A stretch of 64,000 bases of DNA from Ferrovum sp. PN-J185 (GTDB taxonomy: Bacteria > Pseudomonadota > Gammaproteobacteria > Burkholderiales > Ferrovaceae). The translations under genes and the position numbers were made by a program. The notes below the pieces were generated by a model that was given only the letters and a program-made list of their open reading frames with translations, searched no databases and was not told where the DNA came from. Shown piece by piece: positions 1-64,000 of the stretch (position 1 is its first letter; each line of letters opens with the position of its first letter). Where the stretch lies: NCBI RefSeq assembly GCF_001581925.1, contig NZ_LQZA01000002.1:186001-250000 (forward strand), written 5' to 3'.

Positions 1-136
1 GGTTTTCTACGTAGCCTGCTTGCTTGGATAATTGTGGTTGTTGAAAATCAGGACCGAGTGCGCAACCTGATAAACACACAGTTAAATACAGTGCTCCTTG
101 AAACGATATTTTTTTAATTGTATTTTTTTTGCGCAT
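1..136 (-). CDS. Outer-membrane efflux lipoprotein, NodT/OprM type (N-terminal fragment)
   Basis: The gene starts at base 136 and runs off the left edge, leaving 45 codons. The product begins with a lysine-rich stretch, a hydrophobic segment and a lipobox (L-S-G-C, Cys at about residue 25). It continues A-L-G-P-D-F followed by Q-Q-P, which is the typical mature N-terminus of the outer-membrane factor of tripartite RND efflux pumps (NodT/OprM family). The motif is seen directly; the family call rests on this short pattern. The protein would be lipid-anchored in the outer membrane and form the exit duct. The inner-membrane pump and adaptor are not in the window, so substrate is unknown. Confidence 0.72.
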   Translation of the reverse strand, partial: MRKKNTIKKISFQGALYLTVCLSGCALGPDFQQPQLSKQAGYVEN

Positions 137-244
137 GTATTCACTGAAGCACAGGATAAGGGTTAATTAACTAATAAATTTTAGCAGTTGAACATGAATT
201 ATATATTTCATTGTTTGTTTAACCTATGAATTTTATGGGTTTTT

Positions 245-466
245 TTATTTATTATTAATTTTCTGCTCTAACTCTTCTAAGCGTTCGCGAGTCTTTAAGA
301 GAATAGCTTTCTGAATTTCAAATTCTTCACGAGTTACCCAGCCGCTGTTAGCAAAAAAATTAGTTAATATTTGGCGAAGATTCTGTTCGATGTCTTTGAC
401 TGGTGTCTTCTCAACCAACGATAAGATTTTATGAATGGTTTCATCTATTGCAATTTTATTAAACAT
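245..466 (-). CDS. ubiK: UbiK accessory factor for ubiquinone biosynthesis (DUF526/BMFP family)
   Basis: A 73-residue protein. The N-terminal half is amphipathic and helical (I-H-K-I-L-S-L-V-E) and the C-terminus is a charged coiled coil rich in E, K and L, as in the YqiC/UbiK family. In Enterobacteria UbiK binds UbiJ and lipid and helps the aerobic ubiquinone-synthesis complex. The W-V-T-R-E-E-F-E segment before the coiled coil is characteristic of the family. It lies between the efflux lipoprotein gene and the ammonium porin locus, on the opposite strand to the latter. The length is normal. A start at 466 is supported by an AAGGAG-type ribosome site just upstream on the minus strand. Confidence 0.82.
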   Translation of the reverse strand: MFNKIAIDETIHKILSLVEKTPVKDIEQNLRQILTNFFANSGWVTREEFEIQKAILLKTRERLEELEQKINNK

Positions 467-668
467 CTGAAAACTCCTTGAATTTGTTGCACAATTTTAA
501 TATGAATTAGCTTAAATAAGGAGAATTTCAGTTTATTTAAGATTATTTTAAGCAAATTAGGAGCTAATGGGTCTGTTTGTGAAAAGCATATTTAAATAGG
601 TTATACTTCGTAACAGTTGTAACAATAATTTAAAAAATAATTTTGCTGTACCCAAGGGGGAGAAAACC

Positions 669-1865
669 ATGTACTTAAGAGGCTTAGTGCTAGCGTCAGC
701 TATGGGTTGTGGGTTATTAATATCAAATTATGTATTAGCAGAAGAAAGTAGTACTAATAATACATCAAATAATAATACTAATGGGCCTACATTTGCAGAT
801 ATTCTCAAAAATTCAGAAATTGATGTAAAAGGTTACTTTGATGCTTCTTACATTGGTAGCAATAAAATACCAGATCCATCTATTCAAGTTTTTAACCAAG
901 ACAAAAACACGTTTGCACTACATCAGCTTGGTTTGTTCATTTCAAAAATGCCTAAAGAAGGGTTTGGCGGATTACTAAATATAACAGCTGGACGTGATGC
1001 ACAAACTATTTCATCATATGGTGCCAGTAGCCAATCAGTTGATATTACGCAAGGTTTTATTCAATACGCAAAAAGTCGTTATACCGTCATTGGTGGTAAA
1101 TTTGGTACTCTGGCAGGCGCTGAAGTCATTGATAGCTCTGCTGATACAAACATTACCCGCTCTATTTTATTTGGTAAAATTCCCTTTACACATACAGGGA
1201 TACGTCTTACCACAGCCTTGTCAGATATGACCAACATTATTGTTGGTATTAATAATGGTTGGGATCAAGTCACTGACACCAACACACAAAAAACAGTGGA
1301 GCTTGGTTTTAGCTCAGCCTTTACACAAGATACCTCTTTAGCCATCAGTGCCTACTCTGGCGCTGAAAACAGTTTCCCTAATGCGGGTTATACCTATAAT
1401 ACTGCCATCCCAGGGGTTCAAAATGCCACTAATGTTATTCCTAGTGGTACAAGAAACTTAGTTGATATGGTGTTTAGCACTAATTTAACTCACTCTTTGA
1501 CATTTATTCTTAATGGCGACTACGTCTCCCAAGAAAATGTTCCAGGTGTAGCGGGTAACGCAACCTATTCAGGCGTTGCTGGATATTTAAACTATCAATT
1601 TAACGATATCTATCGTTTATCTTTCCGTGCTGAAGAATTGCGTGACAACAGTGGGTGGGCGACGGATCCTAACTCTGGAGCTTATATCGGAGCTCATGCA
1701 CCAGGAGCCAATAACGTTCGTGAAGCTACTCTAACTTTAGGCTACGCACCGGTTAAGAACACAGAAATAAGAGTTGAAGGTAGATATGACCATTCAGACT
1801 TGGCTGTTTACAGTAACAGTAACAATATGACTACTTTTGGCGTACAAGGAATATATAAATTCTAG
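669..1865 (+). CDS. Outer-membrane beta-barrel porin 1 (OmpL-like, BBP2-type) of the ammonium locus
   Basis: A 398-residue protein with a signal peptide (hydrophobic core, cleavage probably after V-L-A at about residue 24) and a long mature domain of alternating beta strands ending in aromatic Phe, the usual outer-membrane barrel signature. Blocks such as G-Y-F-D-A-S-Y, Q-G-F-I-Q-Y-A and N-N-G-W-D resemble the putative beta-barrel porin-2 family. It is clearly paralogous to the porin at 2583-3836 but strongly diverged. A good ribosome site (AAGGGGGA) precedes the ATG. It is followed after 23 bases by glnK copy 1, so the two are probably co-transcribed. Substrate is not shown by sequence; linkage to glnK/amtB suggests a role in passing ammonium or small nitrogen compounds across the outer membrane (inference). 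Confidence 0.8.
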   Translation: MYLRGLVLASAMGCGLLISNYVLAEESSTNNTSNNNTNGPTFADILKNSEIDVKGYFDASYIGSNKIPDPSIQVFNQDKNTFALHQLGLFISKMPKEGFGGLLNITAGRDAQTISSYGASSQSVDITQGFIQYAKSRYTVIGGKFGTLAGAEVIDSSADTNITRSILFGKIPFTHTGIRLTTALSDMTNIIVGINNGWDQVTDTNTQKTVELGFSSAFTQDTSLAISAYSGAENSFPNAGYTYNTAIPGVQNATNVIPSGTRNLVDMVFSTNLTHSLTFILNGDYVSQENVPGVAGNATYSGVAGYLNYQFNDIYRLSFRAEELRDNSGWATDPNSGAYIGAHAPGANNVREATLTLGYAPVKNTEIRVEGRYDHSDLAVYSNSNNMTTFGVQGIYKF

Positions 1866-1879
1866 CTCACACTCAATAG

Positions 1880-2227
<348 letters not shown>

Positions 2228-2503
2228 TTTATCAACTCATAATAGTGCGCAACAATGATGCTGTGCACTATTATGCGGCACAAGAGTTATCCGTCATGTA
2301 AACAAAGAGATACTTTAATTAGTAAATAATTACTCTTTTTAATAGTTAAAAAATCTATTTTTTAACTATCTTAATCATAAAATAATGCGTTAATTGTTTT
2401 CGTCAATAAAGTTGTAACTAATTGTATTATCTCAATTTAAGTAATCAACACTTCACTCTAGTATTTCTCTTTTTACTAAATAAAACAGCCCAAATTATTA
2501 ATC
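2228..2503. other. Intergenic region upstream of porin 2
   Basis: No gene is visible here. The left end holds two NtrC-like sites in tandem (2246-2280). The rest is very AT-rich without recognisable genes or a terminator with a T tract. An 8-base inverted repeat (AATAGTGC at 2241 and GCACTATT at 2265) overlaps the NtrC-like sites and could alternatively be a weak hairpin after glnK copy 1. Confidence 0.5.
2246..2280 (+). promoter_or_regulatory. Two tandem NtrC-like enhancer sites
   Basis: TGCGCAACAATGATGCT (2246-2262) and TGCACTATTATGCGGCA (2264-2280) each match most positions of the NtrC consensus TGCAC-N7-GTGCA. They lie side by side about 260-275 bases upstream of the predicted sigma-54 start for porin 2. 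That is further than typical but workable for an enhancer. The pattern is seen; binding is inferred. Confidence 0.55.
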
Positions 2504-2519
2504 TGGCACGCTCTGTGCT
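2504..2519 (+). promoter_or_regulatory. Sigma-54 promoter of porin2-glnK2-amtB
   Basis: TGGCACG at 2504-2510, four bases, then GTGCT at 2515-2519. This matches the sigma-54 consensus (TGGCACG-N4-TTGCW) with GG and GC spaced exactly 12 bases apart. The expected transcription start is near 2530, about 53 bases before the porin 2 start codon. rpoN and ntrC are both in this window. Confidence 0.8.
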
Positions 2520-2582
2520 TTTAATTGATTGGGTCATTAAGTTATTTAATTTAAGTAGCATTTATTTGGGAGAAAAAATGCA

Positions 2583-3836
2583 ATGAAAAAAACTTCACTG
2601 TTAGCATTAAGTAGTCTTTTATTGGTGAGTTCGCCTTTTGTTTATGCGGATGCGACAGCTCCAGCAACCACTGACGCAAGCAAACCGACGTTAGAAACTA
2701 TTTTGTCAAATAGCGGCATCACAGACAAAGAGTATATTGACGCAAGTTATATTGGACACAATCAAACGCCAAATACCAATATTCAAGTAATTGATCCTAA
2801 TAAGAATTCATTTGGTTTACATCAGTTAGGAGTTGTTTTAGCCAAGCAACCTAAAGAGGGTTTTGGTGGATTAGTTAATATTATTGCAGGATCTGATGCT
2901 GGCGTAATTTGTTCTTATGGTATTTGTACTAACAATACAGCTCAACCCTTCAGCGGTGGCAGCCTAGCGCTTCCTCAGGCATTTATTCAGTATGCAAAAA
3001 GTAGCTGGACAACACTACTTGGTAAGTTTCCTTCATTAGCTGGTGCGGAGTCTTTTGATAGTACCCTCAACACTAATATGACGCGCTCTATCCTGTATAA
3101 CCATCAACCTTTTACCCATACAGGTTTACGTATATCAGATGCGCTAACTGGTTCAACAACGTTGACCTTTGGTGTCAACAATGGCTGGGATCAAGCGGTT
3201 GCTCAAACTGGTTCAAAAACCATTGAGCTTGCACTGAACGAAACTTTTACTACTGACACGTCATTGGTGGCCAGTATTTATTCAGGCGATGAAGCTATGC
3301 CGCAATACGGTGCTACCTATACTCCTGGCAATGTAGTACCACTCACCTACACTGCAAATACGATCGGTGGTAGTGCTTTACTTCCTACCAATGGTGGGCG
3401 TAGCGGTTTAAGAAATATTTATGATGTGGTTTTTACCAGTAATCTAACTGCACAAACTACATTTATTGTTGATGCAGATTATGTTACACAACAAAATGCA
3501 GCGCTTTCGGCCACATCAGTGGGGACAGAAACTTATTGGGGTGTAGCGGCTTATCTGAACCATCAATTTAATGATCAATACCGTATTTCTTTACGTGCTG
3601 AACAGTTACGTGATGAACAAGGAGTAGCTATTGCTTACAGCGGTGGCGGGACACCACTTGGTGCGAATACTGTTCGTGAAGTGACTTTAACACTTGGTTA
3701 TGCGCCAGTTAAAAACGTTGAAATCAGAACTGAATTACGTGGTGACCGTGCTGACAATCCAATTTTTGGTACCAGTAACGGTTCTCTTACTCAAAATATG
3801 CTGACTTATGGCGTACAGGGTATTTATAAATTTTAA
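2583..3836 (+). CDS. Outer-membrane beta-barrel porin 2 (OmpL-like, BBP2-type) of the ammonium operon
   Basis: A 417-residue paralogue of the upstream porin: signal peptide ending at about V-Y-A-D (residue 22), beta-barrel strands and a C-terminal Phe (G-I-Y-K-F, same as porin 1). It shares blocks with porin 1 (D-A-S-Y-I-G, H-Q-L-G, N-N-G-W-D, F-T-H-T-G) but has insertions such as residues 112-127. It is the first gene of a likely operon with glnK copy 2 and amtB, behind a sigma-54 promoter. The ribosome site GGGAG lies 5 bases before an ATG at 2578 that encodes only Met-Gln-stop; the porin ATG at 2583 overlaps that stop. Function as an ammonium-related porin is inferred from operon membership. 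Confidence 0.82.
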   Translation: MKKTSLLALSSLLLVSSPFVYADATAPATTDASKPTLETILSNSGITDKEYIDASYIGHNQTPNTNIQVIDPNKNSFGLHQLGVVLAKQPKEGFGGLVNIIAGSDAGVICSYGICTNNTAQPFSGGSLALPQAFIQYAKSSWTTLLGKFPSLAGAESFDSTLNTNMTRSILYNHQPFTHTGLRISDALTGSTTLTFGVNNGWDQAVAQTGSKTIELALNETFTTDTSLVASIYSGDEAMPQYGATYTPGNVVPLTYTANTIGGSALLPTNGGRSGLRNIYDVVFTSNLTAQTTFIVDADYVTQQNAALSATSVGTETYWGVAAYLNHQFNDQYRISLRAEQLRDEQGVAIAYSGGGTPLGANTVREVTLTLGYAPVKNVEIRTELRGDRADNPIFGTSNGSLTQNMLTYGVQGIYKF

Positions 3837-3849
3837 AGTTAATGATTAG

Positions 3850-4197
<348 letters not shown>

Positions 4198-4208
4198 GGG
4201 GAAAGAAA

Positions 4209-5639
4209 ATGAAAATGTTATCAAAGAGCTTAACAGCAGCACTGTTTGTGTTGGCGTTACTAGTTGGCTCACATCAAGCGCTCGCTGATGAAGCGGCTAA
4301 TCCATCCAGCGCAGCACCTGCTGCAAGTGTTACTGCCACTCCTGCTAGCACAGCAGCCCCTGCGGCTCCTGCGGCAGCACCTGCTGCTGCCCCAGCACCA
4401 ACCGCCCCGTTTTTAACGGATTTTAGTAAAATCAATTCAGGTGATACAGCCTGGATGCTCACTTCAACTGCATTGGTATTGTTCATGACAATCCCTGGCT
4501 TGGCCTTGTTTTATGGCGGTATGGTGCGCAAGAAAAACGTCCTAGCAACCCTTATGCAAAGTTTTGCCATTACCTGTTTAGTAACCATACTATGGGTAGT
4601 GATGGGTTACAGTCTGTCTTTCACACCAGGATCAAGTTGGTTAGGTGGATTAGATCGCTTTTTATTGCACGGCATGCTCTATCAACATGATGCGGCAAAA
4701 GTATCTGTGTCTCATATTGCGACAAATGTCCCAGAATCAGTGTATATGATGTTTCAAATGACCTTTGCTATTATCACTCCAGCGCTTATTGCTGGTGCCT
4801 TTGCTGAAAGAATGAAATTCTCAGCTATGATGTTGTTCGTCGCAATTTGGTCTTTAGTTGTATACGCACCTATCGCACATTGGGTATGGGAGCCTAGTGG
4901 TTGGCTAGCTAGCAAGGGAGTATTAGATTTTGCTGGCGGTACAGTCGTTCATATCAATGCAGGTATTGCAGGTCTTGCAGCAGCACTAATGATGGGTAAG
5001 CGTGTTGGTTATGGTAAAGAGCCGATGGCACCACATAACTTAGTATTAACTTTGGTTGGCGCATCAATGCTGTGGGTAGGTTGGTTTGGTTTCAACGCAG
5101 GTTCTGCTGTAGCCGCAGACGGGCGCGCTGGTATGGCAATGGTTGTCACCCAAGTGGCTACAGCCGCAGCTGCTCTTGCTTGGATGTTTGCGGAGTGGAT
5201 TGTAAAAGGTAAACCCAGTGTATTAGGGATCGCCTCAGGTGCCGTTGCCGGTCTTGTTGCTATTACTCCAGCATCAGGTTTTGTTGATACTACGGGCGCG
5301 CTAATTATTGGTATTGCTGCAGGAGCAATTTGTTTTTGGTCAGCCACAACCCTTAAACACAAATTAGGTTATGACGATTCTCTAGATGCCTTTGGTGTAC
5401 ATGGTATTGGCGGAATTGTGGGTGCTCTCCTAACAGGTGTATTTAATATTAAAGAGTTAAGTGGTGTTGATGGTAGTTTGATGACTCAGGCTCTTGGTGT
5501 CGGTGTAACACTTGTCTATGGGTTTGTTATGTCAACGATTATTCTTAAGATAATTGATCTTATCGTAGGCTTAAGAGTGAGCGAAGAAGAAGAAAGAGAA
5601 GGGCTTGATCTGGTTCTTCATGGTGAACGTGTGGAATAG
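4209..5639 (+). CDS. amtB: Ammonium transporter AmtB
   Basis: A 476-residue ammonium channel of the Amt/MEP/Rh family. A signal peptide (cleaved near A-L-A-D, residue 27) is followed by an unusual alanine/proline-rich stretch at about residues 31-66, then eleven membrane helices. The pore histidine pair is seen in G-T-V-V-H-I-N-A-G and in F-G-V-H-G-I-G-G. AmtB conducts ammonium into the cytoplasm and is shut by GlnK, whose gene lies directly upstream. The last gene of the porin2-glnK2-amtB operon, it is followed by a strong terminator. Regulation by sigma-54/NtrC is indicated by the promoter at 2504. The ribosome site GGGGAAAG lies just before the start. Confidence 0.96.
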   Translation: MKMLSKSLTAALFVLALLVGSHQALADEAANPSSAAPAASVTATPASTAAPAAPAAAPAAAPAPTAPFLTDFSKINSGDTAWMLTSTALVLFMTIPGLALFYGGMVRKKNVLATLMQSFAITCLVTILWVVMGYSLSFTPGSSWLGGLDRFLLHGMLYQHDAAKVSVSHIATNVPESVYMMFQMTFAIITPALIAGAFAERMKFSAMMLFVAIWSLVVYAPIAHWVWEPSGWLASKGVLDFAGGTVVHINAGIAGLAAALMMGKRVGYGKEPMAPHNLVLTLVGASMLWVGWFGFNAGSAVAADGRAGMAMVVTQVATAAAALAWMFAEWIVKGKPSVLGIASGAVAGLVAITPASGFVDTTGALIIGIAAGAICFWSATTLKHKLGYDDSLDAFGVHGIGGIVGALLTGVFNIKELSGVDGSLMTQALGVGVTLVYGFVMSTIILKIIDLIVGLRVSEEEEREGLDLVLHGERVE

Positions 5640-5660
5640 TTATTCCTCCAGAAGTACTTT

Positions 5661-5685
5661 AAGGCGCCTTCGGGCGCCTTTTTTT
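5661..5685 (+). terminator. Rho-independent terminator after amtB
   Basis: Perfect stem AAGGCGCC / GGCGCCTT with a TTCG tetraloop, followed by a run of T. It ends the porin2-glnK2-amtB operon. Confidence 0.95.
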
Positions 5686-5699
5686 ATGCCTTTTTGCGC

Positions 5700-5729
5700 T
5701 TGGGAAAGAAGGCTTAAACGGTGTAAAAT
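5700..5729 (+). promoter_or_regulatory. metH: Possible sigma-70 promoter of metH
   Basis: TTGGGA (5700-5705), 18 bases, TAAAAT (5724-5729). The predicted transcription start is only one to three bases before the metH ATG at 5738, so the mRNA would be leaderless or nearly so. No ribosome site is visible. The -35 match is weak. Confidence 0.4.
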
Positions 5730-5737
5730 AGCGTGCT

Positions 5738-8700
5738 ATGCAAAATAAAACCAATCAATTAGAGCAGTTATTAAAGCAAAGAATAGTTTTGCTTGATGGG
5801 GCCATGGGAACCATGATTCAGGGCTACAAGCTCACTGAAGAGGATTACCGTGGTGAACGTTTTCGTGACTTTCCTCATGACTTGAAAGGAAATAATGATC
5901 TGTTGGTCTTAACCCAACCTCATATCATCAAAGCTATTCACCAAGCCTATCTAGAGGCGGGTGCCGATATTATTGAAACCAATACCTTTAATGCTAATCG
6001 CGTTTCTATGGCCGATTACTACATGGAGGAGTTGGTATTTGAAATTAATAAAAGTGCCGCTGTGTTAGCCAGAGAAGTGGTTGATCAGGCCTTATTGGAT
6101 AACCCAAACCAACCCAGGTTTGTAGCAGGTGTGCTGGGTCCGACTACTAAAACTGCTTCTATATCACCTGATGTGAATGATCCAGGTTATAGAAATGTGG
6201 ATTTTGATGCTTTAGTTGAAACATATCTAGAAGCAATTGATGGCTTAGTTGCTGGTGGTGTCGATATCTTATTGGTTGAAACCATTTTTGATACATTAAA
6301 CGCAAAGGCCGCGGTATTTGCTATAGAAACGTATTTCGAGACACATGGCATACGTATGCCCGTGATGATTTCAGGAACCATCACCGATCAAAGTGGGCGA
6401 ACACTAACAGGTCAAACCACAGAAGCTTTTTGGAATTCCTTAAAGCATGCTAAACCTATTTCAATTGGGCTAAATTGCGCTTTAGGTGCTGAACTCATGC
6501 GTCCTTACGTGGAAGAAATGTCACGTATTGCAGACACGTATGTGAGTGCTCACCCTAACGCTGGACTCCCCAATCCTTTGTCCGAATCTGGTTATGATGA
6601 AAGCCCACAGGTCACTTCTCGATTATTAAAGGAGTTTGCTGAAGCCGGATTTATTAATATTGTTGGTGGTTGTTGCGGTACGACACCGGCGCATATTAAA
6701 GCCATTGCAGATGCAGTAAGAGATGTTCCGCCGCGGCGGATTCCACCCATTCCTGCTGAACTGCGTTTATCAGGATTGGAGCCATTGAATATTGGTGATC
6801 AGTCATTGTTCGTTAATGTGGGTGAAAGAACCAATGTTACTGGATCAAAAGCCTTTGCTAGGATGATCTTGGCAGGCGAATTTAATGAAGCGTTAGCAGT
6901 GGCAAGAAACCAAGTTGAAAATGGGGCGCAAATCATTGATATCAACATGGACGAAGCCATGTTGGATTCAAAAGAAGCAATGAAACGCTTTTTGAATTTG
7001 GTTGCAGCGGAACCTGATATTTCAAGAGTGCCAATTATGGTTGACTCATCTGATTGGCAGGTGATTGAAACGGGTCTTAAATGTATACAAGGTAAACCAA
7101 TTGTCAACTCAATTAGTCTGAAAGAAGGAGAAGAGGCTTTTCTCGAGAAAGCAAAACTAGTATTGCGTTATGGTGCGGCAGTGATTGTCATGGCCTTCGA
7201 TGAACAAGGACAGGCTGATACGTTAGCAAGAAAAGTAGAGATTTGTACTCGTTCATACAATTTACTCAGAGAAAAACTAGACTTCCCACCAGAAGATATT
7301 ATTTTTGATCCGAATGTGTTTGCCATTGCCACGGGTATAGAAGAACACAATAACTATGCAGTTGATTTTATTGAAGCTACGCGCATTATTCGTGACACTC
7401 TACCTCACGCAAAAATCAGTGGTGGCGTATCCAATGTCAGTTTCTCTTTTAGGGGCAACGAGCCTGTAAGAGAAGCTATTCATACTGCATTTTTATACCA
7501 TGCTGTACGTGCCGGTATGACAATGGGTATCGTTAATGCAGGTCAATTAGGCGTTTATGCTGAAATACCTCAAGAACTATTAGAACATGTCGAAGACATC
7601 ATTTTGAATCGTAGAACTGATGCGGCAGAGAGAATGGTGGCTTTTGCAAGCCAGGTTAAGGGTGGTTCAAAAACACAAACAGAAGATTTGAGTTGGCGCC
7701 AAAAATCAGTACAAGAGAGACTGACTCACGCTCTAATTAAAGGTATTTCAAACTGGATTGTTGAAGACACAGAAGAAGCCAGATTACAGTACGCTCAACC
7801 CATTGAGGTGATAGAAGGTCCCTTGATGGATGGGATGAATGTGGTGGGAGATCTCTTTGGTGAAGGAAAAATGTTTTTACCGCAAGTGGTTAAGTCCGCT
7901 CGGGTAATGAAACAGGCTGTCGCTCATTTGATACCCTTTATTGAGGCAGCAAAAGCCAAATCCGGAGATACGCGATCGAAAGGGAAAATTCTCATTGCAA
8001 CTGTGAAAGGCGATGTACATGATATTGGTAAAAATATCGTGGCAGTAGTTTTACAGTGTAATAACTTTGAAGTAGTGAATATGGGTGTGATGGTTCCTGC
8101 TGATAAGATTTTACAAAAGGCTAAAGAAGAAAAAGTCGACATTATTGGTCTTTCTGGATTGATCACGCCATCACTAGAAGAAATGGCTCATGTTGCAAGA
8201 GAAATGCAACGAGAAGGATTTACTATTCCACTACTCATTGGTGGAGCCACTACTTCACGTGTCCATACTGCAGTAAAAATTGAGCCTAATTATGCCAACG
8301 GTGTCACGGTATATGTTCCTGACGCATCACGTGCTGTGGGCATTTGTAGTCAGTTACTTAGCGATGAATTAAAAACAGAGTTTGTAACAAAACTAAAAGT
8401 CGACACCGAACGCATACGTCAGCAACACGAGTCGAAAAAAGGTCAGGGGCCGTTGATTCCTTTTGTTGAAGCTGAAAAAAATCGTTGGCGTATTGATTGG
8501 AAAAACTATCTTCCACCTCAACCCAAACAATTAGGTATTACCGTATTTGACCAAGTTTCTTTAAAAGAGTTGGTTCCTTATATAGATTGGGCACCTTTTT
8601 TTCAGACTTGGGAGTTATCAGGTAAATTCCCAGATATTTTGAGTGATCCTATAGTTGGCGAGTCAGCACAATCGGTTTTTCATGATGGTAAAAAAATGTT

Positions 8701-9451
8701 GGATGAAATCATTACCCATCAATGGCTAAATGCGAAAGCGGTAGTAGGAATTTTCCCTGCAGCCTCGATTCATGAGGGTGAAGATGTTGCTGTATACGAT
8801 CCACAACGTCATGAGTTACTAACGACTTTTCATTTTCTAAGGCAGCAAAATCAAAAAGCTTCGGATCGGTTTAACCAAAGTTTGGCTGACTTTATCGCCC
8901 CAGAAGCTTCAGGTGTAAGTGATTACATTGGATGCTTTGCGGTAACTGCAGGTCTTGGAATTGATGATAAGTTAAATGAGTTTGAGAAAAAGCATGATGA
9001 CTATAATTCAATCATGTTGAAGGCACTGGCAGATCGTCTGGCAGAAGCTTGTGCTGAATGGCTTCATGAGCGTGTTAGAAAAGAGCTGTGGGGTTATGCG
9101 GACAATGAGCAGCTCACTAATACAGATCTTATCGCAGAGTCCTATCAGGGAATACGCCCTGCCCCTGGGTACCCCGCCTGCCCTGATCACACCGAAAAAG
9201 CGCAACTATTTGAGTTAATCCAAGTAGAAAAAAATGCGCATATGGAGCTTACTGAAAGCTATGCTATGTTACCTACTGCAGCTGTGAGTGGTTTTTATTT
9301 TTCGCATCCTGATAGTCGTTATTTTGCTGTCGGGAAAGTGGATCGTGATCAAATAGAAAGTTACGCGCAGCGTAAAAATATGACAGTAGAGGAAGTGGAG
9401 CGTTGGTTAGCACCAAATTTAGGCTACGATCCTTACAATCTAGTTAAATAA
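5738..9451 (+). CDS. metH: Cobalamin-dependent methionine synthase MetH
   Basis: A 1237-residue enzyme, full length for the family. It transfers the methyl group of 5-methyltetrahydrofolate to homocysteine through bound B12. Domains in order: homocysteine-binding (about 5-330, zinc cysteines in G-L-N-C and G-G-C-C-G-T-T), pterin-binding (about 355-620), B12 cap and B12-binding (about 655-895, with the D-x-H-x-x-G motif and axial His near residue 761), and the AdoMet reactivation domain at the C-terminus (R-P-A-P-G-Y-P near residue 1140). It requires imported or synthesised cobalamin; no cobalamin riboswitch is visible upstream. The gene follows the amtB terminator and is four bases from mpl. 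Confidence 0.97.
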
Positions 9452-9454
9452 TAT

Positions 9455-10819
9455 ATGCATATTCACATTCTAGGTATTTGTGGCACATTCATGGGCGGGA
9501 TTGCTGTGCTTGCAAAAGAAGCAGGTCATCATGTAACAGGTTGTGATGCCAATGTGTATCCCCCAATGAGTACTCAGCTTACCGAACAAGGTATTCATCT
9601 TATTGAGGGATTTGAGGCGGATCAAATTAATCTTAATCCTGATTTGTTTGTCGTTGGTAACGTAGTTAGTCGTGGTAACCCTCTTATGGAGGCGATTCTT
9701 GATAATGACTTAAATTACGTATCGGGGCCACAATGGTTATCTGAACATATATTAAAACATTGTCGAACTCTTGCTATTGCAGGCACCCATGGTAAGACAA
9801 CTACTTCATCTTTAGCGGCCTGGGTATTAGAGCAGGCAGGATACCAACCAGGTTTTCTAATCGGCGGCGTCGCTCATAACCTTAAGGTTTCGGCTCGACT
9901 GCCTAAACATTTTCTGAGCGCTCAAGATAAACCATGGTTTGTCATTGAAGCTGATGAATATGACACAGCGTTTTTTGATAAAAGATCGAAGTTTATACAC
10001 TACCATCCGGAAATTGCGATTTTAAATAATCTTGAATTTGATCATGCCGATATTTTTAAAGACCTCGATGCAATAAAAACGCAATTTCATCATTTAGTAA
10101 GAACAGTACCGAGTAAAGGTTCGCTGGTTTACAATGATAGCGACGATAATATCAACGATGTTATTCAGCAAGGTAGTTGGTCTCACTTGGTGCCTTTTGA
10201 AAAAAAAGGTCTTTTTCAGTTGTCAGTTAGTGATGGTCAATTGTCTTTAATGCATCAATCTACACAAATAACGCATACCGTTTCCTGGCAGTTATTAGGT
10301 AAACATAATGAAATGAATGCAAAAGCGGTAGCCACTGCCTTATCGGTAATTGGTCTTAGTCTTGAAAGTATCAGTGAGGGACTCAGTAGCTTTCAGGGCA
10401 TAGCAAGACGAATGGAAGTACGAGGCAGCGTCAATGGCATTACCGTATACGACGACTTTGCGCATCACCCAACAGCGATAGCAACAACGCTTGCAGGATT
10501 AAGAGAGAAAGTAAAAAATCAACGTATCGTGGCTGTAATAGAACCACGCTCTAATACAATGAAGCAGGGAGTATGGGCTGAGACATTGGCAAATAGTTTA
10601 AATGGTGCGGACTGGGTTTTTGCTTATGGTGCAAACTTAGGCTGGGATATTGAAAGCGCTCTCTTACCGTTAGCAGATAAGCTTAAAATTGATTATGACA
10701 TTGATCAATTGATCAGCCATATTTGTGCCCAAGTGCGTTCTGGAGACCATATTCTTGTAATGAGTAATGGTGGATTTGCTGGTATTCATCAGCGACTATT
10801 AACTGCTTTAGCATCATGA
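9455..10819 (+). CDS. mpl: Murein tripeptide ligase Mpl
   Basis: A 454-residue Mur-ligase-family enzyme: UDP-N-acetylmuramate:L-alanyl-gamma-D-glutamyl-meso-diaminopimelate ligase. It attaches recycled murein tripeptide to UDP-MurNAc, feeding peptidoglycan recycling in the cytoplasm. The N-terminal Rossmann motif H-I-L-G-I-C-G-T-F-M-G-G and the ATP-binding G-T-H-G-K-T-T-T (about residue 110) are visible, as is the central E-A-D-E-Y-D-T-A-F-F block typical of Mpl rather than MurC. Its stop overlaps the start of the RNase II-family gene (ATGA). Confidence 0.93.
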   Translation: MHIHILGICGTFMGGIAVLAKEAGHHVTGCDANVYPPMSTQLTEQGIHLIEGFEADQINLNPDLFVVGNVVSRGNPLMEAILDNDLNYVSGPQWLSEHILKHCRTLAIAGTHGKTTTSSLAAWVLEQAGYQPGFLIGGVAHNLKVSARLPKHFLSAQDKPWFVIEADEYDTAFFDKRSKFIHYHPEIAILNNLEFDHADIFKDLDAIKTQFHHLVRTVPSKGSLVYNDSDDNINDVIQQGSWSHLVPFEKKGLFQLSVSDGQLSLMHQSTQITHTVSWQLLGKHNEMNAKAVATALSVIGLSLESISEGLSSFQGIARRMEVRGSVNGITVYDDFAHHPTAIATTLAGLREKVKNQRIVAVIEPRSNTMKQGVWAETLANSLNGADWVFAYGANLGWDIESALLPLADKLKIDYDIDQLISHICAQVRSGDHILVMSNGGFAGIHQRLLTALAS

Positions 10820-12645
10820 ATGTTTTTTATGAGGATGAGGGAGAGCTCAGAGTAGCCAAAATACTGACTCAGTCAGAACAAAGTATGATGGTGGAAACAC
10901 CTTTTGGTAAAAGGGTGAAAATCAAACGTCAAGTGGTGATCTTTGAATTTGAGTATGCCCCTTTTGAGCAGTTTTTACCGCAGGCAAAAACAGCTCAGAC
11001 AGAGATAGATGTTAATTTATTGTGGGAAGCCTCACCAACCACTGATACTCTAGATGTTAAAAATCTTGCTCTTGAATATTTAGGGCATATACCGAATTTT
11101 GTTGAGTTAGCGTCTTTTTATTTGGCAATTTTTGATGCACCAATTTATTTTTATAAACGTGGTAAAGGATTATTTAGAAGAGCTCCGGAAGAAAATGTAA
11201 AAGCAGCTTTACTGGGTATTGAAAAGAAAAGAGTACAGGAAGCAGAGAAACAGAAATCATTAGAGCAGATACAACGTGGTGAGACACCAGAGTGGTTAAA
11301 GTCTCACTATCATGTCATTTTATATAAACCAGATAAGAATACGTGGGAATACAAAACCGCTGATTTTATTGCCACTTCATTGGGGTTGTCTTTACCGCAA
11401 TTAATAGTGAAATGTGGCTTAATCAGAAATAGTCACGATTATTTTACTCAGAAATTCATCCATGACCATATTACTCCAGAGATTGGTTTATCTTCTTTTG
11501 ATAAAGATACTTTTCTCGCTCAGTTAACTGCGTCGCCGGTTGCTGCTTTTAGTATTGATGATGCATTTACAACAGAAATTGATGATGCATTTAGTGTGCA
11601 GGAACTGGATAACACACACTGGTTAATTGGTATTCATATCGCAGTACCTGCACTTGGTATTCATGAAACATCAGAGCTTGCACACTATGCACGCTTAAGA
11701 TTGTCTACAGTCTACATGCCTGGTAATAAAATTCCTATGTTGCCAGAAGCGGTTATTAATTGTTTTAGTCTTCAAGAAAAACAATGGAATCCCTGTTTAT
11801 CTTGTTATATAACAGTTAATAAAAACACCTTTGAGATTAGCGATAGAACCACCAAACTTGAAAAAATTTGGGTAGAAGATAATTTGAGATTACATGACCT
11901 TCAGCCTTATTTTTTAGATAATGATGTAGTGGCCTCTCACGCTTATCAACAGCAATTACAAATTCTGTTACATCTTGCACGCTATGTGGCAGATCAACGC
12001 GGTGTCAACACTCGACCACAAACACATTATATTGACTATGATTTTATTGTAGAACAGGATCGGGTAACTATTACTCAACGACCTCGTGGTTCACCGCTTG
12101 ATACGTTAGTGGCAGAGTTGATGATTGAGGTAAATAGTCACTGGGCCGATAAGTTATCGCAAAGCCATTTGGTTGGGCTATATAGAGTCCAAGAAAACGG
12201 CAAAACTTATATGAGTACTGAGCCTAAGTCGCATCAAGGTTTGGGTTTGAAGAAATATGCATGGACTAGTTCTCCGTTACGTCGTTATGTGGATTTGGTC
12301 AATCAGTGGCAATTGTTAAGAATTATTAATCACCAACAAAATAACTGTTTTGCTGAGCAAAATGAATTTACTGAGATAGCCAAGTCATTTGATATCACTT
12401 ACAGTACTTACTTGGATTTTCAGAGAAACATGGAAAGATATTGGTCACTACGTTGGTTAATACAAGAGAATGTTACTACTTGGCAGGCTGTAGCATTACG
12501 TGATGTGAATGTACGGTTAAACGAGTTACCTTTAGTACTATCAGTAAAAGGTGTAGAGAAATTAGTAACAGGTCAACACTATACGATTAAAATTAGTAAG
12601 GTAGACTTGTGGGAACTAAAATGTGACTGTGAACTAGTCCAGTAG
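10816..12645 (+). CDS. RNase II-family exoribonuclease (RNB domain)
   Basis: A 609-residue protein with a central RNB catalytic domain. Clustered aspartates in S-I-D-D-A-F-T-T-E-I-D-D-A-F (about residue 245-258) form the magnesium site of this 3'-5' exoribonuclease family. The C-terminal A-W-T-S-S-P-L-R-R-Y-V-D-L-V-N-Q block is also diagnostic. N-terminal cold-shock-like domains are weak and there is no long basic C-terminal tail, so it is closer to the short betaproteobacterial RNase II-like group than to full RNase R. It probably degrades mRNA. It overlaps mpl by four bases and is three bases from the TonB-like gene. Confidence 0.88.
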   Translation: MNVFYEDEGELRVAKILTQSEQSMMVETPFGKRVKIKRQVVIFEFEYAPFEQFLPQAKTAQTEIDVNLLWEASPTTDTLDVKNLALEYLGHIPNFVELASFYLAIFDAPIYFYKRGKGLFRRAPEENVKAALLGIEKKRVQEAEKQKSLEQIQRGETPEWLKSHYHVILYKPDKNTWEYKTADFIATSLGLSLPQLIVKCGLIRNSHDYFTQKFIHDHITPEIGLSSFDKDTFLAQLTASPVAAFSIDDAFTTEIDDAFSVQELDNTHWLIGIHIAVPALGIHETSELAHYARLRLSTVYMPGNKIPMLPEAVINCFSLQEKQWNPCLSCYITVNKNTFEISDRTTKLEKIWVEDNLRLHDLQPYFLDNDVVASHAYQQQLQILLHLARYVADQRGVNTRPQTHYIDYDFIVEQDRVTITQRPRGSPLDTLVAELMIEVNSHWADKLSQSHLVGLYRVQENGKTYMSTEPKSHQGLGLKKYAWTSSPLRRYVDLVNQWQLLRIINHQQNNCFAEQNEFTEIAKSFDITYSTYLDFQRNMERYWSLRWLIQENVTTWQAVALRDVNVRLNELPLVLSVKGVEKLVTGQHYTIKISKVDLWELKCDCELVQ

Positions 12646-12648
12646 CCT

Positions 12649-13368
12649 ATGACACAAAAAACACAATTTACTAAGATTGTTTTTTTATCAATTATTATTC
12701 ATGTATTAATTGTTTGGTTATTGTTTTATCAGCATTCTATTCCTCGTATTAGCTTACCTGTAAGTCATTCGTTTCAAGAGCCGATAGAATTAAATTGGTA
12801 CCAAGAGCAGCCAAGTCATTTAGAAAACCGACAGGTGCTTCAACCTCAAAATAATAAAACAGAGGTATCTACTCATAAAAAGCAGATAACCCATAAAGCA
12901 CTTACTCGTTACCAAAATAACAATATCCAAAGAAAAGAATCCCCAAGTCAAGATTTATTAACTAACAGTTTAAATCTAGCAAAAACACTTAGTTTGGATG
13001 ATTCGTCATCAAAAAAAATCGTTGACAGTATTACTACTCAAAATAGCGATATTCAAAATTATGAAAAGGATTTTAGAGACAAAGTAGTAAGAATCGGATC
13101 GGTTAACTACCCACCTCCAGTCAATGGCTTTCCTTTATCTGGTAATGTACGGATCAGTGTAGTGATAGACAGTGCAGGACATATACAAGAGTTATTGGTA
13201 GTGAGGAGCTCGGGAATTAGTGCGCTGGATCAATCGGCTATTAAAATTATTCGTTTATGTGAGCCATTCCCTCCTTTTTCTCAATCGATGAAAGCAGTCA
13301 CTGAGGAGGTGCGGATTACCCGCACCTTTGTATTTAGACAAGCGGATGAGTCCGTTTCTAGTCATTAG
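12649..13368 (+). CDS. TonB-like energy transducer
   Basis: A 239-residue protein with one N-terminal membrane helix (about residues 9-26), a polar Q/N/K-rich periplasmic linker without the usual proline repeats, and a C-terminal TonB fold (Y-P-P-P-V-N-G through R-I-T-R-T-F-V-F-R). The core G-N-V-R-I-S-V-V-I-D-S-A-G and S-S-G-I-S-A-L-D-Q-S-A match the family. TonB proteins couple ExbBD proton-motive energy to outer-membrane receptors, but exbBD and receptors are not nearby, so the partner is unknown. Betaproteobacteria often carry such a gene beside yqgE. Its end overlaps the photolyase gene by four bases in antiparallel. Confidence 0.82.
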   Translation: MTQKTQFTKIVFLSIIIHVLIVWLLFYQHSIPRISLPVSHSFQEPIELNWYQEQPSHLENRQVLQPQNNKTEVSTHKKQITHKALTRYQNNNIQRKESPSQDLLTNSLNLAKTLSLDDSSSKKIVDSITTQNSDIQNYEKDFRDKVVRIGSVNYPPPVNGFPLSGNVRISVVIDSAGHIQELLVVRSSGISALDQSAIKIIRLCEPFPPFSQSMKAVTEEVRITRTFVFRQADESVSSH

Positions 13369-14798
13369 TTTAACTTATAACGGGCTAATGTTTTTTCTCT
13401 AGCGATCTTATGATCTACAATTGGTGCAGGATAATCCTTACCAATCACACAATTGTATTGTTGTTGTTCAAGTGCTGATAGTAACCATGGTGCATGAATT
13501 TTGCTGGGTGGTAAGTTTTTTAATTCAGGACAATATCGTTTAATAAAGCTTCCTTCACTATCAAACTTTTCTGATTGCGTAATGGGATTAAAAATTCGAA
13601 ACCACGGTTGGGCATCGCAACCAGTAGATGCCGACCATTGCCATCCTCCATTGTTGGCAGACAAATCAAAGTCATTGAGATGTTCACTAAAAAAAGCTTC
13701 TCCCCAACGCCAGTCAATTTGTAGATCTTTGACTAAAAATGAGGCGCTAATCATGCGTAATCGATTATGCATAAAACCTGTTTGCGTGAGTTGCCGTATG
13801 GCTGCGTCTACAATTGGGTATCCTGTTAAACCCATACACCATGCGTCAAAAAGTTGATGATTATTATCAAACACCAAACTATCCCACTCTTTCTTAAATG
13901 CACCATGGGCCACATGAGGGAAATGCCACACTATGGCAAAATAAAAATCACGCCAAATCAGCTCGTTTAACCATGTGGAAGAGCCTTTGTTGTTAAGTTG
14001 TAGTGCTTGCCTAACGAGCTCTCTGACTGAAATAGTTCCAAAGCGTAAATGAATAGATAAGTAGGAGACGCCGCGTATACCAGGGAAATCACGCCGTTCA
14101 TGATAGAAGGACATACGCGGCATAAATTCGTTGAGTAGTGCTTGGGCTCCCTCTTCCCCTGCATTGATTTTTAATGTGGTTAGATTGGTTTCTGCAAAAC
14201 CTAAGTCGGTTAAACTGGGTAATGAGTAATCAAACGCTGAAGACTTGGCTAAATGCTGAGATGGTCCATCAAAATAGGCATAGTGTTCGAAGGAGAGTTG
14301 TTTTAGCCAATTGTTTTTGTAGGGAGTGAACACAGTATAGGGCTTGTTTTGCGCAGTTAAAATTTCATTTTTTTCAAAAATAGCTTGATCTTTAAAGGTT
14401 AAAAACTGAATTCCGAATTCCTTAAGCTGTGTTTCAACTTCGGCGTCACGTGAACGAGCGTAAGGTTCATAGTCGTGGTTAGTGATAACTGTTTGTACAT
14501 TTAATTGGTTTGCTAAATCAGGAATTAGAGAGTGAGGGGAGCCATCTAATACAATAAGATCCCCTCCTTTTTTAATTAAACTTTGCTTTAATAGTTCAAT
14601 CGAGCGCCATATAAATTCAACTCGTCTGTCTTGTTTATTTTTTAATTGGTTTAGAATATTTCTATCAAAAACAAATACACAAAAAACACTTTCAAACTGG
14701 TTAAGGGCGAAACTGAGACCATGATTGTCATGAATACGTAAATCTCGACGGAACCAGAAGAGCGCTTTTTTATTAGATTGTTGATCTGAATTTAGCAT
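13365..14798 (-). CDS. phrB: Deoxyribodipyrimidine photolyase (class I)
   Basis: A 477-residue light-driven DNA repair enzyme of the cryptochrome/photolyase family that reverses cyclobutane pyrimidine dimers. The N-terminal antenna-binding domain starts [11 protein letters not shown]. The C-terminal FAD-binding domain carries [16 protein letters not shown] and [13 protein letters not shown]. Its presence suggests life exposed to light at least at times. It is divergent from yqgE (56 bases between starts) and convergent with the TonB-like gene. Confidence 0.95.
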
Positions 14799-14853
14799 TT
14801 TTTTACCTATAAAACGTCATCGAGTTTTAAGAACTTATGAGATAATATGCGCC

Positions 14854-15414
14854 ATGACAACGGTAAATTTAACCAATCATTTCCTAATTGCAATGCCTGC
14901 TATGCAGGATCTCAATTTTTCTGGAACACTTACCTATATTTGTCGTCACAATGAACAAGGAGCGATGGGCCTCATCGTTAACAGACCAACAGACATTACC
15001 TTGGTTCAGTTATTTAATCAAATTGAAGTCCCTTTAGAGAATGACGCCCTTAAAGATAGCTTAGTGTATCTAGGTGGCCCTGTACAAACTGACAGAGGCT
15101 TTGTCTTACATTCACCAGTGGGTGATTGGCGCTCTTCGCTTAAAATTAACGAGCATGTGGCACTAACCACTTCTAAAGATATTTTAGAAGAAATAGGTAA
15201 AGGCTTAGGGGCAGATCAATTGTTTGTTACGCTAGGTTATGCCGGTTGGGATGCGGGACAGCTTGAAGAAGAAATTAAGTTGAATAGCTGGCTTACCGTG
15301 GAGGCAAATTTAGAAATTGTATTTAATACTCCTGCAGAACGTCGTCTTAATGCTGCTATTCAATTATTAGGGTTTGACTTATCTATGTTAAGCGATGAGG
15401 CAGGACATGCCTGA
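14854..15414 (+). CDS. yqgE: YqgE/AlgH family protein (DUF179)
   Basis: A 186-residue member of the YqgE/AlgH family, biochemical role unsettled. Diagnostic blocks are present: F-L-I-A-M-P-A-M at the N-terminus, [10 protein letters not shown], the G-G-P-V-Q segment and [13 protein letters not shown]. It heads the usual yqgE-ruvX-pyrB cluster and overlaps ruvX by 20 bases. A TATAAT-like box (GATAAT, 14841-14846) lies only eight bases before the ATG, suggesting a very short leader. Confidence 0.93.
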
Positions 15415-15832
15415 GGGCACATTACTAGCCTTTGACTATGGCTTACGCTTTACAGGTATAGCTATCGGTGAATTGGCTCTCAGAACAGCCCGGCCTCTAG
15501 AAACAATTGAAACAAAAAATTATAGTGAATGCCTGAATTTGGCAAACATGATTGTTAGAGAGTGGGATCCCGTATTGTTAGTTGTAGGCCTCCCTCTTGA
15601 TAAGGAAGGTAACGAACAACCTCTTACTGAAGCCTGCCGTCAATTTGCCAGAGATTTAGAATCATTAACTTCCATTAAATCAGTATTGATTGATGAGCGA
15701 TATACTTCTTTGGAGGCAGACTTACGAATGAAAGAAAGAGGTTTAAAGGTGAAGGACAGAATGCTGACGCAGCATGCGGAAGCGGCGGCAATTATTCTAC
15801 AGAGTTATATGGAGTCTGATGTCCATGAGTAA
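15395..15832 (+). CDS. ruvX: RuvX (YqgF) Holliday-junction-resolvase-like / pre-16S rRNA nuclease
   Basis: A 145-residue RNase H-fold protein. The N-terminal [11 protein letters not shown] catalytic Asp, the L-V-V-G-L-P-L strand and D-E-R-Y-T-S with the C-terminal H-A-E-A-A-A-I-I block match YqgF. The family is implicated in maturing the 5' end of 16S rRNA and, historically, in recombination. It overlaps both neighbours (yqgE by 20 bases, pyrB by 8), indicating translational coupling. An internal ATG at 15407 is an alternative start. Confidence 0.94.
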
Positions 15833-16793
15833 AAATATCCAGCTAAATCAGGAAGGTAAATTACAACATTTGCTTACTATTGAAGGCCTACCTCCAACTA
15901 TCTTGTATCAAATATTAGATACAGCCAAATCTTTTGAGCATGTTGCACATCAGGAAATTAAAAAAGTCCCTCTATTACAAGGTAAGTCCGTGTTCAACTT
16001 GTTTTTTGAACCTTCAACTCGTACAAGAACAACTTTTGAGATTGCTGCCAAACGCTTGTCAGCTGACGTTATTAATCTAAATGTCAGTGCTTCTAGCCAG
16101 AGTAAAGGTGAAACTCTTCTTGATACAGTAGACAACTTATCTGCTATGCAGGCTGATATGTTTGTAGTTCGCCACTCAGACAGTGGCGCTGCACACTTAA
16201 TTGCTAATCATGTGGCGCCTAATATACACGTGATTAATGCCGGTGATGGCAGACATGCTCACCCGACCCAAGCCTTGTTAGACATGTATACCATTCGTCA
16301 TTTCAAGGGTAAATTTAATCATTTAAAAGTGGCTATTGTGGGTGATGTACTTCATTCTCGCGTCGCTCGCTCACAAATTCATGCATTGACTACTTTAGGT
16401 GTGTCTGAAGTACGTATTATTGGCCCTAAAACGCTGATACCTAGAAATGTTGAGAAAATGGGAGTACATGTTTTTCACGATATGGTTCAAGGTTTAAAAG
16501 GTGTGGATGTAGTCATTATGTTACGACTACAAAATGAACGTATGAATGGCGCATTATTACCTAGTCGTGACGAATATTTTAAGTTTTATGGATTAACGAA
16601 AGACAAGTTAATGCACGCAAAACCCGATGCTATTGTTATGCATCCAGGACCAATGAATCGTGGTGTGGAAATTGATTCAGAAGTAGCAGACGGAAGTCAA
16701 TCAGTCATCTTATCCCAAGTTACTTTTGGCATCGCTGTGAGAATGGCGGTGATGTCGATTTTAGTTGGTAATACCAGTGGGGAAGTAATATGA
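15825..16793 (+). CDS. pyrB: Aspartate carbamoyltransferase catalytic subunit PyrB
   Basis: A 322-residue enzyme using the ATG at 15825 (M-S-K-N-I-Q-L); a longer reading upstream would lie inside ruvX and does not resemble the family. It joins carbamoyl phosphate and aspartate in the second step of pyrimidine synthesis. The carbamoyl-phosphate motif [12 protein letters not shown], the H-P-T-Q-A-L-L-D loop and the late H-P-G-P-M-N-R-G motif are intact. It overlaps the dihydroorotase-like gene by four bases. Many betaproteobacteria have pyrR between ruvX and pyrB; here it is absent. Confidence 0.96.
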
Positions 16794-18073
16794 AAATACA
16801 GATTTCAAGAGGAAAAATTATCGATCCCCATAGTCAGACAACGAGCATGGGTGATGTATTTATTGCAGCAGGAAAGATCGTCTCGATTGATAAAGCACCA
16901 CCAGGATTTGTACCTAATCGAATTATTGATGCCCATGAAAAATTAATTATTCCAGGTCTAGTGGATTTATCAGCCAGATTAAGAGAACCTGGTTATGAAT
17001 ATTTAGCCACACTAGAGAGTGAAATGTTAGCAGCCAGTGCCGGCGGTGTTACGTCACTGGTTTGTCCTCCTGATACAGATCCTCCTCTGGATGAGCCAGG
17101 TTTAGTAGAAATGCTTAAACATCGTGCCAAGGGTAAAAATCAAACTAACGTCTACCCTTTGGGTGCCCTCACTATGCAATTAAAAGGTGAGCGATTAACT
17201 GAAATGGGCGAGTTGAAAGAAGCGGGTTGTATTGGCTTTTCACAGGCTAATCAGTTGATAGCAGACAAACAAGTATTACTTAGAGCAATGGATTATGCTG
17301 CCACATTTGGATTTTCTGTGTGGCTACAACCACAAGACCCCTATTTGTCTAAAGGTGGGGTCGCTCATGATGGAGAGGTAGCGAACCGTTTAGGGTTACC
17401 CGTGATTCCTTCTTGTGCTGAAAGTATTGCGGTACATACTATTATAGAGTTAATGCGTGAAACGGGTGCCAGAGTCCATTTGTGTCGAATCTCAAGCGCC
17501 AAAGCAGTTGAACTCATTAAGGCAGCTAAGAAAGAAGGCTTGCCACTTACTGCTGATATTTCTATAAATAGTCTTCATTTAACTGAGCATGACATAAGTT
17601 ATTTTGACGCCAATTGCCATTTGATTCCTCCATTGAGAAGTTTGGAGGATAAACAGGCACTGCGTAACGGACTTAAAGATGGAACCATTGACGTACTAGT
17701 GTCTGATCATTCTCCTGTTGATGAAGATGTAAAGCAGTTACCTTTCCAAGCATCAGAGGTAGGTGCTACAGGCTTGGAACTCTTACTTCCTCTTACTCTT
17801 AAATGGAGTAGAGAAGAAAATATTCCTCTGCCACAGGCGCTTAGTCGAATTACGTCTATCCCTGCAGCAATACTAGGTATTCATGCGGGAAGAATTGCCG
17901 TGGGTGAACAGGCTGATTTATGTGTTTTTGATCCTGAACGAGAGTGGTGGGTAACCCCTGATATGCTGAAAAGCCAAGGAAAAAATACTCCATTTGTGAA
18001 CCGTCCATTACTCGGTAAAGTATCGCACACCATAATTGGTGGTTTTTTGATTTATGAAGATGCTAGAGCTTAA
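16790..18073 (+). CDS. pyrX: Dihydroorotase-like protein PyrC' (PyrX), probably non-catalytic
   Basis: A 427-residue amidohydrolase-fold protein of the dihydroorotase family. The metal-binding H-x-H-L-R-E-P-G motif of active enzymes reads S-A-R-L-R-E-P-G here (about residues 61-68), so both histidines are lost. The later H-V-S-T-A histidine is replaced (C-R-I-S-S-A). Known counterparts (PyrX/PyrC' of Pseudomonas) have no activity and serve as structural partners of the PyrB-type aspartate carbamoyltransferase. The four-base overlap with pyrB supports this partner role. A catalytic dihydroorotase should therefore be encoded elsewhere in the genome. Confidence 0.88.
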
Positions 18074-18081
18074 TTAACAAT

Positions 18082-20100
18082 ATGAATCCCTTATTAGATT
18101 TTTCTGGACTTCCCCGTTTTGATCAAATTCAGCCCTCACATGTTGATGAAGCTATAACCGTATTAATTGATCAATGTCATCAAACTTTAGAACAAGTGAT
18201 ACAACATAATCACGAACCTAGCTGGGAAAACTTTGTTTGGCCACTGGAAAAGGTCAATGAGGAGCTCTCGCGTGCTTGGGGTCAAGTATCTCATCTTAAC
18301 TCTGTAGTAAATACACCAGAATTAAGGGATGCTTATAATCGTAATTTACCCATAGTGACCGAATATTGGGCAAAATTAGCACAAAATTTAGCTCTCTATG
18401 AGGGTTTTAAACAACTACGTTCTGGTAAGGGATTTGATTCTTTATCTACTGTTCGTCAAAAAATTATTCATAACGAATTAAGAGACTTTAGACTCGGTGG
18501 TGCAGAACTCTCTGATAAAGATAAGCAACTTTTTCTCCAACTTGAAAACGATTTGGCTGAAGCTGCCGCTAAATTTGAGCAAAATCTACTTGATACGATG
18601 AACGAATACACCTATCAAGTAACTGACCATGCCATGTTGTCAGGTTTACCAAAAGATGTCATTAAGACAGCTCAAGATTTAGCTGCTTCTAAAGATAAAG
18701 AAGGATATCTCTTTACTTTACATGCTCCATCTTATATTCCTGTTATGCAATACGCGCAATCTAGAGAGCTGAGAGAGGCTTTATATTATGCTTACGCAAC
18801 ACGAGCCTCAGAACTGGGTAAACCACAGTGGGATAATACGCACTTAATAAGCAGTATTTTAAAGTGGCGTGCTGATCAAGCACAGTTACTGGGCTTTAAG
18901 CATTATGCTGAGCTCTCACTTGAGAGCAAAATGGCTAAATCAGCTGAAGAGGTCATGACTTTTCTTAGACAATTAGCCAGTAAAGCTAAGCCTTATGCAC
19001 AGCAAGATTGGCAAGATTTGGTTGTATTCGCACAAGAACAATGTGCTATTGATGAATTAATGCCCTGGGATGTGGCTTACGTTTCAGAGAAATTGAGAGT
19101 GGCTCGCTATGATTTTTCTGATCTTGAGGTCAAAAATTATTTTCCAGAAGATAAAGTGCTTGAAGGACTCTTTAGAGTCATTCATACCTTATATGGTTTA
19201 ACGGTAGTGGCTGATAATGCACCGGTATGGCATAAGGATGTGAAGTTTTATTCTCTATTGAATCAACATCAACAACGAGTAGGCCAATTTTATATTGATT
19301 TGTATGCAAGGCCAGGAAAACGAGGTGGTGCATGGATGGATGAGGCCATTACTCGTCGTCGTCGTGGCCACGATTTTGCTATACCAGTAGCCTATCTCAC
19401 CTGTAATTTTTCTGCTCCTGTGGGTGACAAACCTGCAACCTTTACCCATGATGAAGTCATTACCCTTTTCCATGAGTTTGGTCATGGATTACATCATTTG
19501 TTAACTGAAGTAGATGATCTGTCAGTTTCTGGGATTCACGGAGTTGAGTGGGATGCTGTGGAATTACCTAGCCAGTTTATGGAAAACTTCTGTTGGGAAT
19601 GGCATGTCTTGAGAGACATGACGCGTCATGTTGATACGGGAGAGTCGTTGCCTCAAGAACTGTTTCAACGTATGACCCAAGCCAAGAACTTCCAAAGTGG
19701 AATGCAAACAGTAAGACAAATCGAGTTTGCCTTGTTTGATATGCAAATTCATTGTGGTTTGTTAGCTGACCAATCACCATTAAACGTTTTGTCTCAAATC
19801 CGTGAGGAAGTCGCCGTGGTTCAACCGCCTCATTGGCATCGCTTCCCTAATAGTTTTAGTCATATCTTTGCCGGTGGTTATGCTGCTGGGTATTACAGTT
19901 ATAAGTGGGCCGAGGTATTATCTGCCGACGCCTATTCATTATTTGAAGAAAACGGTGGTTTGAATACCACGATTGGGCATCGTTTCCGTGAGGAAATTCT
20001 ATCTCGTGGCGGATCGCGACCCGCTTTGGACTCTTTTGTGGCTTTTAGAGGAAGAGAGCCCACAATTGATGCGTTATTAAGACATAATGGAATGGTATAG
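18082..20100 (+). CDS. prlC: Oligopeptidase A (M3 zinc metallopeptidase)
   Basis: A 672-residue cytoplasmic M3-family peptidase. The zinc motif H-E-F-G-H (L-F-H-E-F-G-H-G-L-H-H, about residue 464) with the downstream glutamate in V-E-L-P-S-Q-F-M-E-N is intact. Oligopeptidase A cleaves short peptides and degraded signal peptides. It starts eight bases after pyrC' and its stop directly abuts the xthA start, so this is likely one transcript from yqgE through xthA. Confidence 0.95.
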   Translation: MNPLLDFSGLPRFDQIQPSHVDEAITVLIDQCHQTLEQVIQHNHEPSWENFVWPLEKVNEELSRAWGQVSHLNSVVNTPELRDAYNRNLPIVTEYWAKLAQNLALYEGFKQLRSGKGFDSLSTVRQKIIHNELRDFRLGGAELSDKDKQLFLQLENDLAEAAAKFEQNLLDTMNEYTYQVTDHAMLSGLPKDVIKTAQDLAASKDKEGYLFTLHAPSYIPVMQYAQSRELREALYYAYATRASELGKPQWDNTHLISSILKWRADQAQLLGFKHYAELSLESKMAKSAEEVMTFLRQLASKAKPYAQQDWQDLVVFAQEQCAIDELMPWDVAYVSEKLRVARYDFSDLEVKNYFPEDKVLEGLFRVIHTLYGLTVVADNAPVWHKDVKFYSLLNQHQQRVGQFYIDLYARPGKRGGAWMDEAITRRRRGHDFAIPVAYLTCNFSAPVGDKPATFTHDEVITLFHEFGHGLHHLLTEVDDLSVSGIHGVEWDAVELPSQFMENFCWEWHVLRDMTRHVDTGESLPQELFQRMTQAKNFQSGMQTVRQIEFALFDMQIHCGLLADQSPLNVLSQIREEVAVVQPPHWHRFPNSFSHIFAGGYAAGYYSYKWAEVLSADAYSLFEENGGLNTTIGHRFREEILSRGGSRPALDSFVAFRGREPTIDALLRHNGMV

Positions 20101-20883
20101 ATGCGTATTGCCACATGGAATGTTAATTCAATTAAAGTACGCATGGAGCAAGTAGGTGATTGGCTTAATAAAGCTTCTCCCGATGTATTATGTCTGCAAG
20201 AACTTAAATGTGAGAGTAGTCAGTTTCCAGAGAGTTATTTTAAAGAATTAGGTTATCACGCTCTGATTGCTGGCCAGAAGACCTACAACGGTGTGGCGAT
20301 TTTAAGCCGTCATGAGGCACAGGATGTGGTAATTGGTATGCCTAAGTTTGAAGATCATCAACAGCGTCTAATTGCTGCAACAATTAATGATGTGCGCATT
20401 ATTAGTGCATATTGCCCCAATGGCGAAGCAGTCACTTCAGACAAGTATCAATATAAATTAAATTGGTATAGGGCATTAACTGAATATTTAAAAGCTCTTT
20501 TATCTGGCAATGATCAGCTCGTTATTCTGGGTGATTTTAATATCGCCCCACAGGATAAGGATGTTTATGATCCTGAAGCTTACAAAGAGGAAGTCCTGTG
20601 CACCGATGCTGAGCGACAGGCCTTCCAACAATTGTTGTCTTTAGGTTTAGTGGATGCGTTCAGACAGCGCTACCCAGATGACCCTGGATTTACCTGGTGG
20701 CACTATCGTATGAACGCCTTCAAGCGAAAAATGGGCCTTAGAATTGACCATGCATTAATTAGTAACGCTCTACTCCCTCGCTTACAAGATTGTCAGGTGG
20801 ATACTACGCCAAGAGGTAACGAGCGGCCCTCAGATCATGCTCCGTTATTTGTAGATTTATCTTCCTCCAATCCTAACTCTTGA
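20101..20883 (+). CDS. xthA: Exodeoxyribonuclease III
   Basis: A 260-residue enzyme of the endonuclease/exonuclease/phosphatase fold that cleaves abasic sites and removes 3' blocks in base-excision repair. Motifs seen: T-W-N-V-N-S-I at the N-terminus, L-Q-E-L-K (metal Glu), L-G-D-F-N-I-A and the C-terminal S-D-H-A-P-L. The ATG follows the prlC stop codon with no gap. The last 49 bases overlap the end of ntrC on the other strand. Confidence 0.95.
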   Translation: MRIATWNVNSIKVRMEQVGDWLNKASPDVLCLQELKCESSQFPESYFKELGYHALIAGQKTYNGVAILSRHEAQDVVIGMPKFEDHQQRLIAATINDVRIISAYCPNGEAVTSDKYQYKLNWYRALTEYLKALLSGNDQLVILGDFNIAPQDKDVYDPEAYKEEVLCTDAERQAFQQLLSLGLVDAFRQRYPDDPGFTWWHYRMNAFKRKMGLRIDHALISNALLPRLQDCQVDTTPRGNERPSDHAPLFVDLSSSNPNS

Positions 20884-22265
20884 ATTTTACGAGTGAGAGT
20901 ATTCCTTCCCCAACCTAACAATTGGGCTGCCTCTACTTTCTTACCCCCTGTATGAATTAATGCTTGTTCAATGAGAATACGCTCAAAATCAGTAATTAAG
21001 CGATTTAAAATACCCTGCTCCCCTTGGTTAAAAGATGAGGATACTTCGCGTTCAAGTGCGCTTTGCCAGTTATGTGACAAGACTGAGTTGGCTTCTGTCT
21101 GTTCGGATATAGCCGGGGTTTTAATATCCTCAGGTAAATCAGATACGTCCACAGACATACCAGGCGCCATCACACTCACCCAATGACACAGGTTTTCAAG
21201 CTGCCTTACATTACCACGCCATGCTAATCCTTTTAAAAACTGGATGGCGTTGTCAGTAAAGCGCTTAGGTTCAACTTGCAATTCACGGGCGCTTTTTTGC
21301 AGAAAATATCGACTTAATAATGGAATATCTTCACGGCGATCGCGTAGGGAGGGGATGCGGATACGAATAACATTTAAACGATGATATAAGTCTTCACGAA
21401 AGAGTCCTTCATTTACTCGCTGCTCTAGGTTTTGGTGGGTAGCAGCAATGATCCGTACATGACTAGCGATGGGTGAGTGCCCACCGACGCGGTAGAAATG
21501 TCCATCAGATAACACTCGTAATAGTCTGGTTTGTAGATCAGCTGGCATATCACCAATTTCGTCTAAAAACAGAGTACCACCTTCAGCTTGCTCAAATCTT
21601 CCTTTACGTAATGTATTGGCACCTGTAAAAGCACCTCTTTCATGACCGAACAATTCTGACTCTAGTAGTTCTTTAGGAATTGCTGCGGTATTGATAGCAA
21701 TAAAAGGTTTATGAGCTCGTTGGCTATGGCGATGCAGTGCACGAGCAACCAATTCCTTGCCGGTACCGGATTCACCGGTAATCAGAACACTGGCGTTAGA
21801 TTGCGATAATCTACCTATGGCCCTAAATACCTCTTGCATAGCTGGGGCTTGACCAAGGATTTCAGGGGGAAGGTTGTCCTCCATGGCCATATTTTCAAAA
21901 GTAGCGTTTTCATTCATGGCGCGACGAATCAGCTCAATGGCATGATCTACATCAAAGGGCTTAGGTAAATACTCATAAGCACCTCCTTGAAAAGCGCTCA
22001 CCGCACTTTCTAGATCAGAGTAGGCTGTCATAATAATTACCGGCACATGGGGGCAACGTTCTTTTAATTTATCTAAAAGAATTAATCCAGATTGACCCGG
22101 CATTCGTATATCGCTGATGACAATTTGTGGTTGTTCTTCTTCAAGCGCTTCGAGCGCTTCTGGTGCAGAGGAGAAGGTCTTATGAGCGATATTTTCTCGT
22201 GTGAGTGCTTTCTCAAAGACCCATCTTATTGATCTATCGTCATCTACTATCCAAACAGGTTTCAT
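20835..22265 (-). CDS. ntrC: Nitrogen response regulator NtrC (sigma-54 activator)
   Basis: A 476-residue regulator: receiver domain with phosphorylatable Asp52 (V-I-S-D-I-R-M-P), AAA+ domain with Walker A G-E-S-G-T-G-K-E and the sigma-54-contacting G-A-F-T-G-A loop, and a C-terminal Fis-type helix-turn-helix ([12 protein letters not shown]). Phosphorylated NtrC activates nitrogen genes at sigma-54 promoters. Likely targets in this window are glnA and porin2-glnK2-amtB. It lies 27 bases after ntrB and is convergent with xthA, overlapping it by 49 bases. Confidence 0.97.
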
Positions 22266-22292
22266 ATTGATCCTTGTTATGCTATTTCAAAG

Positions 22293-23348
22293 TTAGCTAT
22301 ATTCTGTTTCGGTGATGGGGAGAATGAGATCAAAACAAGTGAATCCTGGACGACTTTCAAATTCCACCATACCATAATGTTGACTAATCAAATTCTGTGC
22401 CAACATTAATCCTAGTCCCGTTCCTCCCTCGCGACCAGAGACCAGAGGTTGAAAAATACGGGGTTGTAGTGAGGTTGGAATACCGGGGCCATTATCAATA
22501 ATTTTGACGACAATACCTAATTTAAACCGTTTTTTAGCCAGAGTAATTTGACGTAATATGCGTGTTTGTATTTTAATTGTGCCTTGAGTTTGAAATGCTT
22601 GAGCGGCATTACGTACAATATTTAGTATGGCTTGAATAAGTTGTTCACGATCAGCTAAAAACTCTGGGATACTGGTGTCATAATCTCGTTGTATCGATAC
22701 CCGCTTAGGAAACTCAGCTAAGGTGACACTGCGAACTCTTTCAAGTACCTCATGAATATTAAGAGGTGCAGTTTGGTGAAGACGGCTATTGGGGCTTAAC
22801 ATACGATCAAGTAATAACTGTAAGCGCCCTGCTTCATTCTTAATAACTTCTGTATATTCCCTAAGCTCCACTTGATCCAATTCTTTTTCTAATAATTGAG
22901 CAGCACCCTTAATGCCACCTAAAGGATTTCTTATTTCATGCGCCAGGTTACGTATTAGCTGACGATTAACCTCTTGATCTTGAATGATTTTTTCTTCTTT
23001 TTCTATTTTCGCTCGTTGGTTAATCGGTCTAAACTCAAGAAGAATATTTACTGAATCTTCTAGTGGTGTACCAGTACAAGTCAGAACATATTTGTCATGA
23101 GCCGTCGAATGGAAAGTCCATTCATGCTCAATAAACCCCATTTTTTTTTCAAAGGATAGGCTACAGTCTTCTAGCAGTCTTTCAATATCGGCGAGTACTG
23201 AGTCTAGTCGATATCCGAGAATATTTTTACGGCTTACCGCAAACAGATCTTCAGCTGCAGTGTTAATGAAAACGATATTAAATTCTTTGTTGAGTACAAC
23301 CACCGCTGTAGTGATGAGATCAAGACCTCTATAATCGTCGTTTTTCAT
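22293..23348 (-). CDS. ntrB: Nitrogen sensor histidine kinase NtrB
   Basis: A 351-residue cytosolic histidine kinase: N-terminal PAS domain (about 10-110), dimerisation domain with phosphorylated His137 (L-A-H-E-I-R-N-P-L-G-G) and C-terminal ATPase domain (N-box I-V-R-N-A-A-Q-A, G1 D-N-G-P-G-I-P, G2 G-G-T-G-L-G-L). PII protein controls whether NtrB phosphorylates or dephosphorylates NtrC. It is placed between glnA and ntrC as in enterobacteria, with a hairpin between it and glnA. Confidence 0.96.
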   Translation of the reverse strand: MKNDDYRGLDLITTAVVVLNKEFNIVFINTAAEDLFAVSRKNILGYRLDSVLADIERLLEDCSLSFEKKMGFIEHEWTFHSTAHDKYVLTCTGTPLEDSVNILLEFRPINQRAKIEKEEKIIQDQEVNRQLIRNLAHEIRNPLGGIKGAAQLLEKELDQVELREYTEVIKNEAGRLQLLLDRMLSPNSRLHQTAPLNIHEVLERVRSVTLAEFPKRVSIQRDYDTSIPEFLADREQLIQAILNIVRNAAQAFQTQGTIKIQTRILRQITLAKKRFKLGIVVKIIDNGPGIPTSLQPRIFQPLVSGREGGTGLGLMLAQNLISQHYGMVEFESRPGFTCFDLILPITETEYS

Positions 23349-23362
23349 AGATTTTTTAGTTA

Positions 23363-23401
23363 AAAAACCCGCAATCTAAGTATCCATAAATTGCGGGTTT
23401 T
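23363..23401 (-). terminator. Hairpin between glnA and ntrB
   Basis: A stem of AAAACCCGCAAT paired with ATTGCGGGTTTT, around a 14-base loop. On the minus strand it is followed by a T run, so it should terminate glnA transcripts. It ends 14 bases before the ntrB start codon, so ntrBC transcription may rely on readthrough, as in the enterobacterial glnALG operon. Confidence 0.85.
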
Positions 23402-23447
23402 GTTGGTATTGTGACTGCCCTAAATGAACCATCTAGGGCCTAATCCT

Positions 23448-24857
23448 TTACAGACTGTAGTACATCTGGAATTCTAAAGGATGAGTTGTCATACGGAACA
23501 AGGTTACTTCTTCCATTTTTAATGCAATATAAGCATCAATCATTTCGTTGGAGAATACGCCACCACGAGTTAAGAACTCACGGTCTTTGTCCAATGCTTC
23601 AAGCGCTTCATCTAAGGACGCAGCTGGTGATGGGATCTTGGCATCTTCTTCAGGAGAGAGATGGTACAAGTCTTTATCAGATGCTTCACCAGGATGGATT
23701 TTGTTTTGAACGCCATCTAAGCCTGCCATCAACATGGCCGCAAAAGCCAAGTATGGGTTAGCAGTAGGATCTGGGAAGCGAATTTCCACACGACGTGCTT
23801 TATCACTTTGAACAAATGGAACACGAATTGCAGCAGAACGGTTACGTGCTGAGTAAGCCAATTTAACTGGGGCTTCAAATCCTGGTACCAAGCGCTTATA
23901 AGAGTTGGTGCTAGGGTTGGTTAACGCATTCAATGCCTTAGCGTGTTTGATAATACCGCCGATGTAGTACAAGGCAAACTCAGAAAGACCTGCGTAACCA
24001 TTGCCAGCAAAGAGGTTTTTACCATCTTTCCAAACTGATTGATGCACGTGCATACCAGAACCGTTATCGCCAACGATTGGTTTTGGCATAAAGGTAGCGG
24101 TTTTACCATATGAATGGGCAACGTTATGAACAACGTATTTTAAAATTTGTGTCCAGTCAGCACGCTGAACTAAGGGTGCAAAACGGGTACCGATTTCACA
24201 TTGCCCAGGTGCTGCAACCTCGTGATGATGTACTTCTACAGGTACACCCATATCTTCAAGTGCGAGACACATGGCAGAGCGAATATCTTGCAATGAATCG
24301 ACTGGGGGAACAGGGAAATAACCGCCTTTAACAGCAGGACGGTGACCCATATTACCGCCATCATATTCTTTGTTAGATGACCAAGGAGCTTCTTCTGTTG
24401 AAATTTTTACGCTGCAACCTGACATATCAACATGCCAACTGACAGAATCAAAAATAAAAAATTCAGGTTCTGGTCCAAAATAAGCTACATCACCCACACC
24501 ACTTGCTTTTAAATAAGCTTCGGCGCGTTTGGCAATCGAGCGTGGATCACGATCGTAACCTTTACCATCTGATGGCTCGATAACATCGCAAGTTAAAATG
24601 AGTGTTGCCTCATCCATGAAAGGATCAATATTAGCAGTGGTTGCATCAGGCATTAATAACATATCAGAGGCTTGGATACCTTTCCAACCTGCGATAGATG
24701 AGCCATCAAAAGCATGACCTTCAGTGAATTTGCTTTCGTCAAATGCACTTATTGGAACTGATACGTGCTGTTCTTTACCACGGGTATCGGTGAAACGAAA
24801 GTCAACAAATCTGACTTCGTTTTCCTTAATCATTTGCATGACCTTTTCAACTGCCAT
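23448..24857 (-). CDS. glnA: Glutamine synthetase type I
   Basis: A 469-residue dodecameric enzyme that makes glutamine from glutamate, ammonia and ATP, the main entry point for ammonium. The glycine-rich F-D-G-S-S-I near the N-terminus, the K-P[10 protein letters not shown] block and N-R-S-A-A-I-R-V are present. Tyr398 in D-L-Y-H-L-S-P-E-E is the adenylylation site of class I-beta enzymes, so control by GlnE is likely. Upstream are a sigma-54 promoter and several NtrC-like sites. A ribosome site (AGGAG) precedes the ATG. Confidence 0.98.
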
Positions 24858-24950
24858 TTTTATCTCCTAGTTGGTTAATCTATGAAGCCATTATGACATT
24901 TCATAATAGTGAGAAATCCCATAATGATTTGAAATTCTTGCTATTCATTA

Positions 24951-24966
24951 AGCACTTTGTATGCCA
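24951..24966 (-). promoter_or_regulatory. glnA: Sigma-54 promoter of glnA
   Basis: Read on the minus strand: TGGCATA, four bases, GTGCT, with GG and GC 12 bases apart. The predicted start is near 24940, giving a leader of about 83 bases before glnA. NtrC-like sites lie 90-180 bases further upstream. Confidence 0.8.
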
Positions 24967-25029
24967 AGCAATAATATTAGCATTCTTTCACTTTTGCCGG
25001 GCTTTTTATATAGTTTACAAAATATTTAC

Positions 25030-25124
25030 GCACCAAAATAAAACATTTGCAGTTTATTTGCGCCAAAATAATGCATTTTAGTTAATTAAGCATACTTTTT
25101 TTGTTATAAAACCATTTTGGCGCG
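25030..25124. promoter_or_regulatory. NtrC-like enhancer cluster between glnA and the rhodanese gene
   Basis: The best site is TGCGCCAAAATAATGCA (25059-25075), 14 of 17 matches to TGCACCAAAATGGTGCA. Flanking it are a half-site GCACCAAAAT (25030-25039) and AAAACCATTTTGGCGCG (25108-25124). Centres lie roughly 95-175 bases upstream of the predicted glnA start, the usual range for NtrC enhancers. The sequences are seen; binding is inferred. Confidence 0.65.
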
Positions 25125-25130
25125 TAAAAT
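25101..25130 (+). promoter_or_regulatory. Possible sigma-70 promoter of the rhodanese gene
   Basis: TTGTTA (25101-25106), 18 bases, TAAAAT (25125-25130), 40 bases before the start codon at 25171. The spacer contains an NtrC-like site, so NtrC binding could also affect this promoter. Confidence 0.5.
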
Positions 25131-25170
25131 AAAAGTCGTTTATCCATTTTTAAAGTGATGAAGAAAAATC

Positions 25171-25623
25171 ATGTCTAAATCTTCTGAAATTTTATTGAAA
25201 GCACAAGAGCGCGCTCATCAAGCTAACCTTCCTTATGCAGGTGCGTTATTACCCAAAGAAGCCTACGAACTATTAAGTCTCATACACGGCTCACGATTAA
25301 TTGATGTACGTACCCAAGCTGAATTAGACTGGGTGGGTTATGTGCCAGATTCATTACATATAGAGTGGAGTGATTATCCAAGTGGTGAGCATAATCCAGA
25401 TTTTATAAAACAAATCCAATCCGAAGTAAGCCAAGATACCCCTTTGTTTTTTATGTGTCGTTCTGGCGCTAGATCGCATGCAGCCGCAAAACTCGCCACA
25501 GAAGCGGGATTTATTAATTCATATAATGTGTTAGAGGGATTTGAGGGAGATAAGGATCAGCATAACCACAGAAATACTGTTGGTGGATGGCGTCATGCTG
25601 GTCTGCCATGGAAACAAGGTTAA
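25171..25623 (+). CDS. Rhodanese-like domain protein (sulfurtransferase)
   Basis: A 150-residue single rhodanese domain. The active-site loop C-R-S-G-A-R-S has its catalytic Cys at residue 96, and the L-I-D-V-R-T-Q-A-E element is typical. Such proteins carry sulfur as a persulfide; the specific acceptor is not evident. No signal peptide, so it is cytoplasmic. It is divergent from glnA and five bases before aroE. Confidence 0.9.
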   Translation: MSKSSEILLKAQERAHQANLPYAGALLPKEAYELLSLIHGSRLIDVRTQAELDWVGYVPDSLHIEWSDYPSGEHNPDFIKQIQSEVSQDTPLFFMCRSGARSHAAAKLATEAGFINSYNVLEGFEGDKDQHNHRNTVGGWRHAGLPWKQG

Positions 25624-25628
25624 GTTAT

Positions 25629-26471
25629 ATGGATCGATATGCCGTTGTGGGGCAGCCTGTAGAGCATAGTCGATCCCCATATATTCATACCTATTTTGCG
25701 ATACAAACACAGCAGCAAATAGAATATGGTCGACTAGCACCTCACATTGATCAGTTTGAGGAATGCGTCAAAGATTTCTTTAACTCTGGTGGTAAGGGTT
25801 TAAATATTACCTTACCTTTTAAAGAAAGAGCCTATTTGTTAGCGCAACAACTTAGTTCAAGAGCAAAAATAGCCCATGCAGCCAATACTCTGTGGATCGA
25901 AGAGGGGCGAATCTGTGCTGACAATACGGATGGCTTAGGACTCATAGCAGACTTTAATTATTTGAATATTCCTATCAAAAATAAAAGTGTTTTGATATTA
26001 GGAGCAGGTGGTGCGGTTAGAGGAGTATTGGGGCCATTACTAGAGCACTCACCTGCAGAGATTTTTATTGCTAATAGAACAGCAAAAAAAGCCATAGAAC
26101 TGATTGAGGACTTTCAGACAGATAGCAATCCTGGTAACGCTAAAGTCCATGCTGGATTAATTACAGATCCAAGGCTATCACGTTCCTTTGACGTAATTAT
26201 TAACGCTACCTCAGCGGCAATTAAAGGTGAAGCCCTCGTTTTTCCTCAACATCTATTTTCTAGCCACAGTTATGCTTACGATATGAGTTATAGAGCAGGA
26301 CTGACACCTTTCCTAGAGCAAGCCGCAATGCACAAAGCGGCACACTACTATGATGGGTTGGGTATGTTAATAGAACAAGCAGCAGAATCCTTTAGAATCT
26401 GGCGTCATTGCCGACCTAAAACAGACGAACTCAGGGTACTGTTGAGACAACAACTTAATAATAACAGTTAA
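25629..26471 (+). CDS. aroE: Shikimate dehydrogenase AroE
   Basis: A 280-residue enzyme starting at the ATG at 25629 (M-D-R-Y-A-V-V-G); a longer reading would begin inside the rhodanese gene. It reduces 3-dehydroshikimate to shikimate with NADPH in aromatic amino-acid synthesis. Substrate-binding S-R-S-P and N-I-T-L-P-F-K (catalytic Lys65), the D-N-T-D-G motif and the nucleotide loop G-A-G-G-A-V-R-G are all present. It is followed closely by mtgA, a pairing common in betaproteobacteria. Confidence 0.95.
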   Translation: MDRYAVVGQPVEHSRSPYIHTYFAIQTQQQIEYGRLAPHIDQFEECVKDFFNSGGKGLNITLPFKERAYLLAQQLSSRAKIAHAANTLWIEEGRICADNTDGLGLIADFNYLNIPIKNKSVLILGAGGAVRGVLGPLLEHSPAEIFIANRTAKKAIELIEDFQTDSNPGNAKVHAGLITDPRLSRSFDVIINATSAAIKGEALVFPQHLFSSHSYAYDMSYRAGLTPFLEQAAMHKAAHYYDGLGMLIEQAAESFRIWRHCRPKTDELRVLLRQQLNNNS

Positions 26472-26478
26472 ATATATC

Positions 26479-27180
26479 TTGAAATTTTTTTTCTTGACCA
26501 TAAAAAAATCAATTAAGTTATTGTTTTTTATATGGTTATTTTGGAATATATGGATTTTTTCTGAAATTGTTTGGTGGAAATTTTATAATCCCAAAGGACT
26601 TACTTCTCTAACAGCGCAGCGCGAAAAAGAAAGATTAGCGCAACATAAAATACCCTATATTCATTATCCATGGATCAGCTATTCACATATATCAAATTCA
26701 CTAAAAAGAGCGGTAGTAGCTGAAGAAGATGCCAATTTTATTAATCATAGCGGATTTGATTGGCGGGGTATAAAAGTCGCATTTCAAAAAGATATAAATA
26801 AAAAAACAGTTATTGCAGGTGGATCAACGATTACACAACAATTAGCAAAAAATTTATTTTTATCCCCTAGGCGAAATCTTTTCAGGAAAGCTGAAGAAGC
26901 AATTATTACAGTAATGCTGGAAATGGTTTGGGATAAAAGAAGGATATTAGAAGTCTATTTAAATGTCATTGAATGGGGTGATGGAATTTATGGCTGTGAA
27001 TCAGCAGCCCGACATTATTTTGGCGTAACGGTAAGTGCTGTTACTTCTAGCCAAGCAGCGCTATTGGCGTCAATGATACCAAAACCTAAGTATTATGATA
27101 GGTTTGGAACCACAGAAAAATTATTAGACAAATCTCAACTCATTCAACAAAGAATGAATCAAGTTTTAATACCTAAGTAA
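26479..27180 (+). CDS. mtgA: Monofunctional peptidoglycan transglycosylase MtgA
   Basis: A 233-residue family-51 glycosyltransferase with one N-terminal membrane helix (about residues 12-30). It polymerises lipid II into glycan strands at the periplasmic face. The catalytic Glu in V-V-A-E-E-D, the G-G-S-T-I-T-Q-Q-L-A-K-N-L block and V-Y-L-N-V-I-E-W-G are intact. The start appears to be TTG at 26479, as no in-frame ATG occurs before the membrane helix and no clear ribosome site is seen. It lies seven bases after aroE. Confidence 0.92.
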   Translation: MKFFFLTIKKSIKLLFFIWLFWNIWIFSEIVWWKFYNPKGLTSLTAQREKERLAQHKIPYIHYPWISYSHISNSLKRAVVAEEDANFINHSGFDWRGIKVAFQKDINKKTVIAGGSTITQQLAKNLFLSPRRNLFRKAEEAIITVMLEMVWDKRRILEVYLNVIEWGDGIYGCESAARHYFGVTVSAVTSSQAALLASMIPKPKYYDRFGTTEKLLDKSQLIQQRMNQVLIPK

Positions 27181-27183
27181 AAT

Positions 27184-27211
27184 CTTCTAGGTATCGACAG
27201 ATACCTAGAAG
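27184..27211. terminator. Bidirectional hairpin between mtgA and the histone-like gene
   Basis: A perfect 12-base stem CTTCTAGGTATC / GATACCTAGAAG with GACA loop. It lies between convergent genes. T tracts are weak on both sides, stronger on the minus strand, so efficient Rho-independent action is uncertain. Confidence 0.65.
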
Positions 27212-27227
27212 TCTCAAATCCAACCTA

Positions 27228-27782
27228 TTAGAACATTGGTTTGATCAGTGGTGCTGTGATAATTGGAGCTGGTGTAGGTGCAGAAACTGCTTTTACTGGA
27301 GCAGCTTTTTTTACCACAGGTTTTTTAGCGGCTGGTTTTTTAGCTGCTACTGCTTTTTTAGCGGCTGGTTTTTTAGCGGCTGGTTTTTTAGCGGCTACTG
27401 CTTTTTTAGCAGCTGGTTTTTTAGCGGCTACTGCTTTTTTAGCGGCTGGTTTTTTAGCTGCTGCTACTTTTTTAGCGGCTGGTTTTTTAGCTGCTGCTAC
27501 TTTTTTAGCGGCTGGTTTTTTAGCTGCTGCTACTTTTTTAGCGGCTGGTTTTTTAGCTGCTACTACTTTTTTAGCGGCTGGTTTTTTAGCTGCTGCTACT
27601 TTTTTAGCGGCTGGTTTTTTAGCTGCAGCTACCTTCTTTGCGGCTGGCTTTTTAGCTGCCACTACTTTTTTAGCGGCTGGTTTTTTAGCAGCTGCTACTT
27701 TTTTAGCGGCTGGTTTTTTAGCTGCAGCTACCTTCTTTGCGGCTGGCTTTTTAGCTGCCGGCTTTTTCTTGGCTGTTACCAT
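27228..27782 (-). CDS. Histone H1-like DNA-binding protein (Lys/Ala/Pro repeats)
   Basis: A 184-residue protein built almost wholly of A-A-K-K-P-A-A-K-K-V-A type repeats (about twelve 11-residue units, residues 10-150), with a short non-repetitive tail rich in proline (A-P-T-P-A-P-I-I). Betaproteobacteria commonly encode such proteins resembling the C-terminal domain of eukaryotic H1 and chlamydial Hc2. They bind DNA through positive charge and may compact the nucleoid. The reading frame is clear from the start at 27782 with AGGAG upstream; the opposite-strand frame is only a shadow. Confidence 0.9.
   Translation of the reverse strand: MVTAKKKPAAKKPAAKKVAAAKKPAAKKVAAAKKPAAKKVVAAKKPAAKKVAAAKKPAAKKVAAAKKPAAKKVVAAKKPAAKKVAAAKKPAAKKVAAAKKPAAKKVAAAKKPAAKKAVAAKKPAAKKAVAAKKPAAKKPAAKKAVAAKKPAAKKPVVKKAAPVKAVSAPTPAPIITAPLIKPMF
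27315..27765. repeat. 33-bp tandem repeats within the histone-like gene
   Basis: The unit, read on the plus strand, is a run around GCGGCTGGTTTTTTAGCTGC repeated with small changes, 33 bases per unit. A variant unit containing GCAGCTACCTTCTTTGCGG occurs twice, about 99 bases apart, which suggests duplication of a multi-unit block. Copy number is expected to vary between strains. Confidence 0.9.
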
Positions 27783-28025
27783 ACTAACTTACTCCTTTTA
27801 GTGTTGATCGATTTGTTATAAGTCGTGCAATGCACTTCCATTGAATCAACTTAGAATTAAAAGTTAACTCTTGTAAGAGATAAATTAATCTCCTGGTGAT
27901 TAGAATTTTAACTTTTGAATAGAACAAAACAATACAATTAATTAAAAGAATATAAGTTATTTTGAATTGATGATTAATAAATAGTATCGTATCAATACTA
28001 AATGTACATAAAAATAAAATATAAA
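27783..28025. other. Intergenic region between the histone-like gene and lysA
   Basis: No gene is seen. It holds the ribosome site for the histone-like gene, a multi-stem inverted-repeat structure at 27859-27916, and otherwise AT-rich sequence. Transcripts of lysA running left would end here. Confidence 0.5.
27859..27916. other. Possible three-way-junction inverted repeat
   Basis: Outer stem AAAAGTTAA (27859-27867) with TTAACTTTT (27908-27916) encloses two small hairpins: CTCTT-GT-AAGAG (27868-27879) and TTAATC-N7-GATTAG (27885-27903). On the minus strand it could act as a lysA terminator or leader structure of the histone-like gene. Function unknown. Confidence 0.45.
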
Positions 28026-29318
28026 TCAGGTTTTTGTTAGTGATGATTGTGTTAAAAAGTCAGTTAATTCTCTACGAATCAAATCATCAAAGCTCTCTCG
28101 TTGACTAATTAGATAATGCTGATCTTTATAAACCAATACTTCCGCAGCACGTGAACGGGCATTATAATTTGAACTCATTACGGATCCATAGGCTCCTGTT
28201 GACAGAATGGCGAGTAAATCACCAGACTTTGTAGATAATTTTCTTTTCGAGCCTAATATATCGCCTGTTTCACACACCGGGCCCGCTACATCAAATTCAT
28301 TTAATGTAAGGTTTGGCTGACGTGTTACTTCAATAATTTCATGCCAAGCATCATATAAAGAGGGCCTTACTAAATCATTCATCGCTGCATCAACAATTGC
28401 AAACTGATGTTCTGGAGAGTGTTTTAAAAATTCGACCTTGGTGAGTAACAATCCGCTGTTACCGATAATTCTTCGTCCCGGTTCAAAAACTAACTTACCA
28501 GAAAAGCCATGTAAGCGGCTTAATAGCGCCTCGGCGTAAGCGGCTAATGAGATGGGGCTTTCATCTTTATAGGTGATTCCTAAGCCACCACCTAAATCAA
28601 GATGAGAGATTATGATTCCTAAATGTTTTAATTCATCAATCAGCTCTAATATACGTTCTAGGGCTTCAATGAATGGATTGAGGTCTGTAATTTGTGAGCC
28701 AATATGACAATCAATTCCCTTAATTATGATGTTATTAAGTTGATTGGCTTTCTTATATAGATCTATGGCTGTATCAAAAGGTACACCAAATTTACTGTTT
28801 TTAAGTCCTGTAGAAATATAGGGATGCGTCTTAGGGTCGACATCTGGATTGACGCGGAAAGACACGTTGGCATCCATGTTTAACTCAGAAGCGCATTCTT
28901 GAATCCTATACAATTCAGCTTCTGATTCAATATTAAAACAGAAAATATTGGCATTTAAAGCAAAGATAATCTCTTCTTTACTTTTCCCTACTCCTGAAAA
29001 AACAACTTTTTGAGGATCTCCTCCAGCTTTTAATACGCGTTTTAATTCGCCTGCAGAGACAATATCAAAGCCTGCACCAAGCATCACCAGCTCTCTTAAT
29101 AGAGCAAGGTTGCCATTGGCTTTTACCGCATAGCAGATCATTGTCTCTCGACTAGCAAAAGCCTCACTGAATTCACGGTACGCTTTAGATAAGGCGCTAT
29201 AGGAATACACGTATAAAGGAGTACCGTAAATCGTTGCAAGATCTGTTAACGATATGTCTTCAATGTATAGTTCTTGTTGACGATATGAAAGCTCTGGGAA
29301 TGGAGTGAGATTTGCCAT
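28026..29318 (-). CDS. lysA: Diaminopimelate decarboxylase LysA
   Basis: A 430-residue PLP-dependent enzyme of fold type III that converts meso-diaminopimelate to lysine. The PLP lysine is Lys66 in C-Y-A-V-K-A-N-G-N, and the C-terminal barrel carries C-E-T-G-D and G-A-Y-G-S-V-M-S-S-N-Y-N. It follows lptM by seven bases on the same strand, the standard betaproteobacterial lptM-lysA pair. Confidence 0.97.
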   Translation of the reverse strand: MANLTPFPELSYRQQELYIEDISLTDLATIYGTPLYVYSYSALSKAYREFSEAFASRETMICYAVKANGNLALLRELVMLGAGFDIVSAGELKRVLKAGGDPQKVVFSGVGKSKEEIIFALNANIFCFNIESEAELYRIQECASELNMDANVSFRVNPDVDPKTHPYISTGLKNSKFGVPFDTAIDLYKKANQLNNIIIKGIDCHIGSQITDLNPFIEALERILELIDELKHLGIIISHLDLGGGLGITYKDESPISLAAYAEALLSRLHGFSGKLVFEPGRRIIGNSGLLLTKVEFLKHSPEHQFAIVDAAMNDLVRPSLYDAWHEIIEVTRQPNLTLNEFDVAGPVCETGDILGSKRKLSTKSGDLLAILSTGAYGSVMSSNYNARSRAAEVLVYKDQHYLISQRESFDDLIRRELTDFLTQSSLTKT

Positions 29319-29325
29319 ACTTATG

Positions 29326-29511
29326 TTAGGTCCTGAACGTACTGTGCTGAACTATTAAAAGACTTTGTTTGTTTTGATTGTTAGGTTTGGTCGATTCTTT
29401 AGGTGTTGTTTTGGGAGGTAAATACAAAGGACCTCGTAAGCCGCAACTATTTAACAGAATTGCAAACGGTATAACAATAAGAGAAATTTTAACTAAATAA
29501 ATGTTTTTCAT
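29326..29511 (-). CDS. lptM: LptM (YifL)-type lipoprotein
   Basis: A small lipoprotein of 61 residues from the ATG at 29511 (M-K-N-I-Y-L-V-K). A hydrophobic signal leads to the lipobox L-N-S-C followed by G-L-R-G-P-L-Y-L-P-P-K, the diagnostic LptM sequence. In E. coli LptM helps assembly of the LptDE lipopolysaccharide translocon in the outer membrane. The remainder is polar and poorly conserved. A start six codons upstream is possible but gives a less typical signal peptide. Confidence 0.85.
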   Translation of the reverse strand: MKNIYLVKISLIVIPFAILLNSCGLRGPLYLPPKTTPKESTKPNNQNKQSLLIVQHSTFRT

Positions 29512-29803
29512 GGGAAATAAGTCTAACACATACTAGAAAAGCAGTGATTTTTTGATTTTATTTAAAAAAATCAATGTTATATGATATTAAACCCTTTGAA
29601 AGCCGCTTATTTGCAGGGTTTGCAGGTTGTTGTTGTTTTTACAACACGTATGAAAATAGTGCTTGACGAGTGAAAAAAAGCCTTATTTTGAACAAAAAAC
29701 ACTGTTTTTTAAGGGTTTTTTCGTGTGGTAGTATCGATACGATACCAAAAAAAAGCAATTTTTGATTTTGACAATATAGTTTAGAGTCGATATTATCTAA
29801 ACC
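29512..29803. other. Intergenic region between lptM and the MarR-type gene
   Basis: No gene found. It is AT-rich, with a small TGTTGT-TTTT-ACAACA hairpin near 29630 and a perfect palindrome GTATCGATAC at 29731-29740, 64 bases before the regulator's start. Many related genomes have cyaY opposite lptM; I see no cyaY here. Confidence 0.5.
29731..29740. promoter_or_regulatory. Palindrome upstream of the MarR-type gene, possible operator
   Basis: GTATCGATAC is a perfect 10-base palindrome flanked by GGTA and GATACC. Its position before a winged-helix regulator is compatible with an autoregulatory operator, but nothing else supports that. Confidence 0.3.
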
Positions 29804-30391
29804 ATGTTAAAAAATCCAATTGCTCTATTTGATATTGTTGAGCGCCTCGCAAACGTGATGCGTGGGGAGTTTCGGCGTATTGGAGGAGAAGAAGGGTTGC
29901 AGCCTGTTCATATACAAGCCCTATTATTTCTACAACAAGCTAATCGATTTAGTAATACACCTCAAGCGTTATCAGAATATCTTAATGTTACTAAAGGTAC
30001 CGTATCGCAAAGCTTACTGCTACTTGATCGACATGGATTAATAGAACGTTATCAAGATGACGTGGATAAACGAGTAGTGAGATTAAGATTGAGTCTGCTG
30101 GGTGAAGCTTTTTTAGATGAAACCAATCCTGCTGGCTTGTGGCAAAGTGGCGCACGAGAAATTAGTGCTCATCGAATTCGTTATTGTGTAACGGTATTAA
30201 GGACAATTTTGTTTGAAATGCAGAGTATAAACGGTGGTACACCATTTGGTGTGTGTAATAACTGCATTTATTACCAAAGAAAAAGCCAGCGAATTCACCA
30301 TTGTGCTTGGTTTGGGGAGCGTTTATCGGGACCTGAAACACGTAAAATTTGCCGTGAACAGGCCCCGAAAAGTAGCTCGTTAAGTACTTGA
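29804..30391 (+). CDS. MarR-type transcriptional regulator with a C-terminal four-cysteine motif
   Basis: A 195-residue protein. Residues about 1-110 form a winged helix of MarR type ([17 protein letters not shown] recognition region, then a [10 protein letters not shown] wing). The C-terminal part carries Cys151, Cys154, Cys167 and Cys183, plus His165-166, in the pattern C-x2-C-x12-C-x15-C. This could hold zinc or an iron-sulfur cluster and sense redox or metal state (inference). Target genes are unknown. It is convergent with argH, overlapping its end by 12 bases. Confidence 0.85.
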
Positions 30392-31816
30392 TGCTCTAGC
30401 TTGAAATTGACCAAGTCGTTTTTTGATACGTGATAAGGTTTGATTGAGTGCTTTTTTTACTTGTTTTGGCGCAGTGGCACCTGGTAAATCGCGACTATGT
30501 AAGGAGCCTTTGAGTGTTAACACCTCATAGACGTCTTTATTAATCAGTGTTGAATACACTTTTAGCTCATCAAGTGATAATCCATCCAGATCCACGCCAC
30601 GTTTTTCAGCGTTTAATACCGCCTTTGCAACAATTTCATGAGCATCTCTGAAAGGTATCCCTTTTTTAACCAAATAATCAGCAAGATCAGTGGCGGTCGC
30701 AAACCCCTCTTTAGCTGCTTGCTCCATATTGGCTTTGTTTACCTTTATATCAGCAAGCATATCTCGGAAAACTTGTAGAGTTTGTGAAACTGTCTCCACT
30801 GTGTCAAATAAGGGTTCTTTATCTTCTTGGTTATCTTTATTATAAGCCAAAGGTTGGGCTTTCATGAGCGTTAACAAACCCATGAGATGTCCAATCACTC
30901 TACCTGATTTACCACGAGCAAGTTCTGGAACATCAGGGTTCTTTTTCTGAGGCATGATTGAGGAGCCTGTACAGAAAGCATCACCAATTTCAATAAAGTT
31001 AAAACGTGGACTCATCCAGAGTATCAATTCTTCTGAAAGACGAGAGAGATGAATCATTAAAATGGATGCGCAAGAACAAAACTCAATAGCAAAATCTCTG
31101 TCCGATACCGCATCAAGTGAGTTTCTTGAGATATCTTCAAAACCTAATAGCTCCATTACACGCTGCCGGTTTAAAGGATAACTGGTACCAGCTAAAGCTG
31201 CAGATCCTAAAGGCAGACGATTAATACGTTTACGACAATCCTCAAACCGTTCTAGGTCACGCTCAAACATTTCGCAGTATGCGTGTAAATGATGTCCTAA
31301 AGTAATAGGTTGCGCTACTTGTAAATGGGTGAAGCCAGGCATGACTGTATCAAAGTGTTCTGCAGCAAACGTAGCGCAAGAACTCAATAACTCCAACAAA
31401 TAGAGTTGGATATTATCAAGTTCATGCCTCAAGTAAAGACGTATATCAGTAGCAACCTGATCATTTCTTGATCGACCAGTATGTAAGCGCTTACCTGCAT
31501 CACCGATTAAGTCAGTTAATTTCCGTTCTATATTTAAATGAACGTCTTCACTGTCAAGTGACCAGTTAAATTCATTGGTTTCAATCTCTTTTTTTATTTT
31601 AGCCATCCCAGACTTAATATCCTTTAAGTCTTTTTGGCTTAATACACCAACTTCGCTGAGCATTTGCGCGTGTGCCAGTGAGCCTTGAATATCAAACAAA
31701 GCTAATTTTTTATCAAAAAAGACAGACGCCGTATAAGTTTTAACTAGTTCAGTAGTGGGGACGCTAAACCGTCCAGACCACGTTTTTCCCTTTGCAGAGT
31801 TGATTTTTTTTTGCAT
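30380..31816 (-). CDS. argH: Argininosuccinate lyase ArgH
   Basis: A 478-residue enzyme with start at 31816 (M-Q-K-K-I-N-S-A-K); a longer reading to 31882 would overlap the divergent gene and lacks family similarity. It splits argininosuccinate into arginine and fumarate. The fumarase/lyase signature [12 protein letters not shown] is intact, as are W-S-G-R-F near the N-terminus and H-T-G-R-S-R-N-D-Q. No other arginine gene is near. Confidence 0.97.
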
Positions 31817-31875
31817 ACCAATTACATCCCGTATAAAGTGATGTAAAGTATAGATCATCCTGACTGATCCGACTA

Positions 31876-33684
31876 ATGACAAATTTTAATTTTCATGTGC
31901 CACCCTTCGACACGCTTAATGTTGAACAGCAACGTTGGGTATCAGATAGTGTTGATATTGAATATTATCCAGAGGGAGAAATTATCTTATCGACAGAAGA
32001 TCAACCAAACTATCTGTTGATGATTATCAAAGGGCATGTCAAACACGAAGAGGCAGGTGAAATTAACTATATTTATGGACCGGATGAATGTTTTGATGCG
32101 CGTGGCATCATATCTGGTCAAATAAATGGTTATTTCAAGACAGCTGAAGAATTAATTGCCTACCGTATTCCAAAACAAACAATCAATCGATTGATTGCCT
32201 CTAATAACGCCTTTGGTTCACTATTATTTTCAGATTTAGCGAACAAATTAAAAGCCAGAGAAGAGCGGACCAACCAAAGAGAGCTTCATTCGCTTATGCA
32301 TTCAAAGGTTGAAAAGACCTTTATCAGAGCACCTATTATTGTTGATTCTCAATTAAGTATCTATCAAGTATGCCGAAAGCTTGAACAAGAAAATCTGACA
32401 CATCTACTAGTAAAAAAAGATAATCAGTTGGGTATATTTACCGCAACAGACTTATTAAAAGCAGTGTTATCAGATAGTAACTTACATGATCTAGAGGTCG
32501 GTTCATTAGCTACTTGGTCTTTAATTGAGATCGACAGCCAAAAATCTGTATTAGATGCACTAATATTAATGATTCGTCATGGTATCCATCGCTTAGTGGT
32601 AAAACATAACGGACAATTATTGGGTGTATTAGATCAACTAGACTTGATGAGTTTTATTTCTAATCACTCACATCTGATATCGCTTCAAATTCAACAGGTA
32701 ACTCAACCTCAGGAATTAAAACAGGTTGTCGACAATTTAACCAAAGTGATACAGCTGTTGTGTGAAAGTGAGGTCAAAATCACCATGATTTCACAACTTA
32801 TCACAGAGCTTAATAGAAAAGTATTCAGCCGATTATGGCAACTTATCGCCTCCCCCGAGATACAAAAAAATACTTGTGTGGTTGTTATGGGGAGCGAAGG
32901 CAGAGGTGAACAAATACTGAAAACCGATCAAGATAATGCACTCATTATTAGTGATCAATACATGAATCCTGAGGTGATACAAGTAGCACAGCGTTTTAAT
33001 GATTATCTAGAAGAACTAGGTTATCCCCCATGTTTAGGTGGGGTTATGATGAGAAATCCATTGTGGTGTCAGAAGCTTGCGGATTTTAAAGAAACCATAC
33101 GACAATGGATTTATCACGCTAATCCTGAAAACCATATGCGTTTGGCTATATTTACAGATGCCGAAGCGGTATGTGGAGATACAACACTACTTGATCATTT
33201 AAAAGAGTACTATGGACAACGACTCATTGATAACCCAAGTTTTTACTCACATTTTGCCCGTGCAGGAGAACTGGTATCAGACCAAACAGGCAGTTGGATT
33301 GGACGACTTTTAGGTAGTTCAGCGGAGAGCAATCTTGTTGATATTAAAAAAATTGGTATATTTCCCATCGTTCACGGTGTCAGAAGTCTTGCTCTTGAAT
33401 TAGGGGTAAAGTCAACCAACACCGTTGAGAGAATTAGTGAACTCGCAAGGTTTGGGGTTTTGTCACAAGATATGGCCACAGACTTGTCTGAGACCTTAGG
33501 TTTTATGATGAGCTTACGTCTTAAAAGTGGTTTGAATCAATTATCAATGGGCTCACGACCTGACAATCAACTAGATTTGGCACAATTATCTACATTAGAT
33601 AAAGATGTATTTAAAGACAGTCTACAAATTGTAAAACGATTCAAACAGCTAATACATTATCACTTTAAAATCGATGCACTTTAA
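31876..33684 (+). CDS. Cyclic-nucleotide-binding/CBS/DUF294 nucleotidyltransferase-like signalling protein
   Basis: A 602-residue protein with a cNMP-binding-like N-terminal domain (about 10-120), two CBS domains (about 145-265) and a DUF294 nucleotidyltransferase-like domain with G-S-E-G-R-G-E-Q near residue 339 and the D-Q-D-N-A metal aspartates, related to GlnD/GlnE-type transferases. The C-terminal DUF294_C helical domain follows. The family often lies beside an exonuclease and actP/yjcH, as it does here. It may modify or regulate acetate uptake proteins; substrate unknown. It overlaps the next gene by 11 bases. Confidence 0.85.
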
Positions 33685-34300
33685 TATTTGGCAGACTCTA
33701 CAGAGTCGTTGGTATAAATCTCGGTTAAAAAAACCTCAATACGGTTTTTTATTAGATCCGCCACCTATAAATGAGTGGGTGAGCTTAGATTGTGAGACTA
33801 CAGGATTAAATCGTGAGAAAGATCATATTATCGCTATTGGCGCGATAAAAATTCGTGATAATAAGATTCTAACTAGTGAAAAACTACAAATATTGATAAA
33901 ACCACAAGGCCAGATTCATTCAAATAGTATAAAAATTCATCAAATTAGACAAAAAGACTTAAGTTCTGCCATTGAACCAATCGAGGCGATTGATCAACTT
34001 CTTCATTTTGTCGGTAGTCGACCATTAGTTGGCTACTATTTAGAGTTTGATGTAGCAATGATTAATCGGCTTTTAATACCCATGATTGGTATTCCATTGC
34101 CTCAGCAAAAAATAGAAGTATCTGGTTTATTTTACGATTATAAATTCAAACAACATACAGATAGCAATGTGGATTTACACTTTAACTATATTCTAAAAGA
34201 CTTAGATATTCCAAGATGGCCAGAGCATGATGCTATTAATGATTCGCTGATGGCTGCATTAATGTTTTTGAAATTAAGGAAATTATTGAAGTTGAAATAA
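33674..34300 (+). CDS. DEDDh 3'-5' exonuclease (DNA polymerase III epsilon-like)
   Basis: A 208-residue exonuclease-fold protein. Exo motif I (L-D-C-E-T-T-G-L), motif II (Y-Y-L-E-F-D-V-A-M) and motif III (E-H-D-A-I-N-D-S) give the DEDDh active site. It is shorter than DnaQ and is translationally coupled to the DUF294 gene, so it probably serves with it rather than in replication proofreading. A shared terminator separates it from actP. Confidence 0.87.
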   Translation: MHFNIWQTLQSRWYKSRLKKPQYGFLLDPPPINEWVSLDCETTGLNREKDHIIAIGAIKIRDNKILTSEKLQILIKPQGQIHSNSIKIHQIRQKDLSSAIEPIEAIDQLLHFVGSRPLVGYYLEFDVAMINRLLIPMIGIPLPQQKIEVSGLFYDYKFKQHTDSNVDLHFNYILKDLDIPRWPEHDAINDSLMAALMFLKLRKLLKLK

Positions 34301-34302
34301 AA

Positions 34303-34328
34303 AAAGGGCAGATAGTTATCTGCCCTTT
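34303..34328. terminator. Bidirectional terminator between exonuclease and actP
   Basis: Stem AAAGGGCAGATA / TATCTGCCCTTT with a two-base loop, A-rich on the left, giving T runs for the minus-strand transcript. It lies between convergent genes. Confidence 0.88.
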
Positions 34329-34347
34329 AAGAGTAATTACAGTTTTA

Positions 34348-36087
34348 TTAATGTTTTGCTGCTTTTTCTGCACCAATACCCGTCATCGAACGAATATATT
34401 GTTCTTCAAATTTCTCTCTTTCTTCTTTCGCACTACTGGAGTTGTCTGTAATAGAGAAGAACCAGCAGCAAACAAAAGACAGAATCATTGAGAACATAGC
34501 AGGGTTTTTAAATGGTACGATGGCTTCTTTACCCATATGGAAAGTGTCAACCCACATAGATTTGGTTAGGATAATCAGGATAACTGAACTGACTAAACCA
34601 ACTAAGCCACCGATCACTGCGCCACGTGTAGTCATATTTTTCCAGAACATGGACATAATGAGTACAGGGAAGTTAGAGGAAGCTGCCACGGCGAAAGCTA
34701 AGCCCACCATGAAGGCAACGTTTTGTTTTTCAAAAACGATTCCTAATAATACCGCAGCAACACCTAATGCTAAGGTAGCCATTTTGGATACTCTAATTTC
34801 TTGCTCATCGGTTGTTTTACCTTTTGCAATTACATTAGCATAAATGTCATGTGATACAGCTGAAGCACCTGATAGTGTTAAACCTGATACCACTGCAAGA
34901 ATCGTAGCAAATGCAACAGCAGAGATGAAGCCTAAGAACAAATCACCACCCACAGCATCAGCTAAATGAATAGCTGCCATGTTATTTCCACCGCGTAGAG
35001 CCAGTTTCCCTGTGGCAAGCATTTTGACAGCATCAAGGTATTGTGGATTTTGAGTTACATAAATGATCGCTCCAAAACCAATCACAAAAGTAAGAATATA
35101 AAAGTAACCAATAAAACCTGTAGCATATAAAACAGATTTTCTAGCTTCTTTAGCATTACCTACTGTGAAAAAGCGCATCAAGATATGTGGTAAACCTGCA
35201 GTACCAAACATCAGAGCCATACCAAAGGATACAGAATCTACCCATCCTGGAATATTAAAGCCTAAGAATAGTTGATCCTTAATTGGCGAAGGAGCCATGA
35301 TACTGTGACCGTCTGTGTGGTGAACTTGACCATATACTTCTACAGCTTTAGTAAACATTGCATCAAAGGAAAAGTTGAAGTTACTGAGTACTGCAAGAGC
35401 CATAAATGTAGCGCCAGCTAACAACATCACAGCTTTAATGATTTGTACCCAAGTGGTTGCTAACATCCCGCCAAAGAGTACGTATAAGATCATTAATACA
35501 CCTACAATGACTAAGGCATATACATAGTCTAGACCAAAGAGTAACTTAATGAGCTGCCCTGCTCCAACCATTTGAGCAATCAAATAGAAAAGAACGACTA
35601 CTAAAGTATTGATTGCTGCCATGGAACGAATTGGTCCCTGAGAAAAACGAAAGGCAGTAACATCTGCAAAAGTAAATTTTCCTAAGTTTCTTAGCCTCTC
35701 AGCAATCATAAATAAGATGATTGGCCAGCCAACTAAAAAGCCTATAGAAAACAATAAGCCGTCATAGCCTTTGGCAAATACTAATGCGGAAATACCTAAG
35801 AAGGATGCAGCAGACATATAGTCACCAGCGATTGCTAGGCCGTTTTGGAAACCCGTTATCCCGCCTCCTGCAGCATAAAAGTCAGCCGCAGACTTTGTTC
35901 TTGAAGCTGCCCATTTGGTGATGAATAGGGTAATAGCCACAAAAACGATGAACATAATAATGGCATGCCAGTTAGTGGCTTGTCGTTCAGTTTGTCCCAA
36001 ATCACCCCCTGCCGCCATACTTAGTTGGCTGATAAAAATTAGCGGTAGAGTAAGAGAGGTGTTCATTAATTGTTTTAATTTACTCAT
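34348..36087 (-). CDS. actP: Cation/acetate symporter ActP
   Basis: A 579-residue sodium:solute symporter with a signal-like N-terminus ([16 protein letters not shown]) and about 13 membrane helices. The [16 protein letters not shown] segment and the [12 protein letters not shown] sodium-site block are characteristic of ActP. It imports acetate and other short carboxylates. It overlaps yjcH by four bases on the same strand, the standard pair. Confidence 0.94.
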
Positions 36088-36392
36088 TTTGTTACCTCAT
36101 CAATAATTTGTGAATTGAGTTCATCAAATTCACTGTTTGCTTTCCAGACATAAATAGCTGAAAGAATGAAAGCGGCTACAATAACGGCAATCCCAACTGG
36201 GATTCCCATTGTAGTTGTCCCCCCTGAGTAGGACTCTTTAAAAAAGCCAGGAGACACAGCGATGAGAATGGTAAAGCCAAAGTAAATAACTAATTGAATA
36301 ATAGTTAAGGTCCAGCTTAGACGTGATTGCTTTGCTACCAATTCGGCAAATTTAGGGTGAGCGCGAACACGACGAGCTATATCGTTTTGCAT
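36084..36392 (-). CDS. yjcH: DUF485 membrane protein YjcH
   Basis: A 102-residue inner-membrane protein with two membrane helices (about 28-50 and 64-86). The opening [13 protein letters not shown] and the F-T-I-L-I-A-V-S-P loop match DUF485. It is always found upstream of actP and overlaps it here; it probably assists the acetate permease. The ribosome site GGAGG lies just before the start. Confidence 0.92.
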
Positions 36393-36532
36393 ACATTTCC
36401 TCCAATTGTATTAAATAAACTCTCTACGTAGTTTTATGGTGTAAACAACATTCACTAACACAATAGCTTAACGAATATTTACTTACTGTTTTGTATAGTA
36501 ATAGGATTATTGAATAATTCCAATTTATTTTT

Positions 36533-36570
36533 AACTCTTATATAAAAAGCATGATTATTTTATAAGAGTT
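36533..36570. repeat. Inverted repeat in the groEL-yjcH gap
   Basis: AACTCTTATA (36533-36542) and TATAAGAGTT (36561-36570) form a perfect 10-base inverted repeat with an 18-base spacer. It lies 140 bases upstream of yjcH and just beyond the groEL terminator. It may be an operator or secondary terminator. Confidence 0.5.
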
Positions 36571-36579
36571 GATGGTAAT

Positions 36580-36608
36580 AAAAAACCCGGCTTGTGGCCG
36601 GGTTTTTC
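36580..36608 (-). terminator. Terminator of groESL
   Basis: Stem AAAAACCCGG / CCGGGTTTTT with a seven-base loop; on the minus strand it ends with a T run. It lies 35 bases after groEL. Confidence 0.93.
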
Positions 36609-36642
36609 GGGGAAACACCTAGATAGTATCCAGGTGGGGTAA

Positions 36643-38298
<1,656 letters not shown>

Positions 38299-38326
38299 TT
38301 AAAAGGCAATTAGATGAACTAATTAA

Positions 38327-38620
38327 TTATTTAGATTCAATTACACCCATGATGTCTTCTTCACGCATCACGAGTAACTCTTCACCGTCAACTTTTACAG
38401 TTTGTCCGGAATATTTACCAAATAGCACTTTGTCGCCTACTTTAACTTCAAGGGCGCGAACGCTACCATCCTCAAGAGTTTTTCCCTTACCCACAGCTAA
38501 GATTTCACCTTGATCAGGTTTTTCTGTGGCAGTATCAGGGATAACGATTCCAGAAGCTGTCTTGCGCTCTTCTTCAAGGCGTTTGACAATAACACGGTCG
38601 TGCAAAGGACGAATTTTCAT
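38327..38620 (-). CDS. groES: Co-chaperonin GroES
   Basis: A 97-residue co-chaperonin that caps GroEL. Start [14 protein letters not shown], mobile-loop T-A-S-G-I-V-I-P and end [10 protein letters not shown] are typical. First gene of groESL. Confidence 0.99.
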
Positions 38621-38659
38621 ACTACTAATCTCCTAAGAGGTTAATAAAAAAAGTGGTTG

Positions 38660-38686
38660 TTAGCACTCATTAAGAGCGAGTGCTAA
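38660..38686. promoter_or_regulatory. CIRCE element (HrcA operator) before groESL
   Basis: TTAGCACTC, nine bases, GAGTGCTAA: a perfect match to CIRCE. It lies 40 bases upstream of groES and 18 bases before the divergent dacB start, so HrcA may affect both. hrcA itself is not in the window. Confidence 0.98.
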
Positions 38687-38703
38687 TATAGTAAGGGCGC
38701 ATT

Positions 38704-40137
38704 ATGCAAATTTCAAGAGTCTTAGTGAGTAAAATTTGTTATTTATTTATTACAGTGTGTCTCTTCACCTTAAATAAGGTTAATGCTGAAGGGTTACCTC
38801 AACCACTCGCAACACTACTTAAGGATCTTAATATCCCTGAGGAGCATGTGGGTCTAATAGTTCAGAAAGTTGGGGCGCCAACCCCGCTTCTGTCACTAAA
38901 TAAAGATAAACAATATCAACCAGCTTCGGTTATAAAGATAGTAACCGCTTACTCTTCTTTGTCATTGCTGGGTCCTAATTATGCCTGGTTAACATCGATA
39001 CATGGTGAATTAGATAAACATAGTCAATTAGTAGGGGATTTAGTAGTACAAGCGCAAGGAGACCCCTTGTTAACCCTTGAGAATTGGTCTCAATTGTGGC
39101 GCGAACTGTATTTACTTGGTGTACATGAAATTCACGGTAATATCATTATTGATAATGCCCGTTATCAAATCAATTACCAAGATCCCAATTTATTTGATCA
39201 TCAAGGTGACCGAGTATATAACTTAGTTCCTCATCCTTTAACAATAGATTTTGATCGTTTCGCGTTAAATATTACCCCTATTAACCATTCGATTTACGTA
39301 AATAGTAATTTCAATTGGCCAGATACAGTAATCGTTAATGAGGTTAAACCGGTAGATTTACCATGTCCTCATGATGTTGAGGAGAGCATTCAAGTATTCG
39401 CTCAACAACAAGGTGACCAAACCCATATTCACGTAACAGGAGAGTGGCCAATCTCTTGTGGTATTGGTCAATTATCAAGAAGACTTTTGCCTAACGAAAG
39501 AGTTATTAGCTCATCGATTGTACAAATTTGGCAACAACTAGGTGGTAAATTTGATGGAAAAATAATTTTTAATCAAAGTTATAAAAAGCTTCCTGAGTTA
39601 GTAAGCAATCACTCTCTACCATTGTTTGTACTCATTCCACTGATGGATAAGTATAGTAATAACGTAATAGCTAGAATGATTTATCTTAGTGTCGGCAACC
39701 CAGATGCAACTCAAAAAACCTCCTTTGAGCAAGCTGAGAAGAATATTAGAGACTTTTTACAACGCAAAGGAATTGATACAAAACCTTTAGTTATTAAAAA
39801 CGGCTCTGGACTTTCACGAGAGTCTTCTCTAAGTCCCCAATTTTTAAATTCTCTATTACAGGTCATATGGCAAGACCCGTTGGGTCATGAAGTCATCGCC
39901 TCGTTACCTTTAATGGGGTCAGAAGGTACCCTAATAAGAAAGCAGACTAACTCCTTCGAGATTAATAAGATGTATCTTAAAACTGGTACATTAAAATCAG
40001 TTAAAGCGGTTGCAGGTTATGTGCAAACTAAAAAAGGGCAATGGTATACAGTAACTTGCTTAATTAATGATGACAATGCGGCAACTAGTATGCCTTTTAT
40101 CCATAGACTATTAGACTGGATATACTTAACTCGATAA
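38704..40137 (+). CDS. dacB: D-alanyl-D-alanine carboxypeptidase/endopeptidase (PBP4)
   Basis: A 477-residue class C penicillin-binding protein of the S13 family with a signal peptide (to about A28). It trims pentapeptides and cuts cross-links in the periplasm. The catalytic S-x-x-K is Ser75-Lys78 (P-A-S-V-I-K), the S-x-N is in Y-S-N-N-V-I-A-R-M and the K-T-G box is L-K-T-G-T-L. It is divergent from groES with the CIRCE element between them. The 3' side abuts the decayed tnpB region. Confidence 0.94.
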   Translation: MQISRVLVSKICYLFITVCLFTLNKVNAEGLPQPLATLLKDLNIPEEHVGLIVQKVGAPTPLLSLNKDKQYQPASVIKIVTAYSSLSLLGPNYAWLTSIHGELDKHSQLVGDLVVQAQGDPLLTLENWSQLWRELYLLGVHEIHGNIIIDNARYQINYQDPNLFDHQGDRVYNLVPHPLTIDFDRFALNITPINHSIYVNSNFNWPDTVIVNEVKPVDLPCPHDVEESIQVFAQQQGDQTHIHVTGEWPISCGIGQLSRRLLPNERVISSSIVQIWQQLGGKFDGKIIFNQSYKKLPELVSNHSLPLFVLIPLMDKYSNNVIARMIYLSVGNPDATQKTSFEQAEKNIRDFLQRKGIDTKPLVIKNGSGLSRESSLSPQFLNSLLQVIWQDPLGHEVIASLPLMGSEGTLIRKQTNSFEINKMYLKTGTLKSVKAVAGYVQTKKGQWYTVTCLINDDNAATSMPFIHRLLDWIYLTR

Positions 40138-40238
40138 TTTAATAAAGGCAATGCAATTGCATTAACTAAACAAGATGATTGTATTACCATTAACGACATC
40201 ATTTATTTGATTAGAGCGCGCCATGGTTGCTATCCTTA

Positions 40239-40386
40239 AAGCCGAACCCTCACGCGGCAAGTGGGAAGCGCTCTGGAATTTCAATCTGGATTCATCTGTT
40301 TAAGCTGCGGCAACACCGACCACGCGGATCACAATGCGGCAAAGGTTATTGCCATGCGGGATATCCGGCCATTGCTGGCTAACTAG
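40239..40386 (+). pseudogene. tnpB: Remnant of tnpB (IS200/IS605-family RNA-guided nuclease), C-terminal end
   Basis: One frame ending at the TAG at 40384 reads Q-S-G-F-I-C-L-S-C-G, then H-A-D-H-N-A-A-K-V-I. That is the C-terminal zinc-ribbon half (C-x2-C-G) and the last RuvC aspartate motif of TnpB. A stop lies just upstream in this frame (near 40236), and the first CxxC pair and the rest of the protein are missing. Other frames nearby contain related scraps, so frameshifts are likely. Base composition differs from neighbouring genes, in line with a foreign origin. Confidence 0.8.
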
Positions 40387-40610
40387 TGCGTACAAAAGGT
40401 AAGAAACGACACAGGACCACAAAAATCAAAGTAGGGGCGGAAGGCTCTCGAAGCGATTGCGAAGAATCACAGTCTACGCTTGGTTAGATCGCGGTAAGTC
40501 ACAAGGGTGGCAATACTTCAATGCTCTGGTCGTTGCCCCAAGAAGACACCCCCGTTACAAGATGTACAGGGCTTTAGCGGCGGGAGAGTTCGTTAGCTAC
40601 TTTTTCAATC
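40387..40610 (+). mobile_element. Probable right-end / omegaRNA remnant of the IS200/IS605 element
   Basis: This GC-richer stretch follows the tnpB fossil. A frame from 40386 gives a basic tail (K-K-R-H-R-T-T-K-I-K-V-G-A-E-G) like those of related TnpB proteins, indicating a frameshift near 40384. Around 40545-40600, CACCCCCGTTA and TAGCGGCGGGAG can pair imperfectly, similar to the terminal hairpin found at right ends of such elements. Boundaries are uncertain and no tnpA is seen. Confidence 0.45.
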
Positions 40611-40843
40611 TACAGCGTTATCTGAATAACTCTAAAATTATTAGACACAAATAATTCGTATAACGGAGAATTTAGGAGGTTTTTATGACAAGGCTAGCCG
40701 CTTGAGTTCAGGAGTTATAAGACAAAGCGTTATGCTTTCATTTGGAGTGTAACTCAATAATTTAATTGAAAAGTTTTTTTAAAAGCGTAAAATTAAGAAT
40801 GGGAAGTTGCCTTATGAACTCTTTCATAAATGAGACTATTTAA

Positions 40844-41308
40844 ATGAAACTGAGCACAAAAACACATCAAATTATAGTCATAAGCTTATTGCTTATGAGT
40901 ATGAGTGTGTTTGCTCAAGAAGAGAAAGGATGGTTCTCTGGTATCAGTGCCCTACCTTATACCACCGTTTTAGGGGGTATAGATAATGGGGCAGGTAATA
41001 GTGTGTTTTCCGGACGTAATCGGCCTAATTTAATAGGTGGTGAAGGATCAGTCCCCTTAGGTAAAAGATGGAATATGTTGGGGCGACTAGGTACCGTATC
41101 CCCCGATCGTCCGTGGCTCAGTAACGGGTCATCCATGAGCATGGATGGCATCTTACCCTATGACCAAATGGGATTAGGTATAAGTTATGATTTAGGCAGT
41201 CATTTGTTATTACAGGGTAACCTGGATCGATATCAACTTAAATATAATCGAATCAACGGTGATAATGGATTGGACCTGTTAACTATTGGGCTTAAATATC
41301 GATTCTAA
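40844..41308 (+). CDS. Small outer-membrane beta-barrel-like protein, unknown function
   Basis: A 154-residue protein with a signal peptide (cleaved near V-F-A-Q, residue 25) and a glycine-rich mature part of alternating short strands ending I-G-L-K-Y-R-F. The terminal Phe and the strand pattern suggest an outer-membrane barrel of about eight strands or a fragment of one. I do not recognise a named family. It lies just right of the IS fossil and overlaps ubiA by four bases at the 3' ends. It could be native or acquired. Confidence 0.7.
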   Translation: MKLSTKTHQIIVISLLLMSMSVFAQEEKGWFSGISALPYTTVLGGIDNGAGNSVFSGRNRPNLIGGEGSVPLGKRWNMLGRLGTVSPDRPWLSNGSSMSMDGILPYDQMGLGISYDLGSHLLLQGNLDRYQLKYNRINGDNGLDLLTIGLKYRF

Positions 41309-42156
41309 TGTAGAGCAAATTCAAGCCATATTCCTAAAAAGATCACACCACCAAACCAGTTGTTATGCAAAAATGCTTTAAAGCAACTTTGTCTATCTCT
41401 TAATCTAATTAACAAATAGTGGTAAGTAGCGATCAAGCCTGCTATGACTAATGCAGCAAAATACACTATGCCAAAATGTAAAAGATATCCAGCAACAGCT
41501 AATAATAGCAAGGTAATCAGATAGCACAACATAATAGCTAATACATCATATCTACCAAACAACAACGCTGACGAATGAATACCTAGATGAATATCATCAT
41601 CGCGGTCCACCATGGCGTATTCAGTATCATAAGCAATAGCCCAAAATATATTAGCTACTAGTAGTAGATAGGCAACAGGGGGAATAAAGTTAAGTTGTGC
41701 TGCAAATGCCATGGGAATACCGAAGCCAAAAGCAATACCAAGATAAGCTTGGGGAATAGATAAAAAACGTTTGGTAAAAGGATAAGAGGCCGCAAGAAAA
41801 GCAGCAATAACCGATAAAATTATTGTTAAATTATTACAAGTAAGAACGAGGAAAAAAGAAGCTAAGCTTAATAAAAAAGTTAAGACTAATGCTTCTTTTA
41901 CTGATACGGCGCCGCTTGTTATAGGTCTATTTTCAGTACGCTTTACATGGCGATCATAATTTCTGTCAGCTACATCATTGATTACACATCCTGCAGAGCG
42001 CATTAGAATAGTACCGAAAATAAACACCAGCAGTATGTGTATAGTTGGATGGGCATGGCTTGCAATCCATACAGCCCATAGTGTTGGCCAGAGTAACAAC
42101 AAAATACCAATAGGCTTATCGAGCCTCATTAATTTTATATAATTAGACAAATTCAT
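41305..42156 (-). CDS. ubiA: 4-hydroxybenzoate polyprenyltransferase UbiA
   Basis: A 283-residue membrane prenyltransferase with about eight helices that attaches the polyprenyl tail to 4-hydroxybenzoate in ubiquinone synthesis. The aspartate motifs N-D-V-A-D-R-N-Y-D and D-T-E-Y-A-M-V-D-R-D-D-D, which bind the diphosphate through magnesium, are both present, with the start L-M-R-L-D-K-P-I-G typical of UbiA. It is two bases downstream of recG; ubiC is not seen. Confidence 0.95.
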   Translation of the reverse strand: MNLSNYIKLMRLDKPIGILLLLWPTLWAVWIASHAHPTIHILLVFIFGTILMRSAGCVINDVADRNYDRHVKRTENRPITSGAVSVKEALVLTFLLSLASFFLVLTCNNLTIILSVIAAFLAASYPFTKRFLSIPQAYLGIAFGFGIPMAFAAQLNFIPPVAYLLLVANIFWAIAYDTEYAMVDRDDDIHLGIHSSALLFGRYDVLAIMLCYLITLLLLAVAGYLLHFGIVYFAALVIAGLIATYHYLLIRLRDRQSCFKAFLHNNWFGGVIFLGIWLEFALH

Positions 42157-42158
42157 AA

Positions 42159-44210
42159 TTAGGCTTTTAGATAATCTTTTGGCTGACTATACCAACGTGA
42201 AACATGATTCGTAGCCATTATAGGATAGTCACTGATCATTTCATCTGCAATTTGTTGAACCGGCGCCAACAAATCCTCATGTTGTTCAAGGCTGGCATAT
42301 CTAAACCCGGGTACCCCACTTTGTTTGGCACCTAATAATTCACCAGGACCACGGATTAGTAAGTCTTGTCTGGCAAGCTCAAACCCATCGGTAGTTTCAT
42401 AAATAATCTTTAGACGTTTTTTAGCCGTCTCATTGAGGGGGCCATGATACAGTAAAATGCACATACTTTGATCCGCTCCTCTACCCACACGACCTCTTAA
42501 TTGGTGCAATTGTGCAAGCCCCATTCTTTCAGCATGTTCAATAACAATCATTGTGGCATTGGGTACATCAACGCCTACTTCAATTACGGTTGTTGCTACA
42601 AGTACGTGGATTTCATTTTTATAAAATAAATCCATGATAGCTTGTTTTTCAAAGCGATCCATTTTGCCGTGGACTAACCCAACTTGTAGGTCAGGAAAAT
42701 GGTTTTGAATATAGTGAAAGGTATCTAATGCAGTTTCAAGTTGTAGGGTTTCTGATTCTTCGATTAAAGGACAAACCCAATAAGCTTGATTACCCGATAA
42801 ACAAATCTCTCTAATTCGTAGTATTACCTCATCACGTCTACGACTTTCAATGAGTTTTGTAATTATCGGCTGACGTCCTTGAGGCAGTTCATTAATAATC
42901 GATACATCAAGATCTGCAAAATAGCTCATACTTAATGTTCTAGGTATAGGTGTTGCGGTCATCATTAATAAATGTGGTTCAAGACTTTTGTTTTCTGTGG
43001 CTTTAAGACGTAAAGCAAGTCTTTGTTCTACACCAAATCGATGTTGTTCATCAATCACAGCAAGGCCGAGTTTGGCGAATTCAACTTCCTGTTGTATGAG
43101 TGCATGTGTACCAATTATCAGATCTACCTCATGATTCTTGATTTTCTCATGGGCAATATCTTTTTCTTTCTTCTTCATGCTACCAGTTAACCACTGCGTA
43201 CGAATACCAAGTGGACTGAGCCAACGTTCAATTTTAATAAAGTGTTGCTCAGCAAGAATTTCAGTGGGAGCCATCAGTGCCGCCTGAAAGCCTGAATGAA
43301 CCGTATGTAAACAACTTATTGTGGCTACAATTGTTTTTCCACTACCTACATCGCCTTGCAACAAACGATGCATGGGATAAGTACGCTTGAGATCGGAAGT
43401 GATCTCTTGTAGCACTCTTATTTGTGCTCTAGTTAATGTGAAACTAAGATGATTAATAAAATCAGTTAAAAAGCTTTTATTGCCTGTTAAGCGCGGCGCT
43501 AGTCTTTTTTCTCTTTTATGATAATTAATACGCGTCGAAATTTGTTGTGCCAATAGTTCATCAAAGATGATTCTCTGCCATGCAGGATGGTTTTTGTTGC
43601 TCAGTGCGTGAATATCCACTGTGGGTTCTGGATAATGTAGTGTTTTAACTGCATCGACAAAGCAAGGTAAGTGCAATTTATGAACTACTGATTCTGGCAA
43701 AGTATCCTCCAATGACAGAGATTTCATAGCAAGGTCAATAGCTTTTTTTATTGTTGGTTGTGTTAACCCAGCCACAGTGGGGTATATAGGGGTAAGAGTG
43801 GAGGATAATTCTTTAAGGGGACTTGCTACGTGATATTTTGGATGAATCATTTCCAAACCTAAGTAACCTTGTTTGGCTTCACCAAAAAAACGAAAACGTT
43901 TCCCTTTTGATAACTGACTGACTTGGCTGCCATAAAAGTTTAAAAAACGACAGGTTATTACACCGCTGTCATCTTGCACTTTTATGATCAGCATTTTACG
44001 TGGGCGGTATAGTACTTCACTTGCGATCACTTCCCCTTCAATAAGACATTCCTCATTCATGGGAATATCATGAATTAAAGTGATTTTTGTTTCATCGCTA
44101 TAGCGATAAGGAAAATGTAATATAAGATCAGTAACTCTAGAAATACCAAGCTTATTTAATAGCTTGATTGTCTTTTCATTCAGTTTCAGATCAACTAACT
44201 GATCGGTCAT
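42159..44210 (-). CDS. recG: ATP-dependent DNA helicase RecG
   Basis: A 683-residue helicase that remodels stalled replication forks and branched DNA. An N-terminal wedge OB domain (about 50-150) precedes SF2 motor domains: Walker A G-D-V-G-S-G-K-T, Walker B/DEXH D-E-Q-H-R-F-G, the T-A-T-P-I-P-R-T-L motif and motif VI Q-L-R-G-R-V-G-R-G. Full length. It lies between ridA and ubiA in a same-strand run. Confidence 0.97.
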   Translation of the reverse strand: MTDQLVDLKLNEKTIKLLNKLGISRVTDLILHFPYRYSDETKITLIHDIPMNEECLIEGEVIASEVLYRPRKMLIIKVQDDSGVITCRFLNFYGSQVSQLSKGKRFRFFGEAKQGYLGLEMIHPKYHVASPLKELSSTLTPIYPTVAGLTQPTIKKAIDLAMKSLSLEDTLPESVVHKLHLPCFVDAVKTLHYPEPTVDIHALSNKNHPAWQRIIFDELLAQQISTRINYHKREKRLAPRLTGNKSFLTDFINHLSFTLTRAQIRVLQEITSDLKRTYPMHRLLQGDVGSGKTIVATISCLHTVHSGFQAALMAPTEILAEQHFIKIERWLSPLGIRTQWLTGSMKKKEKDIAHEKIKNHEVDLIIGTHALIQQEVEFAKLGLAVIDEQHRFGVEQRLALRLKATENKSLEPHLLMMTATPIPRTLSMSYFADLDVSIINELPQGRQPIITKLIESRRRDEVILRIREICLSGNQAYWVCPLIEESETLQLETALDTFHYIQNHFPDLQVGLVHGKMDRFEKQAIMDLFYKNEIHVLVATTVIEVGVDVPNATMIVIEHAERMGLAQLHQLRGRVGRGADQSMCILLYHGPLNETAKKRLKIIYETTDGFELARQDLLIRGPGELLGAKQSGVPGFRYASLEQHEDLLAPVQQIADEMISDYPIMATNHVSRWYSQPKDYLKA

Positions 44211-44213
44211 GCT

Positions 44214-44594
44214 TTAACTGATAACCATTATCCCATCTATTTCTACGAGTGCTTGCCGTGGTAGAGAAGCGATACCTACAGCTGCTCGTGCCGGATAAGG
44301 TTGAGCAAAATACTGAGACATATAGTCATTCACTTTTGCAAAATGACTCAAATCTGTGAGATATACAGTAAGTCTAACAAAATCGTTCATACTCCCGCCA
44401 GCAGCTTCTGCTACCGCCTTTAAATTATTCAGTACTTGAATAATCTGGTTATCAATGCCTTCAGCAAGCAACATGGTTTTTGGATCAAGCCCAATTTGGC
44501 CTGATAGGTAAACTGTGTCATCACAGCGAACGGCCTGAGAGTAAGTGCCTATTGCGGCAGGAGCGTGTGGAGTACTGATAATACTTTTAGTCAT
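44214..44594 (-). CDS. ridA: RidA family enamine/imine deaminase
   Basis: A 126-residue trimeric RidA protein from the ATG at 44594 (M-T-K-S-I-I-S-T-P); an upstream in-frame start is less likely. It hydrolyses reactive 2-aminoacrylate-type intermediates. The G-T-Y-S-Q-A-V, L-S-G-Q-I-G-L and the R105-like arginine in P-A-R-A-A-V-G are present. It sits 13 bases after spoT, an arrangement common in betaproteobacteria. Confidence 0.93.
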
Positions 44595-44607
44595 GGTTTT
44601 TCCTGAA

Positions 44608-46746
44608 TTAATTTTGAACACGGGTAATTCTGACTACCTCTGGGATATCACGCAAATGTTGGAATAAAGAGGCTAGATGGCTGGTATCAGTCACTTGGAC
44701 AGTAAAATTGATTTCTGAATAGGTTCCATCCGGTTTATTAATTGATACGCTATCAATATTTGACTGTGCTTCCGCAATGGCAGCAGCTACAGTCGCTAAT
44801 ACTCCGCGACGGTTCACAGCCATTAATTTAATCTCTACATCAAAAAGCTTTCCAGTATTGTTTTCCCATTCTACATCTACCCACTTGTCGGGATCACTAC
44901 GATATTGTTTGATGGCTCGGCAATCTTGGGTATGAATGAGTAATCCTTGTCCTTTTTTAATAATACCTGTAATGGGATCTCCCGGGATAGGCCTGCAGCA
45001 GTGGGCAAACTGTACGGCAATCCCTTCGCTTCCTCGAATAGTAATAGACCCTGGGCGTTCATTGTTATCTTTATCGGTATTAGAGAGCAATCCTTTGGCC
45101 ACAACAATATTAAGTCGTTTGCCAAGACCAATTTCAGTTAATACATCATTTTGTGTTTTGCAGCGGTCGCGCTTAAGAAATGCCTCCCATTGTGTTTCGC
45201 TAATATCACTGGGATTGATTTTGAGTGCACGCAGAGCCTGATTCAGCAAGCGACGGCCAAGTTCAATGGATTCATCAAGTAGCATGGTACGTAGATAATG
45301 GCGTATCTTTGAGCGTGCTTTAGCACTGACAACATAGTTAAGCCAAGCTGGATTGGGGGCTGCATTATCTGCGGTAATAATTTCTACTCTATCGCCATTA
45401 GCTAGTGTTGTTCGCAATGGTGCTAGTTCATTATTGATTTTTGCAGCAACACAACGGTTACCAATGTCGGTATGGACGTCATAGGCAAAATCAACAGGTG
45501 TTGCTCCCTTAGGTAAGGATTTAATATTTCCTTTGGGAGTGAACACATATACCTGATCTGGAAAGAGATCAACTTTAAGATGTTCTAAAAATTCAACGGC
45601 ATCACCGCTTTCAGTTTGCATTTCTAACAGTGACTGAAGCCATTGGTGGGTTTTTTGTTGTACATCAGTTAAAGGAGTTTCAGTGGATTTGTATAACCAA
45701 TGTGACGCGACTCCAGATTCAGCAATTTTATGCATATCTGAAGTACGAATTTGTAACTCTATGGGAGTACCATATGGACCAAATAAAGTAGTATGAAGAG
45801 ATTGGTAACCATTGGCTTTAGGGATAGCAATATAATCTTTGAACTTACCTGGAATAGGTTTAAAAAGAGTATGTAACGCCCCTAATGTGAGATAACAGGA
45901 CTGAATGTCCTTAACCAGTATTCTAAAACCGTAAATATCCAGTACCTCAGAAAATGACAAGGATTTACCTATCATTTTTTTGTAGATACTATAAATATTT
46001 TTTTCTCTACCTGTTACCACAGCATCAATACCAAACTGCTCAAGCCGTTGAGTGATAGAAGTCAGTATCTTGCTGACCACTTCTCTGCGATTCCCTCTGG
46101 CAGCTTTAACCGCTTTTGATAATACTTGGTAACGATTGGGAAATAGATAAAAGAAGCAAAGATCTTGCATCTCTTGATAGACAGCATGAAGTCCTAAACG
46201 GTTGGCAATAGGGCCATAGATATCTAATGTTTCACGAGCGATGCGGCGCTGTTTGGTTTCCTTCATGGCACCTAGAGTGCGCATGTTATGCAATCTGTCG
46301 GCAAGCTTAATAAGAATGACGCGGACATCACGCGCCATAGCAAGCAACATTTTTCTAAAATTCTCTGCTTGGGCTTGTTGTTCTGTTTGCGACTCTATAC
46401 GGTCTAATTTACTGACACCATCAACCAAGTCGGCGACAGATTTACCAAACTTGTCTGAAATTTCTCTGGCGGTGGTTGCTGTATCTTCTACAGTATCGTG
46501 TAAGAGAGCGGCAATAAGAGCCTGAACATCTAAATGCCATTCAGCTAATATGCTCGCTACCGAGAGGGGGTGCGTGATATAAGGCTCGCCACTCTTTCTG
46601 ATTTGGCCGGTATGGGCTTTATCCGCTAAATTAAAGGCAAGTTGTAACTGCTCAAGATCTTCAGGTCGAAGATAGTTGGCTGCGAGGTTGATTAGAGGTG
46701 TAGAAGTAACCTCAGTTAATATTTCAGCTTGAGCAGTTGTGGGCAC
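44608..46746 (-). CDS. spoT: Bifunctional (p)ppGpp synthetase/hydrolase SpoT
   Basis: A 712-residue RSH enzyme controlling the stringent response. The HD hydrolase domain (about 45-190, with H-D-T-V-E-D-T) is intact. The synthetase domain includes Y-S-I-Y-K-K-M and [14 protein letters not shown] (V-Y-V-F-T-P-K-G-N) and C-terminal ACT domains follow. It is four bases from rpoZ, giving the usual gmk-rpoZ-spoT order. Confidence 0.97.
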
Positions 46747-46750
46747 TTCA

Positions 46751-46963
46751 TTAATTATTACTGTTAGGTTTATTTAAAATATCTAGACCTATTTTTCCAG
46801 CAGCAATTTCACGTAATGCAATTACAGTTGGCTTGTCTTTGTTTGGATCAACATTAGGTGTTGATCCAGAAGCAACTTGTCTTGCTCTGTAGGTGGCTGC
46901 CAGCGTTAATTCAAAACGGTTAGGTATTCTCTCTAGAGCGTCTTCAATAGTAATTCTTGCCAT
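46751..46963 (-). CDS. rpoZ: RNA polymerase omega subunit
   Basis: A 70-residue subunit that supports beta' assembly and ppGpp sensing. The start [19 protein letters not shown] and A-A-T-Y-R-A-R-Q are family hallmarks. Located between gmk and spoT as in most proteobacteria. Confidence 0.97.
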
Positions 46964-46974
46964 AATTAAACCTC

Positions 46975-47580
46975 TTAGCGCAATACAAATAAATTCATAT
47001 AATTAGGATATTGACGATCTCTACGGCATTTTTGACTGCGTACAATCGCCTTTAAATCTTCTAAAGCTGTATTAAAATCTTCATTAATAATAGCATAATC
47101 AAATTCTGATTCATGGCTTATGTCATCTTTTGCAGCTTCAAGTCGTTGATTTATCACTTCTTCACTATCTTTTCCTCGCCCAATTAAACGATGCTTTAGT
47201 GTTTCAAGTGAGGGTGGAAGAACAAAAATACTAACTGCATTAGGAAATATTTTTTTTACTTGGCGCGCACCTTGCCAATCTATCTCAAGCATAACGTCTT
47301 TGTTCTGTGCCAACTGATCACGAATAGTGTGTGCTGAAGTGCCATAAAAGTTGCCATATACCTCTGCATATTCTAGGAACACATTTTGTTGAATAAGTTG
47401 GTTAAAGTTGTCACGTGTGACAAAGAAGTATTCTTTGCCATCTATTTCTCCAGGTCTTGGTAGACGTGTGGTGTGGGAGATAGACAGACATACACTGTCC
47501 TCTTCCTTGATTAATGCATTCACTAAACTTGATTTACCAGCCCCAGAAGGTGCTGAAACAATAAAAATTTGACCTGTCAT
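46975..47580 (-). CDS. gmk: Guanylate kinase
   Basis: A 201-residue kinase that converts GMP to GDP. The P-loop [11 protein letters not shown], the [14 protein letters not shown]-binding block and D-W-Q-G-A-R are intact. Its start overlaps the yicC stop by four bases. Confidence 0.97.
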
Positions 47581-48452
47581 TCTATATTCTGTATTTGTTC
47601 GCGCATTTGTTCGATAAGAATTTTCATTTCCAGAGCACCACTTGATAACTTGTTTACAATGGCTTTAGAGCCTAATGTGTTGGCTTCACGATTGAGCTCT
47701 TGCATCAGAAAATCAAGTTTTTTCCCAGTAACCCCTCCAGCTTTGATGAGTCGTAGTGTTTCGTCTAAATGAAGATTGAGTCTACTGATTTCTTCTTCAA
47801 TATCTACTTTAGCTGCCATCAGAGCTATCTCTTGATAAATTCGCTCCTCATGTTCAGTGCCCAATGCTTCTTGAAAGCGTAATTTTAATCTTTCTTCAAA
47901 TTGTTTCACAAAATTGGGTACTTCTGGAATGAGATCATTAACTATGGACTGAATAATATGAATACGCTCAATGAGGTAAGAGGCAAGTTTAGCGCCTTCT
48001 CTTTTTCTTGACTCATTAAGATCGGCTAATAACTGAGTTAACAAGGAAAGCGCATCACTCTCTACTTTTTCAGCAGTTAAACTGTCCACTTGAAAAACCC
48101 CTGGCCACTTCAGCACGTCAGCTACAGATAATGGTGTAGCGTCTACAAATACTTCTTGAACCACAGCACTGGCACGACGTAATTCTTCAAGTGCGGTTGT
48201 ATTGAGTAAAGATAGATTGGTAGATTGATCCCTTGATCTCAAGTCTATACGACAATCTATTTTACCTCTTTGTAAGGATTTACTAATCTGTTCTCTAAAT
48301 GACGATTCCAGACTTCTTAAAGTATCTGGTAATCTCACTTGTATATCTAAAAAACGATGATTAACGGATTTAATATCGATGGACAGAGTACCATAGGGTA
48401 ATTCTCTGATTTCCGATGCAAAACCAGTCATACTATGTAAGGATATAGCCAT
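47577..48452 (-). CDS. yicC: YicC family endoribonuclease-like protein
   Basis: About 291 residues from the ATG at 48452 ([12 protein letters not shown]); a start four codons further up (48464) is possible. The S-M-T-G-F-A opening, S-V-N-H-R-F-L-D and the C-terminal [15 protein letters not shown] block identify the family, members of which act as RNases in E. coli. It is upstream of gmk and divergent from rph, a common arrangement. Confidence 0.93.
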
Positions 48453-48504
48453 ATTTTTTTGCATAATAATGAATGTGTCTATGATAACTCACTTAGGAAC
48501 AATT

Positions 48505-49221
48505 ATGAGACCAAGTCAACGACAAGCTCAACAATTAAGAGAAATTAAATTTACCCGTCAAGCCACACGTTACGCTGAAGGAGCAGTCATGACGGAGTTT
48601 GGTTTTACCAAGGTGCTATGTACGGCGAGCATTGAAGAGAAAGTGCCTTCTTTTTTAAAGGGGAAAAATCAGGGTTGGCTTACTGCAGAATACGGGATGC
48701 TCCCTCGTTCAACGCACACCAGAATGCAAAGAGAGTCAGTCTCTGGAAAACAGTCTGGTAGAACGCAGGAAATTCAGCGTTTAATTGGACGTTCGCTGCG
48801 TGCGGTGGTGAATTTAGGCTCATTAGGGGAGCGCACGATTCATTTGGATTGTGATGTAATTCAAGCTGATGGCGGCACAAGGACCGCGAGCATTACAGGT
48901 GCTTATGTGGCTCTATACGATGCAGTACACAAGTTAATGGCGCAAGGAGTACTTACCAGCAACCCAATTATTCAGCCAGTTGCTGCGATTTCGGTTGGTG
49001 TCTACCAAGGGTTGCCTGTGTTGGACCTTGATTATGAAGAGGATTCGGCCTGCGATACGGATATGAATGTTGTAATGACAGAAGATGGACGATTTATCGA
49101 GTTACAAGGTACTGCTGAGGGTGAACCTTTTTCACGAGATAGCTTGCAGAGTTTGCTGGGATTAGCAGAATTAGGTTGTCGTCAGTTAATTGAGCTACAA
49201 AAGCAGGTTTTAGCAGGCTAA
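48505..49221 (+). CDS. rph: Ribonuclease PH
   Basis: A 238-residue phosphorolytic 3'-5' exonuclease for tRNA maturation. Start at 48505 (M-R-P-S-Q-R-Q) fits the family; a longer frame upstream does not. The R-S-L-R-A-V-V block, the [13 protein letters not shown] catalytic region and D-L-D-Y-E-E-D-S are present. It is followed two bases later by rdgB. Confidence 0.96.
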
Positions 49222-49222
49222 T

Positions 49223-49828
49223 ATGACAAAAAAAATTATTATTGCCAGTCATAATCAAGGAAAGCTTCAAGAAATTCGTACTCTTTTAGATCCTCTGCCA
49301 CTGAATGTGGTGGGAGCGGGAGATTTGTTGTTACCTGAACCAGAGGAACCCTTTACCACTTTTATTGAAAACGCTTTACATAAAGCAAGATATGTATCTC
49401 GTTTAACAGCTAGCCCCGCTCTTGCGGATGATTCGGGTTTGTGTGTTGATCACTTAATGGGTGCGCCAGGAATTATGTCCGCGCGCTTTGCCGGATTGGA
49501 CAAATCAGATGAAAAAAATAATCAAAAATTATTAGATCTTCTTCATAATGTGTCACATCGTTCAGCCCACTTTATATGCTGTATTGTGTTAGTTCGTCAT
49601 GAATCTGATCCCGACCCCATTATTAGTATAGGTAAATGGTACGGCCAAATAGCTCGTAATCAATCGGGAAGCAATGGTTTTGGTTATGATCCTTTATTTT
49701 ATATACCTGAATTAAAGAAAACAGCCGCACAACTTACCCAAGCTGAAAAAAATCAATTTAGTCATCGTGCCAAAGCGCTTCAGGGCATAATTCAAGCATT
49801 ACAAAAAGACTCGTATTTCAACGATTAA
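49223..49828 (+). CDS. rdgB: dITP/XTP pyrophosphatase RdgB
   Basis: A 201-residue Ham1-family nucleotide sanitation enzyme that removes dITP and XTP. S-H-N-Q-G-K-L-Q-E-I at the N-terminus, A-D-D-S-G-L and the G-F-G-Y-D-P-L-F loop match. It is tightly packed between rph and hemW, as in many betaproteobacteria. Confidence 0.96.
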   Translation: MTKKIIIASHNQGKLQEIRTLLDPLPLNVVGAGDLLLPEPEEPFTTFIENALHKARYVSRLTASPALADDSGLCVDHLMGAPGIMSARFAGLDKSDEKNNQKLLDLLHNVSHRSAHFICCIVLVRHESDPDPIISIGKWYGQIARNQSGSNGFGYDPLFYIPELKKTAAQLTQAEKNQFSHRAKALQGIIQALQKDSYFND

Positions 49829-49829
49829 T

Positions 49830-50978
49830 ATGGCTTTAACAGTACTACCCCCCTTATCGCTTTATGTACACGTTCCTTGGTGTATAAAAAAATGCCCTTA
49901 CTGCGACTTTAACTCTCATGAGTTAAAGTCGAAAATTAATGAATCTCAATTTATAGATGCATTATTAACAGATTTTCAGTATCAGTTACCGTACATTTGG
50001 GGGAGGTCAGTTCGATCAATATTTATTGGTGGGGGAACACCAAGTTTATTATCACCTGAGTCGTTCGATCGATTAATCAGCGGTATTCGTAGTTTAGTAT
50101 CTCTTATTCCCGGAGCTGAAATTACTCTTGAAGCAAATCCAGGCACTTTTGAGACTGATAAGTTTCGTGGTTTTAAAGAAGCTGGTATTAATCGTCTTTC
50201 TCTTGGTATTCAATCATTAAATAATCGTCTCTTAAAAGTAATCGGACGAGTTCATGATCGAGAGCAAGCTTTATTTGCTATATCCCAAGCAAGAACTGTT
50301 TTTGATAATTTAAATTGTGATTTGATGTATGGCTTACCCAATCAAACCCATCAGGAGGCATTGGACGATTTGACTGAATTATTAAGCTTTAATCCTGATC
50401 ATATCTCTTTTTATCAGTTAACTATTGAACCTAACACCTACTTTTATAAATTTCCCCCATTACTACCAGAGCAGGATCAGATTGTTACTCTTGAAAACGA
50501 TATTTATTCTTTATTGAAGGAGTATCACTTTGATCACTACGAAGTATCAGCTTATGCTCAACAGGGTAAGCGCTCACAACATAATTTAAACTATTGGATG
50601 TTTGGTGATTATGTGGGTATTGGTCCTGGCGCACATGGCAAAATTTCTTTGCCAGACAAAATCATGCGAACAGCAAAAATAAAACATCCTAACAATTATT
50701 TAAACTTGATTGGTAAACAAGAAGATATTGAAGAAAGACATGTTGTGGATTTTAATAGTATTCCATTTGAATTCATGATGAACGCCTTAAGACTAAATGC
50801 AGGGTTTTCTTTGTCACTTTTTGAAGAAAGAACGGGATTATCAATTGAGTCAATTCAATCCACTTTATCTTTAGCTGAAAAGAAACGATTTGTTACTATT
50901 AGCGAGAATTATTTAAGTCCCACAGAACTAGGTCGTCATTTTTTAAACGATTTAATCAGCTTATTTCTTAATGACTAA
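49830..50978 (+). CDS. hemW: Heme chaperone HemW (radical SAM)
   Basis: A 382-residue radical-SAM protein. The iron-sulfur motif C-x3-C-x2-C is Cys18, Cys22, Cys25 (P-W-C-I-K-K-C-P-Y-C). G-G-G-T-P-S is the SAM-binding loop. HemW lacks coproporphyrinogen dehydrogenase activity and hands heme to respiratory proteins. It lacks the extra N-terminal arm of HemN. It overlaps ogt by eight bases. Confidence 0.92.
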   Translation: MALTVLPPLSLYVHVPWCIKKCPYCDFNSHELKSKINESQFIDALLTDFQYQLPYIWGRSVRSIFIGGGTPSLLSPESFDRLISGIRSLVSLIPGAEITLEANPGTFETDKFRGFKEAGINRLSLGIQSLNNRLLKVIGRVHDREQALFAISQARTVFDNLNCDLMYGLPNQTHQEALDDLTELLSFNPDHISFYQLTIEPNTYFYKFPPLLPEQDQIVTLENDIYSLLKEYHFDHYEVSAYAQQGKRSQHNLNYWMFGDYVGIGPGAHGKISLPDKIMRTAKIKHPNNYLNLIGKQEDIEERHVVDFNSIPFEFMMNALRLNAGFSLSLFEERTGLSIESIQSTLSLAEKKRFVTISENYLSPTELGRHFLNDLISLFLND

Positions 50979-51477
50979 CTCTATTTATTTTTATATTACT
51001 CGTTTATCTCCTTGGGGATATATGGGGGTAGTATGTGAAGGTACGACTTTGCTTAGAATTGATGTAAAGTCGAGTCTAGAAGAGTTACATCTGTTTTTAT
51101 TAAGTCATTATCCTCTCATGGAACAATCTAACATCTTAAAGACGATTGCAGATGAGGTGATTCATTTAATCCATAACCCAACATACGTTATTCATAATGC
51201 ATATCGACTTGAAGGCACGGTATTTCAACAGAAGGTATGGCACGCTATTCTGACCATACCTGTAGGGTCTGTTAAAACCTATCAAGTTATTGCTCAAGAG
51301 ATACGTCACACAAGAGCAGTACGCGCTGTAGGAACGGCTTGCGGGGCCAATCCGTTGCCGTTTATTGTGCCATGTCACCGAGTGGTAGGTTCATCGGGTA
51401 AATTAGGTGGTTTTGGTTTAGGTATTGAATTTAAGAGAGAGTTACTGGCTAAAGAAGGAATTACTTACTTTCTTTGA
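50971..51477 (+). CDS. ogt: Methylated-DNA--protein-cysteine methyltransferase
   Basis: A 168-residue suicidal repair protein that takes alkyl groups from O6-alkylguanine. The P-C-H-R-V motif with acceptor Cys135 is intact, as is the helix-turn-helix arginine finger region (T-R-A-V-R-A-V-G-T-A-C). There is no AraC-type N-terminal domain, so it is Ogt rather than Ada. The last 17 bases overlap trmB on the opposite strand. Confidence 0.93.
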   Translation: MTNSIYFYITRLSPWGYMGVVCEGTTLLRIDVKSSLEELHLFLLSHYPLMEQSNILKTIADEVIHLIHNPTYVIHNAYRLEGTVFQQKVWHAILTIPVGSVKTYQVIAQEIRHTRAVRAVGTACGANPLPFIVPCHRVVGSSGKLGGFGLGIEFKRELLAKEGITYFL

Positions 51478-52153
51478 TAAATAACAAATCCCAAACACCA
51501 TGACCTAATTTGAGTCCCCTATTTTCAAATTTGGTTAAGGGACGATAGTCCGGTCTTACTGCAAAACCAGATGTGGTATTTTTTAGTTGTGTGCATTGCG
51601 AGAGTACTTCCAGCATTTGATCGGCATAGTCTTGCCAATCAGTAGCTAAGTGAATATATCCACCGTTTTGGATATAGTTAACTAAGTTATTGATAAAGGA
51701 AGATTGAATGAGTCTTCTTTTGTGGTGTCTTGCTTTTGGCCATGGGTCTGGGAAAAAGATATGTACTCCAGCAAGGCTTTGCGGTGGTATCAGAAATTGC
51801 AATACCTCCACAGCATCATGACGTATTATACGGACATTGGTCAGGTTTTCTTGATCAATTAACTTTAATATATTGCCAATTCCCGGTCCATGAACATCCA
51901 CTGCGATAAAGTTTTTTTCAGGAAAAGTTTTAGCAATATTAATGGTAGGTTCACCCATACCAAAACCAATTTCCAGTATGGTGGGTGCTTCTCTGTTAAA
52001 AACTTCGTGCAAGGATAATAGACCTTTGTCTTGAGTAAATTGAATTCCCCATTGTGGAAACAATTCATCAATTGCTCGTTGCTGCCCCGTTGATAGCCTT
52101 CCCTGCCTTAATACGTAGCTGCGAATATGTTGTCCAATTGTCATTGTATTCAT
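51461..52153 (-). CDS. trmB: tRNA (guanine-N7)-methyltransferase TrmB
   Basis: A 230-residue SAM-dependent enzyme that makes m7G46 in tRNA. SAM motif E-I-G-F-G-M-G and the F-F-P-D-P-W-P-K-A-R-H-H-K-R-R block are diagnostic. Its start overlaps the thiG stop by one base (TAATG). The operon order thiS-thiG-trmB is conserved in betaproteobacteria. Confidence 0.96.
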   Translation of the reverse strand: MNTMTIGQHIRSYVLRQGRLSTGQQRAIDELFPQWGIQFTQDKGLLSLHEVFNREAPTILEIGFGMGEPTINIAKTFPEKNFIAVDVHGPGIGNILKLIDQENLTNVRIIRHDAVEVLQFLIPPQSLAGVHIFFPDPWPKARHHKRRLIQSSFINNLVNYIQNGGYIHLATDWQDYADQMLEVLSQCTQLKNTTSGFAVRPDYRPLTKFENRGLKLGHGVWDLLFIKESK

Positions 52154-52938
52154 TAAGCAATTAAACCTGTTGTGGGAGAGCTTGGCTCTGCTTGATAGGT
52201 TTTTTTAGGCATGCGACCTGCAAGATAAGCCTCTCTTCCAGCCTGAATTGCTTTTTTCATGGCTGAGGCCATGAGTACAGAGTTTCTGGCCTGAGCGATA
52301 GCGGTATTCATTAATACACCACCACAACCTAATTCCATGGCAATAGCTGCATCAGAGGCAGTGCCAACTCCTGCATCAACAATAACAGGTACTTGTAATT
52401 GATCAATAATGATACTGAGATTCCAAGGATTGAGAATTCCCATGCCAGAGCCAATGAGAGAGGCGAGAGGCATAACGGCCACACAGCCTATATCCTCTAA
52501 TTGACGAGCCTGAATAGGGTCGTCGCTACAGTACACCATGACATCAAAACCGTCTTTTACTAAGGTTTTTGCTGCTACTAGTGTTTCTGGCATATTGGGA
52601 TAAAGCGTTTTACTGTCGCCTAATACTTCTAATTTAACTAAATTATGACCATCTAGTAACTCTCTTGCGAGACGCAGCGTTCTTACTGCATCGTCAGCGT
52701 TATAACAGCCGGCAGTATTAGGGAGCAGGGTATATTTGGTAGGTGAAATGAAATCTAATAAATTAGATTCGTTAGGATTTTGTCCAATATTTGTACGGCG
52801 TATAGCAACCGTAATGATTTCAGCCCCACTCTCTTCTATAGCTTGTTGGGTTTCGTGAAAGTCACGGTACTTGCCTGTACCAACCAGTAGACGAGACTGA
52901 TAAGTTTTTCCTGCAATTTTAAATTCATCTGTATTCAT
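52153..52938 (-). CDS. thiG: Thiazole synthase ThiG
   Basis: A 261-residue enzyme that builds the thiazole phosphate of thiamine from deoxyxylulose phosphate, ThiS thiocarboxylate and dehydroglycine. V-G-T-G-K-Y near the N-terminus, the L-V-K-L-E-V-L-G-D lysine region and [10 protein letters not shown] are typical. It is three bases after thiS. Confidence 0.97.
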
Positions 52939-52941
52939 AGG

Positions 52942-53142
52942 TTATCCACCGCCTACGGCCACTACAATTTCAATTTTGTCATTTTCTTGCATAATGTATT
53001 GATTATGTAAGGAGCGGGTTATGATTTCACCATTAACTTCCACAGCAAAGCGTTGATTCTTAAGATTTAAGTTATCAATCACTGCGCTTAATGCGGTATT
53101 AGGATGAATTGAAAGAAGTTGGCCGTTAACAATAATATTCAT
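52942..53142 (-). CDS. thiS: Sulfur carrier ThiS
   Basis: A 66-residue ubiquitin-fold protein ending V-A-V-G-G-G; the C-terminal Gly-Gly is thiocarboxylated for thiazole synthesis. First gene of thiS-thiG-trmB, on the strand opposite the nearby tRNA. No TPP riboswitch is visible in the 70 bases between it and the tRNA. Confidence 0.95.
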   Translation of the reverse strand: MNIIVNGQLLSIHPNTALSAVIDNLNLKNQRFAVEVNGEIITRSLHNQYIMQENDKIEIVVAVGGG

Positions 53143-53215
53143 AATCAGTTAATGTTAGCATGATAGACAACGATAATTCTTATTCTATTATAAAATAGTG
53201 TCGTTAATAATGTTC

Positions 53216-53286
53216 GCGGGTGTAGCTCAATGGTAGAGCAGAAGCTTCCCAAGCTTAAGACGAGGGTTCGATTCCCTTCACCCGCT
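53216..53286 (+). tRNA. tRNA-Gly (anticodon CCC)
   Basis: A full cloverleaf: acceptor GCGGGTG / CACCCGC with discriminator T, D arm GCTC/GAGC, anticodon loop TTCCCAA (anticodon CCC at 53248-53250) and T arm with TTCGATT loop. The outermost anticodon-stem pair is a G-A mismatch. CCA is not encoded. It reads GGG codons. Confidence 0.96.
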
Positions 53287-53321
53287 CAAAATCAAAATAG
53301 ATTGGCCTTCTTAAGGTAACC

Positions 53322-54350
53322 ATGATTGTATTTTCTCAAGCTGTTATCCAATGGCAAAAAGAGTTTGGTAGACATCATCTACCTTGGCAACAAACCAGAG
53401 ACCCTTACAAAGTGTGGTTATCTGAAATTATGCTGCAGCAAACTCAAGTCACTACAGTTATTCCCTATTTTGTAAGATTTTTAAATCGTTTCCCCACAAT
53501 TACTTCTTTGGCTGAAGCACATCAAGATCAAGTATTAGAGCTATGGGCGGGGTTAGGTTATTACTCTCGAGCGAGAAACTTACATCATGCAGCCCAACAA
53601 ATTACTAGCCGTTATAACTCAACGTTTCCAATTGAGCAGGAGTTACGTGAACAGTTACCTGGAATTGGAAAATCCACTGCAGGGGCTATTGGTGTATTTG
53701 CCTTTAATCAAAGGCTACCTATTTTGGATGGGAACGTAAAACGAGTATTGACCCGTTACTTTGCCATTGAGGGCAATATTTATAGCAAAGAAATTGAGCG
53801 TAAACTCTGGGAGTTGGCTGAGTCTTTGTTACCTGATGACAATATCGTTGCCTATACTCAAGGTTTAATGGATTTAGGGGCAACCATTTGTACACGCACA
53901 GCGCCGCTATGTAGAGTATGTCCGCTAGTGAGTGAATGCCGCGCAAAACACAGTAATACCATTGATCGCTACCCAGAAAGAAAAAAGAAAGTAGTGGTAC
54001 AAGTTGTTAAACTAACTGTATTAATAATAGAACATGAAAAACACTATTATTTGATTAAGCGTAATAAAAATATATGGAAAAATTTATGGGCTTTTCCTAT
54101 GGTGGAAGAGCCCGTAGATACACAACAATGGTTAACTCAGCAGCATATACAAGCACAGCTTAAAACCACTTATCCTAAGCTTAAGCATCAGTTGACTCAT
54201 CGAACATTAGAGCTCAGCGTAGAACATTGGCAAGTTGAACAACAATTTAGTAACCAGTTAACATCAGAAGGTCTTTGGTTGACTGTTGATCAAATTCAAC
54301 AAAAGGCAATTCCTGTTGCTATGAACAAGATACTAACCTACTTACTCTAG
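53322..54350 (+). CDS. mutY: Adenine DNA glycosylase MutY
   Basis: A 342-residue base-excision enzyme that removes adenine opposite 8-oxoguanine. Helix-hairpin-helix L-P-G-I-G-K-S-T-A-G, catalytic Asp in I-L-D-G-N-V-K-R-V, and an iron-sulfur cluster C-x6-C-x2-C-x5-C (C-T-R-T-A-P-L-C through S-E-C). The C-terminal NUDIX-like domain recognises 8-oxoG. It is 35 bases after the tRNA and overlaps rapZ by four bases at the 3' end. Confidence 0.96.
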   Translation: MIVFSQAVIQWQKEFGRHHLPWQQTRDPYKVWLSEIMLQQTQVTTVIPYFVRFLNRFPTITSLAEAHQDQVLELWAGLGYYSRARNLHHAAQQITSRYNSTFPIEQELREQLPGIGKSTAGAIGVFAFNQRLPILDGNVKRVLTRYFAIEGNIYSKEIERKLWELAESLLPDDNIVAYTQGLMDLGATICTRTAPLCRVCPLVSECRAKHSNTIDRYPERKKKVVVQVVKLTVLIIEHEKHYYLIKRNKNIWKNLWAFPMVEEPVDTQQWLTQQHIQAQLKTTYPKLKHQLTHRTLELSVEHWQVEQQFSNQLTSEGLWLTVDQIQQKAIPVAMNKILTYLL

Positions 54351-55189
54351 GAGAGTTCGCGATGAATAACTTGTACTGAAAAGAGGTCTTTGAAATGCTG
54401 TTTAAGTTTTTCAGCCAAGTAAACTGAGCGGTGTTGTCCACCAGTACAACCAATAGCGATAGTTAGTGTGGATCTATTGTCCTGTATAAAAGCCGTTGTC
54501 CAATTGTGAATAAAGCTACTAATATCTTTCAACATCTGTTGTGCTAAAACATCATTGTCTAAAAAATCAATAACTGCGCTATCCTGACCCGTGAGTGGGC
54601 GTAATTTAGGGTCATAGAAAGGATTAGGTATACAGCGAACATCAAAGACAAAGTCAGCATCCAGTGGAATACCGTGTTTAAAGCCAAATGATTCAAAAAA
54701 TAGAGTTAACTGGTTAGCATCAATATTTAAATAGCTTTTAATTCTAGCTCGTAAGGCATTAGGTGTGATTTGCGTAGTATCAATTTTGTAACCAATATCA
54801 GAAATATCTGATAAAAGTTTTCTTTCAGAACTGATGCATTCAATAATAGAGAGAGTTCCTGCAGACAAAGGATGCGGTCGACGAGTTTCGGAAAAACGTC
54901 GAATTAAATCATTGTCACTGGCATCTAAAAAAATAAAATGTGAATGCCATTTATTTTCTTTTAATTTATTTAAAATTAATGGGAGTTCAGAAATATCCTC
55001 ACCACTTCGTGCGTCCAGTGTAACAGCGATTTTATTTTCCCCACGCTTAATCAGTTTTGCAATAATTTCAAAAGCGAAGGGAACGGGAAGATTATCCATT
55101 GAAAAGAAACCAGAATCTTCAAGCGCCTTTAACGCTACTGTTTTACCAGAGCCAGATAATCCACTAATTAAAATGATATGTGTAGTCAT
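54347..55189 (-). CDS. rapZ: RNase adapter RapZ
   Basis: A 280-residue P-loop protein (Walker A G-L-S-G-S-G-K-T). In E. coli RapZ guides RNase E to GlmZ and so controls amino-sugar synthesis. The C-terminal I-G-C-T-G-G-Q-H-R-S-V block is diagnostic. It follows hprK by five bases in the hpf-ptsN-hprK-rapZ run. The small RNA partner is not in the window. Confidence 0.95.
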   Translation of the reverse strand: MTTHIILISGLSGSGKTVALKALEDSGFFSMDNLPVPFAFEIIAKLIKRGENKIAVTLDARSGEDISELPLILNKLKENKWHSHFIFLDASDNDLIRRFSETRRPHPLSAGTLSIIECISSERKLLSDISDIGYKIDTTQITPNALRARIKSYLNIDANQLTLFFESFGFKHGIPLDADFVFDVRCIPNPFYDPKLRPLTGQDSAVIDFLDNDVLAQQMLKDISSFIHNWTTAFIQDNRSTLTIAIGCTGGQHRSVYLAEKLKQHFKDLFSVQVIHRELS

Positions 55190-55194
55190 ATTAA

Positions 55195-56160
55195 TTAATC
55201 TTTTTTATCGCTTGAATCAAAATGGTCAATACCCATAAATTCTTTTTGCCTGTCTAAAAACTGTTGAGTACTATTAATACCACGTTGCATCAAGATAAAG
55301 TTGCGGGTAGCAGCTTCAACTAAAACAGCAAGGTTTCTTCCAACCGCGACGGGCAAGACAACTTTTGGAATATCAATACCAAGAATAGATTGAGTTGGTG
55401 TGTGGCTTGGTAAGCGTTCAAAGGCACTCAAATCACCACCCGGTGGGCGTTCAAGGTGCACAATAAGTTTTAGGTTTTTTCTTGGGCGAACTGCTGTTTC
55501 ACCAAAAATTGAGCGAATGTTAATTAATCCAAGCCCTCGCACTTCCAAGAAATCTTTAAGCATAGGAGGACATTTCCCTTGGATGGTTTCTGGTCCAATT
55601 TTATATAAATCTACAGCATCATCGGCAACAAAACCGTGTCCTCGAGAAATAAGTTCCAGTGCTAATTCACTTTTACCAACAGCGGAGTCTCCAGTAATTA
55701 AGACGCCCACTTCTAGAATGACCATGAAGACACCGTGTATTGTAGTTTCTTCTGCTAATTCTTGACTAAGATAATAATTAAGATTATTAATCAGATCAGC
55801 GCTTGATAAAGAGCAACCAAGAATTGCAACTTCTTTTTTAATGGCCATCTCTCTTAATGGCTCAAACATATCAGCGTTCTCAGTAATAAATAACGCTGCC
55901 AGATTGTCTGAGAAAATTCTAGTTAATGCATCACTGAGTTGTGTTTTTGCAAGGCTTTTTAAATAAGTTAACTCCATTTGTCCCAATACTTGAAAGCGAT
56001 GAGGGTGAGTTAAATTAAGATGAGCGATAGTTCCCACATCTTTATCTGTGAGACTCCCTACGGGTATGATCTTGTCTTTACCGATATTATCGGTAAGCCA
56101 TATTAAGTTGTTTTTTTCTTGATTATCGTCAAATAGTCGTTGAACGCTGACGTCTGGCAT
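55195..56160 (-). CDS. hprK: HPr kinase/phosphorylase HprK
   Basis: A 321-residue bifunctional enzyme that phosphorylates and dephosphorylates HPr. The P-loop G-D-S-A-V-G-K-S (about residues 155-162) and the downstream signature E-V-R-G-L-G-L-I-N-I are intact. It suggests a regulatory PTS without sugar transport, as in most betaproteobacteria. It overlaps ptsN by 32 bases, so the two are translationally coupled. Confidence 0.95.
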   Translation of the reverse strand: MPDVSVQRLFDDNQEKNNLIWLTDNIGKDKIIPVGSLTDKDVGTIAHLNLTHPHRFQVLGQMELTYLKSLAKTQLSDALTRIFSDNLAALFITENADMFEPLREMAIKKEVAILGCSLSSADLINNLNYYLSQELAEETTIHGVFMVILEVGVLITGDSAVGKSELALELISRGHGFVADDAVDLYKIGPETIQGKCPPMLKDFLEVRGLGLINIRSIFGETAVRPRKNLKLIVHLERPPGGDLSAFERLPSHTPTQSILGIDIPKVVLPVAVGRNLAVLVEAATRNFILMQRGINSTQQFLDRQKEFMGIDHFDSSDKKD

Positions 56161-56614
56161 AAGGAACCCAATTAATGATTGTTTCGTAAACCACTTCTGC
56201 TGACGTAGCAGATAAAATCGTCTGTCTTAATTCATCGTCACTGAACATTTCTGCAATTTCACTGAGTAGTTTCAAATGATGTTCATTAGCGTGATCAGGA
56301 ACTAATAGTACAAATGCCATTTTCACATTTTCACTATCAGGGGATTCGAAAGGTATTGCGCTGTTTAGTCTAATAAAAGCACAAAGTGGATGCTTAAGAC
56401 CTTTAAAACGACCATGTGGAAGTGCAAAGCCATGACCTAATCCAGTGGATCCTAGTTTTTCACGATTAAATAATGCGTCATACACTAGGCTACGTGACAG
56501 TTGATTATTGTTTTCAAAAAGAATGCCAATTTGTTCAAATAACCGTTTTTTACTGGTCACTTCCATGTCTATTAATACATGGCTTTGCTTTAATAGTTTT
56601 GTGATTGCTTCCAT
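56129..56614 (-). CDS. ptsN: PTS nitrogen regulatory IIA protein PtsN
   Basis: A 161-residue EIIA(Ntr) domain protein. The phosphorylated histidine is His67 in F-A-L-P-H-G-R. It relays PTS(Ntr) signals on carbon/nitrogen state and potassium transport in other bacteria. It lies after hpf and before hprK in the rpoN cluster. Confidence 0.95.
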   Translation of the reverse strand: MEAITKLLKQSHVLIDMEVTSKKRLFEQIGILFENNNQLSRSLVYDALFNREKLGSTGLGHGFALPHGRFKGLKHPLCAFIRLNSAIPFESPDSENVKMAFVLLVPDHANEHHLKLLSEIAEMFSDDELRQTILSATSAEVVYETIINWVPYARRQRSTTI

Positions 56615-56634
56615 GTTAATGTATTAACAAATAA

Positions 56635-56958
56635 TTATTCGCCATTATGGTGTCTGATACTTTCAGCACCGCGGTTATTTTGATTTTTTTCTTTCTGTTT
56701 GATGATTTGGCGATCTAATAAATGAGCAAGGTCGTCAATGGCAACATACATATCAGAGCCAGATGTTTGCGCAAAAATATCTCTGCCATTAACACGTACG
56801 TTAGCTTCTACATGATGTTGTAATTTTTCTATTTTAAGAATCACGTTAATATCAATAGGTTGATCAAAATGATTTTTAATGCGTTGCATTTTCTCAGAAA
56901 TATGATCGCGCATTGCAGGAGTAATTTCTACATGTTGTCCTGTAACATTAACTTTCAT
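56635..56958 (-). CDS. hpf: Short hibernation promoting factor HPF
   Basis: A 107-residue ribosome-associated factor that promotes formation of inactive 100S ribosomes. It starts M-K-V-N-V-T-G-Q-H-V-E-I-T and lacks the long C-terminal domain. It lies 16 bases after rpoN, the usual position. Confidence 0.95.
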   Translation of the reverse strand: MKVNVTGQHVEITPAMRDHISEKMQRIKNHFDQPIDINVILKIEKLQHHVEANVRVNGRDIFAQTSGSDMYVAIDDLAHLLDRQIIKQKEKNQNNRGAESIRHHNGE

Positions 56959-56974
56959 TATAACCTCCTAATAT

Positions 56975-58378
56975 TTAAATAATTTTACGTTGACTAGCAG
57001 GATATATTTGCATGGACTCCCTATATTTAGCTACTGTTCGCCTGGCAACAACTATCCCTCTCTCATTCAGAATATCTGAAATTTGGTTGTCTGATAAAGG
57101 TTTTTTTGGATTTTCCTCATTAATTAATTGCTTGATTAGGGCTCTAATTGAAGTGGATGAGGCTGTCCCTCCTTGGTCTGTTGAAACATGACTACTGAAG
57201 AAATATTTTAATTCAAATATGCCTTTAGGACTAAACATAAATTTTTGTGTTGTAACCCGTGATATGGTTGATTCATGTAAACCAACTAAATCGGCGATTT
57301 CTTTTAGAATCATAGGTTTCATAGATACTTCACCAAACTCAAAAAAGTCTTGCTGTTCGTCCACTATAGCTTGAGATACTTTTAAAATCGTATCAAATCG
57401 TTGCTGTATGTTTTTTATTAACCATCGCGCTTCTTGAAGTTGAGTGGTTAGCGATGAATGGCCCTCATTATTTTGTAATAAATTGGCATAGAGTTGGTTG
57501 ATTTTTAGACGTGGCAACACTTGTGGATTAAGCTGAACAACCCATTTTTTGTTATATTTCTTAACAATAACATCAGGTATTATGTACCTTGTATCTTGTT
57601 GAAAAAAATGTTCCGCAGGCTTTGGGTTGAGTTGAGTAATTAATTGGATTGCTTGTTTTAATTGAACGTCATTTATTTTAAGTGCTTTTTTCAGTTTTAG
57701 GTAATCACGATTTCCTAATAATGCCAAATAGTTTTGGCATATGCTCACAGCTAAACCATACACTGGATGAGTTGTATAAAGTTGGTGGAGCTGAAGAAGT
57801 AAGCACTCTGACAGATTGGCTGCACCAATACCCACTGGATCAAGAGTTTGTAATAATTTTACGCATACTTTAATTTCTTCAATTTCTATTTCAGCTTCAT
57901 GAGGAAATTGAGCTTGTATTTCTTCTAAAGAAATATCTAAATAACCTGAGTCATTAATATTCGCGATAAGTTGACTAATGATCTGCCCATCTTTTTCTGA
58001 TAAGGGTATTAATCTTAACTGTTCTTTTAAATGGTCAATTAAGCTCGGTTTATCTTCAATACTAAAAAAATCGTCATCTCGTTCGTTCGATGATGACGAT
58101 TTAGAATAATGAGTATCCCAGGCAGAGTCTAAATTGTTATCTAGACTGGTTTCGTTCAATTCATCACTATGAGAGGATGACTCTTCATTTGAATGACTAT
58201 CCTGTGTTGTAGGAGAGTCATTTGTATCCTGAAGTTCTAATAAAGGATTGTCTCTAACAGCCTCTTCGATTTCTTGGTTAAGTTCAACGGTTGATAATTG
58301 TAATAGTCTAATTGCTTGCTGAAGTTGCGGAGTGAGCGCTAACTGTTGAGAAAGCTTAAGCTGTAAGTTTTGTTTCAT
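56975..58378 (-). CDS. rpoN: RNA polymerase sigma-54 factor RpoN
   Basis: A 467-residue sigma factor. Region I (L-K-L-S-Q-Q-L-A-L-T-P-Q-L-Q-Q-A-I) binds activators, an acidic linker (about 50-115) follows, then core-binding and helix-turn-helix domains, and the RpoN box A-R-R-T-V-A-K-Y-R-E near the C-terminus recognises the -24 element. It works with NtrC at the promoters before glnA and porin 2. It follows lptB by three bases. Confidence 0.98.
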   Translation of the reverse strand: MKQNLQLKLSQQLALTPQLQQAIRLLQLSTVELNQEIEEAVRDNPLLELQDTNDSPTTQDSHSNEESSSHSDELNETSLDNNLDSAWDTHYSKSSSSNERDDDFFSIEDKPSLIDHLKEQLRLIPLSEKDGQIISQLIANINDSGYLDISLEEIQAQFPHEAEIEIEEIKVCVKLLQTLDPVGIGAANLSECLLLQLHQLYTTHPVYGLAVSICQNYLALLGNRDYLKLKKALKINDVQLKQAIQLITQLNPKPAEHFFQQDTRYIIPDVIVKKYNKKWVVQLNPQVLPRLKINQLYANLLQNNEGHSSLTTQLQEARWLIKNIQQRFDTILKVSQAIVDEQQDFFEFGEVSMKPMILKEIADLVGLHESTISRVTTQKFMFSPKGIFELKYFFSSHVSTDQGGTASSTSIRALIKQLINEENPKKPLSDNQISDILNERGIVVARRTVAKYRESMQIYPASQRKII

Positions 58379-58381
58379 TGT

Positions 58382-59104
58382 TTATAGCTTGAAATGCTCA
58401 CCTAGATAGACTTTACGGACATTGTCATTATGAATAATCTCGTCAGGCCGTCCTGATGCTAAAACGGTACCCTGATTAATAATATATGCGCGGTCACAAA
58501 TACCTAATGTTTCTCGTACATTATGATCAGTAATTAAAACGCCAATTCCTCTGTCTTTTAGAAATCGAATGATTTGTTGAATATCCATAACTGCAATAGG
58601 ATCAACACCTGCAAAGGGTTCATCTAATAAAATAAAACGGGGGTTAGTGGCCAGTGCCCTAGCAATTTCAACTCGTCGTCGCTCGCCCCCAGAGAGGCTA
58701 ATTGCAGGATTATTGCGTAGATGAGAAATATGTAGTTCTGCTAGGAGGCTATCTAACTCTTCTGCGCATTCATCGGCTTTAAGACCTCTTAACTGTAAAA
58801 CTGACAGAATATTGTCTGCGACTGTCATACGTCGAAAAATAGAGGCTTCCTGCGGTAGGTAAGATACGCCAAGTTGAGAGCGTTTGTGAATAGGCAGAAG
58901 ACTTAGGCGAGTGTTGTCTAGATAAATCTCCCCGCCATCAAGTGGTACTAATCCAACAATCATATAAAAACAAGTGGTTTTTCCCGCACCATTGGGTCCA
59001 AGTAAACCGACAACTTCACCTTTTTCCACATTCAGAGATAAGTCTTTCACTACTGTGCGTGACTTATATTTTTTAACTAAATGTTCAACTCTTAATTCGC
59101 TCAT
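58382..59104 (-). CDS. lptB: LPS export ATPase LptB
   Basis: A 240-residue ABC ATPase that powers lipopolysaccharide extraction by LptFG. Walker [10 protein letters not shown], signature L-S-G-G-E-R-R-R, Walker [13 protein letters not shown] and the H-loop I-T-D-H-N are intact. It overlaps lptA by four bases. Confidence 0.98.
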
Positions 59105-59733
59105 GGGGTTGTATCACTGTCAATTTTAAGTTTTGGAGTAGGTATAGTTGGTTTGGTTTGAGTGTTAGTTGGTGTTGCTGTAGACGCTGGAGCAGATGCT
59201 TTATTGTCTTCTGGTTTGAAAATCATATGTACCCTTCCTTTTGGTGTGGGGCCATTATTTTTACTCTTTCCTTCAGCCTGAAGAAATTCTGAATTAAGAT
59301 CATAAGACAAATAGTTACCTTTAATCTCGTCTTTATCTTGTCTAACGATGGCCTTATCAAATAATTCCACTCGACCAATTTTTTCGTCGTATTCAACATG
59401 TTGGGCCACACCATCCACCCATTGATCCGAGGCTTCTTTTTTCTGACGAAAAGTAACAGGGTCACCAAATGCGGTGGCATGTTTAAAACCGGTTGTTTTG
59501 TCTTCCGTGACAATAACATGTTCACCTGTTAAACGAATGGTGCCTTGAGTCATAACAACATGACCATCAAAGTAGGAGATTTTTTTAAGATCATCTGCAG
59601 TCATCTTGTCTGATTCTATATTGATAGGTTTATCTTTATCGGCTTTCTCAGCATAAGCCCATTGGGTGACAAACATACACAATAGAAAAAAAACCTTAAT
59701 GAGATTTTTTTGGGTAGTAAATAGCTTTTGCAT
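59101..59733 (-). CDS. lptA: LPS periplasmic bridge protein LptA
   Basis: About 210 residues from the ATG at 59733 (M-Q-K-L-F-T-T-Q-K), with a signal peptide to about W-A-Y-A. An OstA-fold domain starts with I-N-I-E-S-D-K-M and [10 protein letters not shown]. It polymerises across the periplasm to carry LPS. The tail is rich in P, T and A. A start five codons upstream (59748) is possible. It overlaps lptC by 38 bases. Confidence 0.92.
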
Positions 59734-60280
59734 GTCCAAACTCAGCAATCTTTGTTTTAGTGTTAACTTTCATATTGGCAGCAGTCAGTATATTGGTTCC
59801 GTAATTGATTACTACTGGCTGATCTGTCTCTCCAATACCATTTTTTAAATATACTGTAAGTGATTGTGTTCTCAGTACAGTTACCGGTTGATCTAGAGTT
59901 TTTTGTCGTGTCACAACCACGTCACCGGTAAAAATAATTTTATCTAGGCTGTCAAAGCGAACTGCATCTCTAGATTGTACAGTGACTGGTGGCTCTTTAG
60001 GTTCAAAAGTGGTGAAGAGTACCTGGTTAAAGTAAGAGCTACTGTCATCTGGATAATGAATCATGTGATTAGCATACAGCGTATAGTGTACTCGTCCTTT
60101 TTCATCTAATTGTTGAGCAAAAAACTTACTCATAATAATGTCAGGTTTATGCTCTTTTAAATTACCACCCGTGGAGCCGCTGTGTTCCACTACACGCCAT
60201 AACCAGCCGGTTACTAATGCCATTAGTAAAACGACAAGAAGTGGTCCAAGAGATTCAATATTAGGGATTATTCGAGCCAT
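59696..60280 (-). CDS. lptC: LPS export protein LptC
   Basis: About 194 residues from the ATG at 60280 (M-A-R-I-I-P-N); a start seven codons earlier is possible. One N-terminal membrane helix (about 11-28) anchors a periplasmic OstA-like domain (D-K-I-I-F-T-G-D-V-V-V-T). It passes LPS from LptFG to LptA. It overlaps kdsC by 13 bases. Confidence 0.9.
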   Translation of the reverse strand: MARIIPNIESLGPLLVVLLMALVTGWLWRVVEHSGSTGGNLKEHKPDIIMSKFFAQQLDEKGRVHYTLYANHMIHYPDDSSSYFNQVLFTTFEPKEPPVTVQSRDAVRFDSLDKIIFTGDVVVTRQKTLDQPVTVLRTQSLTVYLKNGIGETDQPVVINYGTNILTAANMKVNTKTKIAEFGHAKAIYYPKKSH

Positions 60281-60804
60281 GGTGCAACGGCCTCTTGCCA
60301 TTGTCCTCTAGAGCTGAGTAGAAACTCTGCTGCCTGACGTACTGCTCCCTCTCCGCCTCCTACAGAGGCAATCCAGTCAACCTGATTACGAATTAGAGTG
60401 GGGGCTTCGGCAACAGTTAGTGAAACAGCGCATCTTTTGAGAATCGGTAAATCTTGTAGGTCGTCTCCCATGTAAGCACATTCTTCCCAAGATAATCTTA
60501 ATTGTTTAATGAGTTTCTCAAAACAACCAAGCTTATCATCAACACCTTGAAATACATGACTAATATTTAATTCGCGCGCTCTAGTATTAACAATTTCAGA
60601 GTGTCTGCCGGTAATAATACAAGTTTCAATACCTACTCGCTGTAGTAGCTTAATGCCTAAGCCGTCGCGTACATGAAAAGACTTCATTTCTTCACCACGG
60701 CTACTAAAATACAGTTGACCATTAGTCATGATGCCATCAACATCAAAGCCTATTAATTTGATTGACCTGGTTCTTTGTGACAATGTTTTTAGAGCAGTGG
60801 TCAT
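60268..60804 (-). CDS. kdsC: Kdo-8-phosphate phosphatase KdsC
   Basis: About 178 residues from the ATG at 60804 (M-T-T-A-L-K-T); a TTG nine bases upstream sits too close to the ribosome site. HAD phosphatase motif I is G-F-D-V-D-G-I-M-T-N-G; motif III/IV is G-D-D-L-Q-D-L-P-I. It makes free Kdo for LPS inner core. It starts two bases from the kdsD stop. Confidence 0.95.
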   Translation of the reverse strand: MTTALKTLSQRTRSIKLIGFDVDGIMTNGQLYFSSRGEEMKSFHVRDGLGIKLLQRVGIETCIITGRHSEIVNTRARELNISHVFQGVDDKLGCFEKLIKQLRLSWEECAYMGDDLQDLPILKRCAVSLTVAEAPTLIRNQVDWIASVGGGEGAVRQAAEFLLSSRGQWQEAVAPWLE

Positions 60805-60805
60805 G

Positions 60806-61810
60806 TTATACAATCCCTGCGCGAAGAAGATCGTGCATATTAAAAGCGCCTATTAATTGTTTTTGGTCATTTAAAACGCAAATTCCAAATATTTTTTTAC
60901 TTTGCATCAATTCTGCTGCATCAACCGCAAGAGCACCTGAATAGACAGAAATGGGATTGATCGTCATCACATCTCCCATAGTCAATTCGTGTAATGTTAA
61001 CGCAGACTTCTCAAGTGTTCTTCTTAAATCTCCATCAGTAAAAATACCGAGTAACGTATTGTGCTCATCAACTATGGCAGTCAAGCCTAATGCTTTTTCG
61101 GACATGGTTTTAAGGGCTGTAATCAGACTGTCAGTTAGCTTGTTAACAGGTAACTCTTGTCCAGTATGCATAATTTCATTTACAGAAAGTAGTAAACGTT
61201 TCCCAAGCGATCCACCAGGGTGAGTTCTAGCAAAGTCATTTGCGGAGAAACCCTTGGCGCGTAATAAGGTAACAGTTAACGCATCACCTAACGCTAACAC
61301 GGCTGTGGTACTTGTAGTAGGAGCGAGATTATGCGGACAGGCCTCACGTTCAACACCAGCATTAATATGTACATCAGCAATCTGTGCCAATCGTGATGCG
61401 CTATTACCTGTAATACTCAATACTTTTGTACCGCGTCGTTTTAACAAGGGAACAATAGTAAGTAATTCTTCACTTTCTCCAGAATTTGATAGAGCAACAA
61501 GCACATCATTTGGTAAGATCATTCCAAGATCACCGTGACTGGCTTCAGCAGGATGCATAAAAAAAGAGGGAGTTCCGGTACTGGCAAGGGAAGAAGCAAT
61601 TTTTTTACCGATATGACCAGACTTACCCATGCCGCTAATCACTACACGACCTTGGCAATTAATAAGAAGATGGTGAGCGGCAACAAAATCTTTGTTTAGA
61701 CGTGATCCAAGCGCTTGAATGGCTTCGGCTTCCATGAGTAAAACCGATTGTGCTTGTTCAAGTATTTCTTGATCTGTAAATGTATGTAAATTCATAGAAT
61801 GATTAGTCAT
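60806..61810 (-). CDS. kdsD: Arabinose-5-phosphate isomerase KdsD
   Basis: A 334-residue enzyme (or 329 from the ATG at 61795) making arabinose-5-phosphate, the first Kdo precursor. An SIS domain (G-M-G-K-S-G-H-I-G-K-K, about residue 60) is followed by two CBS domains (about 210-330). First gene of the kdsD-kdsC-lptCAB-rpoN run, divergent from the KefB-type gene. Confidence 0.96.
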   Translation of the reverse strand: MTNHSMNLHTFTDQEILEQAQSVLLMEAEAIQALGSRLNKDFVAAHHLLINCQGRVVISGMGKSGHIGKKIASSLASTGTPSFFMHPAEASHGDLGMILPNDVLVALSNSGESEELLTIVPLLKRRGTKVLSITGNSASRLAQIADVHINAGVEREACPHNLAPTTSTTAVLALGDALTVTLLRAKGFSANDFARTHPGGSLGKRLLLSVNEIMHTGQELPVNKLTDSLITALKTMSEKALGLTAIVDEHNTLLGIFTDGDLRRTLEKSALTLHELTMGDVMTINPISVYSGALAVDAAELMQSKKIFGICVLNDQKQLIGAFNMHDLLRAGIV

Positions 61811-61836
61811 AAATTGGAATTATACTTGAGCCTTAT

Positions 61837-63810
61837 ATGGATCCGCTCAATCTAACATTAATTCTTTTAATTTCTGCAATCCTGGCCGTTTCGTTATGCA
61901 AGCGCCTAGGATTACCTCCTATGCTCGGATACTTATTAGCAGGCATCATTATAGGACCTAATGCCTCTGGTTTAGTGCCGCAAGAGCAAACTACTGCTCA
62001 ATTAGCTGATTTTGGTGTTGTTTTTCTGATGTTTACGGTGGGACTTGAGTTTAGCTTAGGGCAATTGGCTGCTATGAAAAAAACTGTATTTGGTTTGGGC
62101 GGCGCTCAGTTAATGATGTCCTTTACTCTTTTTTTTATAGGCGGTCATTTTTTATCTTTATCCTGGCAAGGTAATCTTATCTTATCAGGCGCCTTGTCGT
62201 TATCTTCTACCGCTATCATGGCGCGCTTGTTGGCAGAGCGCTTAGAAATGAAATCAATCCACGGGCAGAGAATTATGGGGGTTCTCTTATTCCAAGATCT
62301 CGCTGTAGTGCCATTTTTAATTTTAATTTCATCCCTTGCAACGCCTCATGAATATTTATTGAAAACCCTTGGGTTGGCGCTCTTCAAGGCAATTGTTGTA
62401 TTGATATTATTGCTGGGGTTAGGTAAAAAAATTCTAGATAAGTTGTTTTATTGGGTCGCGAAACAAAAATCATCAGAGGTATTTTTACTCAATGTATTGT
62501 TAGTAACACTGGGTATGTCTTATATCACCGAACAAGCAGGGTTGTCCCTAGCTTTAGGTGCCTTCGTATCAGGTATCTTAATTTCGGAAACTGATTACCG
62601 CTATCAAGTTGAGGACTACATTAAGCCTTTTAGAGATATTTTATTAGGATTGTTTTTTATTACCATTGGTGCCCTATTAAATATACACATTGTTATACAT
62701 AACTCTTATTGGGTTCTTTTGGCATTAATCGTGATTATGTTAGCAAAGCTTGCCACAGCTTATGTATCTAGTCGCTTGTTAGGAAATATCGATTCTGTAG
62801 CATTACGTATTGCGTTAGCTATTGCCCCAGCAGGGGAATTTGGGTTTGTGTTATTAGCTCAATCAGAAAGTTTGGACTTTGTTCCTCACTCTATTCTACA
62901 AATTACGTTGGCTGCCATGTTGATTTCTATGATGGTATCTCCTTTACTAATTCAAATGAGCGATCGCATTGTGTTGTATTGCTGCGAGAGTGAATGGTCA
63001 ATGCGTGCTGTCGCATTACACCAATTGGCTGCAAAAACCTATGGTACTAAGGGGCATATAATTGTCTGTGGGTATGGACGTAGCGGCCAAAATCTTACTC
63101 GTTTTTTAGAGCAAGAATCCCTGTCAGTTATTGCACTTGATAAGGATACACAGCGTGTTCGTTCAGCGGCTATAGCGGGAGAATCAGTAGTCTATGGGGA
63201 GGCCAGTCGCCGAGAAGTGTTAATTGCTGCCGGTATTCATCGCGCTTCAGCGGTCATCGTAACTTTTGCCGATACGGCGGTCTCTCTTGCCATAATCAAT
63301 CATGTGCGAGAATTGGAGCCTGGTATTCCCGTCATAGTAAGAACTTATGACGATGCTGATCTGGATATGTTGAAAAATGCTGGAGCGGCGGAAGTAGTGC
63401 CTGAAATTTTAGAGGGATCGTTAATGTTGGCATCACACGCTATGCTTGAATTGGGTGTGCCATTATCAAAAGTACTTAAGCGTATCCGACAAGTGCGTGC
63501 TGAAAGATATCATCTAATGCGTGGGTTTTTCAGAGGAGTGAGTGACGAAAGTATTGATTTGGAAGAAAGTAATCAGCCTCGATTAATTTCAGTATTAATT
63601 GTTGAGGATGCATATGCTAGAGGAAAGAAATTAAAAGAACTAATGGCTGGGTGTGAGGGGGTAGAAATAACCACGATAAGACGCCATGGAGAACGAAATT
63701 TACATCCACAGGCGGAAACCCAAATAGAGGCCCAAGATGTGGTTGTTTTGCTTGGAGTGAGCGAAAAACTGGCTCATGCTGAAAACTACTTATTACAAGG
63801 CAACAAATGA
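61837..63810 (+). CDS. Monovalent cation:proton antiporter-2, KefB/YbaL type
   Basis: A 657-residue protein with a CPA2 membrane domain of about 12 helices (1-380), a TrkA-N Rossmann domain (I-I-V-C-G-Y-G-R-S-G-Q-N near residue 412) and a TrkA-C domain at the end (about 580-655). It should move potassium or sodium against protons under nucleotide control. A TATACT box at 61821-61826 lies 11 bases before the ATG, implying a very short leader. In betaproteobacteria it typically stands divergent to kdsD, as here. Confidence 0.93.
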   Translation: MDPLNLTLILLISAILAVSLCKRLGLPPMLGYLLAGIIIGPNASGLVPQEQTTAQLADFGVVFLMFTVGLEFSLGQLAAMKKTVFGLGGAQLMMSFTLFFIGGHFLSLSWQGNLILSGALSLSSTAIMARLLAERLEMKSIHGQRIMGVLLFQDLAVVPFLILISSLATPHEYLLKTLGLALFKAIVVLILLLGLGKKILDKLFYWVAKQKSSEVFLLNVLLVTLGMSYITEQAGLSLALGAFVSGILISETDYRYQVEDYIKPFRDILLGLFFITIGALLNIHIVIHNSYWVLLALIVIMLAKLATAYVSSRLLGNIDSVALRIALAIAPAGEFGFVLLAQSESLDFVPHSILQITLAAMLISMMVSPLLIQMSDRIVLYCCESEWSMRAVALHQLAAKTYGTKGHIIVCGYGRSGQNLTRFLEQESLSVIALDKDTQRVRSAAIAGESVVYGEASRREVLIAAGIHRASAVIVTFADTAVSLAIINHVRELEPGIPVIVRTYDDADLDMLKNAGAAEVVPEILEGSLMLASHAMLELGVPLSKVLKRIRQVRAERYHLMRGFFRGVSDESIDLEESNQPRLISVLIVEDAYARGKKLKELMAGCEGVEITTIRRHGERNLHPQAETQIEAQDVVVLLGVSEKLAHAENYLLQGNK

Positions 63811-63877
63811 ATTTGTACGTAAACGTATTAACTGGTTTAAAATAATATATTTAATGCTTAAATAGCCTAAAATTATT

Positions 63878-64000
63878 GTGGCAAACCTTGTAGAAATAAC
63901 CAACCTTAACTTTGGGTATAACTCACGTTTAGTCCTAAAAGGGATAAACTTGACTGTGCCGAAGGGAAGCCTTGTGGCAATCATGGGGTTAAGTGGTTGT
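63878..64000 (+). CDS. mlaF: ABC transporter ATP-binding protein, MlaF-like (N-terminal fragment)
   Basis: A 41-codon fragment at the right edge from a GTG start. It reads V-A-N-L-V-E-I-T-N-L-N-F-G-Y then V-A-I-M-G-L-S-G-C, the beginning of a Walker A motif (usually G-x-S-G-C-G-K-T), which is cut by the window end. Position after the KefB-type gene matches mlaF of the Mla lipid-transport operon in related bacteria, but any ABC ATPase would look similar at this length. Confidence 0.65.
   Translation, partial: MANLVEITNLNFGYNSRLVLKGINLTVPKGSLVAIMGLSGC

Follow-up and report, generated by a model that had tools for sequence, protein, structure and literature searches.

Predicted NtrC/sigma-54 control of one of two porin-glnK units in Ferrovum sp. 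PN-J185

A porin gene, glnK and amtB stand in a row in Ferrovum sp. PN-J185 behind a sigma-54 promoter element and a distant NtrC site. It is very probable that NtrC and sigma-54 drive this porin2-glnK2-amtB unit through a looped enhancer about 240 bp away, and that the slot of a second porin, porin1, has lost both elements and is probably NtrC-independent. Computation directly yielded the elements together with their conservation, the regulators, the lack of both elements before porin1, and the larger spacing. Under nitrogen limitation, phosphorylated NtrC would bind at 2264–2280, perhaps with a partner at 2233–2249 or 2246–2262. The roughly 240 bp of intervening DNA would loop out, NtrC would trigger open-complex formation by the sigma-54 polymerase held at 2504–2519, and porin2, glnK2 and amtB would be transcribed together. 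The unit represents the nitrogen-regulated slot widespread among betaproteobacteria (outer-membrane barrel, glnK, amtB), with a BBP2 porin as the barrel.

The doubled porin-glnK set

The window, the whole 64-kb stretch of DNA that was analysed, starts with bmfp on the minus strand, followed by porin1, glnK1, a 355-bp gap, porin2, glnK2, amtB and metH.

257–466, minus: BMFP-family gene (bmfp), the divergent neighbour of the porin-glnK slot in most relatives
467–668, plus: bmfp-porin1 gap, 202 bp; the ancestral promoter place, its sigma-54 and NtrC elements apparently lost
669–1865, plus: porin1, BBP2 family (PF07642, E 3.1e-53), orthologue of the single porin of genome G030
1889–2227, plus: glnK1, P-II match, first 329 bases identical to glnK2
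2228–2582: glnK1-porin2 gap, 355 bp
2583–3836, plus: porin2, BBP2-family outer-membrane beta-barrel (PF07642, E 6.5e-51), placed in the porin tree
3859–4197, plus: glnK2
4209–5639, plus: amtB, ammonium transporter (ammonium transporter family profile match)
20835–22265, minus: ntrC (TIGR01818, 706.9 bits, cut-off 558.6)
22293–23348, minus: ntrB (NF008293, 322.3 bits, cut-off 240)
23448–24857, minus: glnA, the internal control (TIGR00653, 668.7 bits, cut-off 429.15)
56975–58378, minus: rpoN (sigma-54), passing the cut-off of one or more curated models

Both porins belong to the BBP2 family, scoring 174 and 181.6 bits against a curated cut-off of 26.2 (PF07642). The genome has a single sigma-54 gene, the rpoN inside the window, three P-II genes (glnK1, glnK2 and one elsewhere) and three genes of the HU/IHF family. 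NtrC and a GlrR-like protein are its only strong sigma-54 activators. The gene of the GlrR-like activator (G000:C1 near 368000; L002, L010) adjoins a sigma-54 site that precedes an ORF by 27 bases. A distant second ammonium-transporter homologue (33% identity) is found at G000:C1:474950–476098 of the same genome.

The order porin1-glnK1-porin2-glnK2-amtB lies on one contig in PN-J185 and in G029; in the third genome with the doubled set, G031, glnK1 is split between two contig ends and the gene order is inferred. In the porin tree, the porin2 proteins of the three genomes group with the lone porin of G015 and then with the porins of genus 4, and porin1 groups with the porin of G030. Because of this placement, the two porins are, by phylogeny, old paralogues, and a simple recent tandem duplication of porin-glnK was rejected for the porins on the same grounds; for glnK it may apply.

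The glnK copies (1889–2227 and 3859–4197; L088, L089, L090) appear homogenised despite being flanked by porins that are old paralogues. In PN-J185 the leading 329 of 329 bases are identical, and all differences, five in number, fall within the last ten. The parts present in G031 are identical (101/101 and 127/127 bases), and the G029 copies match at 285 of 289 aligned bases, its first copy having lost its start and proper end. Between genomes, identity is about 96% for the window and G031 and about 86% for the window and G029. This pattern fits within-genome homogenisation by gene conversion, that is, concerted evolution. In G011, contigs (L103 and others) end inside the 3' end of the porin before glnK, and several porin fragments lie elsewhere, suggesting repeated copies there as well.

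The NtrC site and its distance from the promoter

The candidate elements in the porin2 gap and those of glnA are listed here, with offsets counted from the first base of the NtrC site to the first base of the -24/-12 element.

2504–2519, plus: sigma-54 -24/-12 promoter element of porin2-glnK2-amtB (TGGCACGCTCTGTGCT), one mismatch, matrix score 19.1
2264–2280, plus: best-supported NtrC site (TGCACTATTATGCGGCA), 240 bp before the -24/-12 element, matrix score 10.5
2246–2262, plus: other NtrC-like site of the sequence-only reading, weak (score 7.8), without counterpart in G031 or G029
2233–2249, plus: alternative second NtrC site, 31 bp before 2264–2280; only the right half (GTGCG) fits, score -1.5
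2238–2275, plus: inverted repeat with 14-bp arms (2238–2251 and 2262–2275) that overlaps the NtrC sites and may form an RNA hairpin behind glnK1
24951–24966, minus: sigma-54 element of glnA (TGGCATACAAAGTGCT)
25059–25075, minus: NtrC site of glnA, at the usual offset of -109
25029–25045, minus: weaker NtrC site of glnA, offset -79

A genome-wide search with the bare NtrC consensus, allowing up to two mismatches, gave no enrichment (369 sites against 375 in the reversed control); since it was uninformative, conservation was used instead. A matrix was built from 133 sites, picked by consensus, in the upstream regions of 100 slots from other genera (consensus TGCACCAAATTGGTGCA), related and some near-copy sequences being included. 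Among these 100 regions, which had been selected for having a sigma-54 element, 88 carry an NtrC site with at most two mismatches between -140 and -56; in a control stretch of the same width, 3 of 100 do.

A prior reading of the DNA from sequence only had proposed tandem NtrC-like sites at 2246–2280, with a matrix search as a check. That search upheld 2264–2280: its score of 10.5 ranks fourth among window positions, behind glnA's own site (13.5) and two positions inside the exodeoxyribonuclease III gene. Of 2000 randomly drawn 350-bp pieces of the window, 1.4% reach 10.5. The site is of the TGCAC-N7-GTGCA type, with a perfect left half, a degenerate right half and 2 mismatches in the 10 core positions. 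Its counterparts score 7.2 at -239 in G031, where the right half is even poorer, and 16.6 at -265 in G029. The other member of the proposed pair, 2246–2262, did not hold up, having three core mismatches, rank seven (7.8) and no conservation in the sister genomes. Instead, all three genomes share a TAGTGC right half-site that precedes the main site by 31, 30 and 29 bases (PN-J185, G031 and G029, respectively), so placed that the position of 2233–2249 is conserved, with counterparts scoring -2.5 in G031 and 5.9 in G029. Many homologous promoters have two NtrC sites about three helical turns apart; here the second is weak whichever position is taken. Taken as a predicted site, 2264–2280 is well supported. 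The two higher matches outside glnA, at 20393–20409 and 20599–20615 within the exodeoxyribonuclease III gene beside ntrC, are two of the window's top three.

A single sigma-54 site in the genome fits the consensus perfectly (G000:C5 near 39937); it precedes a gene for an oxalate/formate-type MFS antiporter (L007, 189–1454, minus). This site has TGCACTATTATTGCGCC at -123, which shares the eleven bases TGCACTATTAT with 2264–2280, and this antiporter promoter (C5:39937) is likely a second NtrC target.

The best NtrC site lies between -140 and -56 in 91 of the 100 relatives and at -200 or farther in only 4. The porin2 sites fall outside this usual range, at -240 in PN-J185 as well as at -239 in G031 and -265 in G029, and the distance of about 260 bases that had been called unusually large is indeed so: the centre of 2264–2280 is about 258 bp from an expected start near 2530. 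Offsets of the 91 relatives cluster near -110, -100, -90, -79 and -69, as if helix-phased, and R peaks at 0.72 for a period of 10.3 bp. A period of 10.5 bp gives R 0.71, where 2000 uniform simulations reach at most 0.30, the sequences behind these offsets being related and distinct offsets alone giving a best R of 0.40. The -240 of porin2 is off the common helical phase, and the sites of the three genomes stand at varied phases. NtrC is not known to have a strict requirement for its distance to the promoter, and an enhancer this distant may no longer need helical phase. DNA bending had also been raised; an IHF-like motif at a conserved place was not found in the three porin2 gaps of PN-J185, G031 and G029.

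We consider it unlikely that NtrC activates a real sigma-54 promoter here through another or a non-specific site, with 2238–2275 folding in the RNA into a hairpin to protect or terminate the porin1-glnK1 transcript. The 14-bp stem begins 11 bases past the glnK1 stop (hairpin z -3.6) and is kept in G031 (z -4.0), where one pair is changed on both sides from C-G to T-A. However, there is no T run, the stem is gone in G029 (z -0.2) while the NtrC site there is stronger, and TGCACTATTAT is seen again at the antiporter promoter. The hairpin and the NtrC site may also both be real.

The sigma-54 element before porin2 and its counterpart before porin1

The 355-base gap ahead of porin2 and the near-consensus -24/-12 element within it were both found as had been described. 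TGGCACGCTCTGTGCT differs from TGGCACGN4TTGCW at one position, and has the GG/GC dinucleotide spacing of such promoters; nowhere else in the 64-kb window does a sequence match with one mismatch or none. The whole genome has 12 sites with 0–1 mismatch, of which three are, by ORF context, intergenic and ahead of an ORF (L007, L010 and 2504–2519). The weak -12 (GTGC) is frequent among homologous promoters. A matrix search for sigma-54 sites, proposed along with that for NtrC and run with a hand-written matrix, gave 19.1 in the porin2 gap and at best 1.1 in the 202-bp porin1 gap. G031 has the same element before porin2 and G029 a similar one (score 14.2), and it stands at -79/-80 in all three genomes. 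Across 59 porins scanned, the two of PN-J185 included, scores of at least 12.5 were found in 42 of the 45 that precede glnK versus 2 of the 14 that do not; the latter two have a moderate match (13.3) and best NtrC scores of 7.3 and 3.1. On these comparisons the element at 2504–2519 is real. A small terminator hairpin was considered for the same bases and rejected, the element being conserved as promoter sequence.

The three slots among the 45 that lack the element are the porin1 slots of PN-J185, G031 and G029, where the sigma-54 score upstream of porin1 never exceeds 2.0. The two porin pairs thus differ in control elements across the three genomes, as the sequence-only reading had anticipated. 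Its degenerate sigma-54-like match at 568–582 was rejected as a site because the porin1 gap tops out at 1.1 against 19.1 at porin2. G030, which belongs to this genus, carries one porin only, the porin1 orthologue, with an NtrC site at -100 and a sigma-54 score of 18.5. Its bmfp-porin gap aligns with that of PN-J185 (z 4.1, 0/300 shuffles) and of G031 (z 3.0, 1/300), with no significant alignment to that of G029 (z 0.7, 70/300), so the alignment of a decayed sigma-54 site rests on two genomes. In the multiple alignment, the sigma-54 element of G030 faces a stretch ending GGTTATACT, and its NtrC site faces TGCACAATTTTAATATG. Since other genera carry both elements in the bmfp-porin place, their loss before porin1 in the doubled lineage is the simpler reading. 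One further candidate was noted in this gap:

602–607, plus: weak sigma-70-like -10 TATACT; the former sigma-54 place reads TATACT or TATAAT

Its -35 is poor (9/12 matches for the pair), and sites of this kind show no excess over shuffled sequence (11 versus 13.3), so a sigma-70 promoter before porin1 is a suggestion only.

With its NtrC and sigma-54 elements lost, porin1-glnK1 is probably expressed independently of NtrC. A weak NtrC-like match upstream of porin1 in G031 (5.1) would suit nitrogen control of this pair as well, through an element that the matrices miss, but the uniformly low sigma-54 scores upstream of porin1 in all three genomes make this decidedly unlikely. Control of the porin2 promoter by the GlrR-like protein (C1:367685) in place of NtrC is very improbable: it is the sole other strong sigma-54 activator in the genome, but NtrC-type sites accompany the promoter in relatives, the operon contains glnK-amtB, and the sigma-54 site (L010) next to the gene of the GlrR-like protein lacks an NtrC-like one. 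Most weak sigma-54 matches in the genome are chance, because 225 matches with up to two mismatches stand against 142 in the reversed control, but that the one-mismatch, intergenic element at 2504–2519 is such a match is scarcely credible given its fixed position in three genomes and its presence in nearly all homologous slots.

NtrC/sigma-54 control of porin2 with loss before porin1 leaves room for a regulatory division of labour, which we put forward tentatively, at somewhat below even chances. Porin2, as an old paralogue, would hold the nitrogen switch, its enhancer displaced by about 130–160 bp; porin1 would have lost the enhancer and the sigma-54 core; and gene conversion would equalise glnK, yielding one GlnK from one induced and one basal unit.

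Relatives and known systems

In an order-wide survey, 62 of 69 glnK loci had a sigma-54 element within 2.5 kb upstream, versus 9 of 69 on the opposite strand as a control. An AmtB match was present in 107 genomes; the survey covered 79 of them, for the most part those whose AmtB was most similar, plus a genome identified by published primers (below). Of these 80 loci, 7 lacked glnK and 4 had too little upstream sequence, and these were left out. A long slot ORF was lacking at 19 of the 69. Of the remaining 50 proteins, 49 were scanned, L177 being dropped with a glnK only 36% alike, and 40 were Gcw_chp, 8 BBP2 and 1 neither (L226). Near-copies were kept in the sets, that of the porin slots included (four pairs more than 90% alike; L054 and L167 are the same sequence), and L037, which by its length appears to be the same contig as G031:C4, was not counted. 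Gcw_chp and BBP2 are thus two barrel families in the same nitrogen-regulated slot (L151–L230).

The porin-glnK-amtB arrangement itself is widespread and already known in this bacterial group. What differs here from the Herbaspirillum operon is the doubled set, the loss of one control region and stretching of the other, the BBP2 porin in the slot and the near-identical glnK copies. A literature search, with most subscription journals outside its reach, found neither a BBP2 porin in a glnK-amtB operon nor conversion of glnK. The findings indicate that these bacteria generally place an outer-membrane barrel gene ahead of glnK-amtB under nitrogen control, and that this is no peculiarity of Herbaspirillum. 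The locus offers a natural experiment, with a like enhancer and promoter at about 110 versus about 240 bp and a promoter without sigma-54 where the set doubled, and it makes testable the need of nitrogen-starved cells for an extra outer-membrane pore beside the ammonium transporter.

To our knowledge, the glnK-amtB operon of E. coli has no porin gene. It is alike in its NtrC and sigma-54 control, being listed in the NtrC-RpoN regulon in the part of PMC3224663 available. The portions of the P. phymatum and Azoarcus papers that were available name amtB with no porin before it.

The closest system is nlmAglnKamtB of Herbaspirillum seropedicae, described in the accessible text of PMC3023670 as NtrC-dependent and 21-fold higher under nitrogen limitation; together with conservation, this backs the earlier proposal that porin2-glnK2-amtB is under nitrogen control. 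A genome containing both published glnK-flanking primers (forward exact, reverse with one mismatch), and on that basis taken to be Herbaspirillum, likewise has a membrane protein gene, glnK and amtB in a row under sigma-54 and NtrC elements, with a divergent bmfp gene. Its slot protein is a Gcw_chp protein (NlmA; NCBI 'TorF family putative porin'), whereas those of PN-J185 are BBP2 porins and not NlmA; it has one slot where PN-J185 has two; and its NtrC site is 117 bp upstream of the -24/-12 element rather than 240. The glnA-ntrB-ntrC promoter of PN-J185 itself resembles that of porin2 in the type of its -24/-12 element and of its NtrC half-sites, but has NtrC at the usual -109 and -79.
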